The notes under the pieces: generated by a model | Database searches by the model: none | What the model was told of the DNA's origin: nothing | Seen by the model: only the letters and a program-made list of their open reading frames with translations | In this document: piece by piece, positions 1 through 42,128 of the stretch | Numbering within the stretch: position 1 is the first letter of the stretch | How the letters are laid out: every line of letters starts with the position of its first letter | Program-made: the position numbers and the translations under genes | Source of the DNA: a virus | IMG/VR virus record: IMGVR_UViG_3300048836_000644 | Span: 1-42,128 of that record | Reading direction: 5' to 3' (one strand) | DNA length: 42,128 nucleotides

Positions 1-127
1 CCCGCCGAACAGCCAGATTTCACCTGCAGCAGACGACCAATGGCCATCAGCCCAACGATTAGTTGCACCACCACCAACTGTAAGAGGGATGATATCAAAG
101 AACTCTCCGAGCTTCATAGTATTGATA
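1..127. repeat. terminal direct repeat, left copy (circular overlap)
   Basis: These 127 bases are identical to 42002-42128 at the other end. An exact overlap of this length between contig ends is what an assembler working with k-mer 127 leaves on a circular molecule, so the real genome is inferred to be a 42,001-bp circle (or circularly permuted/terminally redundant DNA). The overlap lies inside the DGR target gene; its first 17 bases are the 5' end of the variable repeat. A real 127-bp terminal repeat is possible but less likely, because a gene reads across the joint without a break. Confidence 0.9.
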
Positions 128-1095
128 TACGAACCGGAAGCAGATGTCAATCGTAACTGTGTTCTGTAATTGACACCAACAGGAGGTTTGTCGTTAGCCA
201 TCTTATTGCCTTCCCAGATATATACAGTCTCATTATTCGAGAGTATTCCCTGAACAAATTCCCATATCTGGCCATAAAGATTCTCTAGTCCTCTGTAAGA
301 GACACATTGAACAGTTGCAGATACAGCATCAAGAGTGTTTACCGCCCCTGAAGCATCTCCAAGGGAAATTGTCTTGCCTGTCTGAATGTTACGACAGTTA
401 TCGTAATTAGAGCCTGTTCCATCCAATCCCACACCAAGAACCGCCTGTATAGAAGTGTTGCCATACTCAGCCAAGAACTGCATTACAATTTTCTTTCTGT
501 GTTCGTATGAATAGAGTCCCCAATCCTTACCATTCACCTGAGCTGCTGCCCAAAACTGAGAGATGTTTAAACTACCTGTTGGCACAAGATTAGGCTTACT
601 TAGAAGAGCGCCACCGGTGACATTGCCTTTATATGCCCCTATGCACATTCCGGGAGCCTTCTTGCCGCCAATAGGGATAAGAGAGGTCCAAAGAATAGGC
701 AGGCCATTCTCTGTTGTAACCAGATAATAAAGATCCGGAGAGTACCACATTGTATGGCCCTTGGAATGGTCCACCGCAGTACCATCAATGAAGTATGCCG
801 AGTTGAGAGGATTCATCTTTGCTGCCGTACCATCATTTTTTACAAGGTATCTTCCACATTGAGAGTAATAGAGCTCCTTCATCTGCATATTGCCTATCTG
901 TGGCCAAGAGGTTGTTGTGTTGTACTCCAGATAGGTTCCCCAAGCCACTTGCCTGAGCAACTGACTTTGGCCCACATTCATCGAGTCCATAAGCTTCTCC
1001 AGGGTAATCTGCTTCACCGAGCCGGCGACAACGCATAGAATGCCCTGGTCTTTTAAAAGCTGCTGCACTGCAGCTACTTGTGCTAAATCGTTCAT
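1..1095 (-). CDS. DGR-diversified tail/receptor-binding protein (N-terminal 365 codons)
   Basis: The reading frame starts at ATG 1095 (MNDLAQVAAVQQLLKD) and is open to base 1. It continues in frame from base 42001 to the stop at 41861, giving 411 residues. The protein is the target of the diversity-generating retroelement: codons 360-398 are the variable repeat. The middle contains FWAAAQVNGKDWGLYSYEHR and a YGN-type segment, followed by an Asp/Gly-rich stretch and GEIWLFGG. This layout resembles Bacteroides phage DGR targets whose C-terminus adopts a C-type-lectin fold; the fold is inferred. The gene follows the tail-tip genes with a 10-bp gap and precedes the template repeat, so it probably sits at the tail tip or fibre and binds the host surface. 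The window ends cut it in two. Confidence 0.85.
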   Translation of the reverse strand, partial: MNDLAQVAAVQQLLKDQGILCVVAGSVKQITLEKLMDSMNVGQSQLLRQVAWGTYLEYNTTTSWPQIGNMQMKELYYSQCGRYLVKNDGTAAKMNPLNSAYFIDGTAVDHSKGHTMWYSPDLYYLVTTENGLPILWTSLIPIGGKKAPGMCIGAYKGNVTGGALLSKPNLVPTGSLNISQFWAAAQVNGKDWGLYSYEHRKKIVMQFLAEYGNTSIQAVLGVGLDGTGSNYDNCRNIQTGKTISLGDASGAVNTLDAVSATVQCVSYRGLENLYGQIWEFVQGILSNNETVYIWEGNKMANDKPPVGVNYRTQLRLTSASGSYINTMKLGEFFDIIPLTVGGGATNRWADGHWSSAAGEIWLFGG

Positions 1096-1105
1096 ATCGT
1101 AATTA

Positions 1106-2161
1106 TTATAATGTTGCTGTTGCTTGTATGGTTATATCACCATTTTCCTCTGTCTGTCCCGCTTCCACTCTGTCGCAATCTGCCTTGGTAACGGTAAACT
1201 GCGTTGCTCCGGCTGCTGTGGCAAGAGTAATCTGCTGAGCGCGGCAATTGAAAGCCACAAAGGCCCATGTTACACCGGCAGAAATCTGCACATTGTCACT
1301 CCTGCGAATGAGCTTTGCATTCCAGACAGATGATGTGTTCAAATCAGATACCTCGGCATTGGAAACAGGGGTGAGCTGCACGAAATATGGATCTGAGGAA
1401 TCGTATATGACAAACATATAGGTAGAGACAAGTTTATCTGCTCCATCTATGGTCACATAGAAATTACACACGAAGAGCTGCGAACCGGACACATCTGCCC
1501 TGCCAATAGCGCAAGTCTTGTCTGTGCTCTTTGCTTTGAACACGCCCGCACCCTTAAGCCATTCCGTTTTAAAATTGCCAATAGAGGTAATCCCCAGGGT
1601 GAGTCTTGCTGTTGCTGTGATATTCTCTACCTCTCCCTCGCGAAGAGTCTTTGAAGTAGAGTCAACCACGCCGGTATATGAGTTTTTCCCAACAAGTTCA
1701 ATCCTTATATCCACATCTGCACCAACCGGTGTTTCATAGCCGGTATTGACCACTGCTTCAAAACGTAATGAATCAATGTTAGTATTGTCCGGACTGGCCA
1801 GATTGCCTATTATCTTAATAGAGCCTGTAGTTGCGTTGAGCAAAAACTTCCCGGCTCCTGTCGTGCCGCCCCCAACTACTCCGGTACATATACCATCACC
1901 ACCAAAAACAAGCTGTTGGTGATTATATTTCCATACCGCAGAGTCCGGGATGATTGAGATAAATCCTGTCTTAACAGAAGAGGTAATGACAGGAGTGATG
2001 GTAGGCTGATTCGCTCCCACCGACCAGTCGGGCATGACCACTCCACCACCATCTGAGATTGATTGATAGAGAGCCTTATCCCATTCGAGGCGCACAGTAA
2101 CTGTGTCACCATAGCGAGTCCTCTTGATTACTACTTGCCCTTGTACTGTATTCATTTCCAA
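1106..2161 (-). CDS. tail-tip/baseplate structural protein
   Basis: A 351-residue protein, MEMNTVQGQVVIKRTRYGDT at the start, rich in beta-branched, Thr, Gly and Ser residues as in phage fibre and baseplate beta-sandwich proteins. It has no signal peptide or enzyme motif. It shares a central pattern with the product of 2373-3488: a GS-x-IYK/IIGN segment, an FxAVxxxxYxxPVGxDVDI-like segment and LVGKN(S/D)Y, so the two look like diverged paralogues. Its start overlaps the end of the preceding small gene by 10 bp, and the DGR target starts 10 bp after its stop. An adaptor on which the diversified protein sits is a reasonable inference. No family is recognised with certainty. Confidence 0.7.
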   Translation of the reverse strand: MEMNTVQGQVVIKRTRYGDTVTVRLEWDKALYQSISDGGGVVMPDWSVGANQPTITPVITSSVKTGFISIIPDSAVWKYNHQQLVFGGDGICTGVVGGGTTGAGKFLLNATTGSIKIIGNLASPDNTNIDSLRFEAVVNTGYETPVGADVDIRIELVGKNSYTGVVDSTSKTLREGEVENITATARLTLGITSIGNFKTEWLKGAGVFKAKSTDKTCAIGRADVSGSQLFVCNFYVTIDGADKLVSTYMFVIYDSSDPYFVQLTPVSNAEVSDLNTSSVWNAKLIRRSDNVQISAGVTWAFVAFNCRAQQITLATAAGATQFTVTKADCDRVEAGQTEENGDITIQATATL

Positions 2162-2370
2162 ACCTCCTTATTAAGTTCAATAATAGCATCGCTCTCAGTA
2201 ATCTCTTCACCTGAGATGAGAGTAAGCTTTTCTTCGTAAGTCTCCGCCATGACTGAGGCGAGATCCTTCTCATTTAGCATGACTCTGCCATCGGCACTCT
2301 GCCTGCGACCTCTGAGGTCAATTCGCGAGCGCTGCCTGGTAAGCTCTGTATTTGCAATAATGTATATCAT
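2152..2370 (-). CDS. small tail-region protein
   Basis: A 72-residue mixed-charge protein (MIYIIANTELTRQRSRIDLR) with no recognisable domain, signal or membrane segment. It lies 2 bp after the stop of the 371-residue tail protein and overlaps the following tail gene by 10 bp, so it is translated within the tail operon. It may be a small structural or assembly factor. The tight packing and coding-like sequence support it being real; its function is unknown. Confidence 0.6.
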   Translation of the reverse strand: MIYIIANTELTRQRSRIDLRGRRQSADGRVMLNEKDLASVMAETYEEKLTLISGEEITESDAIIELNKEVWK

Positions 2371-2372
2371 AG

Positions 2373-3488
2373 CTAATTAAATATATATGCTGTACCTGCT
2401 GAATCTCCATAAGCCACCCCTGCACTGTTAGATGCGATGTCCATCTCAGGTTTCTCATCAACATCACAATAGATCTCACAATTAGAAGTGTCAATGCCGG
2501 TCTTATCTGCCGGTATCTCTGCCCTCTCTCCCATATTGTGAGTCACATCACCTTTGGTTGTTGTGACTGTATGCCATGTGATAGAGAAGTAAAGAGCAGG
2601 GTTGGAGACTACCTCCCCCCGGATATGTATGATTGCCTTGGCCGGAATAACCGCCTGCCTGCGCTGCACATCTCCGTAACTCATCATGTCAACCGTAAAG
2701 AGAGGGTACTGCCTTACAGCAGAGAACTGCACAGCAGCCACCTCTACCGCATCCTTATACATCTTGATCATGTAATCATTCTTACCTACAAGGCGCATAT
2801 CAATCTCATACACCCCTGCGCTCACAACAGAGCATTCAGGAGCGTTTGAAGAGGTGATGGCCACGAATGTGCCACCAACCTTTTTAAGCAGCGAGAAGGT
2901 GATTCCTGTAGTATTATTAGCTATAACGTCTGCACCTCTGTACGCAACAGAGGAGAAGGTAACTAGATACCCGGCAACAAGAGGATTATATACATACTCA
3001 ACCGGCTTATCTATCTCAACGGTATATTTATCCGAAGAGACCGCCTGCGTAGAGAGTATTATCTTGTCAATAGCAATGTCAATATTAACTCCTCGTCTGG
3101 TGTCCGGCAACACAGCCCGGAATGATAAGTCAACAATAGTCTCAGCAGTCACGTTCTTATATATAGTAAGAGAACCCCTTGCCTGAGAGTCCGAATTATC
3201 AATAGAATATAGCCCATTAGCATAATCAGCAGTAGTAGTTATATCCACACCCCCCACATACCACTTGATGTTCCCCAACGCCATATTTGCAAGCCCATTA
3301 GGATACACACCATCAGGATCTGTCACAGACACTATCGGCAGCACAACAGTAGGAGTAATGGCCCTGTTAGGCTCATAAGCCAACTCCACCGCCTTATAGA
3401 CCTGAGTAAGCGCAGAACCAAGCACCTCATAATGCCTAGAGACAATCAGAGGAGCGAAATCGCGTTTGATATATTTTGAGATTTTCAT
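2373..3488 (-). CDS. tail-tip structural protein, paralogue of the next tail gene
   Basis: A 371-residue protein starting MKISKYIKRDFAPLIVSRHY. It is predicted to be all-beta and rich in Val, Thr and Asp. It contains RLVGKNDYMI and an NVTAETIVDLSFRAVLPDTR segment matching the layout of the 351-residue protein at 1106-2161, suggesting a gene duplication. Its ATG overlaps the stop of the 508-residue gene upstream by 4 bp, which implies translational coupling. Its place between the tape measure and the DGR target supports a tail-tip or baseplate role. No catalytic motif is visible. Confidence 0.7.
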   Translation of the reverse strand: MKISKYIKRDFAPLIVSRHYEVLGSALTQVYKAVELAYEPNRAITPTVVLPIVSVTDPDGVYPNGLANMALGNIKWYVGGVDITTTADYANGLYSIDNSDSQARGSLTIYKNVTAETIVDLSFRAVLPDTRRGVNIDIAIDKIILSTQAVSSDKYTVEIDKPVEYVYNPLVAGYLVTFSSVAYRGADVIANNTTGITFSLLKKVGGTFVAITSSNAPECSVVSAGVYEIDMRLVGKNDYMIKMYKDAVEVAAVQFSAVRQYPLFTVDMMSYGDVQRRQAVIPAKAIIHIRGEVVSNPALYFSITWHTVTTTKGDVTHNMGERAEIPADKTGIDTSNCEIYCDVDEKPEMDIASNSAGVAYGDSAGTAYIFN

Positions 3489-5011
3489 ATTTCAATAGTT
3501 GCACTAATTGTTGAATTATCATATGTAGCCTTAATAATAAAGACACAGGTAACGTTGTTTTGTAAAGCATTTCCCAAATCTGCAAAACTAATATTAGCAG
3601 AATTGGTCAAGTTCCGATGTGCTAGATTCCAAGTAATATCGTCAGCCAAATCGCCACTGCTTCTTGTCCATTCCCAGCCTGTCATCATAGATGTTATATC
3701 CAGCCATCTCTTATATACTTTCACATTAATTATTGTCGTTTCATCCTTGCCAATCATCCAGCCCATAGAACTATCAATCTCCATCCGAACAATGCCCTCT
3801 CCTATACTTCTGTCAATCTCACTTATCAATTGCTGATAAGACAGCTTCTTCCACTCCTGAGAATATGGTGACTGCACAGGAAAAAGCAGCTCGCCGGTTA
3901 TCTCAGCATCCGGGAACTCAACGAGCCTAGGAGCTAAAAAAAAAAGCTCACCGGCAGGATCTACAATTTCAAGTGGTGCTTCAGGCGCTTCTACCCTTGA
4001 TAAATTGAGATATTTTGTTGACCGGGATAAACTAAAGGTAAAGTTATACGAACTTGGATTGCTTTTCTGCGAATTAATAGTTGATGATAACACTGTAAGC
4101 TTTTCAAAATAACCTCTGTGAGAGAGAAAGTATCTCTCACTTGTCTTAAAGAATTCAGCAATCCAAATTCTATGTTTGTCACTGATGAAATAACCTGTAT
4201 TCTTTGAATACTTTTCAGCAAGATCGACCTGGTATTCATTTGTTGTATCTTCCTGGGAAAATGTCTTTACATCTGATGATGCCTCATTCTTTATAGTACC
4301 TGTAAAAACAACTGAATCCCAACCTCCAAGAGAGTTTTTAAATAGAAAACAATTATCATCTGCAGTAGTGTTTTTTAATACAAACCTTTGAATATATGAT
4401 AGCCTATGACCAGATGCATTTTCGGTCCACACATCTATATAAGTAGGTTGCTTATCAGAAAACTTGGCCGGAATGGAGGAATATTGAAGGTTGGCTGTAT
4501 TGACCTTATTGGCTGTTAGTGCTCCAAGTAATATAGTCTGATTTGTTCCATCCGCAAAGTATCCCTTTACTTTTAGATTGCAAGCTGCAAGGGCAATATA
4601 GCTTAAAAATTGAGGTTGATTCCAGGTGACATATGATGTCTGAGGCTGCCAAGTGAGGAAATTGCCGGCGAACCAAGTAGATGCAATAATCGCATCAACC
4701 CCACCCTCAAAAGCATAAAATACGAACTCAGCGCCTTGATCTACAGAGAAGCTGAAAGAAGGAAAGTCCTTAACAGCAATAGAACTAGTGACAGGTATTG
4801 ATGATGTTAAGGTATCCTGAATGATTTTTTTAATATCTATCTCTACCTTATCATTTAGATCTGGATCATATGAAGACTCAATCAAGACTTCAGAACCATA
4901 TTTCAACTTGAAAGTGATTCTTGCTTCAGTAGTCACGACAATGTTTTTTAAATTGCCGGCGAAACTGTATTGATCTGGTTGTTGTATTATTGTTGCCATA
5001 TTTCCATACAA
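3485..5011 (-). CDS. tail-tip/baseplate protein
   Basis: A 508-residue protein starting MYGNMATIIQQPDQYSFAGN; an internal ATG three codons later (MATIIQQP) is an alternative start. It opens with beta-strand sequence typical of distal tail structural proteins. No signal peptide or membrane segment is visible. It follows the 670-residue tail protein after 33 bp and overlaps the next gene by 4 bp. It is common for Bacteroidales siphophages to encode several large unannotated tail proteins behind the tape measure, and this one fits. A more exact role cannot be assigned from the sequence. Confidence 0.7.
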   Translation of the reverse strand: MYGNMATIIQQPDQYSFAGNLKNIVVTTEARITFKLKYGSEVLIESSYDPDLNDKVEIDIKKIIQDTLTSSIPVTSSIAVKDFPSFSFSVDQGAEFVFYAFEGGVDAIIASTWFAGNFLTWQPQTSYVTWNQPQFLSYIALAACNLKVKGYFADGTNQTILLGALTANKVNTANLQYSSIPAKFSDKQPTYIDVWTENASGHRLSYIQRFVLKNTTADDNCFLFKNSLGGWDSVVFTGTIKNEASSDVKTFSQEDTTNEYQVDLAEKYSKNTGYFISDKHRIWIAEFFKTSERYFLSHRGYFEKLTVLSSTINSQKSNPSSYNFTFSLSRSTKYLNLSRVEAPEAPLEIVDPAGELFFLAPRLVEFPDAEITGELLFPVQSPYSQEWKKLSYQQLISEIDRSIGEGIVRMEIDSSMGWMIGKDETTIINVKVYKRWLDITSMMTGWEWTRSSGDLADDITWNLAHRNLTNSANISFADLGNALQNNVTCVFIIKATYDNSTISATIEI

Positions 5012-5044
5012 AAATCACAATTGAAATCTCGTTCTAAAAGGACA

Positions 5045-7057
5045 TTATTTTGATGCTACGGTATACCAGTAAGTGAGCGTTCTTTCAACTTCATCATAGA
5101 AGTTACTCATGACATAATGCTCAACAATAATTGATACTGAATTTTCAAAAAACTTAACTCCATCTTGGCTATCTGCATACTGCTGAGCAGTCGGAGATGC
5201 AACTGGCTGTACTATTTCTCCATTCAGCCTAAATATGTATTCATCCAAACCTTGAGTTGGAGGCACTACTGCTGCACTATCATCGTTGTACTCCCAAAAG
5301 AAAATTGATGAAGTATGATCAGTAATTAAGACCGGAATTGATTGCTCCTCCGGTAAATTATATGGTTCGTAAAACTTGACTGTCCTGAATAAGCATTTCT
5401 TTTGCAACCTCCGTCCAATTGTAAATGCTATTGTATCCGGAAGTAAGAGCTGATTTTTAATAAGGAGAGGTTGTATTTCAGAAACATTATTTTTCTGTGC
5501 TTCTGTTAAAAGAATATCAACCGAGACAATCATATTAGAATGACGATAAAATGAATCCATCTGCTTATAGAACCGATGGAATATACCATCTAGACCCCAC
5601 GTTTGAAGGCTATAATCTCCATCCCTTACTCCCTTATTGTCATAATTAAATGGAGATCCGTAAGAGTTCAGCAGATTACCTATTGTTCCGAATTTTGCAA
5701 AACACAGCATCGCAAACTTTGAGGAGTCTTTTTTCTCCTCTTTGGTCTCCCCTGACTTCTCTTTAATAGCTGTATTGACATGTAAAATATTGCCTACAAA
5801 TGGCATCAGAGTAGATCCAACCTGTACTACAGGTACCGCTGTGTTTTTAAGTTGAATCTCCTGAGAAGTTAGATCTCCCCCTTTATTATAGTTAAAAAAT
5901 GATGAACTAACCGGCTCTCTCCTGGTGTTTATCCCATCAAATTCTATTGCATAAAAGCGACCTTCAGCGAGTCTTAAAACAGCACTATATCTACTGACAA
6001 TGGCTTGGTCTGCCCATTCATCTTCGTTTACAGCCCCCACTGATTTATACTTATCAATAAATTTTTCAAGGGTATCTGTCTCAGGAGCTGCATTTTCTAA
6101 AGAAGCATCTTGATTTATGACTAATTGAGAGAAAGAGGGTAAATCATAATCAAACTCGCCTGCTTTTACTCCTGATAGATCTATTGATGGGATATGTGAT
6201 AATTGATCTTTAAAGAATGAGATAGAAATTGTTTTATTAGCTTCATCTGGTATAAATTCGCAGCCAAATGTTGTTCTAATCACATCTAGTAGATCCTGAA
6301 TACTTATATTTGGAACAATCTGCGAATATTCAATTCTATTAATTACAACTGTATCTGCAGAGTTATTTAATATACATAGGTTTTTAAAAGCAGATCCTGA
6401 TAGAAAGTTATTATTTATTGTATAACCAAAGTGTGACACCACCATTGACAATGCTGAGTGTAGTCGCAAGAAAGGAGTAATGCCATAGTTAATTGGAACT
6501 ACTGTGTCCTTATCTCCCTCTTTAATTGTCCTCGATTTACGTCCAATTAAATAAGGAGTTCCTCCGGAGTCTACATTTTCAGTCTGATTCAATATAAAAT
6601 AGTCATCACTTCCATTATTACATGCAACCGGAAACACTACGAAATCATAGGTTGAAGTCGATTTCATTGAGTTCTGAAGATCTGTCATCAAACTTGAGCT
6701 GGTATAGCTATACTGTGTCATTACATCCTTGAGCTTCTTATCCTTTATTTTTGTCCAGAACGCTCCTATGTTTGGATAAAATGTTGTGGATATCCCCTCT
6801 TTTGATGTTTTATGAATTACTTGCTTAGCGAACAGTCTGGTCACTCCATCCTCAATGAGCACATCCAATGATGTAACTGGCTTATTCTTTGAATCCAGCT
6901 TATTATAGCCAATTATTTTTAGGTTATTAGGAGTAATTGGCAGAGTAACCGGAATGCTCTTTTCTCCAATCTTGGAAAAAAATGGATTTTTCCTCTCCAG
7001 CTCAAGTACAAAATTGGCCGGCAAATCATATTGCCCTTTATCGGTTATTATCCTCAT
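5045..7057 (-). CDS. distal tail / tail-associated protein
   Basis: A 670-residue protein (MRIITDKGQYDLPANFVLEL) whose ATG overlaps the stop of the tape measure gene by 4 bp. In siphophages the gene right after the tape measure normally encodes the distal tail protein or tail hub. The N-terminus, with ITDKGQYDLPANF and PVTLPITPNN, looks like the beta-sandwich of such proteins. Around residues 410-435 there is a Lys/Glu-rich segment (KEKSGETKEEKKDSSK) that looks like a flexible linker. The assignment rests on position and general composition; enzyme motifs are absent. Confidence 0.7.
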   Translation of the reverse strand: MRIITDKGQYDLPANFVLELERKNPFFSKIGEKSIPVTLPITPNNLKIIGYNKLDSKNKPVTSLDVLIEDGVTRLFAKQVIHKTSKEGISTTFYPNIGAFWTKIKDKKLKDVMTQYSYTSSSLMTDLQNSMKSTSTYDFVVFPVACNNGSDDYFILNQTENVDSGGTPYLIGRKSRTIKEGDKDTVVPINYGITPFLRLHSALSMVVSHFGYTINNNFLSGSAFKNLCILNNSADTVVINRIEYSQIVPNISIQDLLDVIRTTFGCEFIPDEANKTISISFFKDQLSHIPSIDLSGVKAGEFDYDLPSFSQLVINQDASLENAAPETDTLEKFIDKYKSVGAVNEDEWADQAIVSRYSAVLRLAEGRFYAIEFDGINTRREPVSSSFFNYNKGGDLTSQEIQLKNTAVPVVQVGSTLMPFVGNILHVNTAIKEKSGETKEEKKDSSKFAMLCFAKFGTIGNLLNSYGSPFNYDNKGVRDGDYSLQTWGLDGIFHRFYKQMDSFYRHSNMIVSVDILLTEAQKNNVSEIQPLLIKNQLLLPDTIAFTIGRRLQKKCLFRTVKFYEPYNLPEEQSIPVLITDHTSSIFFWEYNDDSAAVVPPTQGLDEYIFRLNGEIVQPVASPTAQQYADSQDGVKFFENSVSIIVEHYVMSNFYDEVERTLTYWYTVASK

Positions 7058-10000
7058 GATTTTGAAGCTAGGTTATTACTTGATTCTTGAAGTTCTGTTT
7101 GCTCCTGCAGCTCTGAGAGCACCACCTTTGCTTTTACACCATTTCTTTTCAAATGTTGTAGAAGAGAAATAAGCTCAGCAAGCAGATCAGAATCAATATT
7201 CCCATAATTGGGAATTACTGGAGCAGTTAGTTGTGGTTGTACATATCCTCCAGATTCATATCCTTTACCGGATGGCTTTACAGCACTAAGTATAGCATCC
7301 ATATTAAGCTGCTCTACATATCCTCCCTCCTGGGCATTATTTATGAGGTCCAAGAATGGCTTTATACTCTTGTTTGAAACAGCTCCGGCTGATGCAACAA
7401 ATTCAGTACCTCCCTCTGATACCAGTAGACTTGTTTCATTAAAATATCCTTTTGACCTTGGACTCTTTCTTGCCCAAAATCTCTTTTTATCCTGCTCCCT
7501 TGTAACATTAACATATCCTCCATCTTCTTTACCGGTGACCACTCTTTGTTGAGGAGGAGAAGAAGATCCTGCACTATCAAGGGTCATTGCTTTTACTTTT
7601 CTTCGTTCAGCATTTGCCGATATCACCTGGGCCACACCAGTCGCGCCCATCAGTACAGCAGCAATAGCACCTCCAATTGGTCCAAGCTGAGCAAAACCCT
7701 GCATAATAGCAACTGCAGTATTTGCAATAATCTCTGCAACCTTAATTGCGAAATTGACATCGGCATATTTCTTTTCAATATCAAGCTTCTTTTGAGCCTT
7801 TTCTTTTTCAAGTCTCTCAACCTCTTCGTTATTATCTCCTGCTGCAGCAATCTTCTCATCATATGTTGCCTCCATAGTGGTTATTTCAGCGTCCATAAAA
7901 GCGCTAACTGCATTTTTGCCCAGCCCAAGATAATAATCAAAGTACTCCTTTGCCTGAGACATTTTCATATTTTTGAGAGCTGCCTGATACTCCTCTTCAG
8001 AGAGCATCCCGGCTTTATGCAACTGATCTAGTTGCAGCTTTTGCATCTCAAACTCTTCAGCCCAATTTGATATGTTTAATGACTTTCTTAAATTAAATCT
8101 GTCCTGTTCAGAATTTAAAGCAATGTTTGTCTTTGCCTGCTCGTAGGCAGCAGTGAGAGCGCTCGTATCCGCACCCTCTTTTTCAAGAAATTCCTTCTTA
8201 GCCTTGTAGACATCTTCAAGAATTTTTGTCTGCAGCTTTATCTCTTCATCGTAGGTCAGTAATCCAAATTGTTGCTTGAAGTCAAGCGTTGAATTAGTTA
8301 TAGTCTCATATATGGCTTTCCTCTTATCTGCTGCCTCAGTTTCTGCCTGGATAACTAGTGTATTTGCATCGATAACAGCCTGCTCTTTTAAAGCGCCTGT
8401 CTCAAGCTCCAGCGCAACAACATCATCTTTATAACCCTGAACAATCAACACCCTGCTATCTGCAGTATGTTCATCTAACTGAAGCATTAGTGTATCATAT
8501 TGCTCTTGAGATATTTTTTGATCGGCTAATGCATTATCAAATGTCAACTTCTGAACACTGTATGCATTGTCCAGGAGCTTCAGGTTTTTGTCTAAGCCAT
8601 CTTTTATTATCCCCAGCTTAATATTGTCTGAATTTTTTTGTGATTCCACAATAGCTAGTTCATCGTCTGAGATCTTCTTTAATATTTCGCTTCTTAGCTT
8701 TTCATCTTTGACTTTTTTCAGATATTCCTTAAGTGACTGTATTCTGTCCTGGAAGAATTTCTTATCCTGCTGTGCTGTCATCAGGTTAATTTCGTTATCT
8801 GTTTGTCCCATCAGAATACCATTCTTTTTGATTAGAGAAACCCTGTTATTATAGTTTGTCTCTAGATTGTTCAATTGTGTATCAAGTGCATCTTTCTGCC
8901 TCTGAATTGCCTCTTTTGCTGCTTCCTGGGCATTACGCCTTTCCTCTGCTATAAATGCATTTTTCTTTTCCTGTATTCCTCTTGTTTTTTCATACATTTC
9001 GGTTTCCGACTGTATTACAGCAGCTTCAAGCTCCTTTAAATTCTTTTCAACTTCAGATGTATTACCTGCTCTAGCAGCTTCTGTCTTAGCAATTTCCAAT
9101 TTAACTTTAGCCTGACGAACTGATTCTTCCGATATTTTTTTCTCTGCATTTAGTGCAGCATCCAGAAACCCGAGCCTCTCCTGGACGGAATACTTATCTT
9201 TTTGATATGCCTTGTCTCTATTTACTGCGACTTCGTTTTCCAGCTTAGCCCTGCCAACTATCCACTCCCTCTCTTGTTTCTGAAGAGTTTGTTTTTCTTT
9301 TTCTAGCTGAATCGCTTCATTGGCTTTATCATTAATCTCTTTCATTTTACCACCAATGAATGGCAGTTTCTCGAGTAGTTTTGAAACTCCAGTAAGGGCA
9401 GCTGAAGCAAAATTTAGAAATCCTATAACAAGATCCTGCAAAATTTTAAGAAGAAATTGCATAAACTTGGTTAGAGGAGCAAGGATTTGATTCAATTTAT
9501 GTGTTGCCTCTTCTGATGAGTTAATTGCTTTCTTGAACGCCATGAACACTAATACAATAGCAGTGATTACAGCTCCTACAGGATTAGCGACAAGTGCCAT
9601 CATTGCTTTTCCCATTCCCATAAGGCTTTGAACAACCTGGCCGGCAGGACCTGGAATTGAGCTTAATTGAGACATCATCCCCTTACCGGTGTTCTTGAGA
9701 GTCCCCATCCTTTTGTCAACTTGTGACAATTCTTTTTGTAGCTTGATATACTCTTCAGGATCTGTCGCGAGTGAAGTTGAATCTAATTGCTTCTGAAGGT
9801 CCTTTGCTCTATTTTTTAGTTGAGACATAGTCATCTCCTCAAGCTTCAGCTGCTTAAGAGACCTCTCTATTACTTCATTATTTTTTTCAATCTGAGAATT
9901 ATTCTCAAATATCCGCTCGGTATAATCCTCTATTTCAGTCTTAGTTGCTTGATAGGTTGCCTTGACCTCCTGGTATGTTGAAGTATGAGTTTTCCCTTGT

Positions 10001-10191
10001 CTCTCAAGAGCTTTCATCTGCCTTTCAGTCTCTTTTAAAAACTTATTGGCCAGATCCATTTCAGCCTGTAGAGATTTATTCTCCTGTGCAAACTTTTTGA
10101 CTGCTGCTGCTGACTTCCCTATCTCAGCCTGTAGCCCTTTTGCTTCCAGGTTAAGAATAAACTTAATCTCATCATCTCTTAGTTTGCCCAT
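7054..10191 (-). CDS. tape measure protein
   Basis: A 1045-residue protein. Residues 25-170 and most of 290-830 are strongly coiled-coil (heptads rich in Glu, Lys, Gln and Leu). A hydrophobic stretch at about 196-219 (MMALVANPVGAVITAIVLVF) and a second, Ala/Gly-rich one at about 840-890 are typical membrane-active parts of tape measure proteins. This is the longest gene in the genome and lies between the connector and distal-tail genes, as expected. At about 0.15 nm per residue it predicts a tail near 155 nm, which suits a siphovirus (an inference). The protein sets tail length and is ejected during DNA delivery. Confidence 0.92.
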   Translation of the reverse strand: MGKLRDDEIKFILNLEAKGLQAEIGKSAAAVKKFAQENKSLQAEMDLANKFLKETERQMKALERQGKTHTSTYQEVKATYQATKTEIEDYTERIFENNSQIEKNNEVIERSLKQLKLEEMTMSQLKNRAKDLQKQLDSTSLATDPEEYIKLQKELSQVDKRMGTLKNTGKGMMSQLSSIPGPAGQVVQSLMGMGKAMMALVANPVGAVITAIVLVFMAFKKAINSSEEATHKLNQILAPLTKFMQFLLKILQDLVIGFLNFASAALTGVSKLLEKLPFIGGKMKEINDKANEAIQLEKEKQTLQKQEREWIVGRAKLENEVAVNRDKAYQKDKYSVQERLGFLDAALNAEKKISEESVRQAKVKLEIAKTEAARAGNTSEVEKNLKELEAAVIQSETEMYEKTRGIQEKKNAFIAEERRNAQEAAKEAIQRQKDALDTQLNNLETNYNNRVSLIKKNGILMGQTDNEINLMTAQQDKKFFQDRIQSLKEYLKKVKDEKLRSEILKKISDDELAIVESQKNSDNIKLGIIKDGLDKNLKLLDNAYSVQKLTFDNALADQKISQEQYDTLMLQLDEHTADSRVLIVQGYKDDVVALELETGALKEQAVIDANTLVIQAETEAADKRKAIYETITNSTLDFKQQFGLLTYDEEIKLQTKILEDVYKAKKEFLEKEGADTSALTAAYEQAKTNIALNSEQDRFNLRKSLNISNWAEEFEMQKLQLDQLHKAGMLSEEEYQAALKNMKMSQAKEYFDYYLGLGKNAVSAFMDAEITTMEATYDEKIAAAGDNNEEVERLEKEKAQKKLDIEKKYADVNFAIKVAEIIANTAVAIMQGFAQLGPIGGAIAAVLMGATGVAQVISANAERRKVKAMTLDSAGSSSPPQQRVVTGKEDGGYVNVTREQDKKRFWARKSPRSKGYFNETSLLVSEGGTEFVASAGAVSNKSIKPFLDLINNAQEGGYVEQLNMDAILSAVKPSGKGYESGGYVQPQLTAPVIPNYGNIDSDLLAELISLLQHLKRNGVKAKVVLSELQEQTELQESSNNLASKS

Positions 10192-10192
10192 A

Positions 10193-10585
10193 TCATTTAG
10201 CTTTTTCTAGTTCCATTCTGATTCTATCTTTAATCTGCTCTGTAAAGCCATATTTGATGTCAGACCTTGTTTCATTGTATAACCGGCCATATATCACTCG
10301 GTTATATAAGGCTAGTTTTGAGCGCAGATCTTTGCTTTTAAACTTATCCATCGAGCTCTTTATGTCAAGAAAACGTAGATATCTTAAGAAGTTAAATTGA
10401 AGCATCATCCTATTATCGTCAGCCTGGATCTGAAAGTCATTTCTGTAAATGGACCTTAGTAAGCGACCTGATACTCTCCTTAAATTCTCAGAGATAACCT
10501 TACCTTGAGTTTCATTGATAAACTTAGCATCCCTCTCAAGGATCTCCCTAACATAATGCGTCTTCAGTGCTCCATCCGAAATCAT
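10193..10585 (-). CDS. connector/tail-region hypothetical protein
   Basis: About 130 residues beginning MISDGALKTHYVREILERDA. I chose ATG 10585 because it overlaps the upstream stop as ATGA and has an AGAGG ribosome-binding site a few bases upstream; a start at 10606 would overlap the neighbour by 25 bp without such a site. The protein is helical and basic, with RLLRSIYRNDFQIQ and a repeated FLRYLRFLDI hydrophobic pattern. It lies directly before the tape measure gene, where tail-completion or minor-tail proteins are often found. The sequence shows no known motif, so function is a positional guess. Confidence 0.65.
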   Translation of the reverse strand: MISDGALKTHYVREILERDAKFINETQGKVISENLRRVSGRLLRSIYRNDFQIQADDNRMMLQFNFLRYLRFLDIKSSMDKFKSKDLRSKLALYNRVIYGRLYNETRSDIKYGFTEQIKDRIRMELEKAK

Positions 10586-10899
10586 AATACCTCTTTTATC
10601 ATCCATTTAAATACAAGCTTATAGCTCTCAATCTCAACACAGTATTTATAGCCTTTATCAATTAATGCATTCTTTATGTGTTCGTTCTTTAAGTACCTAT
10701 CTCCTGAGAATGAGATAATAGCCTTTGTGATCTCTGCAGTTGTAAATTGGTCTGTTGACTGCTCTACTGTTGCAGCAGGTGCGTACTTAGCACAGAATTC
10801 ATCAAGAAGAGAGTAGCTTAACTCATCAGGGTCCCTCTTTTCTTTACTCTTATCAGAGTTCTCATTATCTGATTTTTGGAAACCAATTTTCTTAGCCAT
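10582..10899 (-). CDS. hypothetical protein upstream of tape measure
   Basis: A 105-residue protein with a Lys/Ser/Asp-rich, probably disordered N-terminus (MAKKIGFQKSDNENSDKSKE) and a folded C-terminal half (residues 40-105) with YLKNEHIKNALIDKGYKY. The second half looks like a small helical domain. The gene ends in an ATGA overlap with the next gene. It lies between the portal module and the tape measure, so a head-tail joining or tail assembly role is possible. It is not recognised as any named family. Confidence 0.6.
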   Translation of the reverse strand: MAKKIGFQKSDNENSDKSKEKRDPDELSYSLLDEFCAKYAPAATVEQSTDQFTTAEITKAIISFSGDRYLKNEHIKNALIDKGYKYCVEIESYKLVFKWMIKEVL

Positions 10900-10903
10900 G
10901 TTA

Positions 10904-11443
10904 TTATATCATTTCAATCCCTTCTAACTGAAATACCATACTGAACCCAAAGGAATTGCTTAATTCTTTTGATGCAAATGGAATGATTTCAGTGGGAAGA
11001 GTCAGTTTTTTAACATACGGATCCTCCCTGTTCTCTGATATATTTGTTTTAATAAGTGCAAGCAACTCTAGAGCCCTGTCTATCTCAATTAGCTCTTCTA
11101 TTGAATCAAATCCGGCATTGGAAGAGAATGGCTTAGCAATCGTGAGTGAAAGATCAAATGAATCTTTTTTCACTTTATAAGAATTTTCAGTAGTTCTTAT
11201 ATTGCCATAGTCAACAAATAGATAAAGCCCCTGTATTGTAGATATTCTCTTTTTTACAGCTTCGTCAGATACCCCAAATACATAGTCTGTAATCTCTGGA
11301 TAAGTAGACTTGATGTTTAATGCTTGAGCTGCACTTTTAAATGATAAATACCTCTCTGCCTGAGACTTCTTATTGAAGTTCTTCATCACTCCGGAATGTT
11401 CCGGATATCTGGCAAAGAATAAGAATGTATCTTCTAGTATCAT
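10904..11443 (-). CDS. probable tail terminator/minor tail protein
   Basis: A 179-residue protein starting MILEDTFLFFARYPEHSGVM. Its ATG overlaps the upstream stop by 4 bp. The alternation of strands and helices and its size fit the small head-tail connector or tail terminator proteins that lie between portal and tape measure genes. No motif is diagnostic. The residues GFDSIEELIEIDRALELLAL form an amphipathic helix. Role assigned by position only. Confidence 0.6.
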   Translation of the reverse strand: MILEDTFLFFARYPEHSGVMKNFNKKSQAERYLSFKSAAQALNIKSTYPEITDYVFGVSDEAVKKRISTIQGLYLFVDYGNIRTTENSYKVKKDSFDLSLTIAKPFSSNAGFDSIEELIEIDRALELLALIKTNISENREDPYVKKLTLPTEIIPFASKELSNSFGFSMVFQLEGIEMI

Positions 11444-12438
11444 AATATCTGATTTAAATGCTCAATTGAGAGGTTAAGCTTCTTAGATATTTCCTCCTTG
11501 CTCATTTTTGACTCTGCAAGTTGATTGATTGAGTCCATAAGATTCTTATACATAAGTTCTAAAAACTCAATCAGATTAAGTTTTGACACCTCTTTAATAT
11601 TACCATATCCCTTCTCTGTCATAGAGTATATTATGGCATTGAAGCCAAGGTTCTGTTTTGATTTAACCTTTTTCGGTTTGCGACTGAAAAGGATATTATA
11701 CTTTGTTTCACCCGTTAGCCAGGAAAGAATTGATTCAAAATTGAATACAATCCCATACTTGATAACCGGGTTTAATTTTTTAAACTTGTCAATATTTGCT
11801 TTTGCTTGAGCTGAAGAATACTCGCCCGGGCAGTAAAGAGTAGATATAAACAGATCAATGTAGTTATCAGCCCCATGATCAGCCATTAACGACATAATCG
11901 TTAGCGTATCAACAAACTGTTCAGCTATTATTGAAGTATCAACTATATCACCTTTATTTTCAAACCGATATCCTGAATACTTCTTAAACCCAACAAAAAT
12001 ATTAGGGATTAGTTGTTTACTGATTGCAGCATCAATCTCTACTGTTCTCTTGAATTTTGATGCAATTACAGCTTCAGGCTCGTCTGTAATTTTCTCAGGA
12101 TTATTTTTTTTAAGCAACTTCTGCATCTTCAAATCCAGATTCTTGAAGCGAGGATCATCGTAGACATATTTAAAACAGAAATTCATCCTGTCCATGTTTG
12201 CGAAAATCTCTTTTTCAAACCAGTTGTAGTCTCTTCTGAGAATTTGCCTGGTATTAATGTTAGATAGCTCTGTGTAGAGTCTTAACTGCAACTCTCTGAC
12301 ATCAAATTTCTTTGCCTTAAACTCGAGAAGGATGCATATTACAGTAATAAACTGAACAGGATCCAGTTCTTCCCAAGATGTTGGAAATATCACATTATTT
12401 GAAGCTCCGAGGAGCCTTTTTTCAAGTTTTGTAATCAT
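11440..12438 (-). CDS. phage structural/connector-region protein
   Basis: A 332-residue protein (MITKLEKRLLGASNNVIFPT), mostly helical and very rich in Lys, Asn and Ile, with no membrane segment or enzyme motif. The C-terminal 50 residues (SKMSKEEISKKLNLSIEHLN) resemble a small helix-turn-helix or coiled segment. It overlaps both neighbours by 4 bp, so it is part of a translationally coupled block between portal and tape measure. I do not recognise the family. Confidence 0.65.
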   Translation of the reverse strand: MITKLEKRLLGASNNVIFPTSWEELDPVQFITVICILLEFKAKKFDVRELQLRLYTELSNINTRQILRRDYNWFEKEIFANMDRMNFCFKYVYDDPRFKNLDLKMQKLLKKNNPEKITDEPEAVIASKFKRTVEIDAAISKQLIPNIFVGFKKYSGYRFENKGDIVDTSIIAEQFVDTLTIMSLMADHGADNYIDLFISTLYCPGEYSSAQAKANIDKFKKLNPVIKYGIVFNFESILSWLTGETKYNILFSRKPKKVKSKQNLGFNAIIYSMTEKGYGNIKEVSKLNLIEFLELMYKNLMDSINQLAESKMSKEEISKKLNLSIEHLNQIL

Positions 12439-13304
12439 GACATAAAATATATTTTATCGCTTTCACGATTGTTATTTACTACATTCTCGGTTACTCCGGA
12501 AGAGAGTGTTTTTGATCTCTCAATATCTGCATAGTAGCCCAGAACATCTTTCATAATTATAGCATTGAGCTTTTCTCTTACCTGAACAGCTGTGCCTCCT
12601 TTGGTGAATTCGTGAGCAACATCATTTCTGATAGATTTTGGCAACTCTGTGATGTCAAACAGCATTGCAGCTTCAGCCATAACATGGCTACAGAGAGCTC
12701 TTTTACACTTATCCTTTAACTTTTCGTTTGTGAGCAATGAAATGTCTCCTATTCTTGGAATAATTTGGTCTTGATTAATCTTCTTGATTAAAAACTGAAT
12801 CTTGGAGAAGAAATATGGAGAATTGTCAATACCAAAGTAGCCATTGAACTCTTTAGCATTTTTTATTGGCAGCTCCTGTAGTTGTTTATATTGGTCTGAA
12901 TCTTCCCAGTTACCCAAATCAGGGTGTGAATTCAGATATCTCAGCAACTCATCCATAGAGGCCCAAAACAGTGTGATATATTCCTCTCGTATCTCTTCTA
13001 GTTGATATTTATAAAGCTTTTGCTCGCTCCCGTTTTTGCTCACAGCATCAAAAATCAAGTATTTATACATTGTATAGTTTGATACAGCAGATTTAATTGC
13101 CAAAACAGCAGGCATATGAGCAGAATTTTCAGCCGCTGAATCAGCCTTAATAGCATCATAAACCGCTAGCGTTATTACCTCCTGAATCTTGGTTCTTGTT
13201 GGCAAAAATGAGGGATAGAGGGACTCAAGTAGTAGAGATCCGTCTACTCCTGGTGCAAATGATCTGAATTCATCTATACTATCAAAAAAGTCTATTGTAT
13301 TCAT
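12435..13304 (-). CDS. head-tail connector-like protein (DUF6712-like)
   Basis: A 289-residue protein (MNTIDFFDSIDEFRSFAPGV) encoded 2 bp after the portal gene and overlapping the next gene by 4 bp. Its predicted helical structure and place fit the DUF6712-type protein often found just after the portal in Bacteroidetes phages; this family link is from memory and unchecked. In other phages this slot holds the head-completion or adaptor protein that docks on the portal ring. Nothing in the sequence gives a catalytic function. Confidence 0.65.
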   Translation of the reverse strand: MNTIDFFDSIDEFRSFAPGVDGSLLLESLYPSFLPTRTKIQEVITLAVYDAIKADSAAENSAHMPAVLAIKSAVSNYTMYKYLIFDAVSKNGSEQKLYKYQLEEIREEYITLFWASMDELLRYLNSHPDLGNWEDSDQYKQLQELPIKNAKEFNGYFGIDNSPYFFSKIQFLIKKINQDQIIPRIGDISLLTNEKLKDKCKRALCSHVMAEAAMLFDITELPKSIRNDVAHEFTKGGTAVQVREKLNAIIMKDVLGYYADIERSKTLSSGVTENVVNNNRESDKIYFMS

Positions 13305-13306
13305 GT

Positions 13307-14791
13307 CTAAACTTGTGAATTTGTGAGTCTGTTATCTTCTGATACATTCTGCTGTTTCTCAATCGCAGAACGGTAAAATCCGAGCCTTATACCTGTTTTA
13401 TAAGCTTCAGGGAAGTTCAATTTAATGGCAAAATTGATGTCCCGGCAAACAACATCCTCCGGAATGGTAAGCCCATTCAGGTAGATCATGTAATTATAAT
13501 GCGCATCCGCTCCGGACTTGGAAATAACACCATCCTTAGAAATATTCGAGATTGAGGAGTCTATACCCTTGGCTGATGTAATAACCTCATCTGCACGCTT
13601 ATCGTAGGTTGTATGAGCTTCAATATACTCCTTGGATTTATTCGGAATTTCTTCAATTTTCCAACGCTCCTCCTGGCCTTCACTATTTGTGAAGCTGTAT
13701 GAGGCATACAATTTACCCTGATTTTTGCCGGCACCCGATAGATAGTTAGCCAATTTTCTCAGTTCTTTAGTTGTGTATTCTGCTATTAATCCTTCGTGGT
13801 ACTCAGTTCCTACCTCCATAATATCTGAGTCAGAGAACTTAATAATAAGTAACTCTTGATTATCTGATTTCCTCTCTGAATTAGTCGAACACATATCTTT
13901 AAGCATCTCAACTTTTGACTGCACCCACGCATTTGGGATAATGATATGGAGCCTTGCAGAGATGGCATTTTCAAGGAAGCTGTTGATATATTCAGGAGTA
14001 CGATTAGATCCAATTACCCAGGCCCTGATACCCCTGAAAAAGACGTTGTACGCATAAATCTCTTCGCCATGAGAAGGGTTCTTAGAGTAGCTTATTGCAG
14101 TGGGGTGTGAGAATGGAGCAGTATAATCAAAGCGATTATAAACCTTATACTCTTTGCCCGGTTGCATCCAGTTGCCAATAATTACATAGTTAAACTCACT
14201 ATCTTCATAGTCTGTTCTGTTCATTGTGTCTGCAGTAGTGGCCAGTCTCGCCCTCAGATTTGACACATGCTCTAACCCGGACACTTTATTAATACCCACT
14301 CTCATCCCTAATGCCATCCGCCATTTTGAAAACACTCCCTCATCGTAGTAGTAAGAGCGGATTGCCTTATTGAAGTATGTTTTGAAATCATCAGCCATTC
14401 CATTCTCTAACCATGAGTCTAGCCAATCCTGTATTTCAGGATGGTCCACAAACTCTTTCCACACATCCTTTCCCTTTCTTCTTGTAATGTATAGAACAGG
14501 ACCGGTACCATACAACATTCTAATCTGCTTTTCAATAAGCTCCGGCAACAGGCGGTTGGATGCAATCATCTCTTTCTGCTCATTAGGCTCTAGGTTATTA
14601 GATCCTGCCGGAAAAACCTTATACTTATCTACTTTTACCAGCTGAGCGTTACTCCTCCCGGTACTCTGTATAGAATCAGAGAAGAGCTCTTGAGCCTCCT
14701 GTAATGTTTCACCTATCTGATAAGTGAATGTGTCAGGCCCGGCTTTTATATAGCCCAGGCTGTTTAATGCATACTTGCTACTCTTCTTCAT
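13307..14791 (-). CDS. portal protein
   Basis: A 494-residue protein, in the normal size range for siphovirus portals. The sequence has the expected pattern: an early RLLPELIEKQIRMLYGTGPV segment, a central mixed region with YNRFDYTAPF, and a C-terminal helical stretch with a polar tail (QQNVSEDNRLTNSQV). The portal forms the dodecameric ring at one capsid vertex through which DNA is packaged. It follows TerL with one small gene between and precedes connector genes, as expected. Its start overlaps the upstream 105-residue gene by 14 bp. Confidence 0.8.
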   Translation of the reverse strand: MKKSSKYALNSLGYIKAGPDTFTYQIGETLQEAQELFSDSIQSTGRSNAQLVKVDKYKVFPAGSNNLEPNEQKEMIASNRLLPELIEKQIRMLYGTGPVLYITRRKGKDVWKEFVDHPEIQDWLDSWLENGMADDFKTYFNKAIRSYYYDEGVFSKWRMALGMRVGINKVSGLEHVSNLRARLATTADTMNRTDYEDSEFNYVIIGNWMQPGKEYKVYNRFDYTAPFSHPTAISYSKNPSHGEEIYAYNVFFRGIRAWVIGSNRTPEYINSFLENAISARLHIIIPNAWVQSKVEMLKDMCSTNSERKSDNQELLIIKFSDSDIMEVGTEYHEGLIAEYTTKELRKLANYLSGAGKNQGKLYASYSFTNSEGQEERWKIEEIPNKSKEYIEAHTTYDKRADEVITSAKGIDSSISNISKDGVISKSGADAHYNYMIYLNGLTIPEDVVCRDINFAIKLNFPEAYKTGIRLGFYRSAIEKQQNVSEDNRLTNSQV

Positions 14792-15095
14792 TATTAAACC
14801 ATTTAACTTTCTTTAATCTATAATTATCGTAAGGGAAGCCTATGTATCTAATTAGATATTTATAGCAGGCTTTAGGCCCTTCTGAACACTCAAACAAGAA
14901 GTAATTATCTCCATCAATATCCCACTTCTCATGTGGCATCTGAGCCCTAGTCCTGCAGCCAGAGATTGTCCTCAACTTTGTTGATGCTTCTCTCTTTGAA
15001 CGCGAACACTTGAAGAATGAGATAGTAAATGTTTCTCCTGCTTTAGTAATATCCTCTAAAGTCTTCAGAGCCTTATGTCCATCAATCGTTTCCAT
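14778..15095 (-). CDS. small protein between terminase and portal
   Basis: A 105-residue protein (METIDGHKALKTLEDITKAG), mixed alpha/beta, with two Cys and a basic central part (CSRSKREASTKLRTISGCRT). It overlaps the portal start by 14 bp. The residues NYFLFECSEGPKACYKYL suggest a compact domain. No family is recognised. The slot between terminase and portal often holds small packaging or head-morphogenesis factors. Confidence 0.6.
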   Translation of the reverse strand: METIDGHKALKTLEDITKAGETFTISFFKCSRSKREASTKLRTISGCRTRAQMPHEKWDIDGDNYFLFECSEGPKACYKYLIRYIGFPYDNYRLKKVKWFNNEEE

Positions 15096-15388
15096 AGTTC
15101 AAATATCACGTCTGTTTACCAAGGGATAAAGGACATGCATTGCACAAACATCCTCTTTAATTTGATCCCGATATTGCATTCGAGTCAATAGACACTATCT
15201 ATATCCCGAAACCCAAGCCCCATCATATTTCCCGACATTCCGCCTATCTGCATTTCATTTCTCAAAATCAGCGCGCCGAGGTTTCGAACCGGGATTTTTT
15301 TTTATTTTTTTTCATTTCCCTATATAAATATTGTCTATCAATATTTTAAACCTTGCTTTAATGTCATCACCCCTCAATTTTATATATT
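15096..15388. other. 293-bp noncoding gap with repeated TCATATTTCCCG motif
   Basis: No long gene lies here. C(A/G)TCATATTTCCCG occurs at about 15210-15224 and again at about 15393-15406, where it overlaps the end of TerL. Minus-strand bases 15173-15226 encode a short open frame (MSGNMMGLGFRDIDSVY) that looks like an alternative version of the TerL tail PGNMTV. A T9/T8 run (15295-15320) next to GGTTTCGAACC (about 15282-15292) is striking. It may be a recombination scar, a packaging-recognition region or a small insertion that changed the TerL C-terminus. Confidence 0.4.
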
Positions 15389-17095
15389 TTACACCGTCAT
15401 ATTTCCCGGAAGAGTGCCTGAAAAAGCACCTTTTGTCATAATTAAAAATTTCTCAAATTTTCCCCACAGCAAATAGAACATTCCGGAAGGAATTTGAGTA
15501 GATAAGCCTGCCTGAAGGTTTAATGGCAACTTAACTTCGCTTGATTTATCCAGCTCAATTGGATTAGAACCTTTTTTTATTGGTGCTGCATAAATTGATG
15601 ATATCAGATTAGGGCATTCGTTTGAATCAATCAAAATTTTTGGAACCGCCTTATCATCAGGCGCAAACAACTTTAGCATTAACTTGTAAAGCTCCCAGTG
15701 AAAAATCGTTCTTTGATTTAAACTCATCAATCGAACTCTCCACCCATATTTCTCCAGCTCGTGTTTGAGTTCTTTTGCGTCAGTTTCGTGTTGCCTTTTC
15801 TGTGGTTTGCGCTGATTACCTGCCCGGTCATAATACAAGTCAATATTTCTATTTCTACGATTGCACCAAAACTGATTGAACTCTCTGGCCAATTCCGGGA
15901 GGTCTTTTGGAGAATACACATAGTGCTCCTTGAGGATCCTGTATTCGTTTGCTTTTCTGTTTTCCTGGGCAACAACAAATGAAGCAAACGATCCGGGATC
16001 AAATCCGAGTTCCAGTTTTTCGTCAGGGTTATAATGTTTCAGATATTCGGAAGTGATTCTGAAGTTATCTTTCAGGTTAAACTTCATTATTGCCTCATAT
16101 TTGTAAGAATCATCAAATGTATGAGTCAGCTCATCAAAGTTGGCTACGAACATATTCTCTGCCTTCTTCTCTCTTATGGAGCAGATTGAAGTCAGAAATT
16201 CTGAGGATGTAAGCATTTTCTTTTGAGTTGCGAAGTACTGAGGACCAAGCACATCCCTGTTAATGAAAGTGCTGACTCTCATATAAAGAGTAGCAACTTT
16301 TCGCATTCTGTTAAGTATGGGAGAGTATTTAGCTACTCTTTTCTGCATTGCTTCTACATTTTTACCCTGATGAATATTGTACAGAGCTTCATTAATATGC
16401 AGTGAAAGAGTTACAATTTCAGCAACAAGCTCTTCATTCATATTCTCCTCATACTCTTGAAACCACGAGTCCTCTCCTATTGAAACTCTTGCAGTATCAG
16501 ATACACCGGTGACTCCCTGATAATAAATTGAAGCCTGTGTCTGAGAGATATTCTTTGACAGCCTGCCAATACGCATTGCCGGAATAAGTCTGCTTTTAAG
16601 CTTATCCCCTTTGTTGAGCTTCATCTCCTCAATAAAAATGTGTACAATATTAGATCCTGCGATTGACTCTTGCTGATCTGTAGCAACAAGACGAATGTTA
16701 TGGCCATTCGCAAAGAAGATTGTATGCTCAGGATGTTCCGGAGCAAATCTTGGTCTCTGAAAATGGCCTGGCAAAGTTCTCTCTCCCACTACATAATCAA
16801 CACCCTCTCTTAACAGTGGCTTCTGGTCCTCTCCTCTTGGTTCTGAGTAAAATGCGAGGATATTAGGCACAACATTCGCAAGCAATGCTACATATGATTT
16901 GTGAGCTAATACAGATGTTTCCCGGGGGAGATCCTTAGCAACTGCAATAGTCCTTCTACTGGTTACACCTTCTGTTTTTCCGGTTCCCCTGCCAGCCTCT
17001 ATGATAACAGTATTGCAGTCCACTATCTGAACTAGCAACTGCATATTATTCAAATAGAGCTCTTCAAAACTGATATATTCATTTTCACTATTCAT
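15389..17095 (-). CDS. terL: terminase large subunit
   Basis: A 568-residue protein. The ATPase domain has Walker A GRGTGKT at 35-41 and a Walker B-like VHIFIEE at 151-157. The nuclease domain shows GFDPG with Asp366 and YYDRAG with Asp423 as metal-ligand candidates. It pumps DNA into the prohead and cuts it to genome length. The gene overlaps the small-subunit candidate by 8 bp. The last residues (GTLPGNMTV) are followed 160-200 bp downstream by a similar out-of-place segment, so the C-terminus may have been altered. Packaging strategy (cos or headful) cannot be told from this sequence. Confidence 0.92.
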   Translation of the reverse strand: MNSENEYISFEELYLNNMQLLVQIVDCNTVIIEAGRGTGKTEGVTSRRTIAVAKDLPRETSVLAHKSYVALLANVVPNILAFYSEPRGEDQKPLLREGVDYVVGERTLPGHFQRPRFAPEHPEHTIFFANGHNIRLVATDQQESIAGSNIVHIFIEEMKLNKGDKLKSRLIPAMRIGRLSKNISQTQASIYYQGVTGVSDTARVSIGEDSWFQEYEENMNEELVAEIVTLSLHINEALYNIHQGKNVEAMQKRVAKYSPILNRMRKVATLYMRVSTFINRDVLGPQYFATQKKMLTSSEFLTSICSIREKKAENMFVANFDELTHTFDDSYKYEAIMKFNLKDNFRITSEYLKHYNPDEKLELGFDPGSFASFVVAQENRKANEYRILKEHYVYSPKDLPELAREFNQFWCNRRNRNIDLYYDRAGNQRKPQKRQHETDAKELKHELEKYGWRVRLMSLNQRTIFHWELYKLMLKLFAPDDKAVPKILIDSNECPNLISSIYAAPIKKGSNPIELDKSSEVKLPLNLQAGLSTQIPSGMFYLLWGKFEKFLIMTKGAFSGTLPGNMTV

Positions 17096-17720
17096 CTTCC
17101 ATTACCTCCTCATGTTCAACATCAACAATATTTGCTTCTCTGATAAGTCTCTTTTTCTCCTTATCTGAAGTCTCAAGAGAGTTTATCAGATTTATGTAGA
17201 ATCCATCTTCATCCTTTCTAACAATATCATGCAGGCTCTTCTTCTCAAATCCCAGATCTGTATGTTTTACTTTGTTAGTAATGATGAATACGGGCACTTG
17301 CCAGTCTGTCACTTTAATTCTCTCTGCAGCTTTAGTCCTGAATTCATGGGCCTTGTCATAGCATCTTTTTGCAGTGTCAAGTTTATCCAGTGCAATGCTA
17401 ACCCTGGCTAAATCTTCCATTTTATCTGCATAATAATTATCCCAGGCATCTACGGTAATTGTATCATCAATATGGAAGAAGTTCATTGCATCGTAATAGA
17501 TATCACGAGCTGTACTATAGTTAATGGCCGGAAACTGTTTCTGAAGGGCTCTTACCACTCTGGTCATATTAGCGCCCTGGTGATGAACGATAGAGGGTAC
17601 AGCATTAATTTTAATAATGTAGTCCTGCAAATCTTCAGGAAGAGCAGCGCTTCTGCGTGTTTTCAGGAAGTTCTGCAACACATCAGGATCAATAGTCTGT
17701 AACCTCTCTAGCTTATTCAT
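17088..17720 (-). CDS. probable terminase small subunit
   Basis: A 210-residue, largely helical protein starting MNKLERLQTIDPDVLQNFLK, with an acidic tail (DVEHEEVMEDE). The segment TRVVRALQKQFPAINYSTARDIYYDAMNFF (split across residues about 55-85) could form a helix-turn-helix. It lies directly upstream of TerL with an 8-bp overlap, the classic site of the DNA-recognition subunit. The next gene upstream (103 residues) also has a helix-turn-helix-like N-terminus, so which of the two recognises the packaging site is uncertain. Confidence 0.65.
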   Translation of the reverse strand: MNKLERLQTIDPDVLQNFLKTRRSAALPEDLQDYIIKINAVPSIVHHQGANMTRVVRALQKQFPAINYSTARDIYYDAMNFFHIDDTITVDAWDNYYADKMEDLARVSIALDKLDTAKRCYDKAHEFRTKAAERIKVTDWQVPVFIITNKVKHTDLGFEKKSLHDIVRKDEDGFYINLINSLETSDKEKKRLIREANIVDVEHEEVMEDE

Positions 17721-18028
17721 ACTCCAAACAACTCTTTTTTTATTTCTCTGATTTTCAACTCCTTTTGGCGTTGTCTTAATTGAATCTCTGCATCCATATT
17801 ACCACCTTCTGCTTGCTTCACAAGAGATACATCCATATTGTATTCTCCTATCGCAATGCCTAATTCATACATCTTCTTCAGTGGATGGTCTTCTGTTTCA
17901 ATATCATCAAGAAAAACCAGAGCACCCTCCTTGGATAGATCAAGCAAAGTGATAATTCTTGATGGAGAGTATTTTAATGCTGCCCAATTCCTTACTTTTA
18001 CAAGTATGTGACTATCATATGTTGCCAT
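17717..18028 (-). CDS. small HTH-like packaging-region protein
   Basis: A 103-residue protein. Residues 14-42 (ALKYSPSRIITLLDL followed by a spacer and FLDDI) resemble the helix-turn-helix of terminase small subunits or other packaging-associated proteins. The C-terminal 30 residues form a Gln/Arg/Lys-rich helix. It overlaps the putative small terminase by 4 bp and the methyltransferase by 14 bp. It could be the true small terminase or an accessory DNA-binding partner. Confidence 0.55.
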   Translation of the reverse strand: MATYDSHILVKVRNWAALKYSPSRIITLLDLSKEGALVFLDDIETEDHPLKKMYELGIAIGEYNMDVSLVKQAEGGNMDAEIQLRQRQKELKIREIKKELFGV

Positions 18029-19307
18029 TATACTCTAGACCATTAATTGTTACAATAATTTTTGAGTCAAACCGCTTCATTCTTTCAATTACCATCTGAC
18101 AATGTTTTGGTGTGATTTCCATTGCATAACAGTTCCTGTGAAGCTGATGAGCTGCCACCATAGTTGTCCCGGAACCAATGAAAGGATCATAAACCAAGTC
18201 GTTAATAGCTGAATTATTCATTATTGGCCTAGCCATGCACTCAATTGGTTTCTGTGTCCCATGACCTGAAACCCCCTCTCTCTCCCGGACGCTTTTTGAT
18301 GATAGGTTTTGTATATCCCACACTGACATTACATTTCTTGCCCCTTGCCAGTTGTGTCTCTGTCCCTTTTTCACTCCATACCAGCACGATTCATGCTTCC
18401 AGTGGATATCTCCCCTGGACATTGCACAAGTATTTTTATTCCAAATTATTTGAGATATAAGGCTAAAACCGGCCTCCTCGATATCGGTGGCAAAGACGTG
18501 TGTAAAAAGAGCCCCATGCCATATGTAAACTACATTACCGGGGAAGAGAACATACGCGTTAAACCAGGAAGGATTGTCATCATTTGTAACTTTGCTTACA
18601 GACTTAATCTTTCCTCCTACTTTGGCCCTCCAGCTTGGATCATAATTCACTCCATAAGGAGGATCTGTTACCATCAACATGGGCTTGGTTCCTGCGAGTA
18701 GCTTAGCAACATCCTCAGAGCTTGTGCTATCTCCACAAAGAAGACGATGCTTCAGATTACCCAATGAGAATTCGATAATATCTCCAAGTACTATATCCGT
18801 CTGCAGATCTTCCGGTTCTTCGTAATTATCTTGCTCCGCCTTTAATTCAGGTTCATCAGAGAGCATATTGGAAAAGTCCATATTTATTGGACTCATATCT
18901 AAATTAAAGATGGAAAGATCGTCTTCAGATATTTCGTACTTGTCAAACAAGATGGTATCCGGGTTCTTTTGGGCAAAAATGGAGTTCTGAGCAGCTATCT
19001 CTGCAACTGCGTCTCTTTTATCCTCTGCATAAATTGACTCGTAAGGAATGGCCGGAATGTTGTAACCCTGGCTTCTTAACTCAGCAAGTGCCTTTTTCCT
19101 TTGATGAGCGTCAATAATCCACTTTTTTCCGGTCTCATCTATCCAAACTAAAAAAGAGTACTTAAAACCTCGTGAAATAATGAGATTCTGAAGCTTTTTG
19201 TTCAGTTCCGGGTCATAGATCTTAAAATCTTCCTGAAGGTCATAAAACTCTTCAAAATCGCACACAGGGAGGTTCCCCAGGTTAAATACTCTAATTGTTT
19301 TTTCCAT
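18015..19307 (-). CDS. ParB-domain/DNA methyltransferase fusion
   Basis: A 430-residue protein. Residues 1-115 resemble a ParB/Srx-type domain (WIIDAHQRKKALAEL at about 63-77). Residues 165-415 are an S-adenosylmethionine-dependent methyltransferase: the catalytic motif DPPYG is at 215-219 and the SAM-binding motif DPFIGSGTT at 374-382. The order (catalytic motif first) is that of beta-class N4-cytosine or N6-adenine methyltransferases. No restriction gene is nearby, so it is an orphan, probably protecting phage DNA from host restriction or marking packaging DNA. It lies between the chaperone-like pair and the packaging genes. Confidence 0.88.
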   Translation of the reverse strand: MEKTIRVFNLGNLPVCDFEEFYDLQEDFKIYDPELNKKLQNLIISRGFKYSFLVWIDETGKKWIIDAHQRKKALAELRSQGYNIPAIPYESIYAEDKRDAVAEIAAQNSIFAQKNPDTILFDKYEISEDDLSIFNLDMSPINMDFSNMLSDEPELKAEQDNYEEPEDLQTDIVLGDIIEFSLGNLKHRLLCGDSTSSEDVAKLLAGTKPMLMVTDPPYGVNYDPSWRAKVGGKIKSVSKVTNDDNPSWFNAYVLFPGNVVYIWHGALFTHVFATDIEEAGFSLISQIIWNKNTCAMSRGDIHWKHESCWYGVKKGQRHNWQGARNVMSVWDIQNLSSKSVREREGVSGHGTQKPIECMARPIMNNSAINDLVYDPFIGSGTTMVAAHQLHRNCYAMEITPKHCQMVIERMKRFDSKIIVTINGLEYNGNI

Positions 19308-19785
19308 AGTTCAATTCATGCATTATATCTGTTATTAAAGCGAGCGTCTCTGTGTGTTTATTCAATTGCAACTGCCACTTCTTTTTATCCTCCTCCTTTG
19401 CCCTCTTTCTGTTTAAGAATGACTTATATCTAGAAATATTGTTTGACACATTCTTGTGCTCTTCCAGGAATGCCTGGGGATCTCTTCGCATTAGATTTAA
19501 TAAAGTAGAGCGGAGGGTATTCTTCTGGATAAGTGGATGCTGATATAAAAACTTCCCGGTCCTATTATAATTCTCCAGCTCTTTAAAACACATCCTGTTT
19601 CTAATCCCCAACTCAACCATTTCAATTATCCCGGATGATGTAGGTTCTACTTCAAGTGCTTTATCCAGTTCGCACATCCTGCGATAGCTATAGACCCGGT
19701 CTGAATACACTGTGTGAGCATCTCTGATGTCTTGGTTTTCTAGATTGGTCCACTTGATCTTTGGATACTCCTCTTCTTTGGTAAC
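19291..19785 (-). CDS. frameshift-extension ORF (tail assembly chaperone-like 'T' part)
   Basis: This is the minus-1 frame downstream of the slippery site at 19785-19791; the frame is open from 19830, with an in-frame stop just beyond, and lacks a good start of its own (only GTG 19710). Its translation, EEEYPKIKWTNLENQD then AHTVYSDRVYSYRRMC, looks like real protein, whereas the zero-frame end after the A-run (KKRSIQRSSGPI) does not. A minus-1 shift would give a 265-residue fusion with the upstream 115-residue protein, the arrangement of phage gpG/gpGT tail chaperones. The C-terminal half is helical and basic. It overlaps the methyltransferase start by 17 bp. Alternatively the A-run carries an indel and this is one ordinary gene. 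Confidence 0.6.
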   Translation of the reverse strand, partial: VTKEEEYPKIKWTNLENQDIRDAHTVYSDRVYSYRRMCELDKALEVEPTSSGIIEMVELGIRNRMCFKELENYNRTGKFLYQHPLIQKNTLRSTLLNLMRRDPQAFLEEHKNVSNNISRYKSFLNRKRAKEEDKKKWQLQLNKHTETLALITDIMHELNYGKNN

Positions 19786-20087
19786 TTTTTTTTTAAAGTT
19801 CCCTTTGATTGAGATGTCTTCCTTATAGGATTATCATCAATACCTGTTTTTACGTCTTTCACTTTAGTTAAGCTATCTCTGTTAGCTCTTATTGACTCTG
19901 GAGTTTCATAGTCTAACAGCACAAATAGTATATCAAATGATAGATCGGGTCTGCTGCTGGATGGCGAGCGACTTAATAGCTTCTCTTGCGGCAAATGCTT
20001 ACGAAGGATATCCTTATCCTTTTCAATAAAACTGTCATTAGCCAGTTCTTTTGCTAATGCATTTTTTTCACGAAAAGTTAAACTCAT
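19740..20087 (-). CDS. tail assembly chaperone-like protein ('G' part)
   Basis: A 115-residue protein starting at ATG 20087 (MSLTFREKNALAKELANDSF); a TTG at 20132 would extend it by 15 residues but has weaker protein character. The N-terminal half is helical, the C-terminus basic and low-complexity past the A9 run. It lies between the major tail protein and the frameshift extension. This position, the size (lambda gpG is 140 residues) and the slippery site support a chaperone that binds the tape measure during tail assembly. Sequence similarity to a named family is not evident. A terminator separates it from the major tail gene upstream. Confidence 0.55.
   Translation of the reverse strand: MSLTFREKNALAKELANDSFIEKDKDILRKHLPQEKLLSRSPSSSRPDLSFDILFVLLDYETPESIRANRDSLTKVKDVKTGIDDNPIRKTSQSKGTLKKKLPKKRSIQRSSGPI
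19785..19791 (-). promoter_or_regulatory. A AAA AAG slippery heptamer (programmed -1 frameshift candidate)
   Basis: On the minus strand a run of nine A is followed by G, with the zero frame of the upstream gene reading TTA AAA AAA AAG. This is a perfect X XXY YYZ site of the A AAA AAG type, the strongest known bacterial minus-1 slippery sequence. The downstream minus-1 frame is open for 164 codons. Its location right after the major tail gene is where phages place their chaperone frameshift. Confidence 0.6.
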
Positions 20088-20155
20088 GGCTTTATTTTTT
20101 AATTCAACATTCTTGCATTGCAAACTTATCAATCCAATACTGAGTGCAGAAGGAC

Positions 20156-20191
20156 AGAAAAAAAGCTGTGGACATCACTGCCGACAGCTTT
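20156..20191 (-). terminator. rho-independent terminator after the major tail gene
   Basis: On the minus strand AAAGCTGT and ACAGCTTT form an 8-bp stem around a 14-base loop and run straight into TTTTTTT. It lies 29 bp after the stop at 20220 and about 70 bp upstream of the chaperone-like gene, so it probably lowers expression of everything downstream relative to capsid and tail-tube protein. Confidence 0.75.
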
Positions 20192-20219
20192 AACCAATAA
20201 TTAACCAAAAAAAAGAAAC

Positions 20220-21194
20220 CTATGCAGTTTGTATCCTTGATACCTCTACCAAAGTCTCTGAATCGAGTACTTTGAGAGTTAACCGGCTTCCGGCCTTACC
20301 CACCCAAGTAGTATCATTCTTCAGCACAATTGCTGCTATTGACTCAATATTGGTTGGATTAGCTCCACCACCACCCAGTATTTCAACAATTCTTCCTTCA
20401 TCAGCTGCAGCTAAACCTGAAATGGTTGCAATAGTTGTCGCTGCTGAGTTGGCTGAGCTTGTAATATATTGGGCTGAAGATGTAAATCCAAGATTGGTAG
20501 CATTTGCTGCGATGGCAGCAGGCGCTTCCTTAACAATTGCTCCGGTATATTTTTGTGGCTGAAGAAAACTATTATTCTCAAAGGTAAAGGAAACGCTCCT
20601 TGACTCTTTATTGTTAGTCCTGTCAAATGCTTTAAATATCATTGGCTTGAGCTCATTGCCTACAATATAGTACTGAGCATCAGTTGCCATTTGATAAATG
20701 ATTATAAACCTGTCTCCGGCATGCTCCTCCATAAACTTCTGAAGAGCTCGCCTGTAACCTCCCATAATGAAAGAGAATGTATTAGTTACCGCTGTAGTTA
20801 TATCTCCTTTACTCCCGGTTGATTTATCATCTAGTGAATCATCTATAGCCTCAAAATAATGCATATACTCTCCGGCCTTCAGCGGAACAGTACCAACCTC
20901 ACCAGATGCGTTTGGCCTTGGAAACTGCACCGTATCGTCAACCTGATCTAAAGCAATTATCCATAATTTTGAAGATATCTGAGCCCCAGACGTCTCTCGG
21001 TCTGTTACTCGACCAATGTTGCCAACAGCAGCCATCACACAGTAACTAACACCTCCTCCAGTCAGTCCCAGGCTCTCCATTACTCCCATTCCCGAATCAA
21101 CAGCAACAGAAAAGAAGAAAAGCCCTATTAGCGCAATAATTAAAGATGAAATCAGCGCCAGTCTTTTATTGAATTTTTTATTAAACTTTTTCAT
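20220..21194 (-). CDS. major tail (tube) protein candidate
   Basis: A 324-residue protein. From about residue 60 it has the pattern of Bacteroidetes phage tail-tube proteins: a small alpha/beta domain with DQVDDTVQFP, then HAGDRFIIIYQMATDAQYYI and GNELKPMIFKAF, then a C-terminal beta domain (residues 235-324). It lies just after the capsid gene and a strong hairpin. The N-terminus is odd: MKKFNKKFNKRLALISSLII leads into a hydrophobic stretch (residues 12-31) that looks like a membrane anchor or signal. A later start at Met36 or Met39 (MGVMESLGLTGGG) would give a more ordinary tube protein. Tail-tube assignment is by position and pattern. Confidence 0.65.
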   Translation of the reverse strand: MKKFNKKFNKRLALISSLIIALIGLFFFSVAVDSGMGVMESLGLTGGGVSYCVMAAVGNIGRVTDRETSGAQISSKLWIIALDQVDDTVQFPRPNASGEVGTVPLKAGEYMHYFEAIDDSLDDKSTGSKGDITTAVTNTFSFIMGGYRRALQKFMEEHAGDRFIIIYQMATDAQYYIVGNELKPMIFKAFDRTNNKESRSVSFTFENNSFLQPQKYTGAIVKEAPAAIAANATNLGFTSSAQYITSSANSAATTIATISGLAAADEGRIVEILGGGGANPTNIESIAAIVLKNDTTWVGKAGSRLTLKVLDSETLVEVSRIQTA

Positions 21195-21243
21195 TTCTAC
21201 TTACGATTAGTAAATTGATTGTGATTTATTAATTGAAACCAAA

Positions 21244-21265
21244 GGCAGGGACCGGAGTCCCTGCC
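21244..21265 (-). terminator. strong hairpin after the capsid gene (attenuator or mRNA stabiliser)
   Basis: GGCAGGGAC and GTCCCTGCC form a perfect 9-bp stem with the four-base loop TCCG (minus strand), starting 8 bp after the capsid stop codon. Only TTTGGTTT follows, so termination is probably partial. Such hairpins behind capsid genes often protect the mRNA end or reduce read-through. Confidence 0.6.
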
Positions 21266-21272
21266 AGTTCTC

Positions 21273-23273
21273 TTATGATCTCGCAACTTCCAGGAATTTT
21301 CCGTCAGATTTACGATAGATGAATTTAATCCATGCTCCAACAGCTGTTGGCTCCCAATCGTCTGAGATGAGAGAAAACTTCTCGGCCTTCATAATGTGCT
21401 GAGGATTGTCTGCAGAACCTATTTCAATTTTGTACACAATACCCTCTTCAGGATTTGTTATATCTGTGATTGCGAGGTTTGCTGGTTCTACATCAGCTGT
21501 GTTTGCCTGAGTGACAAACCAGAAGTTCTTTGAACCATCTGCAGTTGTAGCATCTTTAGCTAGCACTGTAACAGGCTTGTTGATGAAAATCACCTGGTCC
21601 TTTCTTCCGGCAGCTGCAATTGCAGCAGCAGTAGCAAACTGTTTGCCAGCATAAGCAGCAGCAGTACCCTCTTTCCAAGTTGAGAATCCCCATACATTCT
21701 CAAGCCTGCGCTCGAAATATGTATTGTACATTTCACCCGGTACATTTTCAAGAGCCTGGATATTTCCAATTTCAGTTATCCACATGAACTTAAGGTTACC
21801 CATATTAGGAACCCAAATGATTGGAAGGTCATAGTTCATGAGCTTCATCTCATTAGGTCCAGTGAAATCCAAATCCTTACCGTAAATGGTTCTGTAGCTC
21901 TGGAGATACCATGGACGATGCTTTTCGTTCATGTAGATCGCTCTTCCAAGTAGGTTAGGCAGCACTTGATTAACCTCTTCTGCAAATGCCTCAGCAACTG
22001 AGCACATCGTAGTGGCAGAATATGTTGCATAGTCTGAGTCATCGAAAGGAAGCACCTGAAAACTCTCAATATACGAGAGGAGTCTATGTATTACTCCTGT
22101 AGATGAGTGTAGGTAATGCCCTTTCACACCTGCAGTAGGCTCAACTCTGTGTCCCTGAACTGTACGCACATTGCGCTCGTTGTTTAGAACTGTTGCAATG
22201 TTGAGAACCATCCACTCAATCATATTCCACTTAACAGGATCACTTCCTGCAGTGTTCAGGTAACCGATATACTGAGTCTCAATCCACTTCATTGATTTGA
22301 AGAGGGTCTTGAACATCACGTCATGAACTTTTGCTTTTTCAGGTACAAGATCCATCCCACCTTTTGAGATCTCGCCCTCCTGGTATGCTTGAGAAAACTC
22401 ACCAAAAAATGCATTAGTAATCAAGTCACCATCCTGAACATTAGAGCGAAGGGGGAATACACCAAATACAGTTGGAAGAGCAATTATACGAGCGATGAGG
22501 GCATCCTGGCGTCTAACCAGATACTGAGCTCCAAGACCTGCATCAGCTAGTCCGGAATAGTCAATAGACCCATCAGTATTCAATGATTTAACATTCAGAA
22601 GACCGTTAGTATGCAAAGATTGCATTCTCTTTGAGAGGTCTTTTGCATACGATTTGAATTCTGATTGAAAACTTTCGAAAGTATCACTGTCCGGATCAGA
22701 TTGCAGAGAAATGTTTTTTCCATGCATGAGTATCTGATTCCAACGCTTTTCAGCTGCGAACATTGGATGCTCAATGCCAAATGCGAATTTAGGAGTATGG
22801 AATCCACCCAACCCCACAATAGCTCCTCTTCTTACATCAATAGGTTGATCTGGAGATGCCTTCGATGAGAGTGATTTTACTTGATTTACAAGTTTCTTGT
22901 TTGTGTTCACAATTTTTTCAAATTTTTTACCCAGGTTTTTTGTGCTTTTCTTAGGCTTCTTCTCTACTTCCTCTTCATCCTCTTCCTCTGACTCTGACTC
23001 GGAATCATTCTCCTCTACTTCCTCTTCATCCTCTTCCTCTTCTTCATCAGGATCTACTTCTGCAGATGAGACTATACCCATTGCATAATCGTATGCTTTT
23101 ACCTTATCCGCATCCTCGCTGTCATCGTTTGCATCTGTGTAGAAATCACGCCCGAAGGTTTCTTTGTAGGACGCCTGGATCTTCGTCCAGTCCTCTTTTG
23201 TGAGCGATTTGCTCTTTGCTTTGTCCATTAAACCCAAGGCTTTCAGGACCTTCTCAAAGTTCTTTTTAAACAT
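21273..23273 (-). CDS. major capsid protein with fused acidic scaffold domain
   Basis: A 666-residue protein. Residues 1-150 are a scaffold-like region: a helical start (MFKKNFEKVLKALGLMDKAK), a very acidic stretch of Glu, Asp and Ser at about 77-103, then a Lys-rich coiled segment. Residues about 155-666 look like an HK97-type capsid protein. The gene follows an S49 protease, so the N-terminal part is probably cut off during maturation, near residues 140-150. The acid stretch is built from a 28-bp repeat (22962-22989 and 23013-23040), so its length may vary. It forms the icosahedral shell; the 9-bp hairpin after its stop fits high expression. Confidence 0.82.
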   Translation of the reverse strand: MFKKNFEKVLKALGLMDKAKSKSLTKEDWTKIQASYKETFGRDFYTDANDDSEDADKVKAYDYAMGIVSSAEVDPDEEEEEDEEEVEENDSESESEEEDEEEVEKKPKKSTKNLGKKFEKIVNTNKKLVNQVKSLSSKASPDQPIDVRRGAIVGLGGFHTPKFAFGIEHPMFAAEKRWNQILMHGKNISLQSDPDSDTFESFQSEFKSYAKDLSKRMQSLHTNGLLNVKSLNTDGSIDYSGLADAGLGAQYLVRRQDALIARIIALPTVFGVFPLRSNVQDGDLITNAFFGEFSQAYQEGEISKGGMDLVPEKAKVHDVMFKTLFKSMKWIETQYIGYLNTAGSDPVKWNMIEWMVLNIATVLNNERNVRTVQGHRVEPTAGVKGHYLHSSTGVIHRLLSYIESFQVLPFDDSDYATYSATTMCSVAEAFAEEVNQVLPNLLGRAIYMNEKHRPWYLQSYRTIYGKDLDFTGPNEMKLMNYDLPIIWVPNMGNLKFMWITEIGNIQALENVPGEMYNTYFERRLENVWGFSTWKEGTAAAYAGKQFATAAAIAAAGRKDQVIFINKPVTVLAKDATTADGSKNFWFVTQANTADVEPANLAITDITNPEEGIVYKIEIGSADNPQHIMKAEKFSLISDDWEPTAVGAWIKFIYRKSDGKFLEVARS
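22962..23040. repeat. two 28-bp direct repeats in the capsid scaffold region
   Basis: The same 28 bases (start CTCTACTTCCTCTTC on the plus strand) occur at 22962-22989 and 23013-23040, 51 bp apart, coding for Glu/Asp-rich segments of the capsid fusion. The distance is a multiple of three, so gain or loss of a copy would keep the frame and change only the acidic linker. Confidence 0.7.
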
Positions 23274-23284
23274 GTCATTAAAAA

Positions 23285-24196
23285 TTAAGTGATTGAAATT
23301 TTGCTTCTTGTTTGATATTCCTTACCTAGTTGATATAGCTCAGTAATTATCTCATCCATACTCTTGACACCATCAATAAGTCCAAATTGAATTGCCTCTT
23401 CTGCATAGAAAATCTCACCGTTAAATACATGAGCTTCATCTGCTGACTCAGATGCTTTAGGCCGGCAGTGTCTCACTGTTTTTTCAAATTCTTCCTGGAT
23501 TGGATCCAGAAATCGTTTTATAAACTCATCAGTCTTTCCCTCCTCTACATCCTTATTAATCTTATTTTTGTGAGTGCTCTTTGTTGCATAAGCTTCTACC
23601 AAGGTCCATCCGTATTGCTCCATTGCTTTTTTGCAATCCCAATATGATATCATTGTTCCAATTGAACCAACTACATCAAACCGGTTAACACAATAGAGCT
23701 TATCAGCTGCGACACCTAGATAAAGACCAGCACTGCACATAGTTTTTTTAACTGCAGAAATAACAGGCTTGTTGAGGGCTCTTATTTGTTTATTGACATT
23801 CTCTAGATTGTAGCTCTCTCCACCAGGCGAATTAATTATCAGTAGATGGCCAATAATCTTCTCATTAATCTCTGCAGCTTCAATGTCTTCAAGCAGCTGC
23901 TCTGTAGAAGCATACCACCAGTTTTTATCATGAGATATAAATCCATCTATGTAGTGTACAGCAATACTGTCCGGTATAGATCTATCATCATAGTCAGTTG
24001 TAAGAAAAATTGAATCATATTTCTCCTGGTACGATTTTATCTGTTCAGCGACAATTTTGGAATAGTGCTCCGGCTCAGAATTATTTTTAACAAAACAATC
24101 AAGCCTAACAAGTAATTCATTAAATGAATCTTCTGAAATTAATAAAGGCGCTAAGCGAAAGAAGCTGAGCGTTTGGTCCAAATACGATTGCAGCAT
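23285..24196 (-). CDS. prohead protease, S49 (SppA/ClpP-fold) family
   Basis: A 303-residue protein. The core matches S49 peptidases: IINSPGGES at 120-128, then CSAGLYLG around Ser155 as likely nucleophile and VVGSIGTM at 175-182. Lys206 or Lys210 (ATKSTHKNK) is the likely general base. Lambda gpC shows that this family can act as the prohead protease and scaffold processor. The gene stops 12 bp before the capsid gene start. A conserved gap at the N-terminus (first 75 residues) is phage-specific. It probably trims the acidic N-terminal domain of the capsid protein. Confidence 0.88.
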   Translation of the reverse strand: MLQSYLDQTLSFFRLAPLLISEDSFNELLVRLDCFVKNNSEPEHYSKIVAEQIKSYQEKYDSIFLTTDYDDRSIPDSIAVHYIDGFISHDKNWWYASTEQLLEDIEAAEINEKIIGHLLIINSPGGESYNLENVNKQIRALNKPVISAVKKTMCSAGLYLGVAADKLYCVNRFDVVGSIGTMISYWDCKKAMEQYGWTLVEAYATKSTHKNKINKDVEEGKTDEFIKRFLDPIQEEFEKTVRHCRPKASESADEAHVFNGEIFYAEEAIQFGLIDGVKSMDEIITELYQLGKEYQTRSKISIT

Positions 24197-24248
24197 ATCT
24201 GTTGTTTTTACAAATATGCTGCTCTCTTATATATGTGTAAAGGACTGA

Positions 24249-24638
24249 CTATTCAAAAACGAGAGGGAAAGGAGCCGACCTATTAAGCTCCATACTAAAA
24301 GATGATGCTAAAGGAGATATTTTAATCCTAACCGGGAAGTCCTTAGAACCCCATATTACCTGTTTGTCACTCATAGTATAAAGAATTACCATAAGATCCT
24401 GATTACAGAACCTTATTAATTCATTATTGATTCTGCAATTAACAATTAAATTCTGAACATATAAATTACCGGCATCGCTAGTATTTGGCTTCTGTTCGAA
24501 ATTCAAATCATTCAATGTGTAGAGGGTCCTAAAATTCTTATTCGAAGATAGTGTGAAATTATTCCCGGTTATTGACGTAACATCAGAAAAAGGAACAATT
24601 GATATTTTATTGCCTAATTGATCTATTTTTTCACTCAT
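24249..24638 (-). CDS. hypothetical protein upstream of prohead protease
   Basis: A 129-residue protein (MSEKIDQLGNKISIVPFSDV) rich in beta-strand residues, with two Cys and no signal or membrane segment. It is the first gene downstream of the 11-bp repeat array and 52 bp upstream of the protease, so it opens the late operon. It may be a head decoration or minor head protein. No family recognised. Confidence 0.6.
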   Translation of the reverse strand: MSEKIDQLGNKISIVPFSDVTSITGNNFTLSSNKNFRTLYTLNDLNFEQKPNTSDAGNLYVQNLIVNCRINNELIRFCNQDLMVILYTMSDKQVIWGSKDFPVRIKISPLASSFSMELNRSAPFPLVFE

Positions 24639-24663
24639 AATTATCTGATTTTTAAAGACTGAG

Positions 24664-24704
24664 CAGTTTTGATACAGTTTTGATACAGTTTTGATACAGT
24701 TTTG
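24664..24704. repeat. 11-bp tandem repeats upstream of the late operon
   Basis: CAGTTTTGATA occurs at 24664-24674, 24675-24685 and 24686-24696, followed by a partial copy CAGTTTTG to 24704. One unit per helical turn puts all copies on the same face of the DNA. They lie in the 116-bp gap before the first late gene, so a binding array for a late activator or a replication/partition protein is likely. Copy number may vary. Confidence 0.75.
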
Positions 24705-24754
24705 TCACTCAAATCGGACAAATCGATACACTAAGTCGTACAAATATTTTTCAA

Positions 24755-25231
24755 TTAATTTTGGCGACAATAGGAGCGTTTTTCTTTGTTTCTACGCCGA
24801 GTTACATTTCTCCACCTGTAATAGTTCTTTAACATAGCATCTTCACTTATACCGGTGATATTATACTTATTGCAAAAAATATGGATAGTGTCAATATACT
24901 CCACTCCCAAGCGATGTTTGTTATGATCCAACTCTTCATGTAATTCGGTCCAAAGCATTGTGGCAATCTTGAATTGAATTAACCTAGCTCCCCTGGCAGA
25001 AATATAATTGTATATCCTTGGATTTTTACCCTCTCTTCTATCAGGAAGCACGAGCTCAACATTTCCATTGTCAATTGGATGAGATTCCGGTCTCTTACTC
25101 ATTAAGTCCCACAAAACATGATATAGATCAATGTTGTCTGGTAAAGTTACAGGATTATTCATCCTAGCGCCATACTTGCCGATTATATATTCTGCAAGAT
25201 GCTGTTGAACTTGAATTTTGGTTGTAATCAT
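24755..25231 (-). CDS. conserved Bacteroidales-phage protein of unknown function
   Basis: A 158-residue basic protein (MITTKIQVQQHLAEYIIGKY) ending in an Arg/Lys-rich tail (RWRNVTRRRNKEKRSYCRQN). I recall proteins with the same QQHLAEYIIGKYG start in other Bacteroidales prophages, though this was not checked. The strongly basic end suggests nucleic-acid binding. It overlaps the upstream 82-residue gene by 4 bp, is the last gene of the early block, and precedes the repeat array, which makes a late-gene regulator or array-binding protein attractive (inference). Confidence 0.65.
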   Translation of the reverse strand: MITTKIQVQQHLAEYIIGKYGARMNNPVTLPDNIDLYHVLWDLMSKRPESHPIDNGNVELVLPDRREGKNPRIYNYISARGARLIQFKIATMLWTELHEELDHNKHRLGVEYIDTIHIFCNKYNITGISEDAMLKNYYRWRNVTRRRNKEKRSYCRQN

Positions 25232-25476
25232 AAAGCTGTCTCCATTTTTCCGTTGATGAATTTCTCAATAAGTTTATCCGAAAATCTATTATAGATTAAC
25301 GCTGTTTGATACTTCCCTTTAAAGCGATTCTCCAGGAGTCTTCTCTTCATTCCTCTAAGGGCCATTTCATCACTCTTTTTCTCTTCGTTTAAAAGGGAAT
25401 AGTAGGTCTGCCGATCACCTGATTTCAGATAGATGATCATTTTAAATTTTGACTGCTCGTTTCCGAAGTTTGACAT
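25228..25476 (-). CDS. small basic early protein
   Basis: An 82-residue protein (MSNFGNEQSKFKMIIYLKSG) with 16 Lys/Arg, probably alpha/beta. It overlaps the next gene by 4 bp. It has no motif I recognise; DNA or RNA binding is suggested by charge. Part of the early/replication block. Confidence 0.55.
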   Translation of the reverse strand: MSNFGNEQSKFKMIIYLKSGDRQTYYSLLNEEKKSDEMALRGMKRRLLENRFKGKYQTALIYNRFSDKLIEKFINGKMETAL

Positions 25477-25502
25477 ATTGGTTAATTTATTGACGTTATA
25501 TG

Positions 25503-26855
25503 CTATTTTATTGACTTCTGATGCAATATTGCCACTGCAGCGTGCTCATATTCCTGGATCTTTCCCGGAGCTTTATTAAGAAGATAAGATCTCCAGTAAA
25601 CAAATGCTGATTTATTGCGATACTCTTGCTCAAGTCGCTTAAGAGCATATGATAGCATTTGCTGCTCTGTCTTGAGTTTACGAGTTTTAAATTGCAGATC
25701 TAAATAATCCCGGTGCTTTTTGAGCCATTTCTGAGTCATGATGAAACCGGAAGTATAATTTTCAGGATCCATGTACCTCGCCGGCCAGATATTATCGAAA
25801 GAAAATGCTTTGTTACTCTCAAGATATCGCTGAACCAATCTGACTCGCTCCCTGTATTGCTCCATAGCCCTTTCACAATCAACCTCTGAATTAAATTTCT
25901 GAAAGTAAAACTCTCCAAACCGGTATGCTTTATCTCTCTCTGATTTATAGATAGATCTGCCGGAAAATAATACTGAGATAACAAATTCAACAAGCATAAT
26001 GGCGTATCGCCTGGTCCTCTCCTCTTCTCTCCTGCGAAGTGCCTCTATCTTCTGACCATATTCATCCAATGTGTTAATTTTCGCAGTTGATTGTAAAGAA
26101 ATTGCCACCCCAAAAGCATTAACCACTAAACCTTTATTGTCCGATGTGTTAATTTTCGCAATGTTCAGGGCAAGGAGGTCCTCGAAAGATCCTTGCGGAT
26201 CTCCTGTGTTCTTGTAAGAAGTTCCAGATTGTTCATTGTTAGTCATCGGCGCAGCCGATACCACTTCGTGTTCTCGAATGTTCTCTGTGATTATTTTTTT
26301 ATTAAAGATGTTCAAGTTACTAGAACATGGCGTGCAAATTGAACGCAATGTCCTCTGAATCGTAATATCTATTGAGTTTTTAAAAATAAAAAGCAGAGGG
26401 TTAAAATCCTCGTTTTTATGGTCAGAAACCGGTATCATTTCCGGATTTAAGAACAGTTCATAATCCCTTTGAGTCCCATGATTAACCTTCTCTAAGATGA
26501 TTTTTGCCTCAATTAATCGCTCTGTAAGGCGGTATATGGTGGCCTCAGACCTCTTCGTGAACTCAGACAACCTTTTACGGTTTGTAGGCACAACAAGGGG
26601 CGATAAAGCCTCCATTTTAAGCAATTCAGGAGCATTGCGCATAACAAAGAGTGCTGAGCTCATTCGAGCCTTAAGAGAGAAGATAAGCTCCCGGTAAAGT
26701 TCTCTGTGCGCACTTTTAAGGAATTGTCTGGTCTTATCCCCATTATCCCTCTCAATGGCCACGTTAGTGTTATAATCGGCCGATTTTGCATCATACAGCG
26801 CCATTATAGCTGCGAAATGATTATCTGTATCAATAAATGGTAATTGTATTGTCAT
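25503..26855 (-). CDS. replication initiator-like protein
   Basis: A 450-residue protein. Residues about 85-145 (LSPLVVPTNRKRLSEF, then TIYRLTERLIEAKIILEK) look like a winged helix of the kind found in plasmid and phage Rep proteins; the C-terminal half is long helices rich in Arg, Lys and Gln. A 17-bp direct repeat lies inside the gene (26069-26085 and 26144-26160), which may be an origin, as in phages that carry ori within the initiator gene. No helicase, primase or polymerase is encoded in this window, so host replication enzymes must be recruited. The Rep assignment is moderate; a structural similarity search is needed. Confidence 0.55.
   Translation of the reverse strand: MTIQLPFIDTDNHFAAIMALYDAKSADYNTNVAIERDNGDKTRQFLKSAHRELYRELIFSLKARMSSALFVMRNAPELLKMEALSPLVVPTNRKRLSEFTKRSEATIYRLTERLIEAKIILEKVNHGTQRDYELFLNPEMIPVSDHKNEDFNPLLFIFKNSIDITIQRTLRSICTPCSSNLNIFNKKIITENIREHEVVSAAPMTNNEQSGTSYKNTGDPQGSFEDLLALNIAKINTSDNKGLVVNAFGVAISLQSTAKINTLDEYGQKIEALRRREEERTRRYAIMLVEFVISVLFSGRSIYKSERDKAYRFGEFYFQKFNSEVDCERAMEQYRERVRLVQRYLESNKAFSFDNIWPARYMDPENYTSGFIMTQKWLKKHRDYLDLQFKTRKLKTEQQMLSYALKRLEQEYRNKSAFVYWRSYLLNKAPGKIQEYEHAAVAILHQKSIK
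26069..26160. repeat. 17-bp direct repeats inside the initiator-like gene (origin candidate)
   Basis: ATGTGTTAATTTTCGCA occurs at 26069-26085 and at 26144-26160, exactly 75 bp apart and in the same codon frame (both read AKINT). Direct repeats embedded in an initiator gene are a common form of origin iteron. The AT-rich copies and the in-frame spacing can also be explained by a duplicated peptide motif. Confidence 0.4.
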
Positions 26856-26858
26856 ACC

Positions 26859-27101
26859 TTAATCTTTTTTAAAACAATTTCTTTTCATATTTACTCCTTT
26901 GAGGTCTTTCACAGCATTCTTAACTGTACATACCCTCTCCAAGCGGTCACTCATTGGATGATATTGGAATAATGGCGTTCTCTTAATTCCATGCACTAAA
27001 TATATTATTGACGCTTCGTTATCATTAGCATATCTCTTTGCCTCAGAGAGAGTTCTAAAGCGCTTTTCATTTACTTGATAGGGCCTAAATATTGGATTCA
27101 T
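26859..27101 (-). CDS. small basic hypothetical protein
   Basis: An 80-residue protein (MNPIFRPYQVNEKRFRTLSE) with many basic residues and RTLSEAKRYANDNEASIIYL resembling a DUF-like phage motif for reading modified strands; no named family. It ends 3 bp before the next gene. Function unknown, probably nucleic-acid binding. Confidence 0.5.
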   Translation of the reverse strand: MNPIFRPYQVNEKRFRTLSEAKRYANDNEASIIYLVHGIKRTPLFQYHPMSDRLERVCTVKNAVKDLKGVNMKRNCFKKD

Positions 27102-27105
27102 ATTT

Positions 27106-27381
27106 CTAGCTGTTAATTATCGCTTTTACCTTAGCATACGTGATGATATTTGTTTCAATATTTTGCCAGTCTGTTTTAAAGGCGAATTTTGTCCTGGGGA
27201 ATGTTGATTTAACCAACTCAATCGCCTTGTCTTTGTCACTATCTGACACAAACCAACAACTTTCAAGCGCCTCTTTCAGCTCTCTTCTTACTCTGCTTTT
27301 CTTTGTACTCATAAAACATGTTAATGCAAGTGTTACCCAGCAGATTCCCATTATTAGCACTATCGCTGCAACTGGATTCAT
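27106..27381 (-). CDS. small single-pass membrane protein
   Basis: A 91-residue protein with an N-terminal hydrophobic helix (residues 4-24, VAAIVLIMGICWVTLALTCF) and a charged, helical cytoplasmic or periplasmic remainder. It overlaps the antirepressor gene by 4 bp. It may act in the early takeover or in superinfection; no function is evident. Confidence 0.5.
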   Translation of the reverse strand: MNPVAAIVLIMGICWVTLALTCFMSTKKSRVRRELKEALESCWFVSDSDKDKAIELVKSTFPRTKFAFKTDWQNIETNIITYAKVKAIINS

Positions 27382-28172
27382 ACTGTGATAAAGTTTTCTT
27401 TAAGGAATTTATTAATGAAATAAACCTGACCACGACCCGTAACCATTGGCGTTGATGTAGTCAATGTAGATCCGTCAGGTTTTAGAATTGTTTGCTTTTT
27501 AATCTGGAATAACCCCTGCTCCATAGCTTTTTGAGATGGCTGATTCCAGTAATCGCCCTTACTAAGTAAATACCCTCGACTACGAAGGATCTTGAAGAGT
27601 CTGTTCTGGCCTATTTCAACACCTCTTTGTGTGAGAATCTTAGCCAAATCACTCACCAATACAGATGTAGATGATGCTTCAACTGCTTCAGAAAACCTTA
27701 CTCTTGGCTGCTGTGAGTGAATTACCTCCTTTAGTTCCAAATTTTGCTGGAGCGCCAGGCTCTTTTCTCTCCTCTCTTGTTGCAGTTGAGTAGCTAGTGA
27801 TATAAGGAGCTCCGGATTGGATATCAACTGTTCAATTTTTGAGTCAGTTGCAGTAAAACCAAACTTAACCAACTCTTTTATCCGATCATTGCACCAGATG
27901 GCAAACATCGGAGAGAGCCATCTTGCAAATTCGAGCGCTACATCCTCATGCATCCAGGTTCCTATCCCATTCTCAGTGGCTACCAGCTCTGACCTATGGG
28001 ATTTTCCCATAGCTTCCAGGGCGGAGAGGAAATTCATCGTTGAGGGCAGACGAAGCCACTCACCGGCACGCTTACCAAATGGCCTGGCCATCTCGGTAGC
28101 ATTAATCATAACATCACCATTCCCAAAATAGAAAGTAACGTCATTCCCATCGTAATTGTACTTCTGATTCAT
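27378..28172 (-). CDS. KilA-N/ANT antirepressor
   Basis: A 264-residue protein with two domains. Residues 1-100 match KilA-N: YFGNGDVMINATEMARPFGK, then HEDVALEFARWLSPMF. Residues about 170-262 match the phage antirepressor ANT/KilAC domain: VSDLAKILTQRGVEIGQNRL, then KGDYWNQPSQKAM and GQVYFINKF. Such proteins inactivate the phage repressor or compete with host factors, promoting the lytic cycle. It is the middle of the early operon, preceded by a 39-residue ORF in ATGA overlap and followed by the 91-residue membrane protein in 4-bp overlap. Confidence 0.88.
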   Translation of the reverse strand: MNQKYNYDGNDVTFYFGNGDVMINATEMARPFGKRAGEWLRLPSTMNFLSALEAMGKSHRSELVATENGIGTWMHEDVALEFARWLSPMFAIWCNDRIKELVKFGFTATDSKIEQLISNPELLISLATQLQQERREKSLALQQNLELKEVIHSQQPRVRFSEAVEASSTSVLVSDLAKILTQRGVEIGQNRLFKILRSRGYLLSKGDYWNQPSQKAMEQGLFQIKKQTILKPDGSTLTTSTPMVTGRGQVYFINKFLKENFITV

Positions 28173-28288
28173 AATCTTATAAGTTGATTAATGGGATAAA
28201 GACCGGGGGCCGGGGTTACTGACATGTCTGCGTTCATCCCGGACCTTACGGATCTCCTGTACTGCAAAAATGAAATTTGATACTTCAT
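28169..28288 (-). CDS. 39-residue protein coupled to the antirepressor
   Basis: ATG 28288 (MKYQISFLQYRRSVRSGMNA) through TGA at 28169-28171, which overlaps the antirepressor ATG as ATGA. The start is 11 bp after the stop of the preceding gene. Exactly fitting a 127-bp operon gap and the coupled stop/start argue for a real gene or a leader peptide that sets antirepressor translation. Rich in Arg and Pro; no known family. Codon usage or conservation could settle it. Confidence 0.5.
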   Translation of the reverse strand: MKYQISFLQYRRSVRSGMNADMSVTPAPGLYPINQLIRL

Positions 28289-28299
28289 ATCTAAAGGAC

Positions 28300-28497
28300 C
28301 TAATCTTGGATAAAATGAGGCTGCTCTAATAATTCGTTAAAAGCCTTATCCCTAGATGATTTAGTAGGGAACACCTCAAGTGTGTGCCAATCTTTATGAT
28401 CTTCATCCTTATACTTAATCCGGATGTTAGGATAATCATCTACCCTGAGAATAGTGAACCCACAATCAATTACCTTAAGTTGTGATGTTGTATCCAT
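28300..28497 (-). CDS. small early protein
   Basis: A 65-residue protein (MDTTSQLKVIDCGFTILRVD) with a probable alpha/beta fold. It is 3 bp from the neighbouring gene upstream. No family or motif recognised. Confidence 0.5.
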   Translation of the reverse strand: MDTTSQLKVIDCGFTILRVDDYPNIRIKYKDEDHKDWHTLEVFPTKSSRDKAFNELLEQPHFIQD

Positions 28498-28500
28498 GTT

Positions 28501-28749
28501 TTACTGGTTTTTAATAAAAATTGTTTTAGCACACTTTAACCACACCGGTGGCTGACTGCCTCCGTATCTTACGTTCATCCAAACCTTTCCTATAAAAAGA
28601 GCAGTTATCCTCTCTTTTAGAGAAAGACCCCAGCAAGAGATAGTCTGTTGTCCATCGCTGTATACCGGAAGTGGTGAACACTCATCCGGAGTCATTGTAC
28701 TGGGCCTTACAAGAGTTGTATTGGCCTGCTTAAATACAATCGGTTTCAT
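28501..28749 (-). CDS. small early protein
   Basis: An 82-residue protein (MKPIVFKQANTTLVRPSTMT) with three Cys and several Trp; CWGLSLKERITALFIGKVWM recalls a compact beta domain. It overlaps the upstream gene by 4 bp. I recognise no family; possible host-takeover or anti-defence small protein. Confidence 0.5.
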   Translation of the reverse strand: MKPIVFKQANTTLVRPSTMTPDECSPLPVYSDGQQTISCWGLSLKERITALFIGKVWMNVRYGGSQPPVWLKCAKTIFIKNQ

Positions 28750-29123
28750 AGCATCATGTGTGTTATAAGTGCATATGTATCATTAGTAAGATCCCTTTCG
28801 GTTGAAACAGGGATTACAGGCGTATGCTCCGGCTTTAGCTTAAGAGAGTCTATTATTGCCATAACAAGAGGTTTGCTCTGAAATGAAAGTCTCTTGTCCT
28901 GTCCTTTTTCTGTTACCTTATAACCTCTGCTACAGTTGATCTTGAAATACCAATCTTGAGGATTAAGCTCATCCTGGAAGAATTGAATTCTAGATCCGGA
29001 GGTGATGTGAAGAGCATTAACCAAAAGAGAAGAGAATCTAACCTCTCCGTTTGATCTATAAAGAGATATCGCCGGCACTGATACTCTCTCTACTCTTTTA
29101 CAAGTGAATTCTTTGAGTTTCAT
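28746..29123 (-). CDS. hypothetical early protein
   Basis: A 125-residue protein (MKLKEFTCKRVERVSVPAIS), mixed alpha/beta, one pair of Cys. It overlaps the downstream gene by 4 bp. The sequence has no recognised motif; part of the leftward early operon. Confidence 0.5.
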   Translation of the reverse strand: MKLKEFTCKRVERVSVPAISLYRSNGEVRFSSLLVNALHITSGSRIQFFQDELNPQDWYFKINCSRGYKVTEKGQDKRLSFQSKPLVMAIIDSLKLKPEHTPVIPVSTERDLTNDTYALITHMML

Positions 29124-29133
29124 ATGCGAGAAA

Positions 29134-29334
29134 TTAAGCTGTTAGTTTTTTGTAAATCACCGTCCATGCTAAGAATGAAGGGACTGCTACGTGAATCAGA
29201 AGGCTAACCAGGACCATCCCTAAGTTGATCTTATCATCTCCGGCACTCCATTGAGTTAGGACATATACAGACAAAGCGATACAGAGTAGTACTGTAATTG
29301 CCATTTTTATCTTTCTTGACAGTTTCGTTTTCAT
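29134..29334 (-). CDS. small two-helix membrane protein
   Basis: A 66-residue protein with two hydrophobic helices (about 10-28, MAITVLLCIALSVYVLTQW, and 37-60). It overlaps the upstream gene by 4 bp. Early membrane proteins of this size in temperate phages often mediate superinfection exclusion or alter the envelope, but nothing here proves that. Confidence 0.5.
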   Translation of the reverse strand: MKTKLSRKIKMAITVLLCIALSVYVLTQWSAGDDKINLGMVLVSLLIHVAVPSFLAWTVIYKKLTA

Positions 29335-29651
29335 ATGCTCCGTTTTTTATTGTGTTTTAAATTGCTATATGTTCTAATTGCGTATTTTTTTGGAGGGAGG
29401 CCGGTTCTGCAGGAGCTAACTGCTGCTTTTGCCCTGTATACTGTCTGTGAGCTCACGCCAAAAACTTTCCCAATTTCATAAAGCACCTCTCTAGTCTTAA
29501 GCTTTTTCTTAAACTCTCTTCTTGCATGCTCCTGGGCATCGTAAATAAGATTGTATTGATCCTGTAGTGTGGAAGTATGATTAAGCTGATTTCTATAATT
29601 GAAGCAGAGCTCTCTGAGCTTAAGCTTCATCTCTCTCATACCTACTCGCAT
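29331..29651 (-). CDS. HTH-type small regulator
   Basis: A 106-residue basic protein. Residues 50-78 (LKTREVLYEIGKVFGVSSQT) and VYRAKAAVSSC look like a helix-turn-helix. A later start at 29639 (MREMKLKL) is possible. It overlaps the excisionase-like gene by 10 bp and the downstream gene by 4 bp. Probably DNA binding; target unknown. Confidence 0.55.
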   Translation of the reverse strand: MRVGMREMKLKLRELCFNYRNQLNHTSTLQDQYNLIYDAQEHARREFKKKLKTREVLYEIGKVFGVSSQTVYRAKAAVSSCRTGLPPKKYAIRTYSNLKHNKKRSI

Positions 29652-29953
29652 AACTCTTTTTGTTTGTAGAATGACACCCTGTTACTCGCTGATGCAACAG
29701 ATTCGATTTGAAGCCTATCAATACGGATTGAGTGATTTGAATCACCATCCTTGATAAGCTTAACCAAACCCTCTTTAATCCACCTGTCAACCAGGCGCCG
29801 GCCGTACTGCTTATAAGCCTCAGATTTTGATAGATACGGTTTCAATTGCATAGTCTCGATAAGAACCTTCTTACCTCCTATTGCAATTGCATCTGCCAGT
29901 AGGTTTACAAGCTCCAGGCGCTCCAATGTGATTATGTTATTCTTGATTGTCAT
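29642..29953 (-). CDS. excisionase-like DNA-binding protein
   Basis: A 103-residue protein. Residues 40-85 (YLSKSEAYKQYGRRLVDRWI and the following KEGLVKLIKDG) have the pattern of a MerR/excisionase-type winged helix. No other excisionase is found near the integrase, so this is the best candidate for the factor that directs excision. It stops 1 bp before the LuxR-like gene start region and overlaps the HTH gene by 10 bp. Confidence 0.6.
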   Translation of the reverse strand: MTIKNNIITLERLELVNLLADAIAIGGKKVLIETMQLKPYLSKSEAYKQYGRRLVDRWIKEGLVKLIKDGDSNHSIRIDRLQIESVASASNRVSFYKQKELCE

Positions 29954-29954
29954 T

Positions 29955-30359
29955 TTAGATCAATTCAAAAGTTGATTCCTCTTTTCTCCTTGCTCTAATT
30001 CTTGCTGCTCTGATTATCCTTGCTGATGATGTGGGCCGAATAAAGTATCCAAGGCTTGCCACCTCAGACGGAATAATGATTAAAAGCAACAGTATTGAGA
30101 GAATCCTCTTCTTAAGAGGGTTAAGACTAGCCGGTATAGAAAAATGAGTGACAAAATACCAGGCCGAAAGCTCGTTGACTTTCTGAATACCAAGTTTTTC
30201 ATAGATATTGCGCACTGTATTCTCTACAGTCTGAATAGCGATTGGACCTCTGCCCGGCTTAACAGGCAGCATATCCGGAACTTCCTTTTTCGCAGCACCC
30301 CACGCCAGTAGTTCTGCAATCTGCTCTTCTCTTTTGGTTAATTTGACAGTTGTGTTCAT
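29955..30359 (-). CDS. LuxR-type HTH regulator
   Basis: About 134 residues from ATG 30359 (MNTTVKLTKREEQIAELLAW). I chose this start because it follows the upstream stop by one base (TAA G ATG) and has GGAGAGAAG just upstream; a start at 30413 would overlap that gene by 53 bp. Residues 8-65 are a LuxR/GerE helix-turn-helix: TKREEQIAELLAWGAAKKEV and TVRNIYEKLGI. Residues 95-113 are hydrophobic (KRILSILLLLIIIPSEV), suggesting a membrane-anchored or oligomeric regulator. Second gene of the leftward early operon. Confidence 0.65.
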   Translation of the reverse strand: MNTTVKLTKREEQIAELLAWGAAKKEVPDMLPVKPGRGPIAIQTVENTVRNIYEKLGIQKVNELSAWYFVTHFSIPASLNPLKKRILSILLLLIIIPSEVASLGYFIRPTSSARIIRAARIRARRKEESTFELI

Positions 30360-30360
30360 C

Positions 30361-30576
30361 TTACTTCTCTCCCCAGATATTGGTAATACCATACTTTTTG
30401 AAGACGGTTTCAATGGCCTTGGCCTCCGAAACCCTGGGCTCGACTTTTCCCTTCAGGCGTTGTAGCCAATTGCTGTTTGAGGTTATACCCAGCTTCTTCA
30501 TTATCTCTGCTTTTACCTCTTTTGCCTGGCCTACTGTTACCTGACCCCAGCCCTTTTGAAAAGAAAATTCACTCAT
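30361..30576 (-). CDS. Cro-like small DNA-binding protein
   Basis: A 71-residue protein (MSEFSFQKGWGQVTVGQAKE). Residues 14-60 form a helix-turn-helix-like pattern: VGQAKEVKAEIMKKLGI then SNSNWLQRLKGK. It is the first gene leftward from the divergent repressor promoter, the position of Cro in lambdoid phages. It would repress the repressor promoter and start the lytic program; no family proof is available from sequence. Confidence 0.6.
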   Translation of the reverse strand: MSEFSFQKGWGQVTVGQAKEVKAEIMKKLGITSNSNWLQRLKGKVEPRVSEAKAIETVFKKYGITNIWGEK

Positions 30577-30725
30577 TGTGTGATGTTTTAACTTTTTTAT
30601 GCTATTTTTTTTATAGCTTTATGCGTTACTTTTGTATTGCGTTGCGTTGCATTTAATTCACAATACGAATTTAAAGACATTTTTTCAATTTTTCAAGACA
30701 TTTTGTAAAATATTTTTGTGTGTAA
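30577..30725. promoter_or_regulatory. divergent immunity promoter/operator region
   Basis: The 149-bp gap between the Cro-like gene and the repressor. AAGACATTTT repeats at 30674-30683 and 30695-30704, 21 bp (two turns) apart. GCGTT appears three times (ATGCGTTAC, TTGCGTTGCGTTGC at about 30622-30652), facing the leftward gene. TATTTTTG at 30711-30718 matches the Bacteroides -7 element TAnnTTTG and ends 7 bp before the repressor ATG, which suggests a leaderless repressor mRNA. A TAnnTTTG box is not evident leftward. These are candidate operators only. Confidence 0.6.
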
Positions 30726-31202
30726 ATGGAAGTATCTGGATATCAGTTTAAATCGTTTCTAAAGTTTCTTGATATTACTCAAGATGAGGCATCAAAACGT
30801 CTTAATGTTTCTAGACAAACAATAAACACGTGGTGTAAACTTGCTGTTTTAGACGATTCAGCTTTACAAAATGTAAAGTCCGTTTTTAGCCAATTTGAGA
30901 ATTGGGTATCAGATAACTATAATAGTGCTTCCATTGTGAGTGAGCCATCAAATGATTATAAATCATCAGATCCGCTTAGTCAGCTAATCCGGAACAATAC
31001 GATTCTCGTTGAATCAAACGCTATGATGGCGGATTCGGTGAAAAAATTGACAGACCAAATAATTAAGCTTTGCTCTAACGAACCACCTTCCGGACTCACA
31101 GAAACCATTGAGGCTATTAAGAGAGAGATAACCGAAACAATAAGAGGCGAATTAAAAAACAACCATGCTCGCGAGGATGCAAAATGTGCAGATGTAGGGT
31201 AG
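30726..31202 (+). CDS. phage repressor (CI-like)
   Basis: A 158-residue protein. Residues 1-45 are a helix-turn-helix: QFKSFLKFLDITQDEASKRL followed by NVSRQTINTW. The middle is Ser/Asn-rich and disordered; the C-terminus is helical and acidic/basic, likely for dimerisation. No peptidase Ser/Lys dyad is visible, so it is not of the self-cleaving CI type; derepression may depend on the antirepressor instead. It is the only rightward regulator and diverges from the lytic operon, the usual immunity arrangement. Confidence 0.78.
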   Translation: MEVSGYQFKSFLKFLDITQDEASKRLNVSRQTINTWCKLAVLDDSALQNVKSVFSQFENWVSDNYNSASIVSEPSNDYKSSDPLSQLIRNNTILVESNAMMADSVKKLTDQIIKLCSNEPPSGLTETIEAIKREITETIRGELKNNHAREDAKCADVG

Positions 31203-31376
31203 TTAACCTCGGACGGGCATTATTGTTAGTTGATAGATATTAATTAACATAAAAATAGAAGACATTCTCTTTATAGATATTGTTAAAGACGTAATACTTA
31301 TAAACCAATTGTAACCCCCACTTGGCCCAAAAGGCCATTGAACATTTCCTATTAACCCCAAATTTTTGCTCCACAT
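31203..31376 (-). CDS. 57-residue convergent small protein
   Basis: ATG 31376 (MWSKNLGLIGNVQWPFGPSG) with AGGAG 5 bases upstream. The C-terminal half is hydrophobic (NWFISITSLTISIKRMSSIF), possibly a membrane helix. Its stop abuts the repressor stop directly, in the opposite orientation. A GTG at 31424 would extend it. The Shine-Dalgarno match and the protein-like start favour a real gene, but evidence is thin. Confidence 0.35.
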   Translation of the reverse strand: MWSKNLGLIGNVQWPFGPSGGYNWFISITSLTISIKRMSSIFMLINIYQLTIMPVRG

Positions 31377-31476
31377 AGCTCCTGTGATTAATGATCGCGG
31401 CAAGTATTTCTTTGTGTTAACCACAAATCATTTATTACTATTAATTTGAAATTATTAACCTATAAATAACTTAGTT

Positions 31477-32013
31477 ATGAAAATGATTATATGCACCGTA
31501 ATGGCGCTGCTTGTCCTAGGATGCTCTCCTTCAAATGAAAAAAAGGCAAAGAAACTGATTGGCGAGAAATTAAAAGTAACACTGCATGACTACTCTTCCT
31601 ATGAGCCTGTCAAATTCGGAACTCTTGACACAGTATATTCTACAGAGATGGATGACTCTATTTACTTTCAGAGCAAGGTCAAATATGATGTTTTTACAAA
31701 GTTGACAAACGAGGCCCTTGAAGAGATTGAGGAATACAGGGGGATGTACTCATCATACTATCGCACAAAATACTCACAAGCATTGGAAAAGGGGTTGAGA
31801 TATATTGATAGCTTGAAAATATATGAGCCAATAGTTGATAGTATTAAAAAGGCTTACATTCCTTATCACAAAGGGTGGAGCATGACTCACTCATTCAGAA
31901 GCAATAATGCAATGGGTAATAAAACCATTGGGCATTATTTATATACTTTCGACTTAGATATAACTAAAATCTCCGAATCAATGGATATCAGTGAGTCTGC
32001 AAATGAAGAATAA
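31477..32013 (+). CDS. lipoprotein, cargo (moron) gene
   Basis: A 178-residue protein with a lipoprotein signal (MKMIICTVMALLVLGCSPSN, lipobox LVLGC, Cys16). The mature part is helical and charged, with two Lys/Asp-rich segments. It opens the plus-strand cargo operon. A prophage-encoded surface lipoprotein could block superinfection or change the host surface; a Bacteroidales phage-type lipoprotein of unknown function is the safe call. AT-rich codon use fits acquired cargo. Confidence 0.65.
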   Translation: MKMIICTVMALLVLGCSPSNEKKAKKLIGEKLKVTLHDYSSYEPVKFGTLDTVYSTEMDDSIYFQSKVKYDVFTKLTNEALEEIEEYRGMYSSYYRTKYSQALEKGLRYIDSLKIYEPIVDSIKKAYIPYHKGWSMTHSFRSNNAMGNKTIGHYLYTFDLDITKISESMDISESANEE

Positions 32014-32015
32014 AT

Positions 32016-32444
32016 ATGAAAAGATTCATTTTACTAGCACTTATTGCACTCTCTTCACAATTATTATTCTCTCAAGAAAATCAACCCAATAAAAACGGAG
32101 AGGCTTACATATATTGTGAGATCCTCGGGACTCAAAAATTCCTAAGCAACAAGGTTACCGTCAATGTTGACTTTGGCCAAAACACCAGGTTTGGGGAAGA
32201 TACCAGGCTTAGAGATGAAACAGGGAAAGTAATAGTTTTCAACTCAATGGTTGATGCGATGAACTGGATGGGAGGCCAAGGATGGGAATTTGTCCAGGCA
32301 TATGTAGTAACTGTCCAAAACCAGAATGTTTATCACTGGCTTCTGAAGCTTGATATAAAGTACCTTTCTGCTGAAGAGCTAGAAGAGGTAAAAGCCATGT
32401 TTAAGACAAAGAGGAGTGTCCCTAAGGATACTTTGTATAATTAA
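32016..32444 (+). CDS. secreted periplasmic cargo protein
   Basis: A 142-residue protein with a Sec signal (MKRFILLALIALSSQLLFSQ; cleavage likely after FSQ). The mature part has conserved-looking VTVNVDFGQNTRFGED and GGQGWEFVQAYVVTV motifs, a pattern I have seen in Bacteroides host genes. It starts 3 bp after the lipoprotein gene. Probably expressed in lysogens; function unknown. Confidence 0.65.
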   Translation: MKRFILLALIALSSQLLFSQENQPNKNGEAYIYCEILGTQKFLSNKVTVNVDFGQNTRFGEDTRLRDETGKVIVFNSMVDAMNWMGGQGWEFVQAYVVTVQNQNVYHWLLKLDIKYLSAEELEEVKAMFKTKRSVPKDTLYN

Positions 32445-32458
32445 AATTCAACAAAGTC

Positions 32459-32689
32459 ATGCCTAGAGGAAATCAAAGAGGATATAAGGGAATGTCCGGA
32501 TATAAAGGAGGAGCAAAAATTTTTGACAGTTTTGTAAAAGCCGGTCTAACTACTGCATTTGGGAAACCAAAAGGGAGGCCAAAAAAAGCTCCACTTAAAT
32601 ACTCAAACAACACTCCTCAAAATGGAGGATGTCTTGTTTTTATTGCGATTTTAATTGTGGCTACAACTTCCTTAAGCTATTTTCTATGA
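32459..32689 (+). CDS. small membrane-anchored basic protein
   Basis: A 76-residue protein: Gly/Lys-rich N-terminus (MPRGNQRGYKGMSGYKGGAK), then a C-terminal hydrophobic helix (GGCLVFIAILIVATTSLSYF). Tail-anchored topology. It overlaps the following tiny ORF as ATGA. Possible toxin or envelope-modifying cargo; unproven. Confidence 0.55.
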   Translation: MPRGNQRGYKGMSGYKGGAKIFDSFVKAGLTTAFGKPKGRPKKAPLKYSNNTPQNGGCLVFIAILIVATTSLSYFL

Positions 32690-32769
32690 ACGTGTCTTTT
32701 CAAATATTAGAAAGTATCGCTAAAATAAGTGATGTCAAAGAAGATCACTTTACTCTTGATAGCTACTAA
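32686..32769 (+). CDS. 27-residue ORF in ATGA overlap
   Basis: ATG 32686 (MNVSFQILESIAKISDVKED) to TAA 32769; the ATG overlaps the stop of the 76-residue gene. The mixed-charge, protein-like sequence and coupled start suggest a real small gene or a decayed start of a longer one. The DUF2971-like gene starts 19 bp later. Confidence 0.35.
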   Translation: MNVSFQILESIAKISDVKEDHFTLDSY

Positions 32770-32788
32770 ATGTAAAATACTGAAAATC

Positions 32789-33631
32789 ATGGCAAATTAT
32801 TTTCATTATACTTCAGGTAAAGGACTTTTTGGGATACTTTCATCCGATACACTTCAGTGTACAAATATTAAGTATTTAAATGATCCAAGCGAGAATATAT
32901 ACATTGATAGCTTACTCGAAGAAATTTTCAAGGATAATCCTGCATATAAAGATATTTACAATAAACTAATCAATTCTTCAATAGAAGATGGTGTTTATCA
33001 CTTTACAAACTATGTTGCCTCCTTTAGCAAAAGGCAAGACTCACTTCATATGTGGAATTATTACGCTAGTGGAAATGGATATAATATTGGTATCAATTTA
33101 GATTCTGTGAGAGAGAAAAATATAAATAAATTTGATTTTATTAATAAGGAAGATGTAATTTATGATATAACAATTCAAAAGGGCCTTCTAATTGATCTAT
33201 TTGAAAAATACACAACGGAATTATTAAAATTCGAAGTCGAGTATGAGGAATTTAAAAATAACGAAGAGCTAGATTACTTATACTCAGGCGAGTTACTCCA
33301 AATTCAACTTGATTTTCATAGTGATATAAGAAAATATCGTTTCCAGTTTAAACATATGGCTTATAGACATGAGGATGAAACAAGGTTAATAATCGGTTGT
33401 GACTACACAGGAACTAACGACAAACTACGATATAAGGTAACTGACTCTGGTGTTATTATAGAGTATATTGAATTGGATCTGAATTTAAAAAAGAATCTTA
33501 AATCGATTACAATTCACCCAGCTGCAAATGAACTCCATCTTCTAGGAGTTAAAGACTATATTTCTTCAAAATTTTCTTCTATAGGCATGAAAAAAATCCG
33601 GCAATCAAAAGTTCCATTTAGAATTATTTAA
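32789..33631 (+). CDS. DUF2971-like cargo protein
   Basis: A 280-residue protein from ATG 32789 (MANYFHYTSGKGLFGILSSD); a 20-residue longer version from 32729 (MMSKKITLLLIATKCK) has weaker start context. The N-terminal FHYTS...LFGIL...LQCTNIKYLNDPSE pattern is typical of DUF2971, proteins often found near phage-defence genes or in prophage cargo. The C-terminal half is alpha/beta with a late HPAANELHLLGVKDYI motif. AT-rich. May act in defence or as an effector; mechanism unknown. Confidence 0.65.
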   Translation: MANYFHYTSGKGLFGILSSDTLQCTNIKYLNDPSENIYIDSLLEEIFKDNPAYKDIYNKLINSSIEDGVYHFTNYVASFSKRQDSLHMWNYYASGNGYNIGINLDSVREKNINKFDFINKEDVIYDITIQKGLLIDLFEKYTTELLKFEVEYEEFKNNEELDYLYSGELLQIQLDFHSDIRKYRFQFKHMAYRHEDETRLIIGCDYTGTNDKLRYKVTDSGVIIEYIELDLNLKKNLKSITIHPAANELHLLGVKDYISSKFSSIGMKKIRQSKVPFRII

Positions 33632-33642
33632 TAACATAAATC

Positions 33643-33765
33643 ATGGCAAAATCAAAAACATCGTACAGAAGGGCCGATTCCGGCCAATACACAACAAAGA
33701 AGTATGCGGAGTCTCATCCAAAAACGACTGTGAAGGAAACACAGAAGGCACAACCAAAGAAGTAA
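33643..33765 (+). CDS. 40-residue basic protein
   Basis: ATG 33643 (MAKSKTSYRRADSGQYTTKK) to TAA 33765; 40 residues, 11 Lys/Arg. Very similar small basic proteins with RRADSGxxTTKxYAExHPKTT occur widely in bacteria and phages; function unproven. It lies between the DUF2971-like gene and the Rex-like pair, with ATG of the next gene 2 bases after its stop. Missed by ordinary length cut-offs. Confidence 0.65.
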   Translation: MAKSKTSYRRADSGQYTTKKYAESHPKTTVKETQKAQPKK

Positions 33766-33766
33766 T

Positions 33767-34636
33767 ATGTATTTCTTTAACTATCACAATATGGAGAATA
33801 AAAAAATTAGGTTTCACCTATTCAGGTATCACCTTTTGCCAATTGATAATCAAACGCCAAAACTCTTTGACTTTGGAGAGTTAACAATTGAAGAACTCAA
33901 AAAGAAGAAAAACGAAATTTTCAAGTCAGCCCTATCCTCTCTTCCATCTTCAAAAAAGAATTCCAATCCCCTTAAGCTAGAAGATCAAGATGGTGAGTTT
34001 TTCTTATTTAAGATTGCTCAAAAAAAGTCAACAAAAATAACTCAAAATTTTCAAGTCAGATCTATTGATAACGAACCATATGTTTATGTAGTAATCAATA
34101 ACGATCCAACCATACAGAAAATAGCAATTAGTGAAAATATAGAAGCATTCAGCAATCCAGAGGTTGTGAAAAACATTATAAAAAAAGCACTGAAGCAAGA
34201 ATTAGAAAAAAACGGCTTAAATATTGAAATTGAACAATTGTTTAATGCGATAAGCTTTTGGGATTTTGTAGATAGGAACAAAGAGAAGCTAACTTACATC
34301 AACTTTAGATTTATAAAACCAAACTTAGCAAATATTGCCGGCTCATTACCGGCTGCATTAAGGACATTTTCAGAAAATGTAAATAGTCACGACAGTAACA
34401 TATCAATCAAAGCCCCCGAAAAAGGCACTTTAGAAAATATTGATAAGTCAAATAAACAAATCGAAGGTTTAGTTAATTATTCTTCAGAAGGCGGCGGTAA
34501 CATTTCAATAAAAACAAAAAACACAAGAAAAAGATACAATACTAAAGAAAATCCTGTAACTTTGGAAATATCAGAAACGAGTATTGAGGGGGCTACTGAT
34601 CAAATAATTAAGCTATATAAGGGACTTGTTGAATGA
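33767..34636 (+). CDS. RexA-like cytoplasmic component of a two-gene cargo system
   Basis: A 289-residue protein; start at 33767 has AAAGAAG upstream, an alternative is ATG 33791 (MENKKIRFHLFRYHLLPIDN). No membrane segment. An N-terminal HLFRYHLLPI pattern recalls uncharacterised prophage families such as DUF4747 (from memory). The C-terminus has a Gly-rich EGGGNISIKTKN segment. Its stop overlaps the start of the four-helix membrane gene (34633) as ATGA. Sizes (289 and 147 residues), gene order and location next to the repressor all match lambda RexA (279) and RexB (144), an abortive-infection pair; homology cannot be shown here. Confidence 0.5.
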   Translation: MYFFNYHNMENKKIRFHLFRYHLLPIDNQTPKLFDFGELTIEELKKKKNEIFKSALSSLPSSKKNSNPLKLEDQDGEFFLFKIAQKKSTKITQNFQVRSIDNEPYVYVVINNDPTIQKIAISENIEAFSNPEVVKNIIKKALKQELEKNGLNIEIEQLFNAISFWDFVDRNKEKLTYINFRFIKPNLANIAGSLPAALRTFSENVNSHDSNISIKAPEKGTLENIDKSNKQIEGLVNYSSEGGGNISIKTKNTRKRYNTKENPVTLEISETSIEGATDQIIKLYKGLVE

Positions 34637-35076
34637 CAAGAATAAAAGAAATATCATTTTTTATTTTAATTGGAATTATAGTTACATCAATTGCGTATGC
34701 TATTGACTCATCACTTATCTTTACATATCTACAAGAAAATATTATAAGTCTGCTCCTGACCTTGCTCGCTATAAATACAGCTACTTCAGGCTTAATTGCT
34801 TCAATAATTCACAATATCCTGAATGAGTTTCCAAAACTAGATTTTTCAGATACTTTGAAAGAAATGAGAAGATCTCTTGTAGAGCAGATTTTTTTTATAA
34901 TAATTGCTTTCGTTGCATTATTAATTATGGATAGTAAAGTTATTGAATTCGAATTCAAAGTTGAAATTTGCAATACTATTCTTGTTTCTGTTTTTGCATT
35001 TTCTGTATATGCTTTATGGGATACTGGACGTTCTGTATTTTTAATTATTGATGGCATAAAGAACCTTAGAAGATAA
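34633..35076 (+). CDS. RexB-like four-helix membrane protein
   Basis: A 147-residue membrane protein. Hydrophobic segments at about 6-24 (ISFFILIGIIVTSIAYAI), 30-60, 83-101 (LVEQIFFIIIAFVALLIM) and 113-140 predict four helices. The gene overlaps the 289-residue gene by 4 bp, so the two are co-translated. In lambda, RexB is a 144-residue four-helix channel activated by RexA to depolarise infected cells; the same size and topology suggest an equivalent exclusion effector. An unrelated membrane toxin or anti-phage pore is also possible. Confidence 0.5.
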   Translation: MTRIKEISFFILIGIIVTSIAYAIDSSLIFTYLQENIISLLLTLLAINTATSGLIASIIHNILNEFPKLDFSDTLKEMRRSLVEQIFFIIIAFVALLIMDSKVIEFEFKVEICNTILVSVFAFSVYALWDTGRSVFLIIDGIKNLRR

Positions 35077-35154
35077 AAAAATCAATTATTTTTCAATTAA
35101 ATATTTGCGCTTTAAAATATTTCCATTGAATTTTAGAGTATAGAAATAAGTTGC

Positions 35155-36360
35155 TTACTTTACGTAATTCAAGACCTTTCTATTCGCCCGGTCAATCCGG
35201 GCGAAATCTTTTTTAATATACCCTGAAGTCACTTTATGTTCCGACACATGGTTTAAACAAAATGCAGCTTCGGATTCAGAACCCTCACATTCATTCACGA
35301 AGAGAGTTGCCCAAGTATGCCTGGCAGAATAGAAATCCAATTCTTCCACTCCTATTTCATCTCCTATATCCTTTAGATATTCATTTACTGCAGAGTTAAA
35401 TCCTGCAGCAGTTGTGTATCTATAATGGAAATTGAAAACTCTTTGTCCCAGTTTATCCCGATACTTTTCTATTAATGGCATTACTTCTGGTTCAAGTTTA
35501 ATGGATATCTCTGCTCCATCAGCTCGAACAGTTCTAGTCTTAGCTCTTTTATATGTAATTCGGGCTTCTGATATTTTTGTCACCTGATAGAGATCCACCG
35601 AATTCATTCCAACAAGATAAAAGGATAGCAAATACACATCTTTAGCAAACTGCACTGTCTCTTTTTGCGGCTGATATGCAATGAATTTTTTCATCTGCTC
35701 TAAAGACAATGCCCTCTTCTCTGGTACCTCAACTTTAGGCAAAGAGAAGCGCTTAAATGGGTTTTTAGTTATTCGGATAATATCATTATCCTCATCATTA
35801 TATTCCCTTAAAGCTGCGTTAAAAATGGCCCTCATATTTGATAGATATAGTGCCCGGCCTCTGGTCCCAACTCCGTTATTTTTTAACCATGTATCAAAGT
35901 TGGATAAAAAGGTTATAGAGATATCATTAAATGAAAGATTATCATTACCAAGATAAGCTCTTATCTTGCGGACAGATATCCCGTAATTACCCTTTGATGC
36001 TTGATTATTTTCCTCCATCCTTGAAATATGAAGCTCAGCAAACTCAAAAAAATTGATATCATCCTTCCTCTTAGAGTATAAAAAATTTGATAGATACTCT
36101 CCTATCTGAGAGACCGTCATGCCTGATAATTTTTCAAACTCAGTAGAGACCTCTCTCCTGGCTTTATTTAGATCTTCATCAATCTGGAGCTGCAGGAAAC
36201 GGTCCTTTATTTCATAGTTTTTATTTATCTGAGACTTGGTTACGAAATAGGGAGTTGAAATATTCGTTGACTTTCTTTGATAAGAAATTCTTAAATTTAC
36301 TGGCCAGGTACCATCTCTTTTTATTCGTTCAGGACGAATCACCATTTTTAAAGTAATCAT
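35155..36360 (-). CDS. int: tyrosine integrase (IntDOT-like)
   Basis: A 401-residue site-specific recombinase. Residues 1-80 resemble an arm-binding domain, 105-195 a core-binding SAM-like domain, 215-390 the catalytic domain. Catalytic candidates: Arg347-His348 (YSARHTW), His371 (NHVSEHK) and the nucleophile Tyr381 (GYIKKD). The usual Arg I position is Val250 (LSFYLVGMNSVDL), as in IntDOT relatives that use a different Arg. It integrates and, with a directionality factor, excises the prophage. The attP lies 190-350 bp upstream of its start codon. It is convergent with the cargo operon (79-bp gap). Confidence 0.92.
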   Translation of the reverse strand: MITLKMVIRPERIKRDGTWPVNLRISYQRKSTNISTPYFVTKSQINKNYEIKDRFLQLQIDEDLNKARREVSTEFEKLSGMTVSQIGEYLSNFLYSKRKDDINFFEFAELHISRMEENNQASKGNYGISVRKIRAYLGNDNLSFNDISITFLSNFDTWLKNNGVGTRGRALYLSNMRAIFNAALREYNDEDNDIIRITKNPFKRFSLPKVEVPEKRALSLEQMKKFIAYQPQKETVQFAKDVYLLSFYLVGMNSVDLYQVTKISEARITYKRAKTRTVRADGAEISIKLEPEVMPLIEKYRDKLGQRVFNFHYRYTTAAGFNSAVNEYLKDIGDEIGVEELDFYSARHTWATLFVNECEGSESEAAFCLNHVSEHKVTSGYIKKDFARIDRANRKVLNYVK

Positions 36361-36392
36361 ATCTCATCAATTTTTAGCAAACATGTCAAACA

Positions 36393-36406
36393 ATTGGCAA
36401 ACATTT
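36393..36406. repeat. arm-type repeat, left copy
   Basis: ATTGGCAAACATTT, identical to 36702-36715 on the other side of the tRNA fragment; candidate arm-binding site. Confidence 0.6.
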
Positions 36407-36541
36407 CTGCATAAATGTACATATTTTTCTTGTACATATGAAAATCAAATATGCCAATATGCTTATTTATTGAATGAAATTGCAACAGAATGCATGATTA
36501 AAATTTTCAATGTTATTCGCCTGAATATCTTCTTATTAGGC

Positions 36542-36575
36542 AAATAAAAAACTCTGCAAATGTACTTGCAGAGTT
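36542..36575 (-). terminator. rho-independent terminator behind the tRNA fragment
   Basis: AACTCTGCAA and TTGCAGAGTT pair in a perfect 10-bp stem with loop ATGTAC; reading the minus strand, TTTTTTATTT follows. It lies 14 bp beyond the 3' end of the tRNA fragment, so it is probably the host tRNA terminator carried along in attP. Confidence 0.8.
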
Positions 36576-36588
36576 CATTGTTTTAGAG

Positions 36589-36635
36589 TGATTCGGTTGG
36601 GATTCGAACCCAAGACCCACAGCTTAGAAGGCTGT
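36589..36635 (-). other. tRNA-Arg(UCU) 3' half (attP core)
   Basis: Reading the minus strand: anticodon stem ACAGC, loop CTTCTAA with anticodon TCT, stem GCTGT, variable GGGTC, T-arm TTGGGTTCGAATCCCAA, acceptor strand CCGAATC, discriminator A. The D-arm and 5' acceptor are absent, so this is not an independent tRNA gene but the part of a host tRNA-Arg(UCU) that the phage supplies on integration. Confidence 0.85.
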
Positions 36636-36701
36636 TAGGTGTAATTTTTAACTACTTTATATTATGTATATTATAAGCGCATCCATTTAAAATGTAAAAC
36701 T

Positions 36702-36715
36702 ATTGGCAAACATTT
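36702..36715. repeat. arm-type repeat, right copy
   Basis: Second ATTGGCAAACATTT of the attP; its right end touches the stop codon of the 96-residue gene at 36717. Confidence 0.6.
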
Positions 36716-36716
36716 T

Positions 36717-37007
36717 TTAATCTATTGAGATTGTTGCGATGTATTCTGAATAGATTTTTGGGGTTTTATCAAGGATTAATTTTCCAGATCTATTTATCAA
36801 GTTAAAATAGATTAAGGATGAGAAATTTTCAACAGATGGCCTCTCTCCTGGTCGTATATATTCTCCATAGTTTGACTGAGGATCTGCGCTAACGATTATA
36901 ATGTCGCAAGATTGGAGCTTTTTAAAGTTTCCCTTACGATAACTAGCCAGCCTAAGTTCATCACTTAAGACACATTCGGCTGCTTCAATTAGTGCTTCAT
37001 TAAACAT
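36717..37007 (-). CDS. hypothetical protein next to attP
   Basis: A 96-residue protein (MFNEALIEAAECVLSDELRL), alpha/beta, with one membrane-free hydrophobic core and GEYIRPGERPSVENFSSLIY. It lies between the lysis terminator and attP, so it would end up at one prophage end after integration. No family recognised; could be a late or lysogenic gene with its own promoter. Confidence 0.5.
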   Translation of the reverse strand: MFNEALIEAAECVLSDELRLASYRKGNFKKLQSCDIIIVSADPQSNYGEYIRPGERPSVENFSSLIYFNLINRSGKLILDKTPKIYSEYIATISID

Positions 37008-37046
37008 ATATGAAAATTTCTAGTTCAAATTTACTCATAACTCTCT

Positions 37047-37084
37047 AAAATAAAAAAGAAAAAGGGCCGCAATCTGCAGCCCTT
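37047..37084 (-). terminator. late operon terminator
   Basis: AAGGGC and GCCCTT pair (extended by GC pairs to about 9 bp, loop AGATT) and run into TTTTTCTTTTTT on the minus strand. It is the first strong terminator after the spanin gene, so it closes the leftward late transcript. Confidence 0.8.
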
Positions 37085-37118
37085 AACCAAAATCTTTGTA
37101 CTGAACGGAATGTTTTTG
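37050..37118 (-). ncRNA. possible ~70-nt small RNA
   Basis: TATATTTG (37125-37132) matches the Bacteroides -7 box TAnnTTTG on the minus strand, would start transcription near 37118, and the terminator at 37047-37084 would end it after about 70 nt. TTTGTACATACAAA (37115-37128), an inverted repeat, overlaps the box. No transcript evidence; it could also be an independent promoter for the 96-residue gene. Confidence 0.3.
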
Positions 37119-37124
37119 TACATA

Positions 37125-37132
37125 CAAATATA
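37125..37132 (-). promoter_or_regulatory. Bacteroides-type -7 promoter box
   Basis: TATATTTG fits TAnnTTTG; overlapping palindrome TTTGTA-CA-TACAAA at 37115-37128 could be an operator. No -33 TTTG at the expected spacing is evident. Confidence 0.4.
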
Positions 37133-37175
37133 ATAATAATTGTCAATACCTTTATTATTCAGAGCCTTCTTTAAG

Positions 37176-37658
37176 TTAAAAAAAATGATTACGAATAAAT
37201 CTGTATGCAAGATATATAATACCTGCAAGGAGAATAAATCCTAGCAAGTAATATTTTACTGGCAATCCTGTTTTTTTCTCCTTAATAGTTTTAATTTCCC
37301 TATTTTGTAATGTCTGTGATATCTCTTCACTTTTAGCTACGTCTTCTATTATAATAGCCTGCTCTGTTGATTTAGCATGGGAACTTGTCACCACATTCTT
37401 TTCGATTGTTACATCTTCTTTAATGGCTTGCTTCCCGGACGAATCAACAGAAGAATAGTAAGTGACTATTCGAATTCTCGAGAGATCTACCTGGGAAATA
37501 ACATTATCAATAACACTCTGCCAGACAGCTTCAGTTTTTGATGTATCAACACTCTGTATTGTTGTTTTAATTTCTGTCCTAGAATCGGTTTTAACAAGTT
37601 TTTTTGACGGGCCACAGCCTGTTAAAAGGATTAGCATTACAATGATTAGTTTTTTCAT
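37176..37658 (-). CDS. unimolecular spanin (u-spanin)
   Basis: A 160-residue protein with an N-terminal lipoprotein signal (MKKLIIVMLILLTGCGPSKK; Cys15) and a C-terminal membrane helix (about 133-154, YYLLGFILLAGIIYLAYRFI). The middle is helical and charged. This double anchoring, outer membrane by lipid and inner membrane by helix, is the hallmark of u-spanins such as T1 gp11, which fuse the membranes in the last lysis step. It follows endolysin and holin genes, which supports the call. Confidence 0.78.
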   Translation of the reverse strand: MKKLIIVMLILLTGCGPSKKLVKTDSRTEIKTTIQSVDTSKTEAVWQSVIDNVISQVDLSRIRIVTYYSSVDSSGKQAIKEDVTIEKNVVTSSHAKSTEQAIIIEDVAKSEEISQTLQNREIKTIKEKKTGLPVKYYLLGFILLAGIIYLAYRFIRNHFF

Positions 37659-37664
37659 AGCTGT

Positions 37665-38189
37665 TTATTTTAAAACATTTAGGGCCTTTTCGTAAAGTGC
37701 AAATCGTTCATTATAACCGTTATATCCTCCGTTTACCAACTTAGTTATCCTTTTGAAGTCCTTCTGATCCGCTATTAAATTTAACTTCCTTCTGTTCCAA
37801 AACCAGAATGCACTTTTAACAGCATATTCAGGCTCACATAATCTTTCCGGATGTCTTACGAAATCAACTTTTAAGTCATCAGATATATCAGTATAATTTG
37901 CACGACCTGTAATCTGTATAAGCCCCCTACCCTTGAATCTTCTGCCATCACCTTTGAATAGATTGCCAAGATCCTGGCGGCCTTCATAAGCAGATCCATC
38001 TGCAATTTCCTCGCAATACTGGAGTTGCCCGGATTCATGTCCAATTTGAGCCAAAAATGCAGACATTCTTAGTGTAGTTGTCACTTCATAAGCAATAGCA
38101 TATTGTTTTAAGAAAGGCAAGTAAAGAGTGATTTTCTGAGTACTTGCAAAAGGATATATTGATTTGAGTTGTGAAGAAGTTAATGTCAT
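37665..38189 (-). CDS. GH19 endolysin (lysozyme/chitinase fold)
   Basis: A 174-residue protein of glycoside hydrolase family 19 type. AFLAQIGHESG (residues 45-54) carries the catalytic Glu52; GRGLIQITGRANY (87-99) is the conserved substrate-binding stretch. No signal peptide is present, so it needs a holin to cross the membrane. It cleaves cell-wall peptidoglycan at lysis. It overlaps the holin gene by 4 bp and lies 6 bp from the spanin gene. Confidence 0.85.
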   Translation of the reverse strand: MTLTSSQLKSIYPFASTQKITLYLPFLKQYAIAYEVTTTLRMSAFLAQIGHESGQLQYCEEIADGSAYEGRQDLGNLFKGDGRRFKGRGLIQITGRANYTDISDDLKVDFVRHPERLCEPEYAVKSAFWFWNRRKLNLIADQKDFKRITKLVNGGYNGYNERFALYEKALNVLK

Positions 38190-38650
38190 TTTGCACCCTC
38201 CTTTTCTTTAAATTCAGTTAAGTCAACATCAAAGTGCCTCTCTGCTTTATCTATAAGGATTTTCTGAAGGACCTTGGCCCATCTTGCATCATTAGCAGAT
38301 GACTCATTCTCAAGTATGGACCAGAAATTCCAGAAGCAGAATATTCCGGCAACAATATTTTCAAGATATAGATCAACCATTGTAACCACATATAAATCCA
38401 GTAAATACGCAAAAACAATTAATGGATAGATAGTTGCCATCGTACTTAAGATCTTCTTACCTTTCTCTGAGGTTACTTTACCATTTCCTCGGCCTGCTTT
38501 TTTTACTCTTCGTGATAGTCTAATTGCTGAGAAAAAATCCAACAGAATGGCAAAAGTACTTACAACAACAAGCATGGATATATCTTGCAGCATAGCAATC
38601 ATCCCACCTAGAGTCACAAATAAATACTTATAAATTAGCTGCTTATCCAT
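38186..38650 (-). CDS. holin
   Basis: A 154-residue membrane protein with hydrophobic segments at about 9-39 (LFVTLGGMIAMLQDISMLVV and the next residues) and about 70-112 (TIYPLIVFAYLLDLYVVTMV and the following), with charged loops and a charged tail. Gene order holin-endolysin-spanin and the 4-bp overlap with the endolysin support a holin that opens the inner membrane. Similar 150-residue phage holin-family proteins occur in Bacteroides phages. Confidence 0.78.
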   Translation of the reverse strand: MDKQLIYKYLFVTLGGMIAMLQDISMLVVVSTFAILLDFFSAIRLSRRVKKAGRGNGKVTSEKGKKILSTMATIYPLIVFAYLLDLYVVTMVDLYLENIVAGIFCFWNFWSILENESSANDARWAKVLQKILIDKAERHFDVDLTEFKEKEGAK

Positions 38651-38702
38651 AGCACATCGTTTAAATGGTATTATCCCCTGTTTAGAAAATACCGGTTAAT
38701 AA

Positions 38703-39830
38703 TTAATTATGCACAACTCCATTTATCTTCACCCCACTTGCTCCTATCTCAAGTCTGTAGTTGCCAAACCTGAAGAAGAACCCGGATGATGATAGGTGTG
38801 CGTATACATTAGAGGCCCAGACGGTGCAAAAGCCGTTACTGCCTTGTATCGTCTGTTCTATTACTTTTCTTACTGTTATTGCAATCGATGATTGCCCTGA
38901 AGCATAGCTCCAGTCGCTTGTAGTTGTCACGCCATCCACTATCTGTGTGATGTCGGTGTAGCCAGTCCAGGTGATGTGATTATGAACAGCAGAGATACGA
39001 TACAACCCCACTGACAATCCCCTGACTGTACCTGATACTGTCTGAGAGAGCGAACCTGCTCCCATCTGTGTTAATTGTCCGATTGTCCCTACAGGAACCC
39101 ATAGGTTGTTGGCATTTTTCTTTTCAAGATAAATTGTTATCGTTGCCGAACCGGAGGCTCTGTCATCGGCCAGATAGTCGGGATTGACGGCTGCGCTAAT
39201 GTCTATGTTGCCTATCTCTACTTCCAGCACTGAGTCGCTCTGAAATGGAGAGCCGATAGTGAACTCGGCTGATACTTGAGATGCACTCCACGTTCCAAAG
39301 TTAGGATGTGCCCACGCCTGGCTCTTAGCTCCCATATCTGAAGAGGTCACGCTTGTGTTGGTTGTGGCCGAGCCTGCCTCTATGGTTGCTATAGATGGTA
39401 TTGCCGATGGTCGGATTAGGTTCCGGAGCACGCCTGCAGAGTCAAAGATGGCTATCTCGTTGCTCTCATCAGCATTTATCTCTACTCTCCCTCCTGTCAC
39501 TGCTGTCTTAAGTGATTTAGCGATGAGATTCTGTATAGAAGCAGCATCAGCAAGAAGGAGCTTAGTCGCAACAGAGTCAAACTGCTCAGAGAAGAGCTCC
39601 CACTTGGCTGTATTGGTAGGTACAGTATTTTGGAATGAACCGGATGTGCTCTTCGTACGATACGCCTTGCCCTGGTACTTAACAGCGTCTATCCTACCTG
39701 CATTACCATAATATATTGCAGAAGCATCATATTCGCCTCTGAATACCAGTACAGGACCTGCCGGGCCTTGTGCTCCCGGTGCAGGTATCTTCACCCTTCT
39801 TACTACTGCTGAACCTCTGTAACCGGCCAT
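38703..39830 (-). CDS. tail fibre protein
   Basis: A 375-residue protein. It starts with a collagen-like GAQGPAGP segment (about 19-26), then a Thr/Ser-rich shaft (residues about 50-180), and ends in a beta-rich head with WASNVYAHLSSSGFFFRFGN. This pattern is typical of Bacteroides phage fibres that bind capsular polysaccharide. It lies right after a small gene (1-bp overlap) and before the lysis genes. No VR-like repeat is found in it, so DGR diversification concerns only the other protein. Confidence 0.72.
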   Translation of the reverse strand: MAGYRGSAVVRRVKIPAPGAQGPAGPVLVFRGEYDASAIYYGNAGRIDAVKYQGKAYRTKSTSGSFQNTVPTNTAKWELFSEQFDSVATKLLLADAASIQNLIAKSLKTAVTGGRVEINADESNEIAIFDSAGVLRNLIRPSAIPSIATIEAGSATTNTSVTSSDMGAKSQAWAHPNFGTWSASQVSAEFTIGSPFQSDSVLEVEIGNIDISAAVNPDYLADDRASGSATITIYLEKKNANNLWVPVGTIGQLTQMGAGSLSQTVSGTVRGLSVGLYRISAVHNHITWTGYTDITQIVDGVTTTSDWSYASGQSSIAITVRKVIEQTIQGSNGFCTVWASNVYAHLSSSGFFFRFGNYRLEIGASGVKINGVVHN

Positions 39831-40195
39831 TATTCAACTGTATTATCAATTACTGACTGTGCTACGCTCTTAGCGTATATCCTCCAATCCTGAAAATCAA
39901 GGTATTCAGCCATATACTCCTCAGACTTGGGATGCTCGGGATCATCTCTGACAAGCTCCCTGTTAGCCAGGATAGCATCTTTGCGGCTATCTGGGAACTT
40001 ATCCCTGATGATTGCAGAGACAATCCCTCCGTATGAGTGATCACCCTCTACATTGACGTTATATCCTTGGAACTTAGTTATCGCCTCTTCAGTCATTGGA
40101 TCTGTTTTTTCCACAGGTTCAAAACCAAAGAAAAGCCTCAATACATTTCCCTCTCTGACTACTGCAGGAGGCATTGAATCAAATTCTGTTTTCAT
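39830..40195 (-). CDS. hypothetical protein between RT and fibre
   Basis: A 121-residue acidic protein (MKTEFDSMPPAVVREGNVLR) with a probable alpha/beta fold and no membrane segment. Its last base overlaps the first of the fibre gene. It lies between the reverse transcriptase and the fibre, so a fibre-associated chaperone is conceivable. No family recognised. Confidence 0.55.
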   Translation of the reverse strand: MKTEFDSMPPAVVREGNVLRLFFGFEPVEKTDPMTEEAITKFQGYNVNVEGDHSYGGIVSAIIRDKFPDSRKDAILANRELVRDDPEHPKSEEYMAEYLDFQDWRIYAKSVAQSVIDNTVE

Positions 40196-40204
40196 AATCT
40201 TATC

Positions 40205-40765
40205 TTATTCAAAGTAATAATCAGCTTTATTGTTATTTCCTGTCCTGCGCTTGATAGTCGCTTTAAAAGGAAAACACTCATTCTCCCGGCATTGGTCCAG
40301 AATGTCTTTTATCTTATAGTTATTGGTGATGAACTTACACTCTCTGCCTGCCACCTCAATAAGAACAGCATATCTGTCTCCTCCGTTCTTTGTCTGCACC
40401 CCTGTCTCAAAATCCTTTACCACAACCTCCTGATTGAGAATGTCCATCAATGTTCTCACCTCTACATCAAAGAAGCGTTTTCCATCCTTACCCACGCTCT
40501 TCGCTTTTACATTCAGTTCGTTAAAATTCTTCATACCGGTTACTTTTCTCCATAAATTCCTGCAGTCTCCGGACATACACCATCCTTTGTAACTGCACAG
40601 AATCTCATATTTCCTACTATTATCTGTTATCTGCGAGAGTTTCCTCGCAAATCGTTGTTTCATGTCTTTACGCAGCAAGGTCTTGTTGTGACTGAACCTG
40701 TACCCCAGGAAGTCCACAGACCGGCCTCTTTGCTCCTCTTTTGCGCTTTCGTGTCTTTGTCTCAT
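40205..40765 (-). CDS. DGR reverse transcriptase, C-terminal part with extension (second frame)
   Basis: A 186-residue frame. Residues 14-75 (RGRSVDFLGYRFSHNKTLLR, then SYKGWCMSGDCRNLWRKV) are the thumb region of the reverse transcriptase, displaced by +1 relative to the upstream frame. Residues 78-186 (MKNFNELNVKAKSVGKDGKR onward) form an additional alpha/beta domain with KKFITNN-like FITNNYKIKDIL; I have seen related extensions in Bacteroides DGR enzymes and they may bind nucleic acid. An ATG at 40765 could start it alone, but it lacks the catalytic domain. Probably one protein of about 450 residues split by an indel. Confidence 0.8.
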   Translation of the reverse strand: MRQRHESAKEEQRGRSVDFLGYRFSHNKTLLRKDMKQRFARKLSQITDNSRKYEILCSYKGWCMSGDCRNLWRKVTGMKNFNELNVKAKSVGKDGKRFFDVEVRTLMDILNQEVVVKDFETGVQTKNGGDRYAVLIEVAGRECKFITNNYKIKDILDQCRENECFPFKATIKRRTGNNNKADYYFE

Positions 40766-41558
40766 TCTTTACCTCTACCCCTACCGGAAAAACCGCATAG
40801 TTTGGCTTGATTATTAAATTAAGTTCATTGGCCACTACCTCGTTCACAGCATTAAATATCTCCCACATCCGCTCTTTGCTTTCTCCCAGGAACACCATGT
40901 CATCACAATACCTGAAATAATATTTTACCCGAAGATTCTCCTTGATGAAGTGATCAAGAGCACTCACCGCATAGTTAGCCAGGAGTTGACTGGTATATGA
41001 ACCAATAGGCAGCCCTCTATCTGTTGAACATATCACTTCACTAATAAGGGAGATGAACTTCTCATCCTTGAATTTCCTTTTCAGATGAGAGATTAATACC
41101 TGTTGGTCTATGTTGGGATAGAACTTTTGAATATCAATTTTAAGACACCATCTGGAGCCCTTCTGGTCACTCATAGCCCTTTTTACCCTGCTCACCGCCA
41201 ACGACACTCCACGCCCATTAATACAGGCGTAGGTGTCATATATGAGCGACTTTGTAAGTATAGGATTGATGACTCTCATGATAGCATGATGGAGTATCCT
41301 GTCCGGGAAGAAAGGAAGCTTGTGAATCTCTCTTACCTTGCCTCTGTCTGCCACTATGGTCATGGTTCGATATTCGGAGGTTTTGAAAGTGCCCTCAATG
41401 AGCTGCTGTTGTAGCTGAAGAAGCTTGGCCTCAGAGTTCTTCAGGAAGAGTCTCACACCATACGAAGTCTTTTTCTTACCGCGAGCCGCCTCTTGTGCCG
41501 CCATGGTAAGATTCTCAATTGAGTAGATCTGCTCGTATATGTGTCCTATTCTCTTCAT
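40668..41558 (-). CDS. DGR reverse transcriptase, catalytic part (frame broken)
   Basis: A 296-residue frame; residues 1-272 are genuine enzyme. Motif A is LKIDIQKFYPNID (Asp142), the DGR-specific motif 4 IGSYTSQ is at 185-191, and motif C RYCDDM has YCDD at 217-220. The DGR class is shown by IGSYTSQ. The last 24 residues are frame-shifted; an A4 run at 40739-40742 (minus) is the likely indel, since removing one A would give RKE and join to SVDFLGYRF. It copies the template repeat RNA, misreading A, and delivers the cDNA into the target gene. No avd-like accessory gene was found beside it. Confidence 0.88.
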   Translation of the reverse strand: MKRIGHIYEQIYSIENLTMAAQEAARGKKKTSYGVRLFLKNSEAKLLQLQQQLIEGTFKTSEYRTMTIVADRGKVREIHKLPFFPDRILHHAIMRVINPILTKSLIYDTYACINGRGVSLAVSRVKRAMSDQKGSRWCLKIDIQKFYPNIDQQVLISHLKRKFKDEKFISLISEVICSTDRGLPIGSYTSQLLANYAVSALDHFIKENLRVKYYFRYCDDMVFLGESKERMWEIFNAVNEVVANELNLIIKPNYAVFPVGVEVKNETKTRKRKRGAKRPVCGLPGVQVQSQQDLAA

Positions 41559-41677
41559 TCTTTTTTGCTTTTTCTGCGACCGGAGCCTTCGAGTAATCCT
41601 ACCAACACCGTTTGTCGCTCTTCATTTTTTGCCTCTCTGCTTTACAGGGGCAGGGTTTGTGGAGTCCCAAATCATAA

Positions 41678-41793
41678 TTTTAAAGTTAGCTGAGCCCCGA
41701 TGTTCGAATTCGCATTCGAGAAAACGTTATTCGCATTCGAAGCTGACAAGCTGCATATCGAACCGTTATTCGCGTTCCCGCCGAACAGCCAGA
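41678..41793 (-). repeat. DGR template repeat (TR)
   Basis: 116 bp; aligned at offset 225 to the VR with 20 mismatches. All 20 are T on the plus strand, that is A on the minus (template) strand; the other 86 non-A positions and 10 A positions are identical. In target frame TR would read Asn-rich codons (AAC, AAT), the classic layout for maximal diversity. The 3' edge near 41678-41688 is less certain because only A positions differ there by chance. Confidence 0.93.
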
Positions 41794-41815
41794 GCATTTA
41801 ACTCCACGCCACCCA

Positions 41816-41831
41816 CCGAGATTTCTCCCGG
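41816..41831 (-). other. GAAA-tetraloop hairpin between target and TR
   Basis: On the minus strand CCGGGA-GAAA-TCTCGG folds into a 6-bp stem (one G-T pair) with a GAAA tetraloop. Hairpins with GAAA loops near the VR are required for target recognition in the Bordetella phage DGR, so this is a strong candidate for the same role, though it lies downstream of the stop codon. Confidence 0.5.
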
Positions 41832-41838
41832 GTTTACA

Positions 41839-41855
41839 GCCGCCTTAAAGGCGGC
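41839..41855 (-). other. GC hairpin directly after the target stop codon
   Basis: GCCGCC and GGCGGC, with T-A pairs, form a 7-bp stem with a 3-base loop, 5 bp beyond the target stop at 41861 (minus strand). No T-run follows, so a rho-independent terminator is unlikely; a cruciform for DGR retrohoming or an RNA processing signal is possible. Confidence 0.5.
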
Positions 41856-41860
41856 ATGCC

Positions 41861-42128
41861 TTATACATTCAACTGCGCTCCTGATACAATCTTCAAGCTG
41901 CCATAGAAAGCAAGCCGAGCCCCGAGGGACGAACCCGCATCCGAGAAAACGCCAAGCGCATCCGAAGCCGACAAGCCGCATATCGAACCGTTATTCGCGT
42001 CCCCGCCGAACAGCCAGATTTCACCTGCAGCAGACGACCAATGGCCATCAGCCCAACGATTAGTTGCACCACCACCAACTGTAAGAGGGATGATATCAAA
42101 GAACTCTCCGAGCTTCATAGTATTGATA
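41861..42128 (-). CDS. DGR-diversified tail protein (C-terminal part, across the junction)
   Basis: The frame runs from the left terminal part (1-1095) through the junction to TAA at 41861. The unique C-terminal bit (42001-41861) encodes 46 residues, beginning DANNGSICGLSASDALGVFS and ending QLNV; bases 42002-42128 repeat 1-127. Codons 360-398 are the variable repeat. Diversified codons include AAC to GAC, AAT AAC to CTT GGC, AAC to TCC. The residues GARLAFYGSLKIV at the end resemble the last strand of a C-type-lectin-like fold. Confidence 0.85.
   Translation of the reverse strand, partial: INTMKLGEFFDIIPLTVGGGATNRWADGHWSSAAGEIWLFGGDANNGSICGLSASDALGVFSDAGSSLGARLAFYGSLKIVSGAQLNV
41903..42018 (-). 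repeat. DGR variable repeat (VR)
   Basis: 116 bp inside the target gene 3' end, spanning the circular joint (42002-42018 equals 1-17). Twenty of 116 bases differ from the TR, all at template adenines, with A changed to G, C or T. Amino acid results include N to D, N to G, N to L, N to S, I to L, Q to R, T to A. This is the signature of repeated mutagenic retrohoming. Confidence 0.93.
42002..42128. repeat. terminal direct repeat, right copy (circular overlap)
   Basis: Exact copy of bases 1-127; see the left copy. It lets the target gene be read across the joint without a frame change. Confidence 0.9.

Follow-up and report, generated by a model that had tools for sequence, protein, structure and literature searches.

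The diversity-generating retroelement (DGR) of a gut Bacteroidales phage encodes its reverse transcriptase (RT) in two overlapping reading frames. We lean towards reading this enzyme as a natural split polymerase, in which two separately initiated polypeptides in the window (the whole 42,128-nt stretch analysed), or three in relatives, where the palm is also cut between motifs A and B, would make up one mutagenic RT. As a DGR the element is unremarkable; what sets it apart is the split RT. On its own, the two-frame RT, which the first-pass annotation of this DNA had overlooked, would have suggested a dead element. Coordinates of all features are collected in Table 1.

Table 1. Features of the DGR and of the circular record in the window (., no strand).
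Feature	Position	Strand	Remarks
TR, 116 nt, 30 A	41678..41793	-	Core same in relatives L014 and L015
VR, 3' end of target gene	41903..42018	-	Departs from TR at 20 positions, each a template A
IMH-like VR 3' end	41903..41920	-	Differs from TR alike in all related VRs
RT ORF1, 296 aa, fingers and palm	40668..41558	-	Pfam RVT_1 2.6e-19; PHROG 1423 3.3e-95
RT ORF2, 186 aa, thumb (VDFLGYRF...) and C-terminal domain	40205..40765	-	PHROG 1423 and 19665
ORF1/ORF2 overlap	40668..40765	-	ATG at 40763-40765
ORF2 C-terminal domain	40208..40537	-	Also fused to unsplit Hankyphage-type RTs
Terminal direct repeat, 127 nt	1..127	.	Identical to 42002-42128
Terminal repeat, second copy	42002..42128	.	Closed circle, 42,001 nt
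Target (tail) protein, C-terminal part	41861..42128	-	PHROG 5302 tail protein, E=1.3e-47
Target (tail) protein, N-terminal part	1..1095	-	Continues from 41861..42128 over the circular join
Perfect hairpin GCCGCCTT-T-AAGGCGGC	41839..41855	-	47 nt after VR, just beyond target stop codon

Read on the minus strand, the TR and VR differ at 20 of 116 positions, all 20 of them TR adenines (A to G 11, A to T 5, A to C 4), and the 86 positions outside the 30 TR adenines are identical. The probability that 20 random differences all hit the 30 TR adenines is 2.1e-15, in line with the argument of the first-pass annotation against random divergence. The coordinates and counts that it gave for the pair were exact on recomputation. 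So were its observations that the diversified codons are mostly Asn (AAT/AAC in the TR at changed sites) and that the order is target, hairpin, TR, RT on the minus strand. Its wording that the pair “proves” a DGR was a little strong, retrohoming not having been observed; a DGR is supported on sequence grounds because the A-only pair occurs together with a BPP-1-like RT fold and profile, the IGxxxSQ motif, a VR in a tail gene and relatives' VRs that differ at A. Variants at non-A positions in most related VRs, which that annotation had named as speaking against a DGR, are not what we found: TR/VR pairs were measured at 32 loci, all but one of which have a split RT, and 515 of their 524 mismatches lie at template A. 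Among the rare non-A changes, L015 (VR 2252-2350) has CT in place of GG close to the IMH, and L119 (BI-TP1) has one T to G. We found no second VR elsewhere in the 42,001-nt circle.

The differences within the window's pair appear to be of two kinds. Relatives L014 and L015 (85% RT identity) have the same TR core as the window, and at TR positions 103-116 and at A 42 and A 50 their VRs match, or almost match, the change in the window; the VR of L024 likewise has those at the 3' end. About 7 of the 20 differences would thus be fixed and common to related VRs, mostly at the 3' initiation end, rather than fresh mutagenesis, since the same changes recur in the relatives. The IMH-like 3' end is probably not overwritten, because all related VRs depart from the TR alike at this end, and the fixed differences correspond to that between IMH and IMH* known from BPP-1. 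Other template adenines differ among the VRs of the window, L014 and L015, and the remaining 13 or so differences look like mutagenesis products.

The VR ends a tail protein gene of 411 aa in all, whose ORF crosses the circular join and for which searches by sequence found neither a Pfam family nor a PDB match. Its identical terminal repeats show that the record is a closed circle. The base at which the contig begins, 42002, adjoins the outermost template adenine (42001); this would be expected if the sample held several VR variants that interrupted the assembly graph at this point with k=127. The VR is followed by a hairpin that none of 200 shuffles equalled. A hairpin after the VR is absent or weak in many relatives, and we therefore ruled it out as a universal feature. 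Elsewhere, the record encodes a KilA-N/KilAC antirepressor and a phage integrase at 27378-28172 (-) and 35155-36360 (-), so the phage is probably temperate, and a DNA methyltransferase (N6_N4_Mtase) at 18015-19307 (-).

The RT beside the TR belongs to the DGR clade, with the DGR-type IGxxxSQ motif as IGSYTSQ, the YCDD motif and BPP-1 DGR RT (8ub7) as the best profile match of its pieces (E=3e-67). The single intact RT ORF of other DGRs is missing here; because split-RT relatives keep changing their VR, we regard such an ORF as usual rather than strictly defining. ORF1 ends in a basic tail (TRKRKRGAKR). ORF2 lies in the +1 frame relative to ORF1 and begins at a conserved ATG, and in the overlap the thumb frame is constrained from about GRSVDFLGY onward. 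Stitched together, ORF1 and ORF2 model as a complete DGR-type RT (pLDDT 88.9) whose best PDB match is likewise 8ub7 (TM 0.90 by target length) and whose junction, at about residues 260-279, is a low-confidence loop. The C-terminal domain of ORF2, about 110 aa, yields mostly OB folds among its PDB fold matches (PrgE, SSB, RecG, Teb1), none of them significant (best E=0.06); these weak fold matches suggest an OB-like domain that may be nucleic-acid-binding-like. The record has no match to Avd (PF05635), for which this domain may stand in.

About 25 related lineages encode the RT in two or three overlapping ORFs, always with a +1 step, and almost all of them have an intact A-only TR/VR. The window, L014, L015 and L044 share the two-ORF form, broken only before the thumb (break 2). 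In most split relatives a second break, in the palm before RGxPIGAxxSQ (break 1), yields three ORFs in frames 0, +1 and +2. The downstream piece is in the +1 frame in the four two-ORF RTs and throughout the three-ORF clade (32 tree rows), with no exception. RTs with the same C-terminal domain are unsplit in L024 and Hankyphage, and in about 60 other DGR RTs neither break site interrupts the reading frame. In the sampled Bacteroidaceae genomes the unsplit RT is commoner, and one further three-piece RT was found. A scan of genome contigs gave no match with ORF1 as the query and gave matches with an alignment as the query. In the tree, the three-piece RTs group together as one clade (100/99). The window group adjoins unsplit L024 (90/88), with L044 placed elsewhere, but a topology in which all split RTs are monophyletic is not rejected (p-AU 0.26). 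A basic motif, RKRKRG/RKRQRG, closes the upstream piece in split RTs generally, with small variations, and suggests a single origin of the thumb break followed by later re-fusion.

Some RTs in this set are irregular in other ways. L107 has an extra +2 frame change in its first RT piece, around 2845-2851, that is missing in its sister L111 and is either a true lesion or a sequencing error. The Hankyphage jmh47_hp record (L022, marked UNVERIFIED) has an early RT frame break, unlike the other Hankyphages that we read, which is probably a real lesion or an error. L048 and L049 (3501-3872) match only part of the thumb and C-terminal domain, with no recognisable upstream RT in our search.

A broken RT frame might simply be a pseudogene or an assembly error, and the A-only pair a relic; a frameshifted Bacteroides DGR RT was listed in DiGReF (2012, PMC3521204) as inactivated, and this was taken to be recent. 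We rejected this explanation, which we consider extremely improbable, on three grounds. The same break recurs at about 40% identity in independent viral contigs, in Bacteroides, Muribaculaceae and other Bacteroidales genomes, and in cultured LoVEphages. Both frames are under constraint: substitutions between close pairs fall mostly at codon position 3 of the upstream frame before the hand-over and of the downstream frame after it, and because this pattern switches frame at the hand-over, both frames are used and the RT has not decayed. The VR, too, varies where a working RT would alter it. We compared eight LoVEphage copies, two of them prophages and six phage records, that are nearly identical and have a three-ORF RT. 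Neither the TR nor the part of the target upstream of the VR varies among them, and of 1,544 RT columns 9 vary, all outside the overlaps. The VR of the same copies differs at 24 of 122 sites, 23 of which are template A. The VRs of split-RT phages thus appear to keep changing at A, so that the split RT would not be dead. The cassette of the window phage looks functional, and we infer that its DGR is active now.

Use of both frames by itself fits either a ribosome that shifts frame or two separate proteins; the start codons discriminate between them. At break 2, 19 of 20 lineages have an ATG that is open in the downstream frame, and at break 1, 16 of 18 do; the unused third frame has one in 1/20 and 1/18. 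Unsplit RTs have one at the same sites in 9 of 63 cases (break 2) and 15 of 61 (break 1), these controls being without the insert and their windows not strictly comparable to those of split RTs. With the upstream peptide held fixed, the excess of ATGs has P=7.6e-6 at break 2 and P=1.6e-3 at break 1, under a simple codon model that takes the lineages as independent. When GTG and TTG are included, a start codon is present in all lineages (20/20 and 18/18, respectively). The upstream residue under the ATG is D, N, H or Y, its codon always ending in T, and only the nucleotides are shared. A stop codon in the downstream frame often stands just before the start (TAA AGA ATG in the window), slightly closer than expected. 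At both breaks, moreover, split RTs carry an insert of about 15-20 codons that unsplit RTs lack.

It is possible, if rather unlikely, that the RT is instead a single polypeptide made by +1 programmed ribosomal frameshifting, once in the window and twice in the three-ORF relatives, as Benler et al. (2021, PMC8008677) put forward for Quimbyvirus. In its favour, conservation switches abruptly from the frame of the upstream ORF to that of the downstream one, the step at either break is +1 without exception, and the stitched sequence is modelled as one intact fold. The conserved slippery site that such a mechanism would lead one to look for was not found: no slippery hexamer or heptamer is shared among the split lineages, and an in-frame XXX_X quartet is missing in 7/21 and 12/17 lineages. 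Frameshifting also leaves unexplained the start codons kept at both breaks and the inserts. Separate subunits have difficulties of their own. The upstream frame is constrained right to the hand-over, which frameshifting explains at least as well, and the upstream ORF ends at variable, sometimes long distances (windows of 41-368 nt). A selection test on the stop codons of the upstream ORFs gave opposite signs at the two breaks. A full-length frameshift product made alongside an internally started thumb/C-terminal protein would cover both the sharp hand-over and the kept ATGs, but it is more complex and we think it improbable. We favour separate subunits over frameshifting because start codons are kept, no slip sequence is common and inserts mark the breaks. 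It is thus probable, as judged from comparative evidence, that ORF2 is separately initiated and that the pieces are subunits assembling into one RT; their separate synthesis and mutual binding are what we infer from these patterns.

In the mechanism we propose, reverse transcription of TR RNA would place random bases opposite A, and the resulting cDNA would replace the VR and thereby diversify the C-terminus of the tail protein. ORF1 would supply the fingers and palm, and ORF2 the thumb together with the nucleic-acid-binding-like C-terminal domain. Translation of ORF2 would start at its own internal ATG, and the two polypeptides would come together as a single enzyme. Most relatives have one more cut, in the palm, and hence three pieces, and the insert at a break would provide one piece with its tail and the next with its start. 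DGRs are used for mutagenesis in vivo, and they influence which hosts common gut phages can infect. If the RT is indeed naturally made in parts, it would be, as far as the literature we searched shows, the first split RT of its kind; a controllable mutator could then be divided at its natural cut points, and RTs of Bacteroidales phages that look broken ought not to be written off as dead. Gene callers give the RT label to the first piece alone and call the others hypothetical.

Among the closest described systems is the DGR of Quimbyvirus, likewise a Bacteroides phage, whose RT lies in overlapping ORFs in three frames, with A-only VR variation and two proposed programmed frameshifts (Benler et al. 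2021, PMC8008677). The window shares its RT pieces in successive frames and its A-only VR variation, with two ORFs in place of three. The DGRs of LoVEphage, PV4-TP1 and BI-TP1 are arranged like that of the window, with a tail-protein target followed by the TR and a split RT bearing the same C-terminal domain. Their RT is in three pieces, to which window ORF1 is about 42% and ORF2 48-49% identical, and which are annotated only as “reverse transcriptase” and hypothetical proteins. Frameshifted DGR RTs go unmentioned in the literature on LoVEphage, in the 2025 work on gut temperate phages and in the global DGR survey.

Hankyphage p00 (Benler et al. 2018, PMC6199706) has the same C-terminal domain fused to a DGR RT and a TR/VR of about 117 nt; unlike that of the window, its RT is one 434-aa ORF without the insert at the break. 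BPP-1 shares with the window the mutagenic RT fold, A-specific change and a hairpin after the VR (PMC3240598). It has a single-ORF RT and Avd, whereas the window has a split RT and no Avd by PF05635, and its hairpin, with a GRNA loop 4-34 bp from the VR, contrasts with the perfect palindrome at 47 nt in the window (PMC3240598). For a palm in two pieces, comparable to break 1 of the relatives, the Splipalmivirus RdRp (PMC11405419) offers a precedent by analogy only: it belongs to an RNA virus, its pieces lie on separate segments and the enzyme is unrelated to DGR RTs. Set against these systems, the new points are that the RT also occurs as two ORFs, how widely the trait is spread and how it is distributed in the phylogeny, the set of LoVEphages with an active DGR, and evidence from start codons that counts against frameshifting alone.
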